Source of the DNA: Candidatus Thorarchaeota archaeon
Lineage (GTDB): Archaea; Asgardarchaeota; Thorarchaeia; Thorarchaeales; Thorarchaeaceae
NCBI GenBank assembly: GCA_016933575.1
Contig: JAFGAR010000081.1
Coordinates: forward strand, 124,001 to 188,000
Direction of reading: 5' to 3'
DNA: 64,000 nucleotides
The position numbers and the translations under genes were made by a program. Positions 1-64,000 of this stretch are shown here, in pieces. The first letter of the stretch is position 1, and the number at the start of each line of letters is the position of its first letter. Below the pieces are notes generated by a model. The model was not told the origin of the DNA. It saw only the letters and a program-made list of their open reading frames with translations, and did not search any database.

Positions 1-1
1 C

Positions 2-673
2 AGATGGGTTTGTCTAAGTGGAAAACATGAAGACCTGAATCGAACAGATGCCGCAGCAATGTCTTGCATTGACCCGAACCGTCGAGGACAGGACCGAGAT
101 AATCACCATTGGATTCGAGATGCTGAGAAGAATGCACTTGTGGTTGGTTCTCAAGCAAGAATCCTCTATGCTGATGCACAGGGTCGAGTAAATATTGCAC
201 TGGAATTTAACAGACTGGTTCGAGAGGGAAAAGTAGGTCCTATCATGCTTGGTAGAGACCATCATGATACCGCAGGGACTGATTCTCCATTCCGAGAGAC
301 CGCTAACATATACGATGGTAGCAATGTCATGAGTGATATGGCTCATCAGTGTTGGTCTGGAAATGCAGCTCGAGGAATGACAATGTGTGTTCTCTCAAAT
401 GGAGGCGGTGTTGGAACAGGGAAAGCAATCAACGGTGGATTCGGACTTGTTCTCGATGGCAGTGACCGTGTAGATAGAATCATTCAACTTGCTCTTGACT
501 GGGATGTCATGGGCGGCGTTGCTCGTCGCGCCTGGGCAAGAAATCCACCCGCGATTGAGACCGCGGCAGAGTGGAACAAACGAAATACAACCCATGGTCA
601 AATCTCACTTCCATTCATTCCAGAAGACGGTCTTGTAGAAGATCTGGTCAAGAAACGATTTGAGGAGGACTAA
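2..673 (+). CDS. hutU: Urocanate hydratase, C-terminal part (5' truncated by window edge)
   Basis: Frame open from base 2 (RWVCLSGKHEDLNRTDAAAMSCIDPNRRGQDRDNH...); GGGVGTGKAINGGFGLVLDG and MGGVARRAWARN are urocanase-like; hutH and hutI are adjacent. Confidence 0.88.
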   Translation, partial: RWVCLSGKHEDLNRTDAAAMSCIDPNRRGQDRDNHHWIRDAEKNALVVGSQARILYADAQGRVNIALEFNRLVREGKVGPIMLGRDHHDTAGTDSPFRETANIYDGSNVMSDMAHQCWSGNAARGMTMCVLSNGGGVGTGKAINGGFGLVLDGSDRVDRIIQLALDWDVMGGVARRAWARNPPAIETAAEWNKRNTTHGQISLPFIPEDGLVEDLVKKRFEED

Positions 674-1302
674 TCCTCTCTATCATCAAGCAGTTCTCTG
701 GACAATCGGTGCGCTTGGCGCAAGACTTCAGGATAGCCCTCTATGCATGAGTTTCTTACAATTTGTACAGCTGTTTCTAATGAGACTCTATGTCCTATTG
801 AGATATAGATTGGTCTTTTTTTATTCATCCACAATGCTCGTCCAAGAAGTTCGTCTTCATGGATAATATCCGCAGTGTTTCCTGAACGTACTCCTAGCTC
901 CCCTAGCATGAGTTTCTTCGCTACTCCTACAGTCTGAAGATTCATCGTTAATCCTACATAAGAGGCAAGGCCAAATCGTCGAGGGTGAAGTATTCCATTT
1001 CCATCAATCAGGACAATTCCAGATGGTACTTTCAATCTCTGAAGTAACTTGATAAGTATCGGTCCTTCTCGTAGTTGGAAAAATCCCGGAATATATTCTG
1101 ATTCAATACCGGAAGTGACTGTAGTAGAGTATATTATCTCCCTTGTAGTGATGTCTGAAACCACAGCACATCCAAACGCAATGCTGTCACTATATGAAAC
1201 ATCAACGCCAGTCACGACCGTACCAATATCCTGAGGCTCATCATATCTCTTGACAAAATTAGAAAGTTCTTCTTGATCTGTTGCCAAGGTCTTCAGATTC
1301 AC
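670..1302 (-). CDS. nfi: Endonuclease V (deoxyinosine 3' endonuclease)
   Basis: GVDVSY..., VLIDGNGILHPRRFGLASYVGL, GVAKKLMLGE, YISIGHRVSLETAV are EndoV motifs. Confidence 0.88.
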   Translation of the reverse strand: MNLKTLATDQEELSNFVKRYDEPQDIGTVVTGVDVSYSDSIAFGCAVVSDITTREIIYSTTVTSGIESEYIPGFFQLREGPILIKLLQRLKVPSGIVLIDGNGILHPRRFGLASYVGLTMNLQTVGVAKKLMLGELGVRSGNTADIIHEDELLGRALWMNKKRPIYISIGHRVSLETAVQIVRNSCIEGYPEVLRQAHRLSRELLDDRED

Positions 1303-1455
1303 TGTTCTATCACTCTCTCTTCTACTAGGTTTCTTTACTAAAATGGATTTATCGGACCTTTTGTGCTTGTTCGATAACTACTAAAGAGAGCTTCTGTGAA
1401 TTTCTCCTGACAGGTACGTCTTCATACCGTTTACTAGTCAGAGGTTGTTCCTACG

Positions 1456-2985
1456 ATGATTTTGATAGATGGAGAAAGTCTTTCGATTGAGGATGTTGTT
1501 CAAGTTGCTCGTTATAAGAAGAAAGTCGAGCTTGCTGTAGCAGCAATTGAAAAGATCAAAAAGAGTCGTGATGTCGTCGAGACTGCCATCAATGAAGGAC
1601 GTACTGTATATGGAGTGAATACTGGTTTTGGTGAACTTGCAAGTGTTTCCATCAGTAGAGTAGATTTAGCGAGTCTTCAAGTGAATTTAATCCGAAGTCA
1701 TTGTGTTGGTGTTGGTGACCCCTTCGTAGTTGAGGTCGTCAGAGGAATGATGCTTCTTCGAGCAAACGCTCTCGCTAAAGGATATTCAGGGGTTCGACCT
1801 GATGTGATAATCACTTTGATTGAAATGCTTAATGCTGGAGTGGTTCCAGTCGTTCCCCAACAGGGATCCGTTGGTTCAAGCGGTGATCTTGCGCCTCTTG
1901 CCCATATGGTCTTAGTGATGATTGGTGAGGGTGAGGCTTTCTACAAAGGAAAGCGAGTGCCCGGCTGGGATGCCATGGAGAAAGCAAAAATCAAACCGTT
2001 GGTTCTTCAAGCGAAGGAAGGCGTAGCGCTCATCAATGGAACGCAGCCAATGACATCAATAGGAGTTCTTGCAGTATATGATGCACTGTCTACAATTAAG
2101 GATGCAACTATTGCTGCTTCAATGAGTCTTGAAGCTCTTCGAGGAACACGTGCAGCGCTTGATTCAAGAATACATTCACTTCGTCCGCATGAAGGGCAGG
2201 TTGAGATAGCTGATGCAATGCGCCGAGTCCTTCTTGACAGCGAGATTAATCAATCACATGCAAACTGTGGTAAAGTCCAGGATGCCTATTCACTCCGGTG
2301 TTCTCCCCAAGTCATCGGGGCATCCTTAGACACAATACGTTATGTCCAGAGTATCTTGGAGACCGAGATAAATTCTGCAACTGATAATCCTCTTGTCTTC
2401 CCGGAAAACGGAACTGTTGTATCTGGTGGGAACTTTCATGGTCAGCCTATAGCCCTAGCAATGGACTTTCTTTCTATTGCTCTATCAGAGCTTGCAAACA
2501 TCGCTGAGCGAAGAATCAATCGGCTCGTCAACCCTCATCTAAGTGGTCTTCCTGCCTTCCTCACCACTGAGAGTGGACTTGAATCAGGGATGATGATAGC
2601 TCAGTATACTGCAGCAGCTCTTGTATCAGAGAATAAGGTACTTGCACACCCTGCAAGTGTTGACTCAATTCCTACAAGTGCTGACCAAGAAGATCATGTC
2701 AGTATGGGTACGATTGCGGCACGAAAGGCTTCTACCATTCTAGAGAATGTCAAGAATGTCATAGCAATCGAGTATATGTGTGCCGCCCAAGGCATTGACC
2801 TACTTTCCCCTCTAAGACCATCAGGACCTCTCCAAACCGGTCATTCAACACTACGAAAAGCTATCACTAAACTCGAAGACGATCGAGTTCTTAGTGAGGA
2901 TATCTCCAAGATTCGTGAATTAATGGACCAAGGTGCTATAGTGAAAAGTGTTGAGACCATCACGGGTCATCTGTTGGATGTCTAA
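1456..2985 (+). CDS. hutH: Histidine ammonia-lyase
   Basis: MIO-forming ASGD-type segment as GSVGSSGDLAPLAHM; YGVNTGFGELA; SATDNPLVF; ~509 aa. Confidence 0.95.
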   Translation: MILIDGESLSIEDVVQVARYKKKVELAVAAIEKIKKSRDVVETAINEGRTVYGVNTGFGELASVSISRVDLASLQVNLIRSHCVGVGDPFVVEVVRGMMLLRANALAKGYSGVRPDVIITLIEMLNAGVVPVVPQQGSVGSSGDLAPLAHMVLVMIGEGEAFYKGKRVPGWDAMEKAKIKPLVLQAKEGVALINGTQPMTSIGVLAVYDALSTIKDATIAASMSLEALRGTRAALDSRIHSLRPHEGQVEIADAMRRVLLDSEINQSHANCGKVQDAYSLRCSPQVIGASLDTIRYVQSILETEINSATDNPLVFPENGTVVSGGNFHGQPIALAMDFLSIALSELANIAERRINRLVNPHLSGLPAFLTTESGLESGMMIAQYTAAALVSENKVLAHPASVDSIPTSADQEDHVSMGTIAARKASTILENVKNVIAIEYMCAAQGIDLLSPLRPSGPLQTGHSTLRKAITKLEDDRVLSEDISKIRELMDQGAIVKSVETITGHLLDV

Positions 2986-2987
2986 TT

Positions 2988-4262
2988 CTAGGGACCAAAT
3001 TTTGTATGTACTAATTGCCCATTCACAACCACGGTATGAACAAGATTGACTCCAAATCTCCAAGTAAGAAATTCAGGATTCGGACAATCAAGAATTAGAA
3101 TGTCTGCTCTCTTACCTTCTTCTATGCTTCCTATAGAGTCAGCTCGATCAATAGCGTGTGCTGCGTTAATCGTGACTGCAGATATGGCTTCTCGAGGTTG
3201 CATCTTCATCTTATAGCACGCTAGTGCAATTGTAAAGAACATGGACTCGTTGGCGCAATTGGGGTTGAAATCCGTAGCAAGGGCTACAGGCAATCCCATC
3301 TCTATCATCTTGCGTGCGTCTGCATAGTTTGTATTGAGGCTAAATGCAGTTGCTGGGAGTAGGGTTGCAATAGTACCTGCCTTCAACATTGCCTCTAATC
3401 CATCATCTGAGGCCATCAGTAAGTGGTCTGCTGATATGGCTCCCATCTCAGCCGCTAGTTCTGCACCCCCTAGCTGAACGATCTCATCAGCGTGAACTTT
3501 CAATTTCATGCCTGAGCATTTTGCAGCGTATAGAATATTACGTGACTGTTCAACTTCAAAGACTCCTTTTTCACAGAAGACATCACAGAATTCCGCCAAT
3601 TTCTTTTCAGCAACCGCAGGTATCATCTCATTGATGAGAAGGTCCACATAATCCTCAGCACGTCCCTTGAATTCTGGTGGGATTGCATGTGCCCCTAAGA
3701 ATGTTGAGACCAGACCTGATGGTATCATTCGACCAAGCTCTTGAACAGCTTGGAGCATCTTGAGCTCATTTTCGGTGTTTAATCCATAGCCACTCTTTGC
3801 CTCAATGGTCGTGGTTCCCATGCTCAACATACTCTCTGCGTAAGAGAACGCATTGCTGACAAGCTGATCTTTTGTTGAAGCTCTCGTATGCTTCAATGTA
3901 TTAAGAATCCCACCTCCTGCTTCAAGAATCTCTAGATAGTTCTTTCCTTCCAATTTCATCGAGAAGTCCTTCTCTCGAGACCCTCCAAATGTAAGGTGGG
4001 TATGACTATCAACAAAACCCGGTATGGCAAACATACCTGGGAATTCGATAGGTGGCAAGTCTGGCATCTCTGTGATGTTTGCAAGAATCTCGTCAGTCCT
4101 TCCCACATCAATGATAATCCCATCCTTTATTGCTATTGCACCATTTTCAATGATGGTCAACTCCTTCAAGGCTTCCCCCTTTTTTGGTGTGTTGCTATAA
4201 CCTGCTAGGGTCGCCATTTGGCCAATGTTTGTGAGGAGGAGGTCAGGTTTCATTTCATTCAC
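2988..4262 (-). CDS. hutI: Imidazolonepropionase
   Basis: PGFVDSHTHLTFGGSRE, EAKSGYGL, KVHADEI, ATDFNPN; next to hutH. Confidence 0.93.
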   Translation of the reverse strand: MNEMKPDLLLTNIGQMATLAGYSNTPKKGEALKELTIIENGAIAIKDGIIIDVGRTDEILANITEMPDLPPIEFPGMFAIPGFVDSHTHLTFGGSREKDFSMKLEGKNYLEILEAGGGILNTLKHTRASTKDQLVSNAFSYAESMLSMGTTTIEAKSGYGLNTENELKMLQAVQELGRMIPSGLVSTFLGAHAIPPEFKGRAEDYVDLLINEMIPAVAEKKLAEFCDVFCEKGVFEVEQSRNILYAAKCSGMKLKVHADEIVQLGGAELAAEMGAISADHLLMASDDGLEAMLKAGTIATLLPATAFSLNTNYADARKMIEMGLPVALATDFNPNCANESMFFTIALACYKMKMQPREAISAVTINAAHAIDRADSIGSIEEGKRADILILDCPNPEFLTWRFGVNLVHTVVVNGQLVHTKFGP

Positions 4263-4366
4263 CTGCTTTTTACATACATAGTGATTGATTTAGGTTGTGC
4301 TCCTCGTAGAGGCATTAATTAGGTAGCTAATCACGAGATGTACAAGCACAACTCGAGGCATTACTC

Positions 4367-4948
4367 ATGGACTACTTAATTCTGAGCTGGCAAGATGTGT
4401 ATAATCTAACTCTACAGCTATCAGAGAAGATTGTTTCAAGTGGGTTTAAACCTGATATCATTGTAGGGATTGCACGTGGTGGATGGATTCCTGCTAGAAT
4501 TCTCTCGGATGTATTGTATATGGAGTCTTTACACAATATTCGTATCGAATACTATACAGATGTGGGAGTCAAGGGGAAAGAACCAAAGATAACCCAACCA
4601 TTATCTGGGTCTCTTGAAGGGCATACTGTTCTCTTGGTTGATGAAATTGCAGATACAGGAGATAGTCTGTATCATGCCATTAATCATGCTAAATCTCTTG
4701 GTGTGAAGAATCTGCGTTCAGCTGTACTCCATCTCAAACCCACATCAAGAGTGATTCCTGATTACTATATGGTAAAGACGAGTAGTTGGACTGTCTATCC
4801 TTGGGAAAATCGAGAATCAATAATTTCATTGGTCAAGATATTCAAGAACGAAAATCCCGCGCAGTCGATGAAAGATATTCGTGATAAATTGGTCTTCGAA
4901 GTTGGATTTGAACCAACTGTAGCCGATTACTTCATCAGTCGTCTGTAG
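4367..4948 (+). CDS. Phosphoribosyltransferase (purine PRTase-like)
   Basis: IIVGIARGGWIPARILSD and PRPP-binding motif VLLVDEIADTGDS. Confidence 0.85.
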   Translation: MDYLILSWQDVYNLTLQLSEKIVSSGFKPDIIVGIARGGWIPARILSDVLYMESLHNIRIEYYTDVGVKGKEPKITQPLSGSLEGHTVLLVDEIADTGDSLYHAINHAKSLGVKNLRSAVLHLKPTSRVIPDYYMVKTSSWTVYPWENRESIISLVKIFKNENPAQSMKDIRDKLVFEVGFEPTVADYFISRL

Positions 4949-4973
4949 TTCACGCATCATTGAGGACTGTCTA

Positions 4974-5555
4974 ATGTTACTTGAAACAATCATATGGAAT
5001 GATGAAGAATTCCACGTAGGAATCTCTGAGATTATGGTTTCCAAACAACTTGACAGGGATGTACTATTGAATCTAGCCAGCATGTTATCTGAAAAAGTGT
5101 TTGCCCTGCAATTCTTCAATAGTGCTATGATTGTTGATGAAGTACATCTTCTCTCGGCAGCTCAGAATGCAATGAATGCAATGAAAGGCAACTACATGAT
5201 ATCGCGAACCTTCGATGTTGAGATTGCTATCTATGCATCTGCTCAACATCAAATTGGGCGAGCTCTTGAGATGATGGGTGTTACTGATGATACGAAAAGT
5301 GTCTGTGTCGTCATCGTGGATTTGAAGAGTGCTGCCATTCGTGAATGTATGTCAGAACTCATCGATACTCTGGGGCAAGAAGCCAAACCTCAATTCAAGG
5401 CAACAGCTGAGAAAATCAGTGATTTAATGAGAGTGTTCAATATCAGTGAGGTTGAGATGAATCAATTTACTAATGACCTTAGTATTGACTCAAGAAAGAA
5501 AGCTCTGCTAAAATGCGTAGTGAGTAGAGTATCGCAAGCAACACTTGCATCATGA
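4974..5555 (+). CDS. KEOPS complex subunit Cgi121
   Basis: ALQFFNSAMIVDEVHLLSAAQNAMNAMK...SRTFDVEIAIYASAQHQIGRALEMMGV matches the Cgi121/TPRKB pattern. Confidence 0.78.
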   Translation: MLLETIIWNDEEFHVGISEIMVSKQLDRDVLLNLASMLSEKVFALQFFNSAMIVDEVHLLSAAQNAMNAMKGNYMISRTFDVEIAIYASAQHQIGRALEMMGVTDDTKSVCVVIVDLKSAAIRECMSELIDTLGQEAKPQFKATAEKISDLMRVFNISEVEMNQFTNDLSIDSRKKALLKCVVSRVSQATLAS

Positions 5556-5558
5556 ATT

Positions 5559-6116
5559 CTAGTATTGGTCATCTCTCATTGTCATTATGGATAGGATATC
5601 ATCCTCTTCCTTTAGGATAGCCATTCCTGTCCATTCTCCCACTATCTCGACCCATATGTTCTTGTCTGGATTATCAAGATTCACAGTTCTCGGTATCTCG
5701 TGGGCAACGACTTCAACTACTTCCATATGTTCTAAGTTAGTATGTCTTCTTCGTACAGTCACCCGGAATGTTTCATCCTCTGATATCTTCTCCAAAAGTC
5801 TTCGCGCGACTTCTGCGATTGTTTCTAAATTAGATTCTACGCAATATTCGAATGGGGTGAATCTGATTGAATATCGAAATTGATATGGATTCTCAATGGC
5901 GAATTCTCGCAGTCTGTGAACCACTTCAAAGGGATCTAACGACGTCTTACAACTAATCAACCCGGATATTGGAGTCCTTGAGATATGAAGGTCCTCATCA
6001 CCCAGGAGATCTCCAATAAAATATTGGACCTCCGACTTAGCAGCACGTTCACGGTCTCTTGGACAGGCTACCAGTAGATTGTATTCTCGCAGTAAGTTTC
6101 CCTCACATGTCTGCAA
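5559..6116 (-). CDS. THUMP-domain RNA-binding/modification protein (Tan1-like)
   Basis: FRVTVRRRHTNLEHMEVVEVVAHEI...VNLDNPDKNIWVEIVGEWTGMAIL is THUMP-like. Confidence 0.75.
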   Translation of the reverse strand: MQTCEGNLLREYNLLVACPRDRERAAKSEVQYFIGDLLGDEDLHISRTPISGLISCKTSLDPFEVVHRLREFAIENPYQFRYSIRFTPFEYCVESNLETIAEVARRLLEKISEDETFRVTVRRRHTNLEHMEVVEVVAHEIPRTVNLDNPDKNIWVEIVGEWTGMAILKEEDDILSIMTMRDDQY

Positions 6117-6792
6117 AGATGATGCGTGTTGTCCAGAGCCTCAGTGCATCTGAGTCAACCTTCAGATTGGCTTCTAGATCATTGATTGTTAGTGCTCCCT
6201 CTCTGTATACTTTGATATTCAATGATTCTGTTTCTTCAGCTCTCTCAACGCCAATTATGGTGGAGTTTTCAGAGAGCTTGGATGGTCCTGCATCAATGTA
6301 TAGGTCCACCTCATCACCTAACTGCTCCAAGGCTACTGAAACATCAAAAGGACTTGCTCCTCCACTTCTATTTGCGCTGGTTCCTACTATTGGGCCTCCA
6401 ATCATACCTGCTATACCTCTTGGTACAATATGATTTGGGACTCGGATTGCAATTGAGTCTCTCCCTGCAGTAATATGTTCAGGAATTTCAGGTCTTGGTT
6501 TGACAATAAGCGTAAGAGCTCCTGGCCAGAACAGTTTTGCAATGACAGTTTCTAGGGTACCAAATTCATGATATACTTCACACTGTGAGATATCTGAAAA
6601 TAGAAGTGGCACTCCTAATTGACGGTCTCGTCTCTTGACTGAAATAAGTCGACTTAGAGCATCAGCATTTTGTGCATCACAGCCTAGCCCATAGCTTGTA
6701 TCAGTTGGATAGACGACAATGCCTCCATCTTTAATCACGTTTGCTGCCCTTTGGATGATGGAATCACAATCACTCAGATTCTCAATGCTCAT
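6103..6792 (-). CDS. Threonylcarbamoyl-AMP synthase (Sua5/YciO/YrdC)
   Basis: GGIVVYPTDTSYGLGCDA, KRRDRQLGVPLLFSD, PNHIVPRGI, GPIVGTSANRSG; start trimmed to MSIEN because of divergent overlap. Confidence 0.88.
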   Translation of the reverse strand: MSIENLSDCDSIIQRAANVIKDGGIVVYPTDTSYGLGCDAQNADALSRLISVKRRDRQLGVPLLFSDISQCEVYHEFGTLETVIAKLFWPGALTLIVKPRPEIPEHITAGRDSIAIRVPNHIVPRGIAGMIGGPIVGTSANRSGGASPFDVSVALEQLGDEVDLYIDAGPSKLSENSTIIGVERAEETESLNIKVYREGALTINDLEANLKVDSDALRLWTTRIIFADM

Positions 6793-6876
6793 TATCTCAG
6801 CTGTCAATTGACTTCCCATTCTGAATCCTGCAAACATACATATGGCCCTTACGCTCCATGTTCATCAAGCGGAGGA

Positions 6877-7926
6877 ATAGAAATTTTCGGAGTAATCTTG
6901 GCTGCAGGCAAGGGCGAGCGAATGAACCCTCTCACCCTTGAGATTCCAAAGGCTCTTGTCTATGTTGCAGGTAAGACTCTCCTAGAATGGAGTCTAGAAC
7001 GTCTCTTTCTTTCCGGATGTAATGATATCATTGTAGCAACTGGTTGGAAGAGTGAACTAATCAAAGACGCATTAGACGCGATAAAAATGCCTTCAGTTGA
7101 AAAGACATCAGGATCAGTATCAATTATTGAAGTACCAGAATACGAACGAGGTCCCTTGCAGACATTTGTAACAGCAACAGGTATGGTCCATGGTTCTACC
7201 AACATCCTCAATCCTGTCGATCTGATTATCTCAATGAATGACGTCAAAGCAATCATATCCGCTCATCCAAAACATGACCAATATGCTGTTACCTTGGCAA
7301 TCGATTACGATAGCAATCGAGGAAGTGAGGTCTCTCTCGGTTCAGATGGCCAAATTCTAGCAATCAATCAAGAAATTCGAAAAGGCTCCAAGAAGGCAAA
7401 GAGTGCGCTGTTACTCACATTCTCTTCGGGAGTCATTGAGCTTTGCAAGAATGAGTTAGACCGTGGTGAGAGCCGAATCTTTCCCGTACTAAATAATATG
7501 ATACAAGTCAGGGATCATAAGGTACATGGGTATTCTGTCACCGGTATCTGGTATGATGTTGATACAATTCACGATGTATTGAGTGCTAACAAACATCTTC
7601 TTGGTTCTGTGATTAAGCAGAAACCCGACTCTGTGTATATTCCAGATGGTGATACAATGCAAATAGAAGACTTCCTATCCCTCGATTCTGGAATCCGTAT
7701 AGGTCGTGGTGTTCTCTTGAAAGGACCCTGTTTAATCGAAAAGAATTCATCAATAGGGGACAAATGCATCATTGGTCCTTACGTTAGCATGGCGGAAGAT
7801 ACGATTATCGGAGATAATAGTGAAGTTCAAAATACAGTCATCTTTGGTTCGTCCAATGTGCCCATCAACAGTCGAATTGATGGGACCATCATCTATCAAT
7901 CAAATTACTATCGAGAGGAGGCTTAG
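6877..7926 (+). CDS. Sugar-phosphate/inositol-phosphate nucleotidyltransferase with C-terminal left-handed beta-helix
   Basis: VILAAGKGERMNPLTLEIPKALVYVAGKTLLEWSLERL; hexapeptide-like C-terminus; start codon uncertain (first ATG at 6751 overlaps sua5; GGAGG lies just upstream of about 6877). Confidence 0.82.
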   Translation: MEIFGVILAAGKGERMNPLTLEIPKALVYVAGKTLLEWSLERLFLSGCNDIIVATGWKSELIKDALDAIKMPSVEKTSGSVSIIEVPEYERGPLQTFVTATGMVHGSTNILNPVDLIISMNDVKAIISAHPKHDQYAVTLAIDYDSNRGSEVSLGSDGQILAINQEIRKGSKKAKSALLLTFSSGVIELCKNELDRGESRIFPVLNNMIQVRDHKVHGYSVTGIWYDVDTIHDVLSANKHLLGSVIKQKPDSVYIPDGDTMQIEDFLSLDSGIRIGRGVLLKGPCLIEKNSSIGDKCIIGPYVSMAEDTIIGDNSEVQNTVIFGSSNVPINSRIDGTIIYQSNYYREEA

Positions 7927-7929
7927 TAA

Positions 7930-8538
7930 ATGCCAAGTAAATTCCGCGTTCGGGGATTCTTTCGAGGAATTGTCCTTAGAATTGCCCGACCTCTTGCACG
8001 AGCTGGGGTCTCACCAAATTCCATTACCTATGCTAGTCTATTTTTTGCTCTCTGTGCATTTCTCGTGCTGCCGCTCACAGACTCTCCTATCCTTTTTGGA
8101 ATACTCGTCTTTGTCACAGGATTACTGGATGGCGTTGATGGAAGTGTAGCACGACTTACCGAGTCCTCATCTACTACTGGCGGACTAATCGACTCGGTTG
8201 TCGATAAAGCTTCTGAAGTACTGATCCTCACAGGAATTGCTCTTCGATACCAAGACGCTATCTTTCTTGGCCTTTCAGTTGAATTATGGGTGATCTTTGC
8301 AATTTTTGGATGGTTGATGACGAGCTACACGCGTGCACGCGCTGAGAGTCTTGAGGTGTCTGATCTGGATATCGGTGTAGGAGGGCGTTCTGAACGCTTA
8401 CTCACTCTAGTGATATTCTCAATCTTTGGATTTATTCTATGGGGCCTGCTTGTTGTTACAATAATGGGGTTTGCAACTGCTGGATACAGATTATATCACT
8501 ACAAACAGCAACTTTCTGCCCGAGAATCAAACAACTAG
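7930..8538 (+). CDS. CDP-alcohol phosphatidyltransferase (archaetidylinositol-phosphate-synthase-like)
   Basis: DGSVARLTESSSTTGGLIDSVVD matches DG-x2-AR-x8-G-x3-D-x3-D; multiple TM segments. Confidence 0.85.
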   Translation: MPSKFRVRGFFRGIVLRIARPLARAGVSPNSITYASLFFALCAFLVLPLTDSPILFGILVFVTGLLDGVDGSVARLTESSSTTGGLIDSVVDKASEVLILTGIALRYQDAIFLGLSVELWVIFAIFGWLMTSYTRARAESLEVSDLDIGVGGRSERLLTLVIFSIFGFILWGLLVVTIMGFATAGYRLYHYKQQLSARESNN

Positions 8539-8610
8539 TTGATGCACCGCCATACTTAAGAGTAAGTCAAAAAAGGCCGCCATAGAATCAGCTTACGGAG
8601 ACAATTTTCG

Positions 8611-9030
8611 ATGGCCAAATTCAGAGCGGATCACTATCTAATTGCAGAATTTGAAACTACACCTGATACCAAAAAGGTAGGAGAGAACGTCCTAGCCGCC
8701 TTAAAGGAACTTTCTGAGATGAAGGATCTTGCCATTGTATCTAAACGCATGGAAGGAAAATCTTGGTCCGAAATAGTAGGTCGTATCGATATTCCAGCTG
8801 GCTCGAAAGCATTCTGGGCGATGATTAAGAAGGAACTATCTGAGCGAGAGCCATATCACCTCTTCATCCGTTTTGATATGAATGCAGAAGGAGCAAATAT
8901 TGACGAAGCTCGTTCAGCTGTGAAATCTTGGATAGAAACCAATATTGTTCCGAAAATTAAGGCTAAGACCTCAATCAAGAGTTTGAAAGTACTTCAACCA
9001 AATGAGGTCTATATGCCCAAACTTGACTAG
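8611..9030 (+). CDS. Conserved-looking hypothetical protein
   Basis: Complete 139-aa ORF between defined genes, no overlapping better ORF. Confidence 0.6.
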   Translation: MAKFRADHYLIAEFETTPDTKKVGENVLAALKELSEMKDLAIVSKRMEGKSWSEIVGRIDIPAGSKAFWAMIKKELSEREPYHLFIRFDMNAEGANIDEARSAVKSWIETNIVPKIKAKTSIKSLKVLQPNEVYMPKLD

Positions 9031-9035
9031 ATCTC

Positions 9036-10049
9036 TCACTCTTCTAATACATCAATGATGTGCAAATTGCTACCTACTGCTTGCACAATCTCGTATCGAT
9101 TATCTCCATCTATATCCCCGGCGGCAACAATGGATTCCGTCGATTTCTTGGTTGTCTTGAGCGTGGTTTCCTCATTGATTCGATTTCCGATCAATGAGAG
9201 TATCGCAATTGTAGAGTTTGCATGACTCACAACCATCTGTCCCTGTTGATGGTCCAAATCCCAAAATTTACCCATTCTAATCGAGCTCACTGGACTTGGC
9301 GCTCGTATAGAATCTAGTTTTTCCATCGTACCTTTTACAAATCCGAATAGACTGAGTGTACGACCATCCGAGACAGTAAGTGTTTCATAATTCTCATCGT
9401 TGGTGATATCGCCTGTAGCTACTAGACCAACCTCACCACCAACACTGATCTTTGCTCGTTCATGTAGTCGATCATCTGCATATTGATAGATGTAAAAATA
9501 ACCCGAGTCATCTCCAAACACGAAACGACTGTACGGCATCCCCTTGGTCATCAGAGGTCGTATCGATAGTACGGGTCTCTCAAGTACCTTATGCGCGAGT
9601 TTATCGAGAGCAACATCATACCACCCATAACACCTCATACTACCATCACTGGTTGATACCACAACTTCAGAGCTCTCATCATCAAGGACGTTTAAGACTG
9701 CAATTGCTGTTGTTAGACTACCTAGAGGAGTTGATGCTTTGACACTAATACTATCATCCATGTACACAAATACGCGCAGGATGTTGTCAAGCCCCCCCAT
9801 TACAAAATCCGGTATACCATCGCCAGTCACATCTCCTATTCCGATGGCAGCTAATGGCGGGAGTCCTCCTATGTTACACCGCTCTTTGAGCGGTTTTTTA
9901 TCATCACGATTGAAATCATATACTCTTACATCGCCATTAAGCGTGGTAGTGATTATATTGGTCGTTCCATCTCTCTGTAGGTCCACAAGCTCGACAGATG
10001 TAATTGCTTCCTTGAAAGCAACTTTTGCAGCAATGTCTAGCTTAGTCAT
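9036..10049 (-). CDS. Cytoplasmic FG-GAP/WD-like beta-propeller protein
   Basis: Repeated blades with Asp-rich motifs GDVTGDGIPDFV, GDITNDENYETL, GDIDGDNRYEIV; no signal peptide. Confidence 0.75.
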   Translation of the reverse strand: MTKLDIAAKVAFKEAITSVELVDLQRDGTTNIITTTLNGDVRVYDFNRDDKKPLKERCNIGGLPPLAAIGIGDVTGDGIPDFVMGGLDNILRVFVYMDDSISVKASTPLGSLTTAIAVLNVLDDESSEVVVSTSDGSMRCYGWYDVALDKLAHKVLERPVLSIRPLMTKGMPYSRFVFGDDSGYFYIYQYADDRLHERAKISVGGEVGLVATGDITNDENYETLTVSDGRTLSLFGFVKGTMEKLDSIRAPSPVSSIRMGKFWDLDHQQGQMVVSHANSTIAILSLIGNRINEETTLKTTKKSTESIVAAGDIDGDNRYEIVQAVGSNLHIIDVLEE

Positions 10050-10149
10050 TATTCCGAGGGCCTCTTAAAATTGGAGCATGATGGAGTAGGTTGAGGTTCT
10101 TGATACCATTTAAGAGTTCTTAGATTGTTGCTAGTTCCCCTGAACTTAT

Positions 10150-10725
10150 GTGCTTAAGTCTGAGAATATGGGACTTGATAGTATGAGCAAAGAGGAACAA
10201 TTGCCAATCCTTGACACCAAAGAGTGGACCAGCACTCCAGAGACCGTTGCAGACGAACTCAGGTCTTTTGTTAAAGAATTCGAGTTGTTTACGCCTGAGC
10301 TCTTTGCTGAAGTCAATTTTCATCTCCTACGACAATCTGGTCTTACAAAAAGCAGCCGACAAGCATTGTGCGAAATATCCATCTTCAATAAGACTTGTCC
10401 CAAGTGTGAACTTCTGTACAGTGCCAAGAAATGTCCTCTCTGGTCCCGACTCTACAAAATAGTGACTTGGGATATAGTCGAAAGAGCGCCTCCTTGTATT
10501 CGATTAGCCTTTGCAAAAAAGACAATAAAGACTGTGACTAACTATCTTGTTGCTGTTAATCTGGTGAGCCCACCTTTTTTCAAATCCCGCGGAGCACCAT
10601 CCTGTAATGCAATGCGAAGATGGGGGTATTGCCATCCCAATGAATATTGCAAAGCAATGGAGACCGATAACACATTCGAATACAATGCTGCACGAGAACG
10701 AGTGAAATTATCACGGGCTCTCTAA
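10150..10725 (+). CDS. DNA primase large subunit (PriL) Fe-S C-terminal-domain-like protein
   Basis: APPCIRLAF...RGAPSCNAMRRWGYCHPNEYCKAM...FEY resembles PriL cysteine signature. Confidence 0.5.
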   Translation: MLKSENMGLDSMSKEEQLPILDTKEWTSTPETVADELRSFVKEFELFTPELFAEVNFHLLRQSGLTKSSRQALCEISIFNKTCPKCELLYSAKKCPLWSRLYKIVTWDIVERAPPCIRLAFAKKTIKTVTNYLVAVNLVSPPFFKSRGAPSCNAMRRWGYCHPNEYCKAMETDNTFEYNAARERVKLSRAL

Positions 10726-10791
10726 TCAAAGGATTCAAGTCATGGCTTAAATACTGCTCCAGACCTATGAGAAGACACGGGGCAGGTCATT

Positions 10792-12300
10792 GTGATCGAC
10801 GAAATCAATGTTGAACATGTTCAACTCATTCGCTTGACTGGACTTAGAGAGGATCTTCTTCAAAATGCCCGTGTGGAGAATGGGACGTCTTGGAGTAATA
10901 TCTCTCAGACTATCAGTGAACATGAACGTATTATTTCAATGGGCGAAAGGCATAGTAGACAAAAAGCAATTCAAGATCCTGTTCATGGGGCGATTATTTT
11001 AGAACCCTGGGAACTCGACACGATTTCTACTTGGGAGATGCTCAGACTCAGATATGTAATGCAACTTGGCCCTGCTCACATAGTTTATCCTGGAGCCACG
11101 CATACACGCTTTCAACACTGTCTGGGAACTAACTTTCTTGCTCAGAAATCAATACGAGTTGTGAATTATTGCGAAGACCTTGATACAGCGTGTTTTGTCC
11201 CCTTCTCCGGTCTCCTTGATGATTATCAAAAGAAGCTATTCAGAGCTGCAGCATTACTTCATGATGTTGGTCATCCACCAACTTCTCACACAATAGAGTA
11301 CGCCCTAGAATCTTGGGCAAATCTTGACCACACAGACTTGGGCGAATTCCTGATTCTACATAGCGGTCTTACTGACGTACTCAAACAGAATGATATTGAA
11401 CCAATTGATGTTGTAAACATACTGAAGAAGCGTACGAAAGACCCGATTATGCTACTCTTGAATGAGTTTCTTGACCACCCCTTGGATATTGACAAGACCG
11501 ATTATCTCATCAGAGATGCGTATTTCAGTGGAGTCCAGCTCGGGGTCTTTCCCGCAGAACGTGTTTTACTTACCAATCGTGTAGTCCTCGATAAGAATGG
11601 GAAATATGTCCGTGCATTTATGTTGAAAGCCATCCATTCTCTGGAAGCCCTCATGTTAAGTCGGAATTGGATGTTCTCAGACCTCTATTTGCATCACGCA
11701 GTCAAACTGGCTGAGGCGCTCATTTCCAAAGCAACTTACTTCAGAATGGAAGAAGAATCTCTTACTAAGAATGAATGTATTGGATTCTTTACACGAATGA
11801 CAGACAGTGACCTATTTCGGTGGCTTTCAGATTCTGAAATTCCCTTTGTTAGGGAGTATATCTCACGAATAACATATCGACGACTCTTCAAAGTTGCTCT
11901 CTCACGACCCATTATCTCATTTGAGCCGGATGCTCAGAAAGAGATTCTCTCGATGAGAGATAATATCCAGCGGCTTCTCACTCTTGAGGATGAGTTGGCT
12001 GATAAGAGGGGGAGTGTTGTTGTAGATATTGTTATTCCAGAGTTAGGCGAGAAGCTCCTAAGCAAGATCCCACTCTTGATTGGTGGCGAACGGGGGTTCG
12101 ATCTTGTAGCGCTAAATGAACTCCAAGAGGGTCGCCCCCTATTGCAAACGCTGAAACAACAGACACATACAATTCCCTCAGTGCGAGTATATACTGACCC
12201 ATCTATTGCAAGTACTATTCGTAAGAAATTCGAAAAACGATTCCCATTAGCACATATGCCTGAGCATCGAGATGATGAATACGATTTGATTGAGTACTAA
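10792..12300 (+). CDS. HD-domain phosphohydrolase (SAMHD1/dNTPase-like)
   Basis: DPVHGAIILEPWEL, HTRFQHCLGT, ALLHDVGHPPTSH, HPLDIDKTDYLIRDAYFSG. Confidence 0.9.
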   Translation: MIDEINVEHVQLIRLTGLREDLLQNARVENGTSWSNISQTISEHERIISMGERHSRQKAIQDPVHGAIILEPWELDTISTWEMLRLRYVMQLGPAHIVYPGATHTRFQHCLGTNFLAQKSIRVVNYCEDLDTACFVPFSGLLDDYQKKLFRAAALLHDVGHPPTSHTIEYALESWANLDHTDLGEFLILHSGLTDVLKQNDIEPIDVVNILKKRTKDPIMLLLNEFLDHPLDIDKTDYLIRDAYFSGVQLGVFPAERVLLTNRVVLDKNGKYVRAFMLKAIHSLEALMLSRNWMFSDLYLHHAVKLAEALISKATYFRMEEESLTKNECIGFFTRMTDSDLFRWLSDSEIPFVREYISRITYRRLFKVALSRPIISFEPDAQKEILSMRDNIQRLLTLEDELADKRGSVVVDIVIPELGEKLLSKIPLLIGGERGFDLVALNELQEGRPLLQTLKQQTHTIPSVRVYTDPSIASTIRKKFEKRFPLAHMPEHRDDEYDLIEY

Positions 12301-12974
12301 AGCAAATGTTTGATACTCTCGCGAACCTTTGGAAATCCATACTCCATTTGGATTATTCCATAGATTGCCTCAATGAGGGTTCCTTTGTCATGTTCAATCT
12401 CTGACTTGCTTGGAGTCGCAGGGTCGAAATGTATCCTATGTTCATAGAGCTGCCATCGGTCGCAGAGGTCCGCCATATGCTGGTTACTGACAATCTCAGC
12501 TTTCTTCTGAGTCAACTGACCGACATCATCCAGATTATTCTGCCAGAGGCGGTATAGTACTCCCATTGAAATCGCTGCATCTCCAAGAAGTGCGAATACT
12601 TTGGCAATCTCACTGACCGATATCAGAGTTACAAACTCATCACTACTTAGAGGAACATCTTTCTCGTTTCGATATTGAATCTCTAGCTCCAAAAACAAGT
12701 TCTTAGTACTTGGTTGAAACATGGCAACTATGAGAAGTTCCTTATTTTTTATCTTGAAGCCGAGTGTTCTTTCAAGTTGTGGAGCAATTCGGTTCTTGAT
12801 ATAATCTGTCTTATCATGAATCTGGAGTATCTGTTCTTCCCATCGATTAAGCTTCTCTGCAAATCGAGTCTTGTTGAATGGATTCTCGTCTTTGGAATGA
12901 CGAATGATCTCTAGCAATTTATCTAACTTCTTCTCAATGTGAATTGGTTTCCATTCAAGGCTTTTCCGACTCAT
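12297..12974 (-). CDS. RNase III-like domain protein (catalytic residues divergent)
   Basis: LERTLGFKIKNKELLIVAMFQPS ... FALLGDAAISMGVLYRLW ... LTQKKAEIVSNQHMADLCDRW ... KGTLIEAIYGIIQMEYGF follows the RNase III domain layout. Confidence 0.55.
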   Translation of the reverse strand: MSRKSLEWKPIHIEKKLDKLLEIIRHSKDENPFNKTRFAEKLNRWEEQILQIHDKTDYIKNRIAPQLERTLGFKIKNKELLIVAMFQPSTKNLFLELEIQYRNEKDVPLSSDEFVTLISVSEIAKVFALLGDAAISMGVLYRLWQNNLDDVGQLTQKKAEIVSNQHMADLCDRWQLYEHRIHFDPATPSKSEIEHDKGTLIEAIYGIIQMEYGFPKVRESIKHLL

Positions 12975-12987
12975 GATATCTCAACTC

Positions 12988-13770
12988 TCAATAGTAGCTG
13001 AGTTCAGCATTCGAAACATCATATCTAGTAACATGAAACGCAGTAATTGAATACTCTGTTGAAAGCTTAGCCATTGCAAGAGTAATCAACGACGGACCCA
13101 GAGTCAGGTCCATGACCATATCGTGGATGAATATGTTATCAATGATTGCTGCCTCCATAAAATCAACAGTCTGCTGTAAGTGACCGTATTCAGTTGCATC
13201 GTCTGTTCCTGTTACTTCATCAGGCACCTCAATCCACTCAGTAGTCCATCGTCTGAATGCATCATCGGGTATGAACCTATCAACAATTCTCGAAACACCT
13301 CTTGTCCAATGCCTTGCTTCTACAAAGACAAGCAATTTTCTTGGATTGAAATGAGGATTATTCGTCAACCACTGTACAAAGGGTCTTTGATCCTCAGGAC
13401 GGCTCAAAGAAGTAACATACAAAAGGGGTTTTGTTATCCCCAGAGCTCTACGCACCGGATGAATTGCTTTCGGTTCTAATTCAAATAGGCGGTATTGCGA
13501 TTGCTTCCAACTTACAATGATTCCAAGCTCCTCGAGTCTTGTAGTATTGTGATAGAGCTTGGGACTGGTAACCTCGACTTTCTCAATCTCTTTCTTACTT
13601 GCTCCTTCCACCATCTTCTGAGCCTTTATATCAGTGGCAATCTTCTCTCGCAGCTCTGCTCCCGTCTTCAATCCGCCTTCAAGTTGATCCAAGATAATCC
13701 TTCTCGCTCTTACTGTCTCTATCTCTTCCTTGACGAGTTCTTCAACAGTCTTGTTGAGCATTATAACCAT
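12988..13770 (-). CDS. Winged-helix (ArsR-like) protein with C-terminal alpha/beta domain
   Basis: N-terminal HTH-like (RRIILDQLEGGLKTGAELREKI...LYHNTTRLEELGIIVSW) then alternating alpha/beta segment. Confidence 0.5.
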   Translation of the reverse strand: MVIMLNKTVEELVKEEIETVRARRIILDQLEGGLKTGAELREKIATDIKAQKMVEGASKKEIEKVEVTSPKLYHNTTRLEELGIIVSWKQSQYRLFELEPKAIHPVRRALGITKPLLYVTSLSRPEDQRPFVQWLTNNPHFNPRKLLVFVEARHWTRGVSRIVDRFIPDDAFRRWTTEWIEVPDEVTGTDDATEYGHLQQTVDFMEAAIIDNIFIHDMVMDLTLGPSLITLAMAKLSTEYSITAFHVTRYDVSNAELSYY

Positions 13771-13925
13771 TCATCCGCGGATATATTAGCTAGTAATTAC
13801 AAGTACTAACCTTTTATACTTATCTAATATAATGTCGAATTAGAGCCTAAAAATGGTCCAAAAAGACGATACAATATACATTCCTAAGATACTTTTCGAA
13901 ATAATCGACACCCGTCCGACGAACC

Positions 13926-13933
13926 CTTAAATA
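13926..13933 (+). promoter_or_regulatory. Putative TATA box of the actin gene
   Basis: CTTAAATA upstream of a ~90-nt leader preceding the actin start. Confidence 0.45.
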
Positions 13934-14038
13934 GAATTTGGCAGAAGCCTGTACTAGCAAGGAGCTTCAAAGCTCTGAACTGACGAATCTGAATTTCTGG
14001 ATTTGTCCAAAACTAAATTAAAAAACGAGGACCGAAAA

Positions 14039-15178
14039 ATGGCTGAAGACGAGTTTCTTGGCGCAAAGCCGATTGTCATTGACAACGGCACAGGTTTGAG
14101 CAAGAACGGATACGCCGGCGAAGATCAGCCACGAAGTGTCTGGCCTACCTTGATTGGCTACCCACGATACGAGTCAATCATGACTGATGTTGATCACTAC
14201 ACACGTGACTACTACATTGGTGAAGAGGCTATCAATCTACGTGGTGTCCTACGCCTGGTTTACCCGATCTCTCATGGAATCGTAGAAGACTGGGATGCAA
14301 TCGAGAAGATTTGGAGTTACACCTTCTATAACGACTTGAAGGTAGATCCCAGCGAGAACCCGGTGCTCCTCACTGAAGCACCATTCAACCCCAGAGAGAA
14401 CAGAGAACGCATGGCCTCCGTAATGTTTGACAACTTCGGAGTACCTGCAGTATACGTTGCCACACAGGCAGTACTGTCACTGTACGCATCTGGTCGAACA
14501 ACCGGTCTGGTCATCGACTCTGGTGACGGTGTGACCCACATAGTACCAATCTATGAGGGCTTCTCAATCAATCACGCTATCCGCAGAATTGACTTGGCTG
14601 GAAGAGACATCACTGAATACCTCCGCAGACTACTCAGGCAGAGAGGATACTCCTTCGTGAGTGGTGCAGAGAAAGAGATTGTCAGAGACATCAAAGAGAA
14701 GCTCTGTTATGTAGCTCTCGATCCCGAGAGGGAGCGAACAGTCGCTGACAAGGCTGGTGTCGACAAGCCCTACATGCTCCCTGATGGTGAAGTCATCACT
14801 GTCGGTGCAGAGCGATTCCAGGGTCCAGAGTTGTTCTTCAACCCAAGTGCAATTGGTCTTGACACAATGCCTCTCGATGAGCACATTGTCGAGTCAATCA
14901 AGGCTTGTGATGTCGACTTGCGACGTGACCTATACGCCAACATCGTATTGTCCGGTGGCTCAACCATGTTCCCAGGACTCAAGGAGAGACTCCACAAGGA
15001 GATCACCGAACTAGTCCCAGAGAACATCGAAGTCCGAATCATTGCTCCTCCAGAGAGACAGTACTCTGTCTGGATTGGTGGTAGCATTCTTGGCTCACTC
15101 AAGACATTCCAGAAGATGTGGGTGTCAAAGAAGGAGTTCGAAGAAGTCGGACCCGAAGTGATACACCGCTGTATCTAG
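14039..15178 (+). CDS. Eukaryotic-type actin (Asgard actin / Lokiactin family)
   Basis: [110 protein letters not shown]. Confidence 0.97.
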
Positions 15179-15194
15179 TACATACACAGTTTAA

Positions 15195-15220
15195 CGAAGG
15201 TGGGCTTCGTGCCCCCTTCG
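15195..15220 (+). terminator. GC-rich hairpin after the actin gene, followed by T-rich tract
   Basis: cgaaggtgggc-ttcgt-gcccccttcg then ctctcttgttttt. Confidence 0.5.
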
Positions 15221-15239
15221 CTCTCTTGTTTTTGACAAT

Positions 15240-15767
15240 TTATCCCACAAGAAAATCATCCGTGGATTCGCTCTCATTATTTTCATCTGCCCATAATTCA
15301 AGAGGTTTGGGAGGTTTCACCACTTTCAAAATGATAACTCCACCAATGAGCAACAGTGGTATTGGAACATCAGCTATCTGGATCATACCATATAACAAAC
15401 CATTGAATAAGTGGTACATCATAATACTGAATTGCCAAAGTTCACTTATCACTCCGATATACAGAGCACGACGTATTGTTGATTTTCTAGTATAACATCT
15501 ATACATTTCAAAGACAAACCAAAAACGTAGTAGCGTATTGATTGGATAACTCAGCAACAGAAAAGGTGCGAAGATGAAGTATGGCATCACGTTGGAATAA
15601 TGTACCCACGTCAGAGAAGACATCCATATCACAAAGATACCATCAGAGGGCTCGAAATATCGAGTAAACGTATACGGAGTAAAGAGTGCAACAACCGCCA
15701 TTATGATTGCAATAATCTTTGCTCTAGTGCCTAGATTTAGACGGAAACACTCTCTATCTTCTCCCAT
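15240..15767 (-). CDS. Multi-pass membrane protein, unknown
   Basis: Several hydrophobic stretches; complete ORF. Confidence 0.6.
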   Translation of the reverse strand: MGEDRECFRLNLGTRAKIIAIIMAVVALFTPYTFTRYFEPSDGIFVIWMSSLTWVHYSNVMPYFIFAPFLLLSYPINTLLRFWFVFEMYRCYTRKSTIRRALYIGVISELWQFSIMMYHLFNGLLYGMIQIADVPIPLLLIGGVIILKVVKPPKPLELWADENNESESTDDFLVG

Positions 15768-16011
15768 TTTCCTAACCTGTTTCTAATCAACATATACTTC
15801 AGATAAATCCATTCTTTTTTCTTCTCATTCCTGTCTTTTCCTAAATCTTCTCTTTGCATTTATGTGAACTGCTATAATCTAATTCTATTGATTAAAGAGA
15901 ACTAGAATGGACGTTGTTAGTATAAAACTGGAAATAAGAAAATTCCACGAGACAAATTCTAATGCACGTACCTAGTTAATCTACGAATAAAGCATATGAC
16001 AGTCGCATTTT

Positions 16012-16488
16012 TCATGTCTTGCCCCAGCCAGGTAATTGGCTAGCTTGCTTAATCCAACTAACGAGTTGAGCTTCGTTAATCTCATCATTCTCGTAGATGT
16101 TGAGGTAGCGCACATTCTTGTCCTTAGACTCACCTGGCGGGAGAGGACTTAATGACACGCCGTTGAAGAAAGCAACTTTGATGTACTTTGTGAAACAATG
16201 GTAGTTGAGGAACCAGCCCTGGCCTTCCATACCATAAAACGGTGAATTCCACCTGACTGCTTTACGAACGTTGGGGACTGTACGTGTGATGAGTGCATCA
16301 AGGCGTCGTCCTACATCGCGTTTCCAGCCAGGTATAGCTTCTATATAGGCCTGTACAGGCGCGTCTCCATCGCCCTTCGCAATTTGGGGATTACCACCTG
16401 CGAGGAGAGCTGGTTTTGTGATGATGCCCTTTTTTTGAACTTTCTTTGCGACCTTAACTGATTTATCGGACATTTTGTTTGTCATCAT
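16012..16488 (-). CDS. DUF1801-like protein
   Basis: VQAYIEAIPGWKRDVGRRLDALITRTVPNVRKAVRWNSPFYGM...WFLNYHCFTKYIKVAFFNG. Confidence 0.75.
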   Translation of the reverse strand: MMTNKMSDKSVKVAKKVQKKGIITKPALLAGGNPQIAKGDGDAPVQAYIEAIPGWKRDVGRRLDALITRTVPNVRKAVRWNSPFYGMEGQGWFLNYHCFTKYIKVAFFNGVSLSPLPPGESKDKNVRYLNIYENDEINEAQLVSWIKQASQLPGWGKT

Positions 16489-17014
16489 GCTAGCTCCAAA
16501 TGACCATCTTGTTATTAAATATAGTTAATTCTAGAGTATTTTAAGAATCTGCTATAGGCAGAAATCCATACCTGAAACAATACCAATCTGGAATTAGGCA
16601 AACAAATTACTCTTCAAACATCACTATCTATCCATCTTCTTAAGCATCAATTTCAGATATTTCGCATTACTATTGATCTCTCTTATTCACCTCTTGAGAT
16701 TTTGATTTTAAACTATGTGAGAATCCATCAGGATTGCTCGTTAAATATTATAATCCAGATATTTTATCTTTTTTAATGGAAGATGAATTTGATAGAAACT
16801 CTCCCCTGGATGGAGTTCTTGCCGCTAGTCATAGACGAGGAGAGGATGCCAAGTCCCTGAGAATTGTTCACATTCAAGACTCATATTTCAATAATTAGAC
16901 AGATTGCTTTCTTAGTGAGATGTAAGATTGTTCGTCGCTTCCTAGACTCCCATTATTACTTTGACGAATGTCTTCTCTCTTGACATTCTAGCAATCATTG
17001 GAACCCACGTTGTC

Positions 17015-18568
17015 CTAAGGCTGGCGACGTCGATATACTAGGATTAAGACGATGACCACTCCTGCCACTACGACTCCTCCTATCACAAGCGATTCCAGTG
17101 GAAAAGATGCTGTGGTTTGAGTAGTCGTTGTTGTTGCTCCAACAGTTGTGAAGACAAAACGGTCGTGGCTCCAGACCTCATCTGAATTCATTGCGTAAAC
17201 ATCAAGTGTATGTAATCCATTGGCATTTGGAAGACCGATTAGTTCTGTTTGATTTGCAACTGAATCCCAGCAATAGTATTTCTCAATTGGAATTTCACTA
17301 AAGTATATCTCTGGTAGTGTGTTAGGTTGTTTTGAGCTTCCATTCCAGATTGCTCGAAGTGCTATCTCAATTGGTCCTGTGTAAGGCAGCTGATAGTTGT
17401 GGCCTATTTCACCACTCAGTTTGACAGAAGATATGTTCACATGGTTGTAACTCGAATCAACTCTAGTGTAATGATAGTATGCACCACCCCATTGAGTATA
17501 AACTAATGGCGCACCTCCACCGCCAGATATGATATGTACGAGGCCATTTACTGTGAGTCTATTGAACAAGTGATCGTGACCACATATGTATGCAGTAACA
17601 TTGTGTTCTTCGAAGAGTTGTTGCAGTCTAATTCTCTCATCTGGTTTACTGTCAATAGAATCGCCTAGATGATTCAATGGGTACATTGGACGATGTCCGA
17701 TTACATATTTCATTGGGCAATCCGTGGATTCGAGGTCGTTGACCAACCAATTGTATTGATCGCCTGTAATCCTTCCTTCTAAATACTGCTGTTCTGTGTC
17801 CAAGAAAATGAAATGAACTCCTGCATAGTCAAATGAGAAATATGTAGATGGCTCGTCATACTGCTCAAATGCGTCAAAGTAATAATCGAGATTAAGTGTT
17901 CCAGTCTTAGCACCAGTATCATGGTTACCGAGAGCACCATAGATTGGTGCATAGTGGCCTATTGAATCAGATATATTAGTGAAAGCCGCCCAACCAGCGA
18001 GATTGTCTTCATGATTCTCATTGACTTCTAGGACATAGTCTCCAGACATCACAACGATATGAGGATCTTCATCTACTATCATCTGGGATAGCTCCTTGAA
18101 TTCCTCTGGTTGTATGTAGCTAACTAAGGTCGGTCGATTGTCACCAATTATGATCATTCTAAACCTAGCCCCATCCGCAGGGGCTGTCCTGAAATGATAA
18201 AGTTGGCTCTCTGTATTATTCGAGGAAACCTTGTAGAAGTACCTAGTGTCAATATCCAATCCAATCAGTGGCACACGATGGTTAATGTCAAGTGTAGTAT
18301 TCTCAATTTTTTCTATAACTGATTCATTCAGACCATACCAAACAGTAGCATTCGTCACTCCCTCAGTTCGCCAGAATATCATCGCCGACTCATTTGTGAC
18401 CATGTTGACAGTAGGTCCTCTAATAAAGAACGATGAGTCTGCTATAATTGCAGAGTCCACCAAAGATGTTATTTGAATGCCTCTGTTGCCCATCAATGTT
18501 AGGGGTATAGGACTGATAAGAATTGCCAATAGCATTAGAGGCAACCAGGTGCGAGACAAAAATATCAC
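17015..18568 (-). CDS. Secreted, membrane-anchored purple-acid-phosphatase-like metallophosphoesterase
   Basis: N-terminal hydrophobic segment; Fn3-like region; IIIGDNRPT, MSGDYV, GALGNHDTG, VIGHRPMYP, ICGHDHLFNR; C-terminal TM plus YRRRQP. Confidence 0.88.
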   Translation of the reverse strand: MIFLSRTWLPLMLLAILISPIPLTLMGNRGIQITSLVDSAIIADSSFFIRGPTVNMVTNESAMIFWRTEGVTNATVWYGLNESVIEKIENTTLDINHRVPLIGLDIDTRYFYKVSSNNTESQLYHFRTAPADGARFRMIIIGDNRPTLVSYIQPEEFKELSQMIVDEDPHIVVMSGDYVLEVNENHEDNLAGWAAFTNISDSIGHYAPIYGALGNHDTGAKTGTLNLDYYFDAFEQYDEPSTYFSFDYAGVHFIFLDTEQQYLEGRITGDQYNWLVNDLESTDCPMKYVIGHRPMYPLNHLGDSIDSKPDERIRLQQLFEEHNVTAYICGHDHLFNRLTVNGLVHIISGGGGAPLVYTQWGGAYYHYTRVDSSYNHVNISSVKLSGEIGHNYQLPYTGPIEIALRAIWNGSSKQPNTLPEIYFSEIPIEKYYCWDSVANQTELIGLPNANGLHTLDVYAMNSDEVWSHDRFVFTTVGATTTTTQTTASFPLESLVIGGVVVAGVVIVLILVYRRRQP

Positions 18569-18814
18569 CGTATACTATAAGCAAAATGTTTCTAATAAAT
18601 CATAGGCTCAACTGGCTCCTCGAAATGAATATGATATTAATGGAATCTTGCGAATACCGGCTTTTTACATGTAGTTTCAATTACATGTTTTACATTCTCA
18701 CGGACCAGTGAATTATGGCTCTACTTGGTAGAATCAGAAGTACTTACAGAGTTGAAGGTTCGCCTGAACGAGGATTCACGGTTACACTCTGATTTCTTCA
18801 TTATGAAAAAGACG

Positions 18815-19798
18815 TCAGCACGCATTAGTATTCATCTCAGGTGCCCAATAATAGAATTGCTTATAGTATACATCTTCAAATCCAAATTTCCTGTAGAGTT
18901 TCTTTGCTGGAAGATTTGTTATTGACATATCCAGAGTCACATTGGCAAATCCACTATCTTTCAATGCCTTTAGTGCGCTAACAAGTAGATATTGGCCTAG
19001 TCCTTTTCTTCTAGCGTTTGGAACAAGCCCAATCGGTCCAATCTCTGGTTCGTTATCTTTTTCACGTGTTATGACAAAACCAACGACTTTCTCCTGGCTC
19101 ACAAGTACTAGTGATGCATCTTCAATGTGAGGTTTTGATTTGTCAAAGAAATACTGGATTGTTATCTTTTGTTCCTCAAGACTCATAGAGGAAAACAGAC
19201 CGTCTTTGCTATCCTCGAATGCCTGATATCCTGGCGTTTCCAATAATTCATAAGGCATCTCAGAGAATTTCCGGGTCTGATATCCTTGAGGTAGATCTAG
19301 TTGAGGCAGATCAACTGCTGTCAGGTCTGACTCCATATGAACTTCTTCCGCAGCAAATTGAAAACCTGCTGCTCTATACCATTTGACATACTTTTCTGAA
19401 CATGCTCTGTGTGCAGGAGTTGGTAGTTTAAATTCGACTTCAAGTCGAGTATGCCCAATTTCCGTTATACTCTTTTTTGCTATTTCAATGAGTGATAATG
19501 CAATCTCTTTGGGATTACGTGATTTGTCTATGATTGGCAGAAATCCTTCAATGAAAGCCATCAGGGGGAATGCAATATAATAGTAAATGCATCCCACTAT
19601 GTTTCCGTTTTCCCCTATTCCAGTTAGTATCTGATATTCATCGTTCATAGATATCTTCTCAAAGAAATCTACAACGGATTCCATATCTCTATTGGACTCC
19701 AGTGGCGTTTTCTCTCTTGCCGTTACGAAAATCCTTGCGAGTGAATGACAATCTTCCTTACTTAGTTTCCTTGATTCTATTTTAAACATCACAATCAC
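18815..19798 (-). CDS. GNAT family N-acetyltransferase
   Basis: EIGPIGLVPNARRKGLGQYLLVSALKALKDSGFANVTLDMSITNLPAKKLYRKFGFEDV. Confidence 0.88.
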   Translation of the reverse strand: MIVMFKIESRKLSKEDCHSLARIFVTAREKTPLESNRDMESVVDFFEKISMNDEYQILTGIGENGNIVGCIYYYIAFPLMAFIEGFLPIIDKSRNPKEIALSLIEIAKKSITEIGHTRLEVEFKLPTPAHRACSEKYVKWYRAAGFQFAAEEVHMESDLTAVDLPQLDLPQGYQTRKFSEMPYELLETPGYQAFEDSKDGLFSSMSLEEQKITIQYFFDKSKPHIEDASLVLVSQEKVVGFVITREKDNEPEIGPIGLVPNARRKGLGQYLLVSALKALKDSGFANVTLDMSITNLPAKKLYRKFGFEDVYYKQFYYWAPEMNTNAC

Positions 19799-20078
19799 GA
19801 TCCATAGTGAGTGACTCTTTTTGATTCTTTAACTGCTTTGCATAATCATTCTGGGTTGAATCATTAGTACTTCGACCCACGTAAGAAGTTGACCATTCAT
19901 GTCGATAATCAATACAATGGCATTGTTGCTTCCTTACATACTATTGTATTCAAGGACTATGTTCTACACTTTATTATGATACTGTAATCTGGTCAATATA
20001 TTGAACGATTCCTAGGTGTCTTTCCAACGATGATGGTTATTACCACGAAAAAGATACGTTATTTCATTACCAGATAGA

Positions 20079-21380
20079 TTGCTCTATAAGTCAGAATTCT
20101 CTCGAATTATTGCTGATGTAGATTTGGCTGTGACTTCTTGGATTCCTCTGATTGCATTGATTATTGTCTTCATTCTGATTATCCTAAGAAAGGTCGGAAG
20201 CTTCAAGGTCAAGATCTGGCAGGCTATGGCCCTTGGTGCACTATTGGTTTTATTGACAGGTCAAATCTCACCTGTTGATGCACTCTACTCAGTCAATATT
20301 GATGTCATGCTCTTTCTCTTTGGCATGTTTGTCGTGGGAGAATCAATGCAGAGGAGTGGGTATCTCAATAGTTTATCCTACAGACTGTTTCGAAGAGCGA
20401 AGAGTGTAAATCATCTCATACTCCTTATCCTTTTTCCAATTGGTCTTCTCTCAGCAATTCTCATGAATGATACCTTGGCGATAATTGGTACTCCTGTAGT
20501 TCTTTCCATATCAAGGAAACAGAACATCTCATCCAAATTGCTACTAATGACTCTGGCTATTGCTGTTACAACGGGAAGTGTTTTGAGTCCAATAGGGAAC
20601 CCACAGAATCTTCTCATAGCAAATTCTGAGCCACTGACCAATCCATTCATCTCGTTTCTTCAGTACCTTCTTATTCCTTCTTTGATTTGCTTGGCTCTTG
20701 CATTCATTGTGTTGAAGATATTTTTCAGGAAAGAATTCTATAAACAGATTGAACCAAACAACAACGATGAATCAAATTCGGATCATCAGCTGATTATACT
20801 ATCAAAGACTGCTCTGGCAATACTTGTAATTCTAATTCTGGTAAAAATCAATCTGGCACTATTTTGGCCGGTATTAGAATTGCAGCTTGCTCTCATTGCA
20901 ATCATCGCTGCAGTACCGATTATTGTAATCAGTCGACAGAGAATCCAAATTCTCAAGAATATCGATTGGTCAACCTTGCTGTTCTTCGTATCGATGTTTA
21001 TTCTTATGTCAAGTGTCTGGCAGAGTGGCGTTTTTCAAGAGCTGATTGTCAATCTCACATTAGATGTTACATCGATTCCCGTAATCCTTGTACTTGGTAC
21101 CCTTCTAAGTCAATTGATATCCAATGTTCCGCTTGTTGCACTGTATCTACCCCTGCTGACCGTTTCAGGCGCATCAATTCCACAATTAATGGCACTAGCA
21201 GCTGGAAGTACCATAGCTGGTAACATGCTTATCCTTGGAGCAGCTAGCAATGTAATAATAATTCAAAATGCTGAGAAGCAAGGAGCCACCCTCACATTCT
21301 TCGAATTTGCTAAGGTTGGAATACCCCTTATCATTCTACAGATGATGGTATACCTTCTCTTTTTAGGATTCATGTTCTAA
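20079..21380 (+). CDS. ArsB/NhaD/SLC13-type ion transporter
   Basis: Multi-TM; IDVMLFLFGMFVVGESMQRSGYL, MNDTLAIIGTPVVL, GSVLSPIGNPQNLLIA. Confidence 0.82.
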   Translation: MLYKSEFSRIIADVDLAVTSWIPLIALIIVFILIILRKVGSFKVKIWQAMALGALLVLLTGQISPVDALYSVNIDVMLFLFGMFVVGESMQRSGYLNSLSYRLFRRAKSVNHLILLILFPIGLLSAILMNDTLAIIGTPVVLSISRKQNISSKLLLMTLAIAVTTGSVLSPIGNPQNLLIANSEPLTNPFISFLQYLLIPSLICLALAFIVLKIFFRKEFYKQIEPNNNDESNSDHQLIILSKTALAILVILILVKINLALFWPVLELQLALIAIIAAVPIIVISRQRIQILKNIDWSTLLFFVSMFILMSSVWQSGVFQELIVNLTLDVTSIPVILVLGTLLSQLISNVPLVALYLPLLTVSGASIPQLMALAAGSTIAGNMLILGAASNVIIIQNAEKQGATLTFFEFAKVGIPLIILQMMVYLLFLGFMF

Positions 21381-21395
21381 ATCTGCTTTTTCTAT

Positions 21396-22505
21396 CTAAG
21401 TTGTCCAGAACACCCATCCGTCATCCATCATTTCGCCCACTAATCTTCCCTTTTTCTCCCATCGTTTTACTGTCGTATAGATCATCTTATCCCTTCCTTT
21501 AGCTCTAGGGTCTTTTTCAATAAGTGTTCTCATGATTTCATCCATTGATCGTTTTTCTGGTAGTTTGAAATAGCCATTCAGTATGAGACCGGAAAGGGAC
21601 TTGGACGCTGACCAAGGATCTGGTTTCTCTGCTACATCAACCTCTAGCTTGTCTCTTGCTTCTTTGAACCTCTTTTCTAGTGTATCCAGAGAAACACCGA
21701 CTACATCAATCCTATCCAGATCGCCTATTCCAAGTTTCTTCTCTACAAAGGCCTGAATCAACTCGTTCTTCTGGAGTTTAATACCAGCGAGATGCAATCC
21801 TAACGCTTCGACTGCTACTGCATCACGTCCAACAAACAGGAAATCTGTCCTTATTTTGGCACTCTTGCCCTTAAAGAACTGAGAGAAGTATGTGGCATCA
21901 AGTACTGCGAGATCAATACCGCCTACTGTTTCATAGAGCGTTGTCAAGAGATTGAAGAAGATCTCGGCCTTATGGTATTGAACTTTCTTTCTCGTAGGTG
22001 GTAGACCAAAGAGATTCTTGAGAATGCTTCCCCTTGTGTATGACCTCATGACATGCGTGTCCACAAACACACGCGGCTTTAAGACCAATTTGGCAAGATC
22101 TATGGTGACCTTCCTAATTGGATTAGGCACTTCAACAGGAACCGTTTCAATCTCATCTGAGAGATTTACTGGGATGACAGAATCCGAGAATAATTTCTCC
22201 CATACCTTCAGTCGATCCGTTCCTGTTCCTTGATAGTTATCAGTTTCAACAAGGTATTTCTTCGGAGTATGCTTGAAGGCTTTAATGATTCCGTCAACCG
22301 TTTCAACTGTTGAGTACCAACCACTCTCAGGATAGAATACACCTACCTTGATAGCGACATCCCGGTTCGGGACATCGATATCATCTATCCCTCCTATCAG
22401 ATCGCAAGCTTCTCTTACAGCATTGCGTCTATGTTTACTCAAGTCTATAGCTGCTACGATTGATTTCATTCTAGCAACGCCTCTCTGAGAACACACCCTA
22501 GTCAT
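21396..22505 (-). CDS. DUF362-like protein
   Basis: VAIKVGVFYPESGW...YLVETDNYQGTGTDRLKVWEKL...KPRVFVDTHVMRSYT. Confidence 0.6.
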   Translation of the reverse strand: MTRVCSQRGVARMKSIVAAIDLSKHRRNAVREACDLIGGIDDIDVPNRDVAIKVGVFYPESGWYSTVETVDGIIKAFKHTPKKYLVETDNYQGTGTDRLKVWEKLFSDSVIPVNLSDEIETVPVEVPNPIRKVTIDLAKLVLKPRVFVDTHVMRSYTRGSILKNLFGLPPTRKKVQYHKAEIFFNLLTTLYETVGGIDLAVLDATYFSQFFKGKSAKIRTDFLFVGRDAVAVEALGLHLAGIKLQKNELIQAFVEKKLGIGDLDRIDVVGVSLDTLEKRFKEARDKLEVDVAEKPDPWSASKSLSGLILNGYFKLPEKRSMDEIMRTLIEKDPRAKGRDKMIYTTVKRWEKKGRLVGEMMDDGWVFWTT

Positions 22506-22685
22506 GGCTTATTCTTAATTCATTCACTCGAAAGCCCCGAGCTAGAGGAATAGAAGCGTGACCTGAATGAATTTGTTCCTACCAGATCTGTTACGCTTTG
22601 TTGCAGAGTCTTTCTATGGTTGATTCAGTTGCCCCTGCAATTCATTATCACGTTTTCTTTCTCCTCTTCCAAGGCAAACGCAAGA

Positions 22686-23012
22686 TCAGTAACAAAGTCC
22701 AGGACCTCCAAGACACAGGAGTATTGCACTAATCAAATTGGAATTATTAGCAGGATTTTCAAGAGGATAAACTGTCAACCATGCTATCAATCCAACTACG
22801 ATTATTGAAACCACGACTGCTATGATAGTGTTGACAACAAAGTCACCGGCAGCCATACAATAATATGAGCAGTAATTCCTTCTGAAAGCTCCACCTACAT
22901 AGGCTCGCTGTTCAAAGGTTGTTAGTTGGCCACACCACGCACATCTCTGTGTAGTGTCACCATATGCTCCTCGTCTTGGATAATGTGGATATTCTGAATG
23001 CCTCTCACTCAC
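22686..23012 (-). CDS. Zinc-ribbon-like membrane protein
   Basis: CAWCGQLTTFEQRAYVGGAFRRNYCSYYC followed by TM helices. Confidence 0.6.
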   Translation of the reverse strand: MSERHSEYPHYPRRGAYGDTTQRCAWCGQLTTFEQRAYVGGAFRRNYCSYYCMAAGDFVVNTIIAVVVSIIVVGLIAWLTVYPLENPANNSNLISAILLCLGGPGLCY

Positions 23013-23127
23013 GTTTGGATACTGCCTCCACGATACCTAGTTTCCATGTACCTATTATTTTGAAGGCTCTTAAATCTGCAGAGTGTCACTATCAACTATC
23101 AGTCCAGGATCTCCAATGTTATAGGGA

Positions 23128-24309
23128 CTATACCTCTTGACTCTTCAGCTGGGCAATCTTCTCTCTTACTTTGTCTAACTCGCGAACTCGTTTCTGAATG
23201 GCATCTTCTGTCTTGTTAATATTCTTCTGTATGTTTTTCACACGGTCTTCAATATTAGAGACTTCCTTCTTACGCCGTTTTTCTGCTGTATCAAATTCAG
23301 CTTTAGCATCATCCCATTCTTGCTTAGCAAGACGCATCTGTTCATTTACACTCTCATAGTGAATTCTCTTGACCTCAGCTTTATTATGACTCTCTCGCAC
23401 TCTCGCATCGAATTGAGAGCTGATTGCAATCTGGTTTGCAGTTGTCTGTTGCAATTCCATATGTAGACTAGAAAGATTTGAGATGAGATCTTTGATCTTA
23501 TGGTCTTGAAGGTCTTCTGGTTCCGTTATGCATGTTAATACTGCATCTATTTTTTCTCTTGAGGTATCCTTGATCTTTCTTTCTGCTGTTGCGAGTAATT
23601 CTTCAATTGTTGGTTCAGGAGTACTCCCAACCTTTTGCGGTTTCACACCCGGTCTTGAAACAGGGGGCACAGGCAGATCTGGAACCCTCTCTACCTTCTT
23701 AGCTGATACTGTAGGTTCTTGTACTTCAGAATGTACTGGCGGTGGTTGTTCAATCGGTCGTTGAATTACGTGGGTCATAGGTGTTTCTTCTGTAAGAGTA
23801 TCTCTGGGTCTGACATTCGGTATTGAAGGTGGTGATGGAGTTGGTTTTGCTTCCATACCCATTGATGATGCTGGTGAGGGGGTTTCTGATTGGGTAGGTA
23901 TCCTCTCCATAAGTTCTCTTACCTCACTTGCCCTGAGCATTCTGGTCTCAACAATCCCTTCTCCTTCTTCTTGGATACCGACTTCTTCAGCCTTGGCAAA
24001 TGCTTCTCTTGCCTTTTCCATCTCAGATTTGCCTTTACTTGAAGAGGTCGTTCTCATCCTGTCCGGAGATACTTCACTGGGTCTTACCCAACGATCATCC
24101 GTTGTGACTTTTGTCGAATCTGTTTTAGATGCTATAGGTTGATCTGGAATCTTTTCTGGAGTCTTGACCTCAGAACTCCCGATCCTATTACCTGGGGCTG
24201 CTGGTTTAACAGTAGGTTCTTCCGTTGAAGAATAGAGTGATTTTCCACAACGAACACAATGGCTTCGCGTAGGATTGTTAGCCTTCCCACAACTTGGACA
24301 TATTCTCAA
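23128..24309 (-). CDS. Zinc-ribbon protein with Pro-rich linker and C-terminal coiled coil
   Basis: MRICPSCGKANNPTRSHCVRCGKSL; low-complexity P/T/S middle; long charged heptad-like C-terminus. Confidence 0.7.
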   Translation of the reverse strand: MRICPSCGKANNPTRSHCVRCGKSLYSSTEEPTVKPAAPGNRIGSSEVKTPEKIPDQPIASKTDSTKVTTDDRWVRPSEVSPDRMRTTSSSKGKSEMEKAREAFAKAEEVGIQEEGEGIVETRMLRASEVRELMERIPTQSETPSPASSMGMEAKPTPSPPSIPNVRPRDTLTEETPMTHVIQRPIEQPPPVHSEVQEPTVSAKKVERVPDLPVPPVSRPGVKPQKVGSTPEPTIEELLATAERKIKDTSREKIDAVLTCITEPEDLQDHKIKDLISNLSSLHMELQQTTANQIAISSQFDARVRESHNKAEVKRIHYESVNEQMRLAKQEWDDAKAEFDTAEKRRKKEVSNIEDRVKNIQKNINKTEDAIQKRVRELDKVREKIAQLKSQEV

Positions 24310-24439
24310 TCAAGAATCATCCCCTAATCGTAGGTCTACCTATTCGAATCATACACTGTAAAGGTTTTCCATAGCAATTTCAGTAGGCATGAATTCTTAC
24401 TATTGTAGTATCCCCTTGAGAATCTGAAACGATTGCACA

Positions 24440-25882
24440 CTATTGGGACTCTTTGTAACCTGCTTGTTCTCTTGCAATCTTAAGAGGTGGTTTGATATCC
24501 TTTGGTACTGGCGATTTGTACACTCTGCCTGCTTTTCTTGTTACGAACTCATCTTGTACCTTCTTTAGGACCTCTGGCTCTGTGATGAGATCAATGACAG
24601 ATCCTACCATAGCCTTTGCGGCAAACAAGAGTGACTTATGTCCAATTCCTGCACCACTGCATGCAACAACCTGCCAAGAATGGGCTCCTATCCCCAATAC
24701 GTACGTAGAAGTAGTGAATTCCATGGTCGGAGTGACCCAACTCACATCTCCGACATCTGTCGATCCTGGCCAGACAATACCTTCATCCCACGGGTCCATG
24801 ATCTCGGTATCAATCACTTCATCAATAAGACCTTGCCATCCAGGTCTCTTTGACAGTCTCAATTCTTCAATCTTGTCTTCCCTTGGTACAGTCGTTGAAA
24901 TCTCTTCAGCGAATTTCAGATCTTGCTTTGAATATTCTGGAGTTCCTATCTCTCTCATGTTTGCTGTGACAACATCGCTTAGGCCCTTGTTTGGAAGAAC
25001 ATTATACACACCTTCGATGAACTCGACTTTGTGAGTTGTCCTTGCCATTAAATCTGCACCATCTGCAATTTTCAATACCCACTCATAGATATGATCGACT
25101 TGTTCTCGTTCTGGAGCACGTACATAATGCCAACTCCGTGCATATGGCGGTACAACATTAGGTTGCATTCCGCCGTCCTCAACAACATAATGAATTCGTG
25201 CCTCTTGGACAATGTGTTCTCTCATGAAGTTGATACCAACATTCATCAGCTCCACTGCATCAAGTGCACTCTTACCGAGAAATGGTGTGTAAGCTGCATG
25301 CGAAGACACTCCATGAAAATGAAACTTGACAGAATTGATAGCCAGACTACTTCCTATACCTGCGACATTGGAACTGCCAGGGTGATGGCTTAGTACTGCA
25401 TCCACATCATCGTACAGTCCATCCCGAACCATGAACATCTTTCCACTATAGGTCTCCTCAGCTGGAGTGCCATAGAACCTGATTGTACCTTTGCTACCAT
25501 TCTTCTCCATAGCGATTTTTGCAGCAATTGCTGCACCCAATGCACTCACTCCATGGATATTATGACCGCATCCATGTCCTGGAGCCCCTTGAACGATGGG
25601 TTCTCTGTGCGTTGTCACTTTCTGAGATAGTCCGGGGAGTGCATCGTACTCTCCCTGAACCCCGATGATTGGCTTTCCACTACCCCATGATGCAACGAAT
25701 GCAGTGGGCATCTCTGCAACTCCTCTTCTGACCTTGAACCCATTTTCTTCAAGTGATTTTGCCAGAATCTCTGATGATTTGTATTCAACAAGTCCGAGCT
25801 CTGCTAGATTCCAAATCTTATCGCTAGTTTCGATTAATTTACTCTCATTATCAGAGAGCCATTTCCAAGCAGTTTCCTTCAT
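24440..25882 (-). CDS. M20-family amidohydrolase (AbgB-like)
   Basis: IIGVQGEYDALPGLSQK, GHGCGHNIHGVSALGAA, GTPAEE, STDVGDVSWVTPT. Confidence 0.9.
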   Translation of the reverse strand: MKETAWKWLSDNESKLIETSDKIWNLAELGLVEYKSSEILAKSLEENGFKVRRGVAEMPTAFVASWGSGKPIIGVQGEYDALPGLSQKVTTHREPIVQGAPGHGCGHNIHGVSALGAAIAAKIAMEKNGSKGTIRFYGTPAEETYSGKMFMVRDGLYDDVDAVLSHHPGSSNVAGIGSSLAINSVKFHFHGVSSHAAYTPFLGKSALDAVELMNVGINFMREHIVQEARIHYVVEDGGMQPNVVPPYARSWHYVRAPEREQVDHIYEWVLKIADGADLMARTTHKVEFIEGVYNVLPNKGLSDVVTANMREIGTPEYSKQDLKFAEEISTTVPREDKIEELRLSKRPGWQGLIDEVIDTEIMDPWDEGIVWPGSTDVGDVSWVTPTMEFTTSTYVLGIGAHSWQVVACSGAGIGHKSLLFAAKAMVGSVIDLITEPEVLKKVQDEFVTRKAGRVYKSPVPKDIKPPLKIAREQAGYKESQ

Positions 25883-26036
25883 TTACGAATGCTCCTATTG
25901 GGTTTCTTTTACTTGCAACAGTATATCCTTCCAATATATTATATATCTCATAAATGTGAGTGGAAACGCAAACTCCCGTAAAATGCTCAGATGCAACTTC
26001 TTATCTCAAAACGATATTTGATTATACTGGGGATTC

Positions 26037-26393
26037 GTGATGAACAAACGAGATGCACCATGGTATAGAGAGGTCCGACTCAGCTCCGGGATGATTCTAA
26101 GGCGCGTATTTGTTCTCTTTCTCATCATTGATTTAATGGGTATGGTCTATGTGACTAGATACGTATTTGGGAACTTGGAAGATGGATTTGAATGGGGTTC
26201 TCCAGGTCATGTCTTATTCCCATTTCCCTATGAGTGGCAAACCATGGTGCCCGTCACACAACCTCTTAACCCTCTTGAAACATTCACCTATGTTCTATTC
26301 ATAGCAAATGGTCTATGGTTGCTATGGGTGACAATAGGTCTTCTCTATATTTTCTCTCCATATATTGAAAAATTCCGTAAAAGAAATGTCTGA
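26037..26393 (+). CDS. Small membrane protein, unknown
   Basis: Two hydrophobic segments in a 118-aa ORF. Confidence 0.55.
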   Translation: MMNKRDAPWYREVRLSSGMILRRVFVLFLIIDLMGMVYVTRYVFGNLEDGFEWGSPGHVLFPFPYEWQTMVPVTQPLNPLETFTYVLFIANGLWLLWVTIGLLYIFSPYIEKFRKRNV

Positions 26394-26421
26394 TCCATTC
26401 ACTCAATAGCCATGAGGAGAA

Positions 26422-27852
26422 TCAATCCTTAGCTGGAAGCTTGATCTCAAATGATGCTCCCTTCATGCCTTCTCTTTGCATTAGACCAATCGTTCCACCA
26501 TAACCTTCAATGACTTTCTTGGATAGATAGAGACCATATCCACCGCCTGTTGTTGAAGCTCCCTTGTTGAACAACTTTGGTCTAATTTCATCTGGGATGC
26601 CTGGACCATTATCATGGACTTCTATCCGAATCATATCATCAATTCTGGATACATTAATCGTAATCAGTACAGCTTTGTCAGAGAATTCAGCCGCATTACG
26701 AAAAAGGTTGTCAAATACAAGTGGAATCAACCGAGCGCCTAGAATTTGCGTGTCTTTGATGTATGAATTGATAGTTACTCTCATTCCTGAATGAGCTTTT
26801 ACTGCTCTTGATTTTGCATCTTCTATTATCTTGATAATGTCCATCTCATCTGCATCTGCAGGTTTCCCAAAGACATCAAGAAGACTGACCATTCTTTCAG
26901 ATGTTGCTTGGACAATCTCAACATATTCAGATGCTTGTGATTCTTTATCAAGGATCATTAGAGCGGCCTCTGCATGGTTCATAAGAATTTGAAGGTCATT
27001 CCTCATATCATGAGACAAGAAGGATGCATATAACTCAAGATCCTGATTGGACCGTCTGATTCTTTCCTCAGCAACTACATTTTTTGTGATATCTTCTTTT
27101 ACTGCGACAAAGTGAGTTATCTTTCCTTCTTGTGTGTGTATCGGAGAAATCCATGCATCTTCCCAATATATCGTTCCGTCCTTCTTTCTGTTGATGAAAC
27201 GTCCACGCCATATTTTGCCTGATTTGATTGTAGCCCATAACTCTTCATACACTTCCGGAGATGTTCTTCCTGATTTTAGTAATCGTGGATTTTTGCCAAT
27301 AGCCTCCTCAATTGAGTAACCTGTCAAATCGGAAAATTTTGGATTGACATATTCAATAGTCCCCTCAGTATCAGTGATTACAACAGAAGTTGGACTCGCT
27401 TCTATTGCTCCAGACAGCTTAAGCAGTTCCAACTCTCGTTCCTTTTCAACAGTAACATCAAACACAATAGCCATTGTGCCAATTACATTGTCTTGTTCAT
27501 CTCGTCTTGGTACACCTGAGATTTTTACCACTATAACACCGTGGTCTTTTCTTATCATTTTCAAATTGTATACAGAAGATACTCCCACCTTTCGTTTAGC
27601 GTTCTCTGTGAGAAGTATATCAATTTCACTCTCAATTATTATCTCTCTGTAATTCTTTCCAATCAATTCTTTTGGATCATAACCTAACATATTCGCAAAT
27701 TCATCATTCACAAATTGCAGATTCATTTCTAAGTCTGTGATGCAAAATCCCTCTGGAAGATGCGTGATAAAATCACGGTAATGTTTCTCGTCTATTATTT
27801 TCTCAGAACAGTCTTCGTTGCCTGGGGGCATTTGTGCATCTCTCTTTTCCAA
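26422..27852 (-). CDS. PAS-domain sensor histidine kinase
   Basis: Two PAS/PAC units; FLSHDMRNDLQ; DNLFRNAAEFSD, DNGPGIPDEIRPKLF, GGYGLYLSKKVIEGYGG. Confidence 0.93.
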   Translation of the reverse strand: MEKRDAQMPPGNEDCSEKIIDEKHYRDFITHLPEGFCITDLEMNLQFVNDEFANMLGYDPKELIGKNYREIIIESEIDILLTENAKRKVGVSSVYNLKMIRKDHGVIVVKISGVPRRDEQDNVIGTMAIVFDVTVEKERELELLKLSGAIEASPTSVVITDTEGTIEYVNPKFSDLTGYSIEEAIGKNPRLLKSGRTSPEVYEELWATIKSGKIWRGRFINRKKDGTIYWEDAWISPIHTQEGKITHFVAVKEDITKNVVAEERIRRSNQDLELYASFLSHDMRNDLQILMNHAEAALMILDKESQASEYVEIVQATSERMVSLLDVFGKPADADEMDIIKIIEDAKSRAVKAHSGMRVTINSYIKDTQILGARLIPLVFDNLFRNAAEFSDKAVLITINVSRIDDMIRIEVHDNGPGIPDEIRPKLFNKGASTTGGGYGLYLSKKVIEGYGGTIGLMQREGMKGASFEIKLPAKD

Positions 27853-28008
27853 TTTGATTGGACTACTTTATTGTACAAACTAATTGTTGGTTGATACCCA
27901 TGCAATATAATATGCATGATAGTTACTCAATAAATATTGTGAGCCATATATTACAGTAGGCTCTTATAGAGCCATTTTCAAATAGTACTCGATGGAGATT
28001 GATATCCG

Positions 28009-29343
28009 ATGACCTCTCCCAAATCAGCTTTAAATATTACTATCTTCTGGGATGTCGAGAATGTTTCTGATGATTTGGCTACGCACAGGAACATGACCGA
28101 GAAGATCAAACAGACTGGAAACGTAGTGAAAGCCTATGCATTTGCAGATTGGGACACTCGACGGCAGATGGCAATCGACCTGTATCAACTTGGGTATGAT
28201 TTACTCCATGTCCCCGACACCAAAGATAATGCTAGCGATTACAAGATGGCTTCGTACATCTTGGATCATCTTATCCACTACCCCAAAACATCTCGTTACG
28301 TACTTGTTACTGGGGATGGAGATTTCAAATTGCTTGCAGGGGCTCTTAAAGAACGTGGAGTTGATATTTGGCTTATCAGCAATCCAATCATCACAGCATC
28401 CGAGCTCCATGACATTGCATCAACTTATAGTGACATATTCTCTTTCAGACCTGGTTTGGATTGTGTAAATCCTGAAGACTGCGATGAGTCTGTCCAGAGT
28501 ATAGTTCAACTTCGACATTTAGCTGCTGTTCAACTTCAGGAAGTCATTCGGTTGATAACCAACACTGGCAATAAGCCTGGAGTTGGTCATGCTAAACATG
28601 TCATGACCTCGCTTAACCCTGATTTTAATGAGAATGATCTAGGTTTCAAACACTGGCACGATTTCCTTGATTGGGCTGAGGCTGAAGGATATATCAAACA
28701 TGAAAGAGATCTACCCAGCTCGCTACTGAAACTTCCTACAGAATTACCCCCTCATTCTGTAACAATATCAACAGAAGTAAGTCAGGCCTTCGCGTTTATT
28801 GCAAAAGTTGCTGAAGATAGTCTTACTGAAGGAAAACCCATATCATTGATGGAACTCGGAACAAGAATCCGCCAGCTCGGTTTGGAGTTTGAGAAAATTG
28901 GGTACCGACGATTTTCCGACTTTGTACTCGCCGCTGAAAAACGTGGTATAATACGAATTTTCGCTCCAAAAAAGGAAGGAGAGTCACCCATCGTTCTTCC
29001 GGTATATACAATTGAGCACTTACAGGATTGGTTTGAGGAAAATGTTGAACGAATATTCGGAGCCTCTGTCAATGTTCCCAAGGCCCCATTCTTGAAGAAG
29101 ATCTCACAGACTCTACTTGAGACTCAGACGAGTCTCTCTGAACTTGAAAATTATCTCACAGCTCCGCCTGTCAAAAACGCCTATAGTGTAATATTACAAG
29201 CGAGTGACATTCCATTCTTACCACCATACCAACAATCGCTTGCACACATACTAATTGGAAAGGGTATCGAGTGCAATGATGTTGTTACAAAGGTGAACTT
29301 AGAATTAAGCCCATTGGGCATAAAATTACAATGTCCAACTTGA
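28009..29343 (+). CDS. NYN (PIN-like) nuclease domain protein with two OST-HTH/LOTUS domains
   Basis: TIFWDVENVSDD...NASDYKMASYILDHL...YVLVTGDGDFKLLAGALKERGVDIW; LOTUS-like GFKHWHDFLDWAEAEGYIKH and SLMELGTRIRQLGLEFEKIGYRRFSDFVLAAEKRGIIRI. Confidence 0.85.
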   Translation: MTSPKSALNITIFWDVENVSDDLATHRNMTEKIKQTGNVVKAYAFADWDTRRQMAIDLYQLGYDLLHVPDTKDNASDYKMASYILDHLIHYPKTSRYVLVTGDGDFKLLAGALKERGVDIWLISNPIITASELHDIASTYSDIFSFRPGLDCVNPEDCDESVQSIVQLRHLAAVQLQEVIRLITNTGNKPGVGHAKHVMTSLNPDFNENDLGFKHWHDFLDWAEAEGYIKHERDLPSSLLKLPTELPPHSVTISTEVSQAFAFIAKVAEDSLTEGKPISLMELGTRIRQLGLEFEKIGYRRFSDFVLAAEKRGIIRIFAPKKEGESPIVLPVYTIEHLQDWFEENVERIFGASVNVPKAPFLKKISQTLLETQTSLSELENYLTAPPVKNAYSVILQASDIPFLPPYQQSLAHILIGKGIECNDVVTKVNLELSPLGIKLQCPT

Positions 29344-29383
29344 CAGAAGACTAATCAACTCCTCTGTATATACGCAAAGGGAC

Positions 29384-30475
29384 GTGTCAAAGATGAATTC
29401 CTATGAGAAATTGGCAGCAACATTGGACAAGATTCCTAATGGATTTCCTGCAGTTGAAGATGGCACTCATCTTCGGATACTTGAATGGATTTTCACCCCC
29501 GAGGAAGCTGATTTGGCTAGCCAACTCAAACTTCGAGGTGAGACCTTGGAAGAGTTAGCGAGGCGCTTAAATCTTCCAAAAGAAGATCTAGAATCACGTC
29601 TGGATATTATGATTTCAAAAGGACAAATCAATTCTTGGATATCTAAGAGTGCAGGTGCAAGAAAGTATTCCTTACTTCCATTTGCTGTTGGAATATTTGA
29701 AGAACAACTTGGGCGTATGGATGAAGAATTGGCTCGAATGTTAGATAGTTACTTTCAATACGGATTCAAGAAAATCACTGCCACTGAACCTGTGATATTC
29801 AAGGTAATTCCAGTTAATCAGAGTCTAAGCTCGGATTTGAACGTCCACCCCTACGAACAAGCCGAACAACTTTTGGAGAATGCTGCATCTTGGGGAGTAC
29901 GTGAGTGCATTTGTAAGAAACAGAAAGCACTCATAGGAGAACCCTGCAGCTATCCAACAACAGTCTGTCTTGTATTTGCAAAGAACAAAGTTGATGCATT
30001 TGAACATGATGAGCTGACAAAGACAATTACAAAAGAAGAATCACTCAAGCTCTTAAAAGACGCAGAAAATGCTGGTCTGGTCCATTGCTCCTACAATACA
30101 CAGTCTGGTCATAACTACATTTGTAACTGTTGTACCTGCTGTTGCGGTGTTCTCAGAGGAGTCAATGCTACTGAGCACCCAAGGGAGTACATCAAGACCG
30201 ATTTCCTAATCTCAATAGATACTGATTTGTGCTCAGGGTGTGGTACTTGCCTCGACCGCTGTCAGTTTGAAGCACTGAGTGTTCCTGAGGATATCTGTGT
30301 GGTAGATCCGGAACGGTGTATAGGGTGTGGCGTCTGTGCTATTGTGTGTCCTGAAAACGCTCTATCCCTGGTCAGAAAGAGCAGTCCTGATAAACCACCA
30401 TCTCCTGAAAATACTCTGGATTGGATGACTCAACGTGCAATCTCTAGAAATGTTGATCCCTCTGACATTTTGTGA
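29384..30475 (+). CDS. 4Fe-4S ferredoxin-domain protein with N-terminal HTH-like region
   Basis: CSGCGTCLDRCQFEAL and CIGCGVCAIVCPENAL; extra Cys cluster YICNCCTCCCGVLRG. Confidence 0.85.
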   Translation: MSKMNSYEKLAATLDKIPNGFPAVEDGTHLRILEWIFTPEEADLASQLKLRGETLEELARRLNLPKEDLESRLDIMISKGQINSWISKSAGARKYSLLPFAVGIFEEQLGRMDEELARMLDSYFQYGFKKITATEPVIFKVIPVNQSLSSDLNVHPYEQAEQLLENAASWGVRECICKKQKALIGEPCSYPTTVCLVFAKNKVDAFEHDELTKTITKEESLKLLKDAENAGLVHCSYNTQSGHNYICNCCTCCCGVLRGVNATEHPREYIKTDFLISIDTDLCSGCGTCLDRCQFEALSVPEDICVVDPERCIGCGVCAIVCPENALSLVRKSSPDKPPSPENTLDWMTQRAISRNVDPSDIL

Positions 30476-30521
30476 GTACTCCAGTGTATGATTACTCTTA
30501 AGAAGAACTGATGAGAAACAC

Positions 30522-31505
30522 TTGTTGGAATTACTGATGACCCTCGGTACCGACTCAAGTAAGAAACAAACAAAGGCAAAGAAGAATCGCTCAAAGGCGT
30601 ATATCCCCCATCTTGCTGAGTTTTTCTTCGAACCAACATTTGATTGGAGCTACGATGAGGCTAAGCATCTATTTGAGCTAACTGCAAAAAAACATGATTT
30701 TGTTCAATTGGATACTGTTGAGTTTAGAGAATGTATAGATGGAATGAGATGTCTTCCAGATTCTTCAGTGAATTTGATTATTGCTGACCCTCCCTTTGGA
30801 ATAGATTTCAATGGTAAAAGTAGTGTCTATAACCGTGATGATGAACTTGTCATTGCTGGATATGAAGAGGTTCAGGGTTCATACCGGGCGTTTTCCAAAG
30901 CTTGGATGAAAGAACTCCTTCGAATAATGAAGCAGGATGCTTCAGCTTACATATTCAGTGGGTGGACAAATCTTGATGCTATACTGGCTGGTGCAAACGA
31001 TGCTGGTCTTAAAGTACTAAATCATTTGATCTGGCACTATCCTTTTGGTGTCTACACAAAACGTAGGTTTGTCACAAGTCATTATCATATTCTCCTTCTT
31101 GTTAAGGACTTAAAGTCGTATTATTTCAATAAGATAGAGAATTACCCTGAAGATGTTTGGATAGTGAAGCGGAAGTATAGAACTGGACTTGAAAAGAATG
31201 GAACAAAATTGCCTCTTGAAGTTGTAGCACGTTGCGTTGACTTTTCTTCAAGACCTGGTGACATTGTACTTGACCCATTCTTGGGAAATGGTACAACTGC
31301 TGTAGCTGCTAAATCGTCTTTCAGACATTTCATAGGGTTTGAGATCAATGAGGAATTGAAGCCCTTACTGAAGCGTGAGATTAATGCAGTCATTCCTGGT
31401 CAATCCTACAGACCCTATAGAGAACGACTTCCGACCCTGAAGGATTTGTCACAGCTATACCCTAGGGCTTATCGAGAATATTTGAAAAGAGCGGGAGAGA
31501 AATAA
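30522..31505 (+). CDS. DNA methyltransferase (N6-adenine/N4-cytosine, beta-type motif order)
   Basis: NLIIADPPFGIDFNGKSSVYNRDDE (motif IV) precedes VLDPFLGNGTTAVAAKSSFRHFIGFEINEE (motif I). Confidence 0.88.
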   Translation: MLELLMTLGTDSSKKQTKAKKNRSKAYIPHLAEFFFEPTFDWSYDEAKHLFELTAKKHDFVQLDTVEFRECIDGMRCLPDSSVNLIIADPPFGIDFNGKSSVYNRDDELVIAGYEEVQGSYRAFSKAWMKELLRIMKQDASAYIFSGWTNLDAILAGANDAGLKVLNHLIWHYPFGVYTKRRFVTSHYHILLLVKDLKSYYFNKIENYPEDVWIVKRKYRTGLEKNGTKLPLEVVARCVDFSSRPGDIVLDPFLGNGTTAVAAKSSFRHFIGFEINEELKPLLKREINAVIPGQSYRPYRERLPTLKDLSQLYPRAYREYLKRAGEK

Positions 31506-31538
31506 GCAGAGATCCGTATTAGTTGGTGTGAATGACCT

Positions 31539-32978
31539 ATGGACCCTGAAGATTTGTTTGTAGAACATGGTTCTTCGTTCGACAGACTTGCAGATGCTTC
31601 TAGTCCAAGTGATATTTTCACAAGGCAATTCGGTACTGAGTTCACCCAATGGGAATTCATGTTTTTACAAAGATTCCACGAGCGCCTATCTGGGAAAAAA
31701 TCCCTCTATCGTGGGTTTGTTCACCATACACGTGATACATCTCTAGTTCTTCTTACACCAAGTCCTTGGTTAATGGAGGGCGAATTTATCTTTTTCAAGG
31801 ATGACCAAAAACTACCTGCTGATGGCTCTTATATTGAGGTAATTGGGCGGCGAATTGCTGATGCTGGGGCATTACAAAGATCTAAGACATTGCTTCGAGC
31901 AATCTCAGTCGATTCCTATCAGATGCTTCCTATGGACTTCATGGAGCAAATCGCGCCACCTATGAGTCTTAAAGAACTATCATCACTTCTGTTTGAACGG
32001 GTTGGTATGGCCGAGGCAAGCAAACGGGTCTTTGCCAGACTCTTTGTTTCTAGTCCTCCTTACCAGAATGCTATTGGTGGTCTTACTACTGGTATTCAAG
32101 CAATTGCATCACAGACACAGATCAAACGATTTCTTTCGTTTATACGTCGTGTCCTCCCACCATCGATAGCACGAAGAACTGCAACTAATATGGATGTACG
32201 AGGAATTAAGGTCATGAATCCAAGAATTTTCAGAGTCGATATTGGTTCACTATCCCATTCAAGACTGGAAAATCTCTGTATAGAAAGACGCGACCCCTCT
32301 GGGTTTAGAGAGGTCTCTATAGGTACCCTTACTGAATCGGAAACTGCTATACTTCCAGATATTCCTCTTGCTCTTGCATCAGAGGATTTCTGGATTGAAA
32401 CTGGTAACCCAATGGAGCTCCGTTTACCCATTCTTAAATCTGCAATCACATATCAGCTACTTACTCCCTCGCTGTCACAACGTACTATTGATTCGACCAC
32501 AAAACATGTTCTTTCACGACTCGAGGACCTTCAGGAGAGTTTTGGCCTTGATGAAAGTGCTTTGGCTCGAGGGCACGTTCTTGATGCAGACACTCTTGGT
32601 AAACCGCTTAGCACATTGAAGATTGCTCGTTCTACAGCTAGAGCATCATGGAAGGATAAGGTCACAACCAAGGAGATGAAGTCCGCTTGGGACAAAATTC
32701 TAGAACCTGCACTCAAGGAATTTCTAGAACTCTCTGAGATACGGAAGGTATCGGAGGAAGACTGGGGTAAAGGTGCTCGTTTTGATAAGTTCAACACGAA
32801 AGTTCTGAAAGCTATCCGAGACCTTGATTCTGGAAAGAGAGGATCCCTTGGACCAACCTTACAGGAAATAGCCGAGGAAGCTGGAGTAGAGCGTCATGTG
32901 GCTGCAGAGACCCTGAGTCGAATGAAGGACAGTGGAGTTCTCTATGAACCGAGACCGGGTCACTACCGGCTTGTCTGA
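31539..32978 (+). CDS. Large hypothetical protein with C-terminal winged helix
   Basis: 479-aa ORF; C-terminal LGPTLQEIAEEAGVERHVAAETLSRMKDSGVLYEPRPGHYRLV; no Walker A. Confidence 0.6.
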   Translation: MDPEDLFVEHGSSFDRLADASSPSDIFTRQFGTEFTQWEFMFLQRFHERLSGKKSLYRGFVHHTRDTSLVLLTPSPWLMEGEFIFFKDDQKLPADGSYIEVIGRRIADAGALQRSKTLLRAISVDSYQMLPMDFMEQIAPPMSLKELSSLLFERVGMAEASKRVFARLFVSSPPYQNAIGGLTTGIQAIASQTQIKRFLSFIRRVLPPSIARRTATNMDVRGIKVMNPRIFRVDIGSLSHSRLENLCIERRDPSGFREVSIGTLTESETAILPDIPLALASEDFWIETGNPMELRLPILKSAITYQLLTPSLSQRTIDSTTKHVLSRLEDLQESFGLDESALARGHVLDADTLGKPLSTLKIARSTARASWKDKVTTKEMKSAWDKILEPALKEFLELSEIRKVSEEDWGKGARFDKFNTKVLKAIRDLDSGKRGSLGPTLQEIAEEAGVERHVAAETLSRMKDSGVLYEPRPGHYRLV

Positions 32979-32984
32979 GATAAT

Positions 32985-33077
32985 CTATGGAAATGCCTTG
33001 AGGAATTTCTCATATTCATTTCCTTCTTCAATAATCTCGATGTCTTAAACACAAGGACCTGGTACATCATACCTTCG
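32985..33077 (-). pseudogene. Decayed fragment of a gelsolin-domain gene (C-terminus only)
   Basis: Minus-strand translation RRYDVPGPCV*DIEIIEEGNEYEKFLKAFP* against the intact neighbour RRYDAERVGVQDIEIIEEGDEPEEFLKAFP*; internal stop where the intact copy has Gln. Confidence 0.85.
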
Positions 33078-33272
33078 TCAAATCACAGGAAAATAATGTA
33101 CAATAAACGAATTGCATCAAAAAAATTGCGGAAAGTACTAGAAAAGAATATAGTGCTAAAAACCCGGAACAGCTCGAATGGAATGTAATGCATAACACCA
33201 ATTCCTTCCAATTAGTTGGATTGTTTTGTTATTTGATTCATTCTTTTTACAAAGGCATGGGAACGAGAAAAT

Positions 33273-33830
33273 ATGTCAAAGAACGAAATTCCTGAATATA
33301 TCCAATCACTTCGGACCGATTTAGGATTTGATTTTGTTGACCTTTACCAACAAGGTCAGAGAGTCATTGCTACAGTTTCACCTGAACAGTATTCATATGT
33401 TTTAGAATTGACAAAAGCGCGAGTCGAACAAGACTATCAAGCAGGAAAATTAGACTTAATCACTGCGAGTACGATTTTTCTCACCGTTCTTCAATTGAGT
33501 AATGAAGTAGAGGATTTAGAATCTCAAATTATAACACTTTGTAACTTGGGAATAATGTATCAAAATTCACGTGCATATGATGTGGCGTTAACATTTGCAG
33601 CTGAAGCGATTAAAATTGCGCATAAACATAATTTACTTGAGATGAAACTCAAAGCTCTGCAGGTAGTTTCCCTAGTATATACTAATACCTCAGAAAGTCA
33701 GAAACATATCGACGTTTTGGAAGAGGTAGCAAAAATCTATGGAAAACTAGGACAACTGGACAAAAAGGCAGAAATCGAGGCGCAGATTAAGCAATTTAAG
33801 GAGTTTATGGCGATTCTAGGAAGGTCTTAG
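33273..33830 (+). CDS. TPR-like helical repeat protein
   Basis: VLQLSNEVEDLESQIITLCNLGIMYQNSRAYDVALTFAAEAIKIAHKHN...AKIYGKLGQLDKKAEIEAQI. Confidence 0.65.
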   Translation: MSKNEIPEYIQSLRTDLGFDFVDLYQQGQRVIATVSPEQYSYVLELTKARVEQDYQAGKLDLITASTIFLTVLQLSNEVEDLESQIITLCNLGIMYQNSRAYDVALTFAAEAIKIAHKHNLLEMKLKALQVVSLVYTNTSESQKHIDVLEEVAKIYGKLGQLDKKAEIEAQIKQFKEFMAILGRS

Positions 33831-33888
33831 TGAAAGTTGATGTATATCATTGAAAATCAGGTAGCTATCGTCATAAAAAGGAAATGGC

Positions 33889-33906
33889 GTGAGGGGATTC
33901 CCTCAC
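33889..33906. terminator. Perfect hairpin between convergent TPR and gelsolin genes
   Basis: gtgaggg-gatt-ccctcac. Confidence 0.45.
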
Positions 33907-33926
33907 TTAATTAATGTAATAGAATA

Positions 33927-34523
33927 TCAGGGAAATGCCTTAAGAAACTCTTCTGGTTCATCTCCTTCCTCAATAATTTCGATGTCTTGAACACCAACCC
34001 GTTCAGCATCATATCTACGAGCAAGAATGTTCCCATCGAACTTCTCCCTAGCCGAGGCTTCCTTTCCTCGCCATACAAAGATGTCATCCCATGTATCAAG
34101 GATGAAGACATCATCAGTCTTGAGAGATTTTCTATTGACAGGAACTTCAGCAAAGAAGGTCTCGTCACCTTCTCGGTGGACCTTCCAGAGCTTGTACTCG
34201 TGAGTCTCAAGGTGAACTTTTCGTAGAATTCCCTCTGTATCTTGATCAGTAAGCTGAAAATCATCGAACAGACTCTTGAATTCCTGTGGTTCATTCCCTC
34301 CTTCTATACGGTCAATATCTGCTTTTCCCTCGCGTTCTGTGTCACGCATGACGGCAGCAGCCGCAGTCAGGAATTTCTCATCAACAGTCGACTTAGGTCC
34401 AATCCAGAGGTAAATCTTCAGTCCAGCATCGACAAGATAACAGTCTCCTCGACCAAATTTTCCTGGATCTGGCATCCTAACAAGTCGGCCCTTTTGAATA
34501 TGATAAACGATTGGTTCCGGCAT
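33927..34523 (-). CDS. Two-domain gelsolin-like protein
   Basis: FGRGDCYLVDAGLKIYLWIGPKSTVDEKFLTAAAAVMRD...ID and LKTDDVFILDTWDDIFVWRGKEASAREKFDGNILARRYDAERVGVQDIEIIEEGDEPEEFLKAF. Confidence 0.9.
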   Translation of the reverse strand: MPEPIVYHIQKGRLVRMPDPGKFGRGDCYLVDAGLKIYLWIGPKSTVDEKFLTAAAAVMRDTEREGKADIDRIEGGNEPQEFKSLFDDFQLTDQDTEGILRKVHLETHEYKLWKVHREGDETFFAEVPVNRKSLKTDDVFILDTWDDIFVWRGKEASAREKFDGNILARRYDAERVGVQDIEIIEEGDEPEEFLKAFP

Positions 34524-34592
34524 GAAGCAAAATTATACTTTTCAGTCCTTAAATGATTGTGTGATTCATTCATATCAGTTCCAATCAGCTCT

Positions 34593-35303
34593 CTAATTGC
34601 AGTCTATCAGACTCATTGTGACATTATAGAAGTATTTGACCAATCCAGAGAAATTCCATGCAGAATAGGTCATGACTGAAGGAACTCCTGTAATCGTTGA
34701 TGTGATCGTAAGCCATACATACCCCCGTTGGTCCTCATATGAATAATGACCAACTGAGAATTCCTCTCGCAAAGACCTTGACAGGTATGATTCTATGGTC
34801 TGATTTACGAATTCGGGGATAGTATCCGGATAGAAAGAATCCAATATTGGCCACGGTCCGACTGGAAGAAAACATCTAGAACATACTGTATCTAGTTCAC
34901 TATAGAGTGTCAAGGGAATCTCTGTTCCATTCTCGAAGACCACATCCGTCTTCATATATTCGATTATCTGTTCAGAGAATTGATTTCCACTAAGAATAAT
35001 TGACTTGTTGGGAAGTGTGACCAGCTCGATAAGTATGTAGCTATTGTTTAGAACTGCTTGCGGTATTGGATAGAAAAAATGCCCCGACTCCCGATATCCT
35101 ACTACTGAAACGTTGTAGACGAACTGGTCGTTCTCTTCGACTTTCCAATCAAAGAATAGATACTGTCGTAGACTATCTGTTATTGTGGCAACTCCTACGG
35201 TAATGATTATAGTAATTGCAATGGCAGCCATTAATTTTCTACGATAGTTCATTGGGAAGTCCCTACCCTTGATACTGTTGCGTACAGACTCCCTTTTGGT
35301 CAT
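34593..35303 (-). CDS. Membrane-anchored extracytoplasmic protein, unknown
   Basis: RRKLMAAIAITIIITVGVATIT signal/TM; start trimmed to reduce overlap with the glycosylase gene. Confidence 0.6.
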   Translation of the reverse strand: MTKRESVRNSIKGRDFPMNYRRKLMAAIAITIIITVGVATITDSLRQYLFFDWKVEENDQFVYNVSVVGYRESGHFFYPIPQAVLNNSYILIELVTLPNKSIILSGNQFSEQIIEYMKTDVVFENGTEIPLTLYSELDTVCSRCFLPVGPWPILDSFYPDTIPEFVNQTIESYLSRSLREEFSVGHYSYEDQRGYVWLTITSTITGVPSVMTYSAWNFSGLVKYFYNVTMSLIDCN

Positions 35304-35358
35304 TACGATTTGAGAGTAACATACTATTCTTATCTGTAGAACGTTCCTGGAAAATGAA

Positions 35359-36162
35359 ATGCCCGAACTCCCTGAATTAGAAGTCATCAGTGCCCACCTA
35401 ACGAATTTGCTTGTTGGTGAAAGCATCACTAAGGTCTCTGTACACAATCCACTTGTCATTCATGGGCTCCCAATTGATGATTTCATTCAAGGGGCAATTA
35501 ACGAGAGGTTCGATAGTTTTCGGGCAGATGGCAAATTCCTGATAGCAAGTCTTGAGAACCATGATCTGGTAGTCAATCCTATGCTTACTGGTAGATTCAG
35601 AGTTATCCCTCGACACAAAAAGCCAACGAAGGTCGATATGTTCTCTATTCAAACCAGTGGTCACACTTTTTGGTATTCTGATACCAAAAAGATGGGGCGT
35701 GTCTACCTTGTTACTAGGGGCGACTATTCTAATGTGGCTGGTTTTGCTAATAGAGGTCCGTCACCTTTTGATACTATTTTGACCTCCAATTTTTTCCAAG
35801 AACGCCTCAAACACCATACTGGCCAAATCAAGAACGTACTACGGAATCAGCGTTTCGTGAAAGGCATCGGTAATGCCTATGCTGATGAAATCCTTCTCTA
35901 TGCAGGTATCTCACCTTTTAGAAAATGTTCATCACTAAGTCACGATGAAGTGGAACAACTCTATACAGCCATGAAGAAGGTTCTAATTAAAATCTATGAC
36001 ATTCTTCAGACTAGAACTCTGGATGATATAGCAGTTGAGAAACGCGACTTTCTAATGATCCATAATAGAGGTGGAGAAATCTGTCCTCTCTGTGGAGGAC
36101 GAGTATCTGAAGTGCGAGCGAACCGGTATAAGACGAATTATTGTCAGACTTGTCAGAAATAG
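35359..36162 (+). CDS. Formamidopyrimidine-DNA glycosylase family (Fpg/Nei)
   Basis: MPELPELEVISAHL; KGIGNAYADEILLYAGISPFR; zinc finger CPLCGGRVSEVRANRYKTNYCQTCQ. Confidence 0.93.
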   Translation: MPELPELEVISAHLTNLLVGESITKVSVHNPLVIHGLPIDDFIQGAINERFDSFRADGKFLIASLENHDLVVNPMLTGRFRVIPRHKKPTKVDMFSIQTSGHTFWYSDTKKMGRVYLVTRGDYSNVAGFANRGPSPFDTILTSNFFQERLKHHTGQIKNVLRNQRFVKGIGNAYADEILLYAGISPFRKCSSLSHDEVEQLYTAMKKVLIKIYDILQTRTLDDIAVEKRDFLMIHNRGGEICPLCGGRVSEVRANRYKTNYCQTCQK

Positions 36163-36229
36163 CACGGTGTCATAATACTAATCAGTCAGATTGAGTGTAT
36201 ATTTCATCAATACTGGGAGCTGATTAGAG

Positions 36230-37411
36230 TTGGACAAATGGGAAGAGACCTTCCTTCGTGAGATTGTTGAACTGGACACGAATAGCGATGAGAAGAAAAA
36301 CTACCAAGCATGTGTTGATATCATCCAAAAATACTGCGAAGATGCTGGATTAAAGGTTGAGGTCTTCGACTCGAAGCATGATGGAATACCACAGCCCAAT
36401 ATCGTTGCAACAATGGATGCTAGTGCTAAGACCACGGTTCTTCTATGTACTCATTATGACGTTGTTCCTCCTGGAGATACTGCGGATTGGACCTATCCTC
36501 CCTTCAAATTAACAATGAAGGGTAGCAAAGCCTATGGCCGGGGTGTGACTGATGATAAAGGGAATATAGTTGCATCGGTGAGTGCGGCAAAAGAGCTCAT
36601 CAAGAGAGGTAGCTCGAAAGTAAATTGGAAGATTCTGATTAGTCCCAACGAAGAAATCGGTGGTGAGTGGGGCATAGACTACCTCATGAACGGACCTCCA
36701 AAGATTCGAGGTGATTTTGGTATAGTAGTGGACTCGGGACCTGAGTATGTCAGTATTGGTGCAAGTGGCGTGATTGCTGGAACAATAACAGTTCATGGAA
36801 CTCAAGGGCATGCCGGCTATCCATTCAAGTTTGCGAATGCTATCCATCTCTCAATTCCAGTTATGCAGTCAATGCTGGACTATGTAGATCTTCGTAGAAA
36901 GGTTGAGTCTGAATATCCTGCTCCTCCAGGAAGCCCTCATCGTACACTCTGGGGACGTTTCTCTATGACAGTCTATCAGGCTGGAAGCAAGACCAACACA
37001 ATTCCTGGCAAGGCTGAAATCTCCTTCGACTGTCGTACTATCCCAGAGGAGGATGTTGAGGAGGTCGCTAAAGATCTTGAGCAGTTCTTTAAGCGTGTGA
37101 AAGAAGAGACCTGTGTTGAGGCATCTCTTGCTTTTAAAACAAAACATGACGGATGGGGGTCGGACAAAGATCATCCAATGATACAAAAATTTCACTCCAC
37201 GGTGAAGGAATTAGTAGACCCTGCGATAGTGATATCCGCAGATCTTGGTGGAAATGACGGTCACTATTTCACATCACATAGGATTCCCACAGTCTGTTTT
37301 GGCACGCTGAGAGATGATAATAACTATCATGGACTCGATGAGTTTATGCACATCGATGATTTTGATACAGTGAAAAATGTTCTAATCCACTTTGCAGAGA
37401 CGTGTGAATGA
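36230..37411 (+). CDS. M20 peptidase (ArgE/DapE-like), TTG start
   Basis: VLLCTHYDVVPPGDTADWTYPPF, GRGVTDDKGN, PNEEIGGEWG, GTQGHAGYP. Confidence 0.92.
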   Translation: MDKWEETFLREIVELDTNSDEKKNYQACVDIIQKYCEDAGLKVEVFDSKHDGIPQPNIVATMDASAKTTVLLCTHYDVVPPGDTADWTYPPFKLTMKGSKAYGRGVTDDKGNIVASVSAAKELIKRGSSKVNWKILISPNEEIGGEWGIDYLMNGPPKIRGDFGIVVDSGPEYVSIGASGVIAGTITVHGTQGHAGYPFKFANAIHLSIPVMQSMLDYVDLRRKVESEYPAPPGSPHRTLWGRFSMTVYQAGSKTNTIPGKAEISFDCRTIPEEDVEEVAKDLEQFFKRVKEETCVEASLAFKTKHDGWGSDKDHPMIQKFHSTVKELVDPAIVISADLGGNDGHYFTSHRIPTVCFGTLRDDNNYHGLDEFMHIDDFDTVKNVLIHFAETCE

Positions 37412-38536
37412 ATGGTTAACATGCATGACTTGGAGATTGGAGCTCCTGGACCTTTTCTTCCGCCCTGGGAAAACGCCCTAAAGAATGCAAAGACTATCGA
37501 CTCTCTTGGATATGATAGTATGGCATTTCCTGACCATCTTGCAGGATTTATTCCTGAGAGTATCTGGACACCTGATATTACTCCCCTTGCTTTTCTTCAG
37601 CAATCACCACATACCTACTATGACATGGCAACGATTATGGGTGCATGTGCAGCAGTCACAGAAAACGTGAAACTGGTATCCGCAGTAACTGAACCGATAC
37701 GAAGACACCCCGCACTCATCGCACAGACATTTCTAACACTTGATCATATTAGTAATGGTCGAGTCGTTCTGGGTATAGGTGCAGGTGAGATAGAGAATGT
37801 AGAACCTTACGGATTATCTTATGCTGGTCAAGTTGGAAGACTTCGTGAATCTCTCAAAATTATCAAACTGATTTGGAGCACTCATGAACCATTTGATTTT
37901 GAGGGTAAGTTCTGGTCGATGAAAGATGCGGTGATGTCACTTCGTCCTGCAGTTGAAGGAAGTCCTCCTCCAATATGGATTGCTGCCCATGGTCCTAAGA
38001 TGCTTGAAATCACCGCAGAATTTGGTGATGGTTGGATCCCCACCTTGCTCCCGCCTAAGGACTATGGCGAAAAATTAAGGACCATCCAATCACTTCGAAA
38101 GAAGAATGACAGAGAGGGTCCGTTTACAGCAGCCCTTTGGAACTGGTGCGTTCTAGACAATGATGTTTCTGAATGCGAAAGAATGATGAATACCCCTCTG
38201 GCAAAGGCATTTGCCCTCTTATTGCCAGCAAGCGAGTGGAAACGTCTTGGTTTTAATCATCCCTTTGGAGATACTTTCCACTCACTCACTGATTACATCC
38301 CTATGCGATACGATAGGGAAGCTACTCTCAAAGCAATAGAAGCTGTTCCAATGGAGATACTTGACAATTTCTATATGTCTGGCGATGCTGAGTCTATGAT
38401 AAAGCAGCTCGAAAATTATGCTCACCAAGGACTCAATCACATTATTCTATGGAATGCAACAGGCATGTATGATCTATCAAAGACCAAGTCATCTTATAGC
38501 GTAATGAAGGAGGTTTTATCGTATGTCAAAGGATAG
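37412..38536 (+). CDS. LLM-family F420-dependent oxidoreductase (methylene-H4MPT reductase-like)
   Basis: DSLGYDSMAFPDHLAG, HISNGRVVLGIGAGE, PPIWIAAHGPKMLEITAEFGDGWIPT. Confidence 0.88.
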   Translation: MVNMHDLEIGAPGPFLPPWENALKNAKTIDSLGYDSMAFPDHLAGFIPESIWTPDITPLAFLQQSPHTYYDMATIMGACAAVTENVKLVSAVTEPIRRHPALIAQTFLTLDHISNGRVVLGIGAGEIENVEPYGLSYAGQVGRLRESLKIIKLIWSTHEPFDFEGKFWSMKDAVMSLRPAVEGSPPPIWIAAHGPKMLEITAEFGDGWIPTLLPPKDYGEKLRTIQSLRKKNDREGPFTAALWNWCVLDNDVSECERMMNTPLAKAFALLLPASEWKRLGFNHPFGDTFHSLTDYIPMRYDREATLKAIEAVPMEILDNFYMSGDAESMIKQLENYAHQGLNHIILWNATGMYDLSKTKSSYSVMKEVLSYVKG

Positions 38537-39095
38537 GATCGTTCTTGTTACACAGAACAAGCACAAGCTTGCAGAGATCACCTCTCTCTTTAACGAATAC
38601 AAAATCTCTTTTGACACTACTGACTTGGAAAAATTGGAAATACGTTCTCAGAACGTTAAGTCGATAGCAATAGCCGCGGCGAAACATGCATATGAAACCC
38701 TCCAACGCCCTGTTGTGGTCGATGATACAGGATTCTTCGTGGAAGCTTTGAACAATTTTCCAGGTTCCTATGCCGCATATGTCTTACAGACAATAGATTG
38801 TGCTGGAATACTCAGACTTCTCGAAGGTGAAAAAAATCGTAATGCAAAGTTTGTTACAGCTGTAGCATTTTGTGACCACAATCATCTCGAAGTATTTCTT
38901 GGCGAGATGACTGGTACTGTAAGTCAGAAACCATCTGGGAAGGGAGGCTTTGGATACGATCCTATCTTCATTCCAGAGGGCTACTCCCAAACTTATGCCG
39001 AATTATCCTTCTCTGAAAAAGTTAGAATCTCTCATCGAACACGTGCATTTCGAGCATTTCTTGAATGGAAAACCCACATACCTGACAATCCTTAA
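38523..39095 (+). CDS. XTP/dITP pyrophosphatase (RdgB/HAM1)
   Basis: VLVTQNKHKLAEI, VVVDDTGFFVEALNNFPGSYAAYVL, GKGGFGYDPIFIPEG, KVRISHRTRAFRAF. Confidence 0.95.
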   Translation: MSKDRIVLVTQNKHKLAEITSLFNEYKISFDTTDLEKLEIRSQNVKSIAIAAAKHAYETLQRPVVVDDTGFFVEALNNFPGSYAAYVLQTIDCAGILRLLEGEKNRNAKFVTAVAFCDHNHLEVFLGEMTGTVSQKPSGKGGFGYDPIFIPEGYSQTYAELSFSEKVRISHRTRAFRAFLEWKTHIPDNP

Positions 39096-39129
39096 GTCAG
39101 AATATTGTGCCCATAAAATAGGTGTTTAG

Positions 39130-39882
39130 ATGTCCGTCAGTGAGGCAACCATCAAAGCCTTGAAACAACTTGGCCTTACGGAATATGAAACTCAGGCATA
39201 TCTTGCCCTGATTGGAGGTGGTCAGATGGGCGCCTCAGATGTTTCTACGAAGTCAAAGGTTCCATTCTCTAGGATTTATGATGTACTTGGACGCCTCGAG
39301 GAAAAGCAGTTCATCCAAGTACGGAAAGGGCGTCCTACAACCTACGTGGCTAAGGCACCTACTGAGGTTATGCGGCTCATCCGGCTTGACTGGGAGGAGC
39401 GGCTCAAAGAATCAAGTTCTCTTGTTATCTCCGAGTTGCAACCATTATATGAGCGAGAAGAACATGCTACAACAAGAGATGTGTGGGTTGTTCATGGTCG
39501 GGCATCTATCCTGGCGAAGGCCATGGAGATGCTTGACTCCGCAAAGGAAGAGGTTCTTCTCTCATTGCCTTCTTTTGATTTCTCTGCTGAAGATGTAGAT
39601 GCTATAGTCGAACGTGTTTTGGGTGTGAAGGCTAAGGTTCGTATTCTGACATCTTCTATTGCAGATACACTCAAAGAACTCATACCTCGCCAGTTCGAAG
39701 TCAGAACTCGAGACAGAGTCTTTGGCGCAGGCTTGGTCGTAGATCAGAGAGATACTCTAATCATGTTGGCTGGGGGTGAACAGAGTGACGAGTTCTTGGG
39801 CATCTATAGCAGTCATGCTATCTTCGCGGCAATGAGTTCATCATACTTTGAATCATTATGGAAGGACTCAACTCCACTTTAG
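39130..39882 (+). CDS. TrmB-family transcriptional regulator
   Basis: ALKQLGLTEYETQAYLALI...GASDVSTKSKVPFSRIYDVLGRLEEKQFIQVRKGRPTTYVA. Confidence 0.9.
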   Translation: MSVSEATIKALKQLGLTEYETQAYLALIGGGQMGASDVSTKSKVPFSRIYDVLGRLEEKQFIQVRKGRPTTYVAKAPTEVMRLIRLDWEERLKESSSLVISELQPLYEREEHATTRDVWVVHGRASILAKAMEMLDSAKEEVLLSLPSFDFSAEDVDAIVERVLGVKAKVRILTSSIADTLKELIPRQFEVRTRDRVFGAGLVVDQRDTLIMLAGGEQSDEFLGIYSSHAIFAAMSSSYFESLWKDSTPL

Positions 39883-39953
39883 GACCTTATATCCCTCGCA
39901 TGAGAAAATAATGATTGGTAACACACGATTTGAATTATTGCGGTGGGGTAGTG

Positions 39954-41366
39954 ATGACACAATCCGATACTGGTGGTACAGCTCAGGAAGATACTTCGAT
40001 GCCAGCTGAAGACAAAGTAAAACTCCAGAAGAAACTCTCTCCAAGTGCTCAAGCAATTCTTCGATTTGTGCAACTATTTGAAGAAAAGGGTGAGATAGAT
40101 GTATTCCAAGAAGATGCTGAATTCAAGCGGCTTCGTCAAATCGTCCTGTCCTATCGAGGAAGCCTCTACTCTCTGTTAGAAAGAAGATTACAAGAAGTGA
40201 TTGACCTTGGTGGGGTTGAGATAATTACCCAGAGAGATATTATGAGTCTCATAGTCCAGCTATGGGAAGATAATATCTCCAAATTAACGAAGACAGAAGT
40301 ACCATATCTTGAAGCCACTCTAAAATACCCTGGCGACTCCCTGAACCCCCTCTCCAAATGGGCTGGAATGAGTTATGCCCAAGCCCGACGTGCTCAGAAA
40401 AGGCTCAGTGATAGTGAAGTTCTTAAAATCGGTGGTATGTTAAATTTAGAACAACTTGGTCTTGAACGTGTTTTAATCATCTTGGAATCGCCTTCCCTTG
40501 TCCTTTCTGGCCCTTACTGTCAGACAATGCTGTTTATCGATGGTCATTCTCCACGTGTTCTGATTGTTGCTATAGTTCCTAGCAATAAACGAGAAGATCT
40601 TCTTGATACTGTAAGAAGTTTCAGGAATACTACCACAAATGCATCTGTCTACAATCTATCCCCAGGTAAACCGAGTTTCAGCGGACTTTATTCGGATCCA
40701 AAGAAGGGATGGAATCTTGACCTCCTCCATTTTCGTCTCATGCTCAGGAAAGGTGGTGATCCTATCACCCTCTCAGATGTCCCTCCCCCTTCACTCTCAG
40801 AACCTACCAAGTTCACATATTCCGAAACAAGAGTGATGGATGCGATGACTGAGAGTCTGGACCGAACAGCCCAAGAAATCGTAGCAGCAACAAAACTCTC
40901 ACCCTCAACAGTCTTTAGAAAACGCGCTCAGTTCCTTAGCAATGGCACTATTCTCCCCAGAGCCAGAGTCAACATACCTGCGCTCAATGATAGGCTTCTT
41001 CTTCTCCTCAGTCCAGAAGTTGGTGGCAATATCAGTCCAGCTTGGCAAAATCTACCATTGACCTATTCTAGTCATATTACTAATCTCGAGGATAAATCCG
41101 AAAGAAAAGTTCTACTCCTATCTGCACTCCCAACTGGCTCTGGATCCTCTGTACTCGATATTTTAAATGACGAGACCTCAAAGATCGATGATTATTCTGC
41201 TTGGAGTGTTGCTGCAGGGATTGGTGGATTGACTAAAGTATCAAATCTCTATGACCGTAGAAAGAATAGTTGGGCTTGGGATGTTTCTAGACATTTCGAT
41301 GCAATAGGCTATAGTGCAGCTCGACACGAGGCCAGTTCATCAAACACACCTCTTGATCTAGCCTAA
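39954..41366 (+). CDS. Protein with duplicated HTH plus beta-domain halves, putative regulator
   Basis: LEATLKYPGDSLNPLSKWAGMSYAQARRAQKRL and ETRVMDAMTESLDRTAQEIVAATKLSPSTVFRKRAQF look like two HTH units. Confidence 0.55.
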   Translation: MTQSDTGGTAQEDTSMPAEDKVKLQKKLSPSAQAILRFVQLFEEKGEIDVFQEDAEFKRLRQIVLSYRGSLYSLLERRLQEVIDLGGVEIITQRDIMSLIVQLWEDNISKLTKTEVPYLEATLKYPGDSLNPLSKWAGMSYAQARRAQKRLSDSEVLKIGGMLNLEQLGLERVLIILESPSLVLSGPYCQTMLFIDGHSPRVLIVAIVPSNKREDLLDTVRSFRNTTTNASVYNLSPGKPSFSGLYSDPKKGWNLDLLHFRLMLRKGGDPITLSDVPPPSLSEPTKFTYSETRVMDAMTESLDRTAQEIVAATKLSPSTVFRKRAQFLSNGTILPRARVNIPALNDRLLLLLSPEVGGNISPAWQNLPLTYSSHITNLEDKSERKVLLLSALPTGSGSSVLDILNDETSKIDDYSAWSVAAGIGGLTKVSNLYDRRKNSWAWDVSRHFDAIGYSAARHEASSSNTPLDLA

Positions 41367-41424
41367 GGTGTCATATGGCGCAATTCATATCTTGTGTTAT
41401 GTATCAGTCGTAAGTGAGTCACAA

Positions 41425-42390
41425 ATGTTAGATCTGGTATTCCTCGGAACTGGAGGAAGCATGCCGACTGAGAATCGGAATCTTCCAGCGATAGCAATTC
41501 GATTTGAGGGGTGGATCTTTCTTTTTGATGCTGGAGAAGATGTTCAGAGACAATTCGAGACCGCTCAACTCGGACTGAACAAGAACATGGCAATCTTCAT
41601 TTCCCATATGCATGCAGACCATGTGCTTGGTCTGGCTGGACTCCTATTGAGATTCTCACTCCTTGGGCGTCAAAAGCCCTTGAAGATCTATGGTCCTAAG
41701 GAGCTAATTGAATTTGTAAAGGTGAATCAATCCACTATCAATCTTGGTACGACCTTTGAAACCACTGTTCACGCCATCGAGCCGGGACTGGTATTTCAAG
41801 AAGGTCCTGTCAATATTCGAGCCTTTCCTGTGGACCACCGTGGGTATGCATTAGGGTACGAATTCACTATTCAAAAACCCACTGGCGAATTCTTACCGGA
41901 GAAGGCCGAAGATCTTGGTGTTCCAAAGGGTCCCTTGTGGGGAAAGCTCGCAGATGGTGAGTCCGTTGCTCTTCAGAATGGTTCGACGGTCTCTCCTGAT
42001 GATGTAACAGGACCAGCTCCCAAGCCTTTGAGAGTTGTCTACTCTGGTGATACGCGACCATGCCGCTCTCTGAGAGATGCCATGATAAGCGCAGACATAG
42101 CAATCTCTGAAGCTATGTATACTGTAGAACATGCAGATCTTGCAGAAGAACGGGGTCATTCAACTGCAAAAGATATTGCTGAGATGGCGTTAGAATCAGG
42201 AGTGAAACTTCTCATTTTAACACATTATAGTCCGCGATATTTTGACGGAACGGCAATCTTGGAGGAGGGACAGAGCATCTTTCCAAATACAATTCTCGCT
42301 CGTGATTTGCTTCATCTTCAGATGGACAAGTATGGGAATAGTATAGTCATCAAGTCCGGTCTCATGCCTCCAACTAAAGATCAAACTTGA
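41425..42390 (+). CDS. rnz: Ribonuclease Z
   Basis: LVFLGTGGSMPTENRNLPAIAIRFEG, FISHMHADHVLGLAGLL, YSGDTRPC, LILTHYSPRY. Confidence 0.93.
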   Translation: MLDLVFLGTGGSMPTENRNLPAIAIRFEGWIFLFDAGEDVQRQFETAQLGLNKNMAIFISHMHADHVLGLAGLLLRFSLLGRQKPLKIYGPKELIEFVKVNQSTINLGTTFETTVHAIEPGLVFQEGPVNIRAFPVDHRGYALGYEFTIQKPTGEFLPEKAEDLGVPKGPLWGKLADGESVALQNGSTVSPDDVTGPAPKPLRVVYSGDTRPCRSLRDAMISADIAISEAMYTVEHADLAEERGHSTAKDIAEMALESGVKLLILTHYSPRYFDGTAILEEGQSIFPNTILARDLLHLQMDKYGNSIVIKSGLMPPTKDQT

Positions 42391-43576
42391 TGGTCTTTAA
42401 TGGATGCCTCGTTAGCATTCTTCTGTAAATACGTCTCTTGAGGTTTGAGAACGGACTCACTCTTGCAAGAACATCTATCAGATACTCCCCTATAACAGGG
42501 TCTTCTGATGCGATTTTCGAAATGAGTTCAATGTTCTTACTCGACCTGTAAAGAATATTGGCGAGTTGCCGTAGATTGTCTAGTTCCTTATTCAGTCCCT
42601 GTTTCAGTCTCCTATCATATTCCGCAATATGAACCGGTGACTTATCTCTCACCGCCTCATATGCAACATCGGCTGCCAATATCCCTGATTCTATTGCATA
42701 CGAAATACCCTCACCCGATATTGGTGACACAAGACCCGCGGCATCTCCGATGAGCATAGATCGTCTGGCAATGACTCTCCCAGTTATTCCTCCAATTGGC
42801 ACTCTTGCTGATGTTCTCTGTGATACATCAAGACTGATACCTTTTGTCCTTTCAATATGAGATATAATGCTCTCCCATGCGTTCCGAAGATTTCTTGCAT
42901 ATTCTACACGGCATCCAATACCAACATTCAGAGTATTCGTTTTTGGGAAGCACCAACCATATCCCCAATCAATGAGACCAAAGTATAGGTCCAAGGCTAT
43001 TTGCGCTGGATTATCATCAACTCGTGCTATTCGTGCAATCTCTGACTCTTTCATTGGGACCTCAGCATTGATGCAGACAGCTATATTATCAGCCTGCCAT
43101 CGTTTTCTAATCCCAAGAATTCGCGCAGATAATCCGTTGACTCCATCAGCTCCCACAAGAAGATGTGCCTTATACGAGTCTCCAACTCCTAAAGCCCTAA
43201 CACCTTTACGAAGTTGTTCTATTCCCACAATTTTTGTATCTTGTCTTACCTCTACACCTGCTTCAATTGCTTTTTTGAGAAGAAACTCATCAAATGTTGG
43301 TCGATCTATCATTAGTCCTGTGAGTCCTTCTCGTGTTAGCACCGTTGTCCTACCAGATGGGGTATGAACTCTTGCTGCATGAAACTCTCCTCTAGCAATT
43401 TGTGAAAGGTCATACCTCAGTAGTTCTATTGCTCGCGGACTTATTGCACCACCACATGGTTTCTTTCTTGGATGGATACATCTTTCAATAAGAGCAACAT
43501 CGAGCCCTCTCTCAGCAGCCCTTCTAGCGCATGTTGACCCTGCAGGGCCTCCACCTATGACTAGAAGGTCGTACAT
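42374..43576 (-). CDS. Geranylgeranyl reductase family FAD protein
   Basis: YDLLVIGGGPAGSTCARRAAERGLDVALIER, KPCGGAISPRAIELL, LVGADGVNG, LIGDAAGLVSPISGEGISYAIESG. Confidence 0.93.
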   Translation of the reverse strand: MYDLLVIGGGPAGSTCARRAAERGLDVALIERCIHPRKKPCGGAISPRAIELLRYDLSQIARGEFHAARVHTPSGRTTVLTREGLTGLMIDRPTFDEFLLKKAIEAGVEVRQDTKIVGIEQLRKGVRALGVGDSYKAHLLVGADGVNGLSARILGIRKRWQADNIAVCINAEVPMKESEIARIARVDDNPAQIALDLYFGLIDWGYGWCFPKTNTLNVGIGCRVEYARNLRNAWESIISHIERTKGISLDVSQRTSARVPIGGITGRVIARRSMLIGDAAGLVSPISGEGISYAIESGILAADVAYEAVRDKSPVHIAEYDRRLKQGLNKELDNLRQLANILYRSSKNIELISKIASEDPVIGEYLIDVLARVSPFSNLKRRIYRRMLTRHPLKTIKFDL

Positions 43577-43636
43577 TGTCAAATACCTCTCTTTAATAGT
43601 ATAGCAAAACATGGATAAATCTACTAGTGTCACAAT

Positions 43637-44698
43637 TTGCATAGGGGATATGCGTTGACCAATACGACTGCCAAAATATGCCTGATTGCAACAGGAGGAA
43701 CTATCTCAAGTATCTATGATGAGCAGACAGAGGCTCTGCGCCCAGGACTCTCAGTAGATGCGCTTCTTGATAGACTTCCTAAAGGTATGGGTGATATTGA
43801 GGTCATTAAACGAGAACTGTTTCAACTTGACTCTGCTAATGCTCAACCTCATCATTGGCAGACAATTGCTGGAGCCATCAAAAAGGTCAGTGAAGAGATC
43901 TCAGACCTCGATGGAATAGTCATCACTCACGGCACTGATACTATGGTCTACTCTGCGTCTGCGGTCAGTTTCATGGTTCAAGACTTTGGTAAGCCTATCG
44001 TCTTTACAGGCGCCCAGATTCCAGCAAGTGTTCCTTGGAGTGATGGACCACGGAACATCTTGGATGCGATGCGTGTTGCAGCATTTGGAGACCTCGGTGA
44101 AGTCTGCATTGTCTTCAATGGTGAGATACATCGAGCCACAAGAACAAAGAAAGTTCGTGTCAATTCCTACGATGCATTCGATTCTATGGATCCATCACCT
44201 ATTGGAATCCTCGCACGAGATATTGTTCTTTATGAGGGTAGAAAGAAACGTGACCATTCCTTGATTCCCCGTTTTGACACAAGATTGGATGACAGGGTCT
44301 TTCTTCTGAAAATCTTCCCGGGACTTCCCCCTCAGACTCTGGCGCGTATCGTTGACCTGGGATATCATGGCATCATTCTCGAAGGTTTTGGTTCTGGTAA
44401 TATTCCTACTGATGAAAATGCTCTAACAGGAGGTATTCTTCAAGCCATCGACCAAGGTTGTTTTGTAATAGTGAGTTCACAATGTGCCTTTGGTCAAGCG
44501 GACCTCTCAGTCTATGAGGTCGGTCGAGCCGCAATGGATGTCGGAGCCCTGAGTGCATATGATATGACCTCTGAGGCTGCTCTTGTGAAGCTAGCCTGGG
44601 TGCTTGGGCATACACATGAACCAGACCGAGTGAAAGAGATGATGTCAATTAGCTATGTTGGTGAGATATCATTTCATCCTGAAGTAGTACATCGATAA
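43637..44698 (+). CDS. L-asparaginase, type I-like
   Basis: KICLIATGGTISSIYDE, GIVITHGTDTMVYSASAVSF, FTGAQIP; true start may be TTG at 43655. Confidence 0.9.
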   Translation: MHRGYALTNTTAKICLIATGGTISSIYDEQTEALRPGLSVDALLDRLPKGMGDIEVIKRELFQLDSANAQPHHWQTIAGAIKKVSEEISDLDGIVITHGTDTMVYSASAVSFMVQDFGKPIVFTGAQIPASVPWSDGPRNILDAMRVAAFGDLGEVCIVFNGEIHRATRTKKVRVNSYDAFDSMDPSPIGILARDIVLYEGRKKRDHSLIPRFDTRLDDRVFLLKIFPGLPPQTLARIVDLGYHGIILEGFGSGNIPTDENALTGGILQAIDQGCFVIVSSQCAFGQADLSVYEVGRAAMDVGALSAYDMTSEAALVKLAWVLGHTHEPDRVKEMMSISYVGEISFHPEVVHR

Positions 44699-44750
44699 AA
44701 TCACAAAATATCAACAGATTATGATCTGAAACCCATAACCTACAGAAAAA

Positions 44751-44871
44751 TGGCGCCCGGAATGAGATTCGAACTCATGCCTCCCGGAGGAGAACAGCTA
44801 TCCTTGCAAGAGTTACAAAGACAACTATTGTTTCCAGGCTGTCGCCGTAATCCTGGCTTGGCTATCCGGGC
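44751..44871 (-). tRNA. tRNA-Ser(GGA) with anticodon-loop intron, encoded CCA
   Basis: Acceptor GCCCGGA/TCCGGGC, discriminator G plus CCA, T-arm ATGAG-TTCGAAT-CTCAT, type II variable arm CCTCC/GGAGG, anticodon stem ACAGC/GCTGT, loop CT-GGA-A; ~32-nt intron at about 44800-44831. Confidence 0.9.
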
Positions 44872-45019
44872 TTATCAGTGATGATTTCTATATCCCTTTT
44901 CATCTTTTCTCTTAGATACAATATGTAAAATAAGAACTCTGCATGTTATTTCGTATGCAGAGTTACTTCTGGTGCAATCAGATCAATTGCACCGTCGGTT
45001 AGATGCTTTCTTATTGGAG

Positions 45020-46012
45020 CTATTTTTTATGTTTTGTTTCGAAGATGTGGTTTACATCTCCATGCTTTCCTACTAATGGTTGAATAATTGTGTTGAGTGA
45101 CTCTTTTCGTGTCACATATTCCTCCAAAGTAAGTGGTTCTCTATCCGGCGCATATGCCTGCCTCGCAAGTTCTAAGGCTAAGAATGATGATAGGCCTCCA
45201 ATATCGACTCCTTGTCCTTTACCTTTCTCTCCCCACTGCGGAATATCTGCTACGAACTCAGAATCCGCCTTCAGATTGTCTGGAATGTCTTGAATCGTTC
45301 TCAGCAGATGATAGGCTATCCCAAAGTTTGGAGGATATGTTGCACCAACTTCATGTTTCCTGTCCTTTCCCTCTACAGGGATTGGGACTTGGTAGCCTTT
45401 TGTCTTTCCTTTATCAGGGGCATAAGAGATGAAGTTTGCAGTCACGATAGTCTTTCCGTGCCTAGGTATTACATGCAATGCTGGGTTGAGCTCTGACTCA
45501 AGGGTGACAGCATTCAGGCCTGACATCTGATACTTATTTTTCCGAGGGAGTGCGTTCATGTTCTTAGCAAATTTGGAGAGTTTGCTGTTCTGAATTTCCT
45601 CCCGAAGTAAAGCAAACAGTGGGCTCGAATCAGTCTTGCTTGGTTGATGACCACTATTCTTCAACGGGATTATCTCTAATTTGCCTGTATTCGTAACTAC
45701 GAATCCTGAAGGAAGACTGAAATCAAAGACAGTACCTAGGTGACTGATCCAGAAGATTCCTTTATCATCTCTCAACCCTTGAACGCAACCCTGATGGAGT
45801 CCATAGAGCTGAGAGTCTATTCCACCCACCTTGAACTTCTGTAGTAGCCATTGGTGAACCGAAATAGTCTTTGTCATCGTCACTCTTGGTACTGTTACAA
45901 GTTCATAGAGTGGCTCCTCAGCTAGAGCTTCGCCAAATGCGTCTTTGACTAGTTGATTATAACCTCCTAGAATTGCCAATTCAAGTGGATTTTTTGGTTC
46001 ATATTGACTCAT
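45020..46012 (-). CDS. Hypothetical protein
   Basis: Complete 330-aa ORF, ATG, no overlap with better ORFs. Confidence 0.65.
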   Translation of the reverse strand: MSQYEPKNPLELAILGGYNQLVKDAFGEALAEEPLYELVTVPRVTMTKTISVHQWLLQKFKVGGIDSQLYGLHQGCVQGLRDDKGIFWISHLGTVFDFSLPSGFVVTNTGKLEIIPLKNSGHQPSKTDSSPLFALLREEIQNSKLSKFAKNMNALPRKNKYQMSGLNAVTLESELNPALHVIPRHGKTIVTANFISYAPDKGKTKGYQVPIPVEGKDRKHEVGATYPPNFGIAYHLLRTIQDIPDNLKADSEFVADIPQWGEKGKGQGVDIGGLSSFLALELARQAYAPDREPLTLEEYVTRKESLNTIIQPLVGKHGDVNHIFETKHKK

Positions 46013-46025
46013 CTTGATACTCTCC

Positions 46026-46367
46026 TCAATATTGTTGTCCGCATCCAGGACAGGTCAAGTTTGTACTTACAAACGCAGACCCACATTTTTGACAGAAGGT
46101 AGATACCATCTGGTTTTCTCTCATTGCTGTAGAGATTTGTGCTGGTGCATCAGCTTTGAAATCATAGACAAAAAATCCCTTTCCGCACTTGCATCTCACA
46201 GCAATTCCATGATTCGGGTCTTCAGACCACTGGTCTTGTCCGATCTTTGTAAGGAGGGGTTGCCAATTTCCTCCTTTTAGATTCTTGAATTCATCTTTGT
46301 TCTTGTCCGAACTAACTTTGAATTTTGTAGAATTACAATGTGGACATATTATTTCTGTGTCTCCCAT
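46026..46367 (-). CDS. Zinc-ribbon protein
   Basis: CPHC...CKC...CQKC...CPGC. Confidence 0.65.
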   Translation of the reverse strand: MGDTEIICPHCNSTKFKVSSDKNKDEFKNLKGGNWQPLLTKIGQDQWSEDPNHGIAVRCKCGKGFFVYDFKADAPAQISTAMRENQMVSTFCQKCGSAFVSTNLTCPGCGQQY

Positions 46368-46440
46368 TATTCCGCCTCCAATCTATTGATTATTGTAGTA
46401 AGCGATTTCACTTACTCAAAAGCCCATACTACGTTTTAAA

Positions 46441-46710
46441 CTAGTTATCAAGCTTGTATCCTATGAGTATCATAGCAACTCCTATTATGCCAACAATTGC
46501 AGATTGAGTCCAATATTCTGGAACTACGTAACTCCAACTAGGCGCAGAAATTGCCCAACCAGCTATTGTTGCAGCTAGCCCTAGTAAGAATATACCCAGC
46601 CATGTCACAATTCTGCCAATACCCATTTTTGCTCCCTGTACAGGAGTTTTCTTCTCCGGTTTCGGAGGTTCAATATCTTTGAAATCCGGTGTTGCCATCT
46701 TTTCCACCAC
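46441..46710 (-). CDS. Small two-TM membrane protein
   Basis: IVTWLGIFLLGLAATIAGWAI and AIVGIIGVAMILIGYKL. Confidence 0.55.
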   Translation of the reverse strand: MVEKMATPDFKDIEPPKPEKKTPVQGAKMGIGRIVTWLGIFLLGLAATIAGWAISAPSWSYVVPEYWTQSAIVGIIGVAMILIGYKLDN

Positions 46711-46967
46711 CCCAATATACTACAAGCCTGATTGCTAGAACCAACATATTAAGTTTCTTGGAAATAGAGAAAATCTGATTTTCCTATTGACATCTTTTTC
46801 TGCCTAAGATGAAAGAATCTCAATAGATACTTCAAAGAATGTTAGAATATTCTATCTGAATTTCTCTTAAATGGAAGCGTTGGATTTTGTTGTAGGTAGA
46901 ACGAAAAACAATCTGAAAACCCGTCAAGATTTGCAATGACTCGAAGCATAGAGAAGAGGTGTGAGAA

Positions 46968-47888
46968 ATGATTCATAGTACTGTACTGCTTAGATCAACG
47001 AGCGGGAGAACAATTGCCTCATCTCAATACTGGACCATCCAAGTCCCCAAAAAAGACATCACTGAGTTTCTCAAGGTTCGAGAGCAACTGCTGAAGGTCT
47101 CTACGGACCGAGGAGATGTATCTCTCACAGTTGCTGGGAATAAATACTTTGGACGTGAGATAAACTCCGACTTATTCCTGATTTTCATCGCTGACATCGA
47201 AGAGAATGACCGCAGTGTAAATGAGAAAATAACTAATGCGGCTAATACTATACGAGAAGTCCTCAAGCTTGAGAATATCACGTACATAAAGAAGCAGTAT
47301 GATAAATTGATCAGCTCCTTTGTGCACTCGAAATTGAAGGTTGCTCTCGTGGGGGAAGGTGGTGTTGGTAAGACAACAACACTTCATCTCTTGATGGGAA
47401 AGCGCCCACCCACCCAATACATACCCACAATAGCACTTGCTATGGAAGTGATTGAGAACATCCATTTTGCCAATTATAGCCTGGTTCTGTGGGACTTTGC
47501 AGGTCAGGAGCGATTTCGAAAGCTCTGGAAGCTCTATTTTCAGGGAGCCGATATTGTCTTTCTTTTGACTGATTCAACGCTCAGAAATATTCTCATCTCG
47601 AAAGAAATGTTTCAAATGATCCGCCGAGATGCACCACACGTACCAATCATCGTAATTGCTAACAAGCAGGACTGTCCAAATGCCCTAGATCCCTCTATAA
47701 TAGAACGAGTCATTGGAGCAGAGACCTATCCCCTCGTCGCTATCGATATGACTTACCGCGATGATATCTTAAAGCTCCTTCTGAACACTGCAGCCAAACA
47801 TGTGAATATTCCTATACCTGATTTGCCTCCTGAAGAGTTGCTTCGTTTCTCTGAGGATGAAGAGTCTAGCAAAGTAGCAGGAGAATAA
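46968..47888 (+). CDS. Longin-like domain fused to Arf/Ras-like small GTPase (copy A)
   Basis: N-terminal ~105 aa beta-beta-alpha-beta-beta-alpha pattern; G1 GEGGVGKTT, G3 WDFAGQERFRKLW, G4 NKQD. Confidence 0.85.
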   Translation: MIHSTVLLRSTSGRTIASSQYWTIQVPKKDITEFLKVREQLLKVSTDRGDVSLTVAGNKYFGREINSDLFLIFIADIEENDRSVNEKITNAANTIREVLKLENITYIKKQYDKLISSFVHSKLKVALVGEGGVGKTTTLHLLMGKRPPTQYIPTIALAMEVIENIHFANYSLVLWDFAGQERFRKLWKLYFQGADIVFLLTDSTLRNILISKEMFQMIRRDAPHVPIIVIANKQDCPNALDPSIIERVIGAETYPLVAIDMTYRDDILKLLLNTAAKHVNIPIPDLPPEELLRFSEDEESSKVAGE

Positions 47889-48024
47889 AACACGATATTT
47901 TTCCTAGACGTATTAGATATATTTTAAGAGTGCTTTTCATTCATTGTTTTTATCTAATGACATCATACATTGAGCGTGCCAGCTCTGATATAATAAATTC
48001 GCACTCAAACAAGAGGTATAATCC

Positions 48025-48915
48025 ATGATCTATAGCGTCGTCTTAGCCAATTTGACAAGTCGACGTAAGATCGCCTCAGTGGATTATTGGATTCATAAGG
48101 TTTCGACACCCCAATTGAAACGATATCTTTCAACACTTGCAGAGATGAAAAAACAATCGGACCGCTTGAAGTATAAAGCCGCTGTGATTGATGATGATTT
48201 CAAGTTCTTCAGCCGCGAGTGTGGAGATGATCACGCTGTAGTGTTCGTGACAGATGTCCATGAGCCTGATGGGGATATTGTTAGCAAGATAAACCGTGTA
48301 GCACGAAGTCTGAGATCAACTTTTACAGTAGAGTCACAAAAACATGTCAAGAAAAATATCTTGCAGATTGTAGATCCATTCATCCAATCCCGATTTGTTA
48401 TTGCCTTGGTTGGCGAGAGTGGTGTTGGAAAGACTTCACTACTACACCTGCTTATGGGTAAGCAACCCCCAGAGGAACATCACCCGACTATTGCTATAAA
48501 CACTGAAATAATCGAAAATATACGATTTGCTAATTATGAGATAATGATCTTTGATTTTGCTGGGCAAGAGCAATCTCGAAAGATGTGGGATTTTAGTAGC
48601 ACAAATATGATCTTCCTCATCACCGACTCAACTCTCAAGAATCTCATTGCAACAAAGGGTATCATGTCCCAGATCAACAAGGATTATCCGAACCTTCCCG
48701 TGATCATCTTTGCGAATAAACAGGACCTCCCGAACGCCCTCGATCCATCTGCAATTAGTAAAATTATGGGGATTGACGTTGAATCGATGGTGGCTGTTGA
48801 CCTTGCATATAGAAACAATCTTCTCTCTATTCTTGCCAAGTTGTTCTGTGGCCATTTTGGACTTGATGTTCCCGATGTGTCTCTAGAGGACCTACTCATT
48901 TTCAATCCCGAGTAG
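48025..48915 (+). CDS. Longin-like domain fused to Arf/Ras-like small GTPase (copy B)
   Basis: Paralogous to 46968-47888; G1 GESGVGKTS, G3 FDFAGQEQSRKMW, G4 NKQD. Confidence 0.85.
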   Translation: MIYSVVLANLTSRRKIASVDYWIHKVSTPQLKRYLSTLAEMKKQSDRLKYKAAVIDDDFKFFSRECGDDHAVVFVTDVHEPDGDIVSKINRVARSLRSTFTVESQKHVKKNILQIVDPFIQSRFVIALVGESGVGKTSLLHLLMGKQPPEEHHPTIAINTEIIENIRFANYEIMIFDFAGQEQSRKMWDFSSTNMIFLITDSTLKNLIATKGIMSQINKDYPNLPVIIFANKQDLPNALDPSAISKIMGIDVESMVAVDLAYRNNLLSILAKLFCGHFGLDVPDVSLEDLLIFNPE

Positions 48916-48926
48916 TATCATGAATC

Positions 48927-49301
48927 TTACAAAAATGGACAATCCGAACCATTGGATACAATCCCAAGAATTAGATTTCCTCGTACTTCGTCATATTTGA
49001 AGACACGAAATTGAAGTTCCATTCCATCATATTGGACTACTACTTCTCCAATTCTTATGTAATGATTGAAGAGTAATCTACATTGTTCTCTAATCTTTTG
49101 AAAGAGTGTTCGATAATGTCTACGTTGAGAGGACCTAATACTCCATCTCTTGAAGATGAATTGATTTGCAAGGCTATTACTTGAAACAAGAATACTTCTT
49201 CGTTTGTTATCAGAACTGTTTGTAATTGTTTCAATGAGAGTCTGTTTTAGTACATCTGGTATTGCTGCAATAATAGATGGCGTTAGAGCTGGTTCAGACA
49301 T
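48927..49301 (-). CDS. Hypothetical protein
   Basis: 124-aa ORF in the gap between the GTPase and S13. Confidence 0.5.
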   Translation of the reverse strand: MSEPALTPSIIAAIPDVLKQTLIETITNSSDNKRRSILVSSNSLANQFIFKRWSIRSSQRRHYRTLFQKIREQCRLLFNHYIRIGEVVVQYDGMELQFRVFKYDEVRGNLILGIVSNGSDCPFL

Positions 49302-49392
49302 CTCTATCTCTCCATATATTATGGCCTTTCGATGACCTATAAAGCCCCTTGAAAATCAGCTTCTCTATGGTAATGGTTATAAGCAACGCAAA

Positions 49393-49410
49393 AGAGGCGA
49401 ACTAGCCTCT
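49393..49410 (+). promoter_or_regulatory. Hairpin in S13-S4-S11 leader
   Basis: Perfect agaggc-gaacta-gcctct, about 26 nt before the S13 start; TATA-like ggttataag just upstream. Confidence 0.35.
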
Positions 49411-49436
49411 AGCCAGTCAGAATGAGGTTATAGACC

Positions 49437-49886
49437 ATGTCAGAAGATTACAAACATATCATCCGTGTCGGTGGATCCGATATTGATGGCCAAGAGAGCC
49501 TTATTCAGGGTCTTACTAGGATTAAAGGAGTAGGCCTAAGAATGTCTAAGGTCATCATAGCACAACTCAAGCTTAATCCTAATGATAGACTCGGATACAT
49601 CAACGATGCAACCATTGACGCTATTGAGACCATCCTTGAAAATCCTATAGCTGCAGGATTTCCTGAATGGTATGTTAACAGACCAAGAGATAGAATGAGC
49701 GGAAGGATGCTCCACCTGACTGGCTCTGACCTCGATTTTGCTCATAGAAATGATATTGACAGACTTCGAAGAATCAAATCTTGGCGAGGCGTAAGACACT
49801 CACTAGGTCTAAAGGTGAGGGGTCAACATACTCGAACAACTGGTCGCGGCGGAATGGCTGTCGGCGTGTCAAGAAAGAAAGTATAG
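49437..49886 (+). CDS. rps13: Ribosomal protein S13 (uS13)
   Basis: RVGGSDIDGQESLIQGLTRIKGVGLRM...SWRGVRHSLGLKVRGQHTRTTGR. Confidence 0.97.
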   Translation: MSEDYKHIIRVGGSDIDGQESLIQGLTRIKGVGLRMSKVIIAQLKLNPNDRLGYINDATIDAIETILENPIAAGFPEWYVNRPRDRMSGRMLHLTGSDLDFAHRNDIDRLRRIKSWRGVRHSLGLKVRGQHTRTTGRGGMAVGVSRKKV

Positions 49887-49899
49887 AGAGGTATGAAAA

Positions 49900-50559
49900 A
49901 TGGGTGATCCACGCAGACAGAAGAAAAAGTACGTATCTCCTAAACGCCCCTTTGATACTGATCGATTTGAGCAAGAACTCCAGCTGGTCGGTACTTATGG
50001 AATGCGAAACAAGAAAGAACTTTGGGGTCATAGAACTGAGTTGTCCAACTACCGAAGACAGGCTCGAAACCTACTTGCTCTCCCACCTTCAGAGAGAGCT
50101 CAACTTGAGAAGGAGCTTGTTCAAAAACTCATTCGAATCGGTATTCTCACAGCAGAACCCACTCTAGATAGTGTTCTTGACCTTACATTGGATGACCTTC
50201 TAGAAAGACGCTTACAGACTATTGTCTTTAGAAAAGGATATTCTGCATCTATGCATCATGCACGACAACTTGTCACTCATGGGCACATTGGTCTTGATGG
50301 CGCACGAATAACCACTCCTGCCAGACTAATCACAATTAAAGAAGCTGAAAGAATCGCTTACACAGCCAAGTCCCCATTGAATGATCAATCCCATCCTGCA
50401 AGGATTGCTGCATCAGATGCAGCTACAAGGATATCAGCCGTTCCTGAGGATGTTGAACCTGAACGTGAACGTGAACGTCCACGACGTAGATTAGAGGGTA
50501 AGGAAGAACCTGTGACAAATGAAGATATAGACGAGATTGGAGATGAAGCACTTGAGTAG
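49900..50559 (+). CDS. rps4: Ribosomal protein S4 (uS4) with acidic/basic C-terminal tail
   Basis: [43 protein letters not shown]4 RNA-binding [18 protein letters not shown]. Confidence 0.96.
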
Positions 50560-50953
50560 TGAAGAAAAGCGGGACAAATGGGCAATTGCTCATATTTTCG
50601 CATCATATAACGATACAATCATACATGTGACAGACATCACAGGTGCTGAGACCTTAGCACGATATTCAGGTGGAATGATGGTAAAAGCTGATAGGAATGA
50701 ATCATCACCACATGCAGCAATGCAAGCAGCATTTCAAGCCGCACGCGAAGCAAAAGACAAAGGTATCTATGGCATTCATATCCGTGTTCGCGCTCCCGGC
50801 GGGTCTGGTCCAAAGACACCCGGTCCAGGAGCTCAAGCTGCAATTCGTGCCCTTAGCCGAGCAGGTCTCAGAATTGGAATAATCGATGAAGTCACTCCTA
50901 TTCCTCATGATGGGACTCGAAAGGCTGGCGGGCGTCGCGGTAGACGAGTGTAG
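50537..50953 (+). CDS. rps11: Ribosomal protein S11 (uS11)
   Basis: [37 protein letters not shown]...[32 protein letters not shown]. Confidence 0.97.
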
Positions 50954-50987
50954 AACTCTCAGGTCTTAACTCACCTTTTATCCAAAT

Positions 50988-52322
50988 TCAGAGGCTATGC
51001 CATTTTTCGATCAGATGCTTTGGTCTACCTGAGTTTCTATGTTCATTTCTTGCAAAGGGTCGTGTCAGGTGTCTTTGCGCACTAAGAGGCGGAAGGTACA
51101 ATCCTATCTCAATAGGTCTCTCTTTGTGAGTCTCAATTTTGTTCATGGTTGCTCCTCTGAATCCGCATTTATCGCATTTGTATCCTTTTCCTCGACCTGC
51201 GCTCTTCATCCGGCGTAAGCAATGTGGACATAGTGGATTCAATGATTGAATCAGAGGTGATAATTTTAGAACCTCAAGTCCTTCCACATTTAGAGTAAGC
51301 CCATGTGTTTTTGATCTTGGTCGTACATTCACATGTAATCTAATCTCGTCATTTCTACGCAGTTTCATAACAGTTTCCCGAAAACTACGGGTCGGCTCAT
51401 ACGCAGCACAGTCAATTACAGACTTACGGTCAGTAATTTTGAAGATGACATACCCCCCCTCCATCATCCTCGGCGGGGTCTCCACGAACCCGTGAACAAT
51501 AGCGGCCATGTATGGTCTCAGGTCTCCGATGCTCATCGTATGTACGAGGTGTTCTCCAGTTCCCTGGTTTGTTCTGAAGACTGTCCATCTTTCAACCTTC
51601 TGTTCACTCTTAATATAACTAGCAGCTCTGATAACCGACTTGGCAGTCTCTCCACGGATTCCATAAAGAACTGGGTCCGGACCATGAGGTTCTATGAGAA
51701 TTCTATACTTTTTATCATCCACGTTTGAAAAGACACTATCTCCCATCTTTTCATCCATTTGTTTGACAGATAGAGCATCTACACCCCGTGTATCTCCACA
51801 CTGATCCATTGAACGATAGGCAATATACTCGTACGTATGATCCCTCAAGAGCTGGTTTCCTATCGATGCCAGTCCTCCAATCAAGCCTCGACCGTTTCCA
51901 CTTGAATAATGTACGAGATTATGTTCATCGATTATCCTCTTGGCAAGTGCAATAGGAATTGTTCTCCAGAGTGCTTTCTTTGAGAATCTACTAATCGCTT
52001 CAGGAATCTTTCCTGTTACAATGACAACACCAGGATTCGTGTTAGGGTATAATCTATCTACATAGTCGTTGATCATTAGCTCAATCTGATGCAGAATCTC
52101 ATCTGGTTCAATTGTATCTGTGGTAAATCGTAGAGATACAGCTCCATTTCCTCTTGTTCTGAAAGGGATACCCGGATTCAATCTGATTAGGTTAGGATAA
52201 TCATTCCAATTGACAGAATGCTTTGAGAGATATTCAACCAAGAGACTTGCAAAGTGAGTTGTGCAACCACCACTAGGACTGTCGATGTCATCAAGACCTA
52301 GGTGGATCTCTTCTTCGCTCAT
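50988..52322 (-). CDS. tiaS: tRNA(Ile2) 2-agmatinylcytidine synthetase
   Basis: HLGLDDIDSPSGGCTTHFASLLVEYL, GNGRGLIGGLASIG, C-terminal zinc ribbon CPHCLRRM...CDKCGFRG. Confidence 0.9.
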   Translation of the reverse strand: MSEEEIHLGLDDIDSPSGGCTTHFASLLVEYLSKHSVNWNDYPNLIRLNPGIPFRTRGNGAVSLRFTTDTIEPDEILHQIELMINDYVDRLYPNTNPGVVIVTGKIPEAISRFSKKALWRTIPIALAKRIIDEHNLVHYSSGNGRGLIGGLASIGNQLLRDHTYEYIAYRSMDQCGDTRGVDALSVKQMDEKMGDSVFSNVDDKKYRILIEPHGPDPVLYGIRGETAKSVIRAASYIKSEQKVERWTVFRTNQGTGEHLVHTMSIGDLRPYMAAIVHGFVETPPRMMEGGYVIFKITDRKSVIDCAAYEPTRSFRETVMKLRRNDEIRLHVNVRPRSKTHGLTLNVEGLEVLKLSPLIQSLNPLCPHCLRRMKSAGRGKGYKCDKCGFRGATMNKIETHKERPIEIGLYLPPLSAQRHLTRPFARNEHRNSGRPKHLIEKWHSL

Positions 52323-52591
52323 ACTTCTCTCTTCCGGCATTCATAACATATTGTTGATTCATCTATCTTAGTTCCGTGGTCCTCACAGACAAGTTTTCCA
52401 CAGACATTGCAGGCTCTAGCAGCCAGATATTCACTACAGATGTAGCATCTTGCTTCAATGCAGTTCAAACAGACATTCTCTTCTTGATTAAAACAATCAC
52501 TACAGACTTCTGCTCCACATAGTCTGCATCTCTTGAAATTTTGTCCCTCTTGGTCGCAAATTTCACATACTTTTTGAGATATCAACTGCAT
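52319..52591 (-). CDS. Multi-zinc-finger protein (B-box/HIT-like Cys clusters)
   Basis: CEICDQEGQNFKRCRLCGAEVCSDC...CYICSEYLAARACNVCGKLVCEDHG...CYEC; start inferred. Confidence 0.7.
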   Translation of the reverse strand: MQLISQKVCEICDQEGQNFKRCRLCGAEVCSDCFNQEENVCLNCIEARCYICSEYLAARACNVCGKLVCEDHGTKIDESTICYECRKREV

Positions 52592-52619
52592 TCTCACAAA
52601 TTCCTCTTGGCTTTGGCTT

Positions 52620-53201
52620 ATGAAAACACAGAAATCCTTTCCCTTTTTGAGTGATGTGAATGGTGAAACTATCTTGTTGAAACAACCTCGTGTTCTCATC
52701 TTTCATGCTGACCAATGTGACCCAAAGAAATGCACTGGCTTGCGCCTGAATAGGATGAGAAAGGGGATCATTCTCAAGACGATGAAACAGATTCCTGCCG
52801 GAGGTGTAGTGCTCAATCCAGTCTCAGAGACCGCTCTTTCAAGAACTGATAGGGATGCTATGATTCATTCTGGTCTGATTGCCCTTGACTGTTCTTGGAA
52901 ACTAGCTGAGGACATCTTTGCAAATTCAAAATTAGGTATCCAACGCGCTCTGCCCTTCCTTATCGCTGCAAATCCAGTCAATACTTACAAACCAATCAAA
53001 TTGTCGACAGCTGAAGCTATAGCAGCTGCATTGTATATTGTGGGATTCAAAGAATTTGCAGAGGAAATAATGTCCGTCTTCAAATGGGGTCCAGCATTTC
53101 TCACACTGAATCAAGAGCTCCTTGAAGAGTATTCAAAATGTACCACAAGTAGTGAAGTTGTGGAGATTCAGAAGGAATATCTTGCTCTGCAGAATCGATG
53201 A
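52620..53201 (+). CDS. tsr3: Tsr3 family (DUF367) rRNA aminocarboxypropyltransferase
   Basis: HADQCDPKKCTGLRLNR, LDCSWK, RALPFLIAANPVNTYKPIKLSTAEAIAAALYIVGF. Confidence 0.92.
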   Translation: MKTQKSFPFLSDVNGETILLKQPRVLIFHADQCDPKKCTGLRLNRMRKGIILKTMKQIPAGGVVLNPVSETALSRTDRDAMIHSGLIALDCSWKLAEDIFANSKLGIQRALPFLIAANPVNTYKPIKLSTAEAIAAALYIVGFKEFAEEIMSVFKWGPAFLTLNQELLEEYSKCTTSSEVVEIQKEYLALQNR

Positions 53202-53209
53202 TTGATATA

Positions 53210-53568
53210 ATGTAGCTCTGGTCCAGTGAGTAACCCCAATTCTGTTCCACCCATGACTGTCGCCAGTCTTGGATCTTGCAACATCGAACTATGCTTCCTA
53301 CCCTACACCTCAGGCCGACACTTCAACAGTGTATTCTTGGAATTGCTCAACCGGTGGTGGGTCGTTTAAACCTGTCCAACTGAGTTCTCAACAGATTTAG
53401 GTTCTGTATCATTGTCGTTTCTCATTTGGGGGTGTCGTTTCTGTTCCCAGAGCGAGACTCTCGCCTCCTTGCTTTCACAAGACCGGTGTCGACACGAGTC
53501 GGGAGTTTCCTCAGCTCTTGTCCTCACGGACAAGTACCGTCAGTTGCGCTTTTGCTCCAGAGCTACAT
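53210..53568 (-). ncRNA. rnpB: RNase P RNA
   Basis: P1 ATGTAGCTCTGG/CCAGAGCTACAT closes the ends; GCTGAGGAAACTCCCGACTC (CR-I-like), GGGAACAGAAAC (CR-II/III-like), GGAACAGAATTGGGGTTAC (CR-V-like). Confidence 0.9.
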
Positions 53569-53589
53569 CCCTCTCACAGGGATTTTGTT

Positions 53590-53598
53590 GATAAAAAG
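53590..53598 (-). promoter_or_regulatory. Putative TATA box for RNase P RNA
   Basis: CTTTTTATC on minus strand, about 26 nt upstream of the P1 5' end. Confidence 0.45.
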
Positions 53599-53617
53599 TT
53601 GGTTAATGCTTCAGACT

Positions 53618-54628
53618 CTACTCATTATCTGCATGTTTCTTCCACATCTGTGGATATCGTCCCCGCTCCATTAAGACACGTTCACTAGTGGCAACTATGC
53701 CGCTCTTTGCTTTAGCAATTCTCTCACTGATATCATTACTTTTAGCTAGTGCGACCGCCTCATCTTTCAATGTCCTGATGACAACCATAGTTCCCCTCTT
53801 TATTCCTGTACTGAGAGAAATGACTCCAGTTGCAGCAAGATTTGCACCATGGCAGATAGCGTCTACTGCGCTGTCACGTATCTTGATGAAGGGTAGGTGA
53901 CTAAGTGCAAATTCTACAGGCAGGAGATACTTTCGAATAAAGGTCTCATCACCATCTTCCTTCCAGAAAATGTATGCATCTTTGAGATCGTAGAGAGAGC
54001 AAAGGTGTTCACCCTCTCTGAAAGAGCCAACCCGGGTTCTTCTCAGTTCTCTCATATGCCCACCAACACCTAGGGCTTCACCAATATCAAAGCAGAGTTT
54101 TCTCACATATGTTCCTGCTTGACAACCAACGCGAAAGAGTACGACTCTGCCCTTTATCTCCAAGATATTGTTGTAGTATATCTCACGAACCCTCATCACT
54201 CTCTTTACAGAGGATCTCAGAGGTGGTTTCTGATACAACTTACCAGTGAATTCATTGAACACTCTTCGTATATCTTCCTCTGAAGCTGCGTGGTGAAGCT
54301 CAAGAACACAGACATACTCTTTGCCTGCATGGAGAAGTGCTTGCATTGCCTTTGTGGCATTTCCAATACCTACAGGCAGAATTCCTGTCACGCCAGGATC
54401 TAATGTTCCTCCATGACCAACTCGATCGACGTTGAGTATCTTCCGTACCCACGTTGCTACTTCATGACTCGTTGGTCCTGCAGGCTTATCTAGGACAATA
54501 ACACCGTTCTCAAGTAGAAACTCGATCGGTAGATTATCCAGAGATAAAAATCCATGTTCGGGATTGGTTGTGTCTGAAGCTCTGAGAATTTCCTCACGAG
54601 GTTGGTCTGCAGGCAAGAAGCCTCCCAT
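53618..54628 (-). CDS. cbf5: tRNA/rRNA pseudouridine synthase Cbf5 (TruB family, H/ACA)
   Basis: VLDKPAGPTSHEVATWVRKILNVDRVGHGGTLDPGVTGILPVGIG; PUA domain at C-terminus. Confidence 0.95.
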   Translation of the reverse strand: MGGFLPADQPREEILRASDTTNPEHGFLSLDNLPIEFLLENGVIVLDKPAGPTSHEVATWVRKILNVDRVGHGGTLDPGVTGILPVGIGNATKAMQALLHAGKEYVCVLELHHAASEEDIRRVFNEFTGKLYQKPPLRSSVKRVMRVREIYYNNILEIKGRVVLFRVGCQAGTYVRKLCFDIGEALGVGGHMRELRRTRVGSFREGEHLCSLYDLKDAYIFWKEDGDETFIRKYLLPVEFALSHLPFIKIRDSAVDAICHGANLAATGVISLSTGIKRGTMVVIRTLKDEAVALAKSNDISERIAKAKSGIVATSERVLMERGRYPQMWKKHADNE

Positions 54629-54665
54629 TATCAGACACTCCTATTATCTATAGATTCAGTCAGCA

Positions 54666-54983
54666 TTAAATTCGAATCTTCTCTCTGAACTTTTGTGTGA
54701 GACCTGCATCTGTTAGTGCTTTTTCAACAGCCTCATCATTAGCTCCAGAAGAGATTGGAAGAACTGTTTCTAAAGGTTCAAGGTGTCTAATATTGCAACT
54801 GCGTCTCCTGACACCACTGATATGCTTAGGTCCAGTAACCACTACATAGTTCTTATCCTTCACTTCCACAACAACACAGTAGCTACCGGTTTCGCGGCCT
54901 ACTATCTTCACACAAGTTCTTCCTATATCGTACAATTTCATAGCAATGCACCTCGCCTTGTCCATAGTCTGCATCCGAGTCAC
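54666..54983 (-). CDS. rpl14e: Ribosomal protein L14e (eL14)
   Basis: MKLYDIGRTCVKIVGRETGSYCVVVEVKDKNYVVVTGPKHISGVRRRSCNIRHLEPL; exact start uncertain. Confidence 0.92.
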   Translation of the reverse strand: MTRMQTMDKARCIAMKLYDIGRTCVKIVGRETGSYCVVVEVKDKNYVVVTGPKHISGVRRRSCNIRHLEPLETVLPISSGANDEAVEKALTDAGLTQKFREKIRI

Positions 54984-55070
54984 CTCGGTGTATCATCCAT
55001 TTAGACTGGGAGAATATTGCTCCCTCAAAATATTTACAATAAGAGCTTTCCGCTAGAGCTTGATTCTTCT

Positions 55071-55616
55071 CTATTTTGCCTCTCTAGCAAAGAAGGTCTC
55101 AACTGCTGTAATAATGATCTTGTTGACATCCTCTAGGGTGTAGATGCCTGTATTGAGAATGAGATCGTATATTGAGAGGTCCGAGACATCGACTTTGTAA
55201 TATTCCTCGTATCTTGCTTTTTCACTACCCTCTCGTACAATTGTTTCACGCCGTGCATACTCAAAGTCTGAATTATCTCTTGCAGCGATTCGTTTTATTC
55301 TCACTTCTAATGGTGCAGTGAGAAGAATTTTCAGATCTGCGTGCTCTCTAGCCATCCAAGCCGCGAGTTGCCCGTCAATGACAGCGTTCCCCTTCTCAGC
55401 CTCAATTCGTTGTGTATCATCAATAAGTCGATCAATCTCCCCATCGCCTTCAGCTACTCTGCAGAATTCTTCAAGAGTCATTCCCCTCTCCTTAGCAAGT
55501 TTGCGGAATGCATCTCCTGCAGATACTCGTCTTAGATTGAAGTGTTTTGCAACAGCATTAGCAACTGAGCTCTTACCAGTTCCGTGAAGTCCGCCAATGG
55601 TAATGACTCGCTTCAT
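55071..55616 (-). CDS. cmk: Cytidylate kinase
   Basis: ITIGGLHGTGKSSVANAVAKHFNLRRVSAGDAFR; operon position next to L14e/L34e. Confidence 0.93.
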   Translation of the reverse strand: MKRVITIGGLHGTGKSSVANAVAKHFNLRRVSAGDAFRKLAKERGMTLEEFCRVAEGDGEIDRLIDDTQRIEAEKGNAVIDGQLAAWMAREHADLKILLTAPLEVRIKRIAARDNSDFEYARRETIVREGSEKARYEEYYKVDVSDLSIYDLILNTGIYTLEDVNKIIITAVETFFAREAK

Positions 55617-55620
55617 TATG

Positions 55621-55893
55621 CTACTCTCGTATCTTGTTTATTGTTGCGCGGCGTACAGCTTGTGATGAGTAGACGCCACCATAAGGACGATTAGGTCGTT
55701 TCGCAGAACGACTGGCCTTTCTACTAAGCCCGAACATGGATTTCTTAGGTAGTTGTAGTTCTGAACCAGTCAATGAACATATGCCACCGGTCTTGAAGAA
55801 CTTCTGACGATGAACTACTTTTCTTCCACCAGGAGTCTTCACTATACGATTTGCTCTTCCTCTTGTTAAATTACCAGGTCGTGGCATCTTCAA
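55621..55893 (-). CDS. rpl34e: Ribosomal protein L34e (eL34)
   Basis: MPRPGNLTRGRANRIVKTPGGRKVVH...RPNRPYGGVYSSQAVRRA. Confidence 0.95.
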   Translation of the reverse strand: MKMPRPGNLTRGRANRIVKTPGGRKVVHRQKFFKTGGICSLTGSELQLPKKSMFGLSRKASRSAKRPNRPYGGVYSSQAVRRATINKIRE

Positions 55894-55971
55894 ACACCAT
55901 TCTATTCTATTTAATGGGACGCTCTTTTCTTCTCTTTTAAGGAAAGCGGTGAGTCGGTTTCTCTTTCTGAA

Positions 55972-56538
55972 TTATTGAGCGGTCATGACCTGAGTGCCCA
56001 TGATACGCTGAAGAATACTTGAGAGTCCTAGACCTACAAGGAAGTAGAATGCATAATATGTCAGTCCAAAACCGGCTGCTGTTCCGATTCCTGCCAGTCC
56101 CTCAAAGAAGGGTAGTACTTTCTGAATGTTGAAAGGTAGGACCGCGACTATCATATCTATACCCCCTTCAGTATAGAAACCTCTTAGAATCGTGAATATC
56201 AGCATGAATGGGATGAGGAATATCAGAGATGGTTTGCAACGGGCACCAAGTTGTTCTCTCTGTATTCGATCTATGTATGCCTTTCTTCTCTTCACTTTCT
56301 TGAGTAATTTCTCATTCTGCGTTCGTCGAGCCTCTTTCTCCATCTCTTGGTACTGCTTGATCTCTGTCTGATGGCGCTGCAATCGTCTCATATCTGTGAA
56401 TCGTCGCATAGCAAGGTTACTCAATGTCGATACGAACATAGAGATCATTAAGATGAATGGTCCTGACAATGGTGGGGTTCGAAATATCTGAAAGGTCGTT
56501 GCGAACCAGATTGCAAAGTCAGTGAAGAGATCCTGCAA
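55972..56538 (-). CDS. DUF106/EMC3-like membrane insertase (Oxa1 superfamily)
   Basis: N-terminal TM, charged coiled coil, C-terminal TMs; canonical archaeal position between adk and L34e. Confidence 0.85.
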   Translation of the reverse strand: MQDLFTDFAIWFATTFQIFRTPPLSGPFILMISMFVSTLSNLAMRRFTDMRRLQRHQTEIKQYQEMEKEARRTQNEKLLKKVKRRKAYIDRIQREQLGARCKPSLIFLIPFMLIFTILRGFYTEGGIDMIVAVLPFNIQKVLPFFEGLAGIGTAAGFGLTYYAFYFLVGLGLSSILQRIMGTQVMTAQ

Positions 56539-56545
56539 TAGTATT

Positions 56546-57136
56546 CTACTCCATTATTGTTTCAGCCAATTCTTTAGCAGCTTCCTCTACTTTACCTTCT
56601 CGGTTTTTAATGATTCGAACCGTTGAGCCTGTAATTGTTCCCACTGACACTGCAGCACCTCTACACATCTCTTGATGAATCTGTATATCCGTGACTGCCT
56701 GTGCATCGCGAGTTCGAGTTTCATCACTACTTCTTCTACTGGCAATCTTATCAGAATCTGCTTCTACAAGCACAACCGTCTTTGGTTGAATTGCTCTCAC
56801 TACCCACTCGGGGAGTCCAATCAAGTACCCATTGTTTGTTTGAATAAGTGTGTGCGTATCTACAATCACCTTTGCAGATTTGGCCTTCTCAGCAATAGCC
56901 TCTCCTGCAAGTTTCTGATTTGCTCTTTGCTGCGCGGTAGGCATCTTCCGCATCTCATCACGGTCCTTGACTTGGCCTGCTTTCACTGCGACTTCAAACA
57001 TCTCAGTTCCAAAATTCAATACTAGGACGTCTTCGCCATATTTCTCTTTGACGATGTCCACTGCGGTGTTGATCACAGTGGTCTTTCCAACACCTGGGAT
57101 ACCTGTTACAATCACAATGTTTCTAGACTCGCTCAT
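56546..57136 (-). CDS. adkA: Archaeal adenylate kinase
   Basis: IVIVTGIPGVGKTTVINTA...NFGTEMFEVA...KDRDEMRKM. Confidence 0.95.
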   Translation of the reverse strand: MSESRNIVIVTGIPGVGKTTVINTAVDIVKEKYGEDVLVLNFGTEMFEVAVKAGQVKDRDEMRKMPTAQQRANQKLAGEAIAEKAKSAKVIVDTHTLIQTNNGYLIGLPEWVVRAIQPKTVVLVEADSDKIASRRSSDETRTRDAQAVTDIQIHQEMCRGAAVSVGTITGSTVRIIKNREGKVEEAAKELAETIME

Positions 57137-57211
57137 CGGGGCTGTTCACCTTTTCGATGATTTGGCCTCACGGTCAAATGAGGTGGTTATAATTCCTTCT
57201 GTGCATGAAAA

Positions 57212-58198
57212 TCAACCAAGTTCTGCGAATCGTTTTAGCATTCGACAGATTATGAGAGCAATCCAGAGGTTGTATTCTTTATCCCCACCACCCCTTAACA
57301 TATGTACGGTCCAACTTCCATCATTCTTCTGTTCTTTTGCAAACCACGCAATCCCCTCATCAATACCAGGATACTCGGGAGGAACTCGCAATTTCGAGAG
57401 AGAGTCCAAGGTTGAGAGAATATCTGTGAACCAGAATGGAAATGTTACGCTTGTCCAATACTCTGGAGCTCTTCTGTCAGTATAGCTATCCGTTTTGAAT
57501 ATTCGAGATGCTAGGAGCTCACCTGCGCGAAGAACGTTCTGGTTCATGATATATTCTGGATGAGCTGCAAATGCTCGAAGTACGACTCCAGTGGCTAAAT
57601 GTGATGATGCTCTCTCCCTTCGCGGTTGTACCGGTTCTCTCAATTGCTTTACCTCTCCCCATCTCAGGTGTTCGGTTCTCAGAGGTACTACCCACCCGCC
57701 ATCATCTTGGCGCAGGGAGAGTAACCATTCAAGACCCCGCTTCACGTGGGGGTCTTTAGTGTATCCTGCTTTAATCAGTATCTCCAGAAAAGCAGCAGTA
57801 TAGTTCGGGCTATATTGGTCGAGATAGATTCCTCTGAAATCCCCCTCCTCTGTCTGGTGACTGAAGAGGAACTCTGCGGCTCTTTGAACTGAAGGATGGT
57901 CCTTGTTCAAGAGGTACTTCTCAACAAGCAGACCCAGTTGTCTAAAGGTCTCCAACTGGCTGTATCCTGATATCTCGCGGGGATCTGTCTTCTTCTTTGG
58001 ATACTTCCATGATCCATCTTCTTGTTGTTTTTTTAAAATATTGAGAACTGGAGTCAATTTCCATAGTTCGGTCACTGGACCCATGGTCTCTCCCATTAGA
58101 TCTCGAGAAACCTGATATATTATGGCTCGATTGGAAACTGAATAGAATTGTTGTAGTGGATTGTATTTCAGAAATCGTTCCCAGTTCACATGTATCAA
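57212..58198 (-). CDS. Alpha/alpha-toroid (prenyltransferase/squalene-cyclase repeat) protein
   Basis: Repeats: QEDGSWKYP, QTEEGDFRG, RQDDGGWVVP, KNDGSWTVH. Confidence 0.8.
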   Translation of the reverse strand: MIHVNWERFLKYNPLQQFYSVSNRAIIYQVSRDLMGETMGPVTELWKLTPVLNILKKQQEDGSWKYPKKKTDPREISGYSQLETFRQLGLLVEKYLLNKDHPSVQRAAEFLFSHQTEEGDFRGIYLDQYSPNYTAAFLEILIKAGYTKDPHVKRGLEWLLSLRQDDGGWVVPLRTEHLRWGEVKQLREPVQPRRERASSHLATGVVLRAFAAHPEYIMNQNVLRAGELLASRIFKTDSYTDRRAPEYWTSVTFPFWFTDILSTLDSLSKLRVPPEYPGIDEGIAWFAKEQKNDGSWTVHMLRGGGDKEYNLWIALIICRMLKRFAELG

Positions 58199-58428
58199 CC
58201 TCCCTCAGTATATAGTGGCTAGATGGACTATGTCCTAATGAACTCTACACCTCATTGTTTAGATGAGAACAAAGAAGGGGCCTGGAGCGGTTACAGAGAC
58301 CCCCTTGAACCTATGAAATATGCAATAGCTTTACTAAAAGAGCATAAAAAGACTGGATCTGGTTCTCGATACATAATTTGGATACATTCAAATGATGTCA
58401 TACATTTAGAGAGATGTGGGAGAGGATA

Positions 58429-58992
58429 ATGGGTCTCGAAGTCTTACTTATTGGAACCGTCCTGTTTGTTGCATCAATAATGCTGTTTCTGGTACTACAT
58501 CATGATGTAAGTGCACATCTTGAGAATGAAAAACCATTCTATTTCATGATGCATCCAAAATTATTCCAGATGATTTTTTACATGATGTTCTGGGCATTTC
58601 CAATTAATCTCGGGATTGTTGTTCTATTGTATACAGAATCGATAAGTATACATGAGGCAGGAGGAATAATTACATTCATTTTTTTAATGTGGCCAACATT
58701 CACATATTTCTTCTATAGGAGTCTTAGAGGATTATCATTGAAACTTGGGTTGGTTACTGGACCAAGTATAGAGTCTGATCCTGTTCTTATTGCAAAACTC
58801 AAAATGACTGGATGGATTGGTTCTCTCTTCTCATTTGTTGCCCTATTATTCATCAAGTTATCGGAAACTGAAACAATATTGGAAGTACCATTATTATTCT
58901 TCTCTTTTTTTGGCGTTCCCCTTCTTCTGCCATCTAGGAAATCGCTAGCTATCATTCGTGGAAACCAATTGGAAAAAAATACTAAGAGCTGA
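58429..58992 (+). CDS. Multi-pass membrane protein, unknown
   Basis: Several TM stretches; plus-strand island in a minus-strand ribosomal operon. Confidence 0.6.
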   Translation: MGLEVLLIGTVLFVASIMLFLVLHHDVSAHLENEKPFYFMMHPKLFQMIFYMMFWAFPINLGIVVLLYTESISIHEAGGIITFIFLMWPTFTYFFYRSLRGLSLKLGLVTGPSIESDPVLIAKLKMTGWIGSLFSFVALLFIKLSETETILEVPLLFFSFFGVPLLLPSRKSLAIIRGNQLEKNTKS

Positions 58993-59064
58993 ACTGTGCA
59001 ATTTAAAGAGTAAGAAAGAGAGGTGGATGGAGGTTATCCCCATCCACTTTTCGATAGAATCGTA

Positions 59065-60582
59065 TCATAGAATGCCTAAGAGCCCAGCTACACCTTCTCC
59101 GCCCATCTCCGAGAGTTGCGCCTTTGCGATCTGCTCGTAGTACTGCTTTATAATCGACACCATCAGCAGTATACCAGTTCCACTAGCCAAGGCTCCCATG
59201 ATATCTGCGGTTGCAGCAAGGATACCAATGAGGAAACCGCCAAGTCCTGCGACCACTGGGATGTAGCGCTCAAGGAGTCGTTCCATTACCTTCTCGCTTG
59301 TTCTAAAGCCGGGTACCATGTATCCAGAGTTTAGAAGTTGTCTTGATACATCTCGAGGAGCGATTCCACTGATATCTACCCACACCTTTGAAAAGCCCCA
59401 ACAGAGCAGGATCATTACACCCGCATATACGAAGATATGAAGCCAGCCTTCAATACCCTCATTTAGTATATGAAAGAGTCCTTGTGGCGGCGTTATGTAC
59501 TTCGCTAAGCCCCAAGTTGCGATAAGACGACCACTACTCGGATCTTTTTCGAATATCCCAATCCATCCGAGAAACGGATTAGACCCGTCAGAATTGAATG
59601 AGCCCCAGATCATCTGTCCAAAGAAGAGAATGTTTGCAAAGAGTGCTTGGGCTAGAATGACTGGAATATTCGAGGTGTAGAGAAGCTTGATTGGATAACG
59701 TGCCTTCATTCCACGATATTTCGCGTATTGCAAGGGTATCTCGACACGTACAGACTCCAACCATATGACAGCACCAAATATGACGAATGTTATAGTCAGG
59801 GTGAAGAGACTTGGTGTACTATACGCAGGGTCTCGGATGACCAACCACATTGCATCCACAGCATTTGCATTACCTAGACCAAATGCTCTCATGATATTTG
59901 ATAGGATTGCTGCAATGATTCCATTGGGTAGACCAGTCGCATCAGTTCCATCGGGTCCAATGTAGCCAAAGGGCCCTGTCGATTCGACCTGGGTGAAGTC
60001 TAACATGTTCCAGAGAACCTGGCCTGCAACATTGGTCATGATGAACAATGACACACCAGAACCTAAGCCCCACCCCTTCTGTACGAGTTCGTCCATCAGG
60101 ATTACAACGACTCCTGATATGAAGAGCTGAGCGAATACAATGATCTGATTTGTTGGTGTCAATGCACCATATGCTTGTCCAATAATGTAAGCGATGGCCT
60201 GGAAAGCAGTCATGAACAGAGCTAAGACTTTCTGACCTCCGGTGAAGAGAGCTCTGTCTTCAGGGTCTCCAAAGTCCACATTGATGATCTTTGAGCCTGA
60301 TAGGAGTTGCATGACCAGACCTGCAGTGACGATTGGCCCAATTCCTAGCTCCATCAATGTGCCTCTTGTACTGGCGAGAATAACTCGCATTGCCCATAGA
60401 TAGTCTGTTCCTACATCTGGGTCAACACCATATAATGGCAGGTGTGACATGATGAGGAAGACAACGAGCACAATAAGAGTCCATACGATCTTCTCTCGAA
60501 ATGAGACCTCTCTGTCAGGTGCCTTTACTTCAGGCATTACCCTGACAAATGGTGATAGGATTTTGAGAAATGTGCTAGGCAT
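59065..60582 (-). CDS. secY: Preprotein translocase subunit SecY
   Basis: LPLYGVDPDVGTDYLWAMRVILASTRGTLMELGIGPIVTAGLVMQLLSGSKII; ~10 TM; RGMKARYPIKLLYTSNIPVILAQALFAN. Confidence 0.97.
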   Translation of the reverse strand: MPSTFLKILSPFVRVMPEVKAPDREVSFREKIVWTLIVLVVFLIMSHLPLYGVDPDVGTDYLWAMRVILASTRGTLMELGIGPIVTAGLVMQLLSGSKIINVDFGDPEDRALFTGGQKVLALFMTAFQAIAYIIGQAYGALTPTNQIIVFAQLFISGVVVILMDELVQKGWGLGSGVSLFIMTNVAGQVLWNMLDFTQVESTGPFGYIGPDGTDATGLPNGIIAAILSNIMRAFGLGNANAVDAMWLVIRDPAYSTPSLFTLTITFVIFGAVIWLESVRVEIPLQYAKYRGMKARYPIKLLYTSNIPVILAQALFANILFFGQMIWGSFNSDGSNPFLGWIGIFEKDPSSGRLIATWGLAKYITPPQGLFHILNEGIEGWLHIFVYAGVMILLCWGFSKVWVDISGIAPRDVSRQLLNSGYMVPGFRTSEKVMERLLERYIPVVAGLGGFLIGILAATADIMGALASGTGILLMVSIIKQYYEQIAKAQLSEMGGEGVAGLLGIL

Positions 60583-60663
60583 TCACATAGTGCCTCCTGC
60601 AGGTACTTTTCGGGTCCAGCTGACCTGTACCTTTAAAGCTATTGCTCAGTAGGGAATTGTACT

Positions 60664-61113
60664 CTACTCAGCTGGTAGGTCAATGGTTCCGCCTATACCG
60701 GTGACCTTCTCTCTTGCCCTGTTGGTAATGGCCTGAACACCAGTCAAGTCAAGCTTCTTGAGGACTTTGCCAGACCCCAGAATTCTGTCAATCCCCAGCT
60801 TGGATACATCAATCTTGTATCTCTTGCCTGTCATGGTAGCAAGACCATTTGCTACAAGTCTATCTGCAGCCTCATCAATTTCACCAACATTCAGAGCCAC
60901 TTTATTTTCGATGACCTTCTGAGGTCGTTTGAAACCCCACTTACCGAAATAATGGGGATTCTCAGTCATGACCTTGATGTAATGATGTTTCTTTGTACCG
61001 GCCATTCCTTTTCCACCGCGTTGGCCTGCTGCTCTATGTCCCTTTGTAAATCCATATCCGGCTGATCTTTGGCCTCTTAGTTTGTTGATCTTTTTCGGGG
61101 TTCTCTTCTGCAT
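60664..61113 (-). CDS. rpl15: Ribosomal protein L15 (uL15)
   Basis: KINKLRGQRSAGYGFTKGHRAAGQRGGKGMAGTKKHH. Confidence 0.96.
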   Translation of the reverse strand: MQKRTPKKINKLRGQRSAGYGFTKGHRAAGQRGGKGMAGTKKHHYIKVMTENPHYFGKWGFKRPQKVIENKVALNVGEIDEAADRLVANGLATMTGKRYKIDVSKLGIDRILGSGKVLKKLDLTGVQAITNRAREKVTGIGGTIDLPAE

Positions 61114-61129
61114 GGCTGATTTCTCCTTT

Positions 61130-61657
61130 CTATTCTTTTTTCAATCGTACTTCCAGCACGCCGTTGCGAATTGCTGATTTTGCTTCGTCTTTCTTTACTT
61201 TAGAGGGTAGTTCGATTTCCTTGTGGTAGGGTCTGTCTGGATTATCTGCATGAATTGTTAGTGTCGTTCCTTTGATTCGAACTTTGATCTCATCTCTCTC
61301 AACTCCGGGAACCTCTGCAACGACAACTATCTCACCATCTTCTTCAACAATATCAACCAATGGTTCTAGAAGATGTTCATCACTCTCTCCACTAGGTTTA
61401 TTCCCAAATCTCTTCATTATTGGTTTTCCATCTGGTCCAATGTTCACCGAGAAACCAAATAGGAATGGATTGGTACCTTCTTGATTTCTGAGCATCTCTT
61501 CAAAGACCTCTGGATCAACAAATGACCCATTGCTCATCTCAGACATCATACGCTCCATCATCTCTTCGATTTGTTTGAGCATATCTTCTGGGATGAAATC
61601 GCCGAACCATCGGCGGAGTCTCCTTTTGGCTTCATCGTCATCATAGTCCCAGGACAT
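61130..61657 (-). CDS. Hsp20/alpha-crystallin small heat shock protein
   Basis: PLVDIVEEDGEIVVVAEVPGVERDEIKVRIKGTTLTIHAD...IRNGVLEVRLKKE. Confidence 0.93.
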   Translation of the reverse strand: MSWDYDDDEAKRRLRRWFGDFIPEDMLKQIEEMMERMMSEMSNGSFVDPEVFEEMLRNQEGTNPFLFGFSVNIGPDGKPIMKRFGNKPSGESDEHLLEPLVDIVEEDGEIVVVAEVPGVERDEIKVRIKGTTLTIHADNPDRPYHKEIELPSKVKKDEAKSAIRNGVLEVRLKKE

Positions 61658-61666
61658 AGTATCACC

Positions 61667-62149
61667 TTATATCATTCTTAGTGCAAGGTCGCTTATACTT
61701 TCACCTCTGTAACCAGTAATGCCGCCCATACCCACTCCCATGGTTTTCTTACCATCATATCCTTTCTTGGGAGGAGTGAGTCGAAAGACTGGTTTCAGAC
61801 CTTCAACATCATTGACAGAGGCTTTTCCTGAAGCGATTGCTTTGGCTAGTGCCTTTATGCTAGCATAACTTGAGTTCTTCTTCACATATGCATCAGTGAG
61901 TCGAGCATTTCCTGGCAATCGGCCTCTCTTTGTGAGAAGTCTCTCAATGAACTCTTCGGAGACCTCACCCCAGGTGATGTAGTCCTTCACCTTAGTGATC
62001 ATTCCCTCCAAGCTTGGTGTCATCTTGAAGAGTCTTGCCTGATGAAGTCGTCCCAATAGGAGTTTGTCTAATGAGTCCTCTATCTGAGGTCGTACACGTA
62101 CTTGTCCTCTGATTCTAATAGCAAGTACAACCTTTTCATCTTCACTCAT
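61667..62149 (-). CDS. rpl30: Ribosomal protein L30 (uL30)
   Basis: VLAIRIRGQVRVRPQIEDSLDKLLLGRLHQARLFKMTPSLEGMITKVKDYITWGEV. Confidence 0.95.
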   Translation of the reverse strand: MSEDEKVVLAIRIRGQVRVRPQIEDSLDKLLLGRLHQARLFKMTPSLEGMITKVKDYITWGEVSEEFIERLLTKRGRLPGNARLTDAYVKKNSSYASIKALAKAIASGKASVNDVEGLKPVFRLTPPKKGYDGKKTMGVGMGGITGYRGESISDLALRMI

Positions 62150-62826
62150 TATTCAGTTCCTCCTGACGATATCCATTCTTGTGGTGGTAGCATTCTATAT
62201 GTCTGTGTGAGGGCTTTAACGAATGCTTTTGCAAAGTTAGATGATGTCCTTGAACGGCCTTTTGTAATCGACCAGACGTCATTTAGACCTGCAATCCTAA
62301 GCACAATTTTACCGACATCTGCTGTAACAAGACCTGTTCCTTTTGGTGCTGGTCTAAGAGTGACACTTACTGATCCTGCTTCTCCCTTCACTTCGAATGG
62401 GATACTATGAGGATCATGGCATCGACACTCCCATGAGCCGCAACCTCTTCTGAACATAGTAATGTTAAGTTTAGCTCGAGACTCGGCTGCTCTGACTGCT
62501 GGAACAAATTCAGGTGCTTTTCCCACCCCAATACCAAGGACACCTTCACCGTTTCCAACAACAACAGTGATTCTAAAGCTCTTTTGCTGACCACTGTCAG
62601 ACTGACGTTGTACCATGCTAACATCTACAACTTCCTGTCTGAGTTCTGGAAATAGGGCATCTACAATCTCAGGCTCTCTGATTCTATAGTTATTACTCAA
62701 GATTTCCTCAATACTGTTGATGTGACCATCTTTGACCAGTCTTCCTAACTTGGTCTTTGGAATCCACTCATCCAGTGGGTTGATTTCTGCTCGAGGTGCT
62801 CTTCGCCTTCTCTGTTTACTCATCAT
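62149..62826 (-). CDS. rps5: Ribosomal protein S5 (uS5)
   Basis: EWIPKTKLGRLVKDGHI...RITVVVGNGEGVLGIGVGKAPEFVPAVRAAESRAKLNI. Confidence 0.97.
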   Translation of the reverse strand: MMSKQRRRRAPRAEINPLDEWIPKTKLGRLVKDGHINSIEEILSNNYRIREPEIVDALFPELRQEVVDVSMVQRQSDSGQQKSFRITVVVGNGEGVLGIGVGKAPEFVPAVRAAESRAKLNITMFRRGCGSWECRCHDPHSIPFEVKGEAGSVSVTLRPAPKGTGLVTADVGKIVLRIAGLNDVWSITKGRSRTSSNFAKAFVKALTQTYRMLPPQEWISSGGTE

Positions 62827-62836
62827 TCATCATCCC

Positions 62837-63598
62837 CTATTGCTTGGCCTTTTTGCCCTTCTTACCCTTACCTCGGGCAATAAGCTTCTTCGGTTTGGGT
62901 TTTCTTGGTACAGCACGCGGAGGCTTCGTGGTCGGAATTTCCTTCTTTGCCTTCTTTGCTGGTTTCTCTGCTGCAGCCTTTGTAGGAGCTTTCTTGGTCT
63001 TTTTCTTCTTCAAGTCAGCAGCTGGGATTGCAAGAAGTGTCTTCTTTACAGCTTCAACTTGTTTGGGTATTGTCGTAATTGTTGTCTTCTTCTTTCCGAG
63101 TTTGCTGAACATCAATGATTTGTCTACATTGCTGAAGTGTTCGTATCCAGCAACAATATGCTCTCCTGATATTCTAGAATCATCAGGAAGTATATCGGAA
63201 TTATGAGGAATCTCGAGTCCTGCATCGATAGCTCCTCTCAAGGCAGCATAGATTCTTGAACCTTTGATTGGAGGAATCAATCCAATATCAAGAACAGCTT
63301 CGTTGATTCCGCGGCTCTTAGCTCGTAGTCCTGCCAGCAAGCCTGTTAGATATGCTGCAGGTAAATTGCCTGTTCCTGCACTCCATCCATGAGCTGGAAG
63401 TTCTGTAGCCATTGCTGAAGCAACGGTCATATCTCCCACAACATTGGCATTTATGATCTGGACTATTACGTTTGTGTTAGTTTTTCTCACTACAAGTCGT
63501 GGACGTCTTGACATTAGGAGTCTTCGACGACGATAGTAATTTGTCTTACCTTCGCGACGTCTACGGAACTTAACGCGATATGTTGGTCCCTGTGCCAT
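62837..63598 (-). CDS. rpl18: Ribosomal protein L18 (uL18) with long Lys/Ala/Pro-rich C-terminal extension
   Basis: [41 protein letters not shown]; tail [57 protein letters not shown]. Confidence 0.95.
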
Positions 63599-63999
63599 TA
63601 TTTGGACACCTCCAGTTTGCGCTCAGCTATGTGCGTCTTGAGGTGGGCTCTATTTCTGAACGCATTTCCTTTAGCTTTCAGGTACAGCTCTCTGTACACT
63701 CTCGGTGTGATTCTCCCTGCATCACGGAGCGATTTCAGTTCCTTACGCATCGGTCGAATCTTCATCATCCATCGCTCTTTGCCACTAAGTTTGGATGTTG
63801 CTTTACCTTTCTTTCTACCAGGACCTTGTCTCTGACCTTTTCGTTTCTGTTGGAGCACGTATCGAGCTCTGCCTCTACTTACACCAGTAGCAGGTTTCTT
63901 CTGGATAGCTCCTTCATCTATGAGGCGTCTGACATCATTTCTGGTGATTGCTAGGCTAATCTCATCTTCAAAATCGGGATCTAACCAGATCCTTGATGT
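63598..63999 (-). CDS. rpl19e: Ribosomal protein L19e (eL19), 5' truncated by window edge
   Basis: Frame stays open past 63858: [62 protein letters not shown]. Confidence 0.95.
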
Positions 64000-64000
64000 A

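Follow-up and report, generated by a model that had tools for sequence, protein, structure and literature searches.

The window analysed here, a stretch of 64,000 nucleotides from the genome of a Candidatus Thorarchaeota archaeon, carries on its positive strand an ORF for a protein of 444 aa (28009..29343, +) with an NYN domain, two LOTUS/OST-HTH units and a C-terminal domain. The ORF is real and well bounded: its start is well fixed because an in-frame stop lies two codons 5' of the ATG (the open frame spans 446 aa), and it is not a chance reading frame, since full-length orthologs (49-72% identity) and more distant paralogs (about 32%, group B, see below) were found in about 25 Thorarchaeial genomes. 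A GGAG ribosome-binding-like site lies near the gene start (27994-27997, +). By-eye comparison of the upstream sequences of 17 family members showed a conserved element, CAGYARGCTCWTATAG (27954..27969, +), which is the probable TATA-box region of an archaeal promoter; most orthologs have similar TATA-like elements at much the same spacing from the gene. In the window copy the element overlaps a perfect palindrome, GGCTCT-TAT-AGAGCC. The palindrome was considered as the upstream element and discarded, because it showed no conservation in the orthologs, where the TATA-like core alone was kept.

The NYN domain (LabA/limkain-type, PIN-like nuclease domain; residues 8-146, 28030..28446, +) matched Pfam PF01936 at E=1.5e-19 (71.4 bits, cut-off 24.2), a profile match that makes the assignment unambiguous. 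The motifs singled out in an earlier sequence-only reading of this DNA are all present in the ORF: WDVENV, within FWDVENV (D15, E17, N18), NASDYKMA (D77) and TGDGDF (D103, D105). An AlphaFold (AF2) model of the protein, built with 27 homologues (pLDDT 88.4, pTM 0.81), had as its sole significant structural matches in the PDB the bacterial protein VPA0982 (2qip, Foldseek 4.8e-8) and the NYN domain of MARF1 (5yaa, 1.1e-6, TMt 0.85, and 6fdl), and its PIN-like fold agrees with these solved members. MARF1, or limkain b1, is an animal NYN-RRM-LOTUS endoribonuclease; its active site is formed by Asp358, Asp426, Asp427 and Asp452 (PMC6294520). Residues D15, D77 and D103 of the window protein correspond to MARF1 D358, D426 and D452, Y78 stands in place of D427, and D105, the second Asp of GDGDF, is extra with respect to MARF1, as in bacterial members.

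The two units that follow, LOTUS/OST-HTH 1 (residues 165-241, 28501..28731, +) and LOTUS/OST-HTH 2 (residues 248-331, 28750..29001, +), were modelled as winged helices, with the order H165-185 H192-202 H208-211 H216-225 E230-232 E239-241 in the first and H248-273 H280-289 H294-297 H302-311 E315-318 E328-331 in the second. In both, helices 2 and 3 are separated by an additional short helix (208-211 and 294-297), a feature described as distinctive of OST-HTH (Anantharaman et al. 2010, PMC2848206). The window copy gave one sub-threshold Pfam match to OST-HTH, at residues 274-308 in LOTUS2 (21.7 bits, E=1.8e-4, cut-off 23.8 bits), and 21 of the 27 family members matched OST-HTH at E<=1 (best E 4.9e-8). 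With the segments taken alone, OST-HTH was matched by LOTUS1 in 8 of 11 members (best 4.1e-5) and by LOTUS2 in 5 of 12 (best 0.018). Comparison with hhalign paired LOTUS1 with LOTUS2 at 89% and LOTUS2 with bacterial OST-HTH at 95%, the pairing of LOTUS1 with bacterial OST-HTH being weaker (54%); weak PDB sequence matches to 2kpm came from the LOTUS2 profile (E 1.2) and, over LOTUS1, from the combined profile A6 (0.037). Homologues, profile-profile comparison and the confident AlphaFold model together support both units as real but divergent. OST-HTH being recovered family-wide, the proposal of an archaeal NYN nuclease with two LOTUS/OST-HTH units held, as did the likeness of its domain order, NYN then tandem LOTUS, to limkain/MARF1-type proteins. 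The net charges of the two units are -5 (LOTUS1) and +1 (LOTUS2), so that electrostatics do not by themselves imply RNA binding.

A third part of the protein, absent from that earlier description, is a six-helix C-terminal domain (residues 335-444, 29011..29340, +), modelled with high confidence. Its mean column identity was 62%, as against 50% for LOTUS2 over nearly the same members. Pfam and PDB profile searches with it returned no match, and hhalign gave a probability of at most 0.6% against any LOTUS or OHA segment (for OHA, see below). A phylum-wide search of 228 Asgard genomes found the domain in Thorarchaeia only. The matches were NYN-LOTUS copies or short fragments, except for one weak match in genome G137 (E 0.004); the short ones, one at a contig end in G039 and one a 63-aa frame in G032, seem to be pieces of window-family members. 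Among the data searched, the domain is specific to the window family.

A scan of genome contigs with the window protein found relatives in Thorarchaeota only. The family falls into two groups. Of the 16 genomes from the genus of the window, 13 carried group A, to which the window protein belongs; several further Thorarchaeial genera have it too, and the alignment of its full-length members showed D15, N18, D77, D103 and D105 to be conserved. Group B, found in six genomes, has lost D105; its paralogs L024, L025, L030 and L031 keep all the domains, with SGDAVF, SSDAVF or SGDAGF replacing TGDGDF, so their active site is possibly changed or reduced. Without the second Asp of GDGDF in group B, some family members may not be active nucleases. 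Together with the Tyr that replaces MARF1 D427, this loss would suit an NYN domain that is no longer an RNase, the window protein then being an RNA-binding or scaffold protein. We consider this quite improbable, in view of the five residues conserved throughout full-length group A and of MARF1 itself, which is active even though its motif, STDVNF, also has no counterpart of the second GDGDF Asp (PMC6294520).

The gene opens a compact row on the positive strand, with gaps of 33-46 bp. It is followed by genes for an Fe-S protein with two 4Fe-4S motifs (363 aa, 29384..30475, +; Pfam Fer4, 1e-14), a beta-class DNA methyltransferase with CcrM-like order (327 aa, 30522..31505, +; N6_N4_Mtase, 2.6e-35; PDB match to CcrM, 4.3e-25) and a protein resembling the MCM C-terminus (479 aa, 31539..32978, +; profile A5 against the MCM structure 8x7t, 5.3e-5). 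The methyltransferase is an orphan, without a recognisable restriction partner, and sits in a vertically kept row. In the last protein, the C-terminal 120 aa match the C-terminus of archaeal MCM including its winged helix; the remainder had no match and no Walker A motif by eye, so it is possibly a degenerate MCM paralog. Beyond these genes come gelsolin, Fpg, M20 peptidase, luciferase-like and Ham1 genes. The gelsolin-repeat protein, which adjoins the conserved row on the negative strand (two matched stretches within 33927-34523, Pfam 2.2e-30), belongs to a known type of Asgard actin regulator. Synteny supports the positions of all three row partners: at nine further group-A loci the MCM-like gene was found in 9/9, the methyltransferase in 8/9 and the Fe-S gene in 7/9, while group B and OHA-type genes have other surroundings. 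The spacing and the synteny suggest that the row is one transcript or operon.

The methyltransferase also suggests a defence or conflict system, in which it would mark self and the NYN-LOTUS protein would destroy invader RNA. The linkage to a Type II-like or orphan DNA methyltransferase and a weak PADLOC match to LabA/NYN (23 bits) fit this reading. It is nevertheless unlikely: the synteny is stable and chromosomal over many genera, beside the housekeeping-type Fpg, Ham1 and M20 peptidase genes; there is no island-like scatter, and viruses and plasmids yielded no close copy of the window family; and the MCM-like partner had no PADLOC match. Searches of viral contigs (queries, the window protein, A1 and A4) and of a phage collection (query, the window protein) found no relative. 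The tight conserved row of Fe-S, orphan methyltransferase and MCM-like genes therefore most likely reflects a housekeeping role, not mobile defence.

Bacterial NYN(DUF88/LabA)-OST-HTH proteins, such as VPA0982 (2qip, NYN only) and NE0665 (2kpm, OST-HTH), are among the closest known counterparts of the window protein. They share with it the order NYN then OST-HTH (one or two units in bacteria) and the acidic (G/S)DxDF motif; they differ in the start motif, (V/L)IDADN-type against FWDxEN, and the window protein has two LOTUS units, a unique C-terminal domain and a separate lineage in the tree. In the 2010 survey by which OST-HTH/LOTUS was defined, archaeal cases were very rare and were put down to late transfer from bacteria (PMC2848206). 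Such an origin would agree with the shared order and with tblastn matches to bacteria, which were weak and confined to residues 1-248 (best E 0.01), and other Asgard genomes do carry bacterial-type copies. The family-specific C-terminal domain and the identity of only about 22% to the best bacterial matches speak against it, as do the NYN trees: the window family and the bacteria as one group (the bacterial rows being plasmid proteins and VPA0982) were rejected at p-AU 0.026 without the four long rows, a value that, like the others given below, is uncorrected over several groupings. The nearest sisters of the window family were the Asgard proteins L079 and L081, with support of 79-89, which is not strong. 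A late bacterial transfer is thus very improbable for the window gene, and the recent transfer that the sequence-only reading had named as its possible refutation does not appear in the tree. On these comparisons the family is Asgard-native, and the window gene is vertically kept in Thorarchaeia.

The two sister genes, L079:2225-3388 (G103) and L081:1795-2829 (G086), lie outside Thorarchaeia and encode NYN and LOTUS-like units without the C-terminal domain. The bacterial-type copies, L064-L067 (G156, G099, G076 and G077), are proteins of 248-260 aa that nest among bacterial ones, L064 sharing 63% identity with a protein of a Streptosporangium plasmid; they are likely transfers. Two Caballeronia plasmids (L144, L148) carry NYN frames of 390 and 468 aa with a CDFENV motif, which by score (19 bits) are nearer to MARF1 than the stereotypic bacterial NYN-OST-HTH proteins are.

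With MARF1 the window protein has in common the NYN fold (TMt 0.85), the FWDxEN and NA(A/S)D motifs and the order NYN then tandem LOTUS. The two are about 20% identical and differ in that the window protein has two LOTUS units against the eight of MARF1, an extra C-terminal domain and, in the Pfam scan, no RRM. A version with closer likeness to MARF1 was found in three other Thorarchaeial genomes: L093:1991-3529 (+, G031, of the same genus as the window), L091:1234-2733 (-, G009) and L094:2017-3513 (+, G002). These NYN-LOTUS-OHA proteins carry the motif FWDIENC.PP, to be compared with FWDIENCSVP in MARF1, and a C-terminal OHA domain (PF14418) scored at 31.9 (L093), 36.4 (L091) and 35.5 bits (L094) against a cut-off of 26.1. 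OHA reached the cut-off in these 3 of 228 Asgard genomes only, 14 control genomes gave no such match, and the profile scan showed PF14418 to be absent from the window protein and its genome. The window protein aligns with L093 across NYN-LOTUS1-LOTUS2 (E 6e-11, residues 9-312 of L093); the OHA-type proteins differ from it by their OHA domain and FWDIENC.PP motif and, probably, by a third wHTH-like unit, and they are without the C-terminal domain and the gene row of the window family. The model of L093 was built from three sequences only (mean pLDDT 61.9), and at this low confidence its secondary-structure order alone was used; in it, OHA is preceded by two winged helices that are clear and by a third that is probable.

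Elsewhere, OHA is found in the plant proteins MNU1/2, which consist of NYN, two LOTUS, OHA and a putative WW (PMC9181182), and in Plasmodium Md1 (PMC9750867); the examples in both papers are eukaryotic. The Thorarchaeial NYN-LOTUS-OHA proteins share the arrangement of MNU1/2. Set beside the window protein by published layout, plant MNU1/MNU2 and DNE1 likewise combine NYN with LOTUS modules, and the window protein is without the OHA or WW of MNU1/2.

Searches with the MARF1 NYN domain ranked the three OHA-type Thorarchaeial proteins first (36-41 bits). Behind them came further proteins from Asgard genomes, the two from Caballeronia plasmids and the window family (group A at 9-17 bits), while stereotypic bacterial NYN-OST-HTH proteins stood at the bottom with about 0-4 bits. 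In the PDB, the OHA-type profile matched MARF1 at 1.8e-14 and bacterial VPA0982 at 0.3, whereas the window-family profile matched VPA0982 (7.8e-10) better than MARF1 (1.6e-7). The NYN trees, in which MARF1 was the one eukaryotic gene and had a long branch, of roughly 3.5-4.3 changes per column, joined MARF1 and the OHA proteins with support of 100/97 over all rows and 99/97 without the four long rows. Without these rows, MARF1 with bacteria was rejected at p 0.042 and MARF1 with Caballeronia at p 0.027, evidence that at 0.03-0.04 is modest. The grouping of MARF1 with the window family was rejected over all rows (p 0.010) and not without the long rows (p 0.234); because the rejection holds in one tree only, we do not claim that the window protein is unrelated to MARF1. 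That MARF1 has closer relatives in Asgard archaea is well supported by the searches and trees, and the suggestion that the window version might be specially close to eukaryotic ones did not survive: MARF1 groups with the OHA-type proteins, and the window profile is nearer to VPA0982. Judged by sequence, the NYN-LOTUS-OHA proteins are the nearest relatives of MARF1 in the data set searched. Contamination is an unlikely source of their genes, because the frames are uninterrupted, occur in three genera and are 42-46% identical to L093, and because one lies on a contig of 1.55 Mb from a genome that is 98% complete. Their distribution is patchy (3 of the 47 genomes of the class), and they may have been transferred from eukaryotes to Thorarchaeia.

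Taken as a whole, the observations are best explained, with a probability of roughly two in three, by an Asgard-native chromosomal NYN-LOTUS endoribonuclease that takes part in the housekeeping turnover of RNA, linked with maintenance of the chromosome. By analogy with known members of the family, the NYN site (D15, D77, D103, D105) would cut RNA with Mg2+ or Mn2+, and the two tandem LOTUS winged helices would choose the RNA or present it to that site. The RNA is possibly G-rich or structured, in line with reports on DNE1 and with the LOTUS-G4 result of Ding et al. 2020, the latter in the form in which PMC9181182 relates it. The Thorarchaeia-specific C-terminal helical domain may mediate oligomerisation or partner binding, and the protein would act in RNA turnover tied to the chromosome rather than as a mobile defence gene. 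The conservation of three of the four MARF1 acidic residues and the promoter-like element upstream of the row count in favour of this explanation; the replacement of MARF1 D427 by Y78, the charges of the LOTUS units and the loss of D105 in group B count against it.

Relative to the 2010 survey (PMC2848206), two things stand out: Thorarchaeia vertically keep an NYN-LOTUS protein with its own extra domain in a stable row, and three Thorarchaeial genomes hold a MARF1/MNU-like version bearing an OHA domain. In the open-access papers searched we found none joining the LOTUS domain with Asgard archaea, and the combination of Asgard and NYN domain led to pseudomurein genes only. The OHA-type proteins, which lie outside the window, are a more interesting lead than the window protein itself. 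Tentatively, and with more doubt than confidence, we propose a native Thorarchaeial radiation of NYN-LOTUS proteins, in which the OHA branch would be the prokaryotic sister of MARF1/DNE1/MNU and the window protein would represent a row-bound, Thorarchaeia-specific branch. If this is true, eukaryotes would owe both their LOTUS nucleases and the germ-granule LOTUS domain to the Asgard side and not to the bacterial transfer proposed in 2010. Should a wider tree confirm the grouping, the origin of the eukaryotic LOTUS nucleases, which bears on a module of germ granules and of P-body-linked decay, would become directly testable in Asgard archaea.
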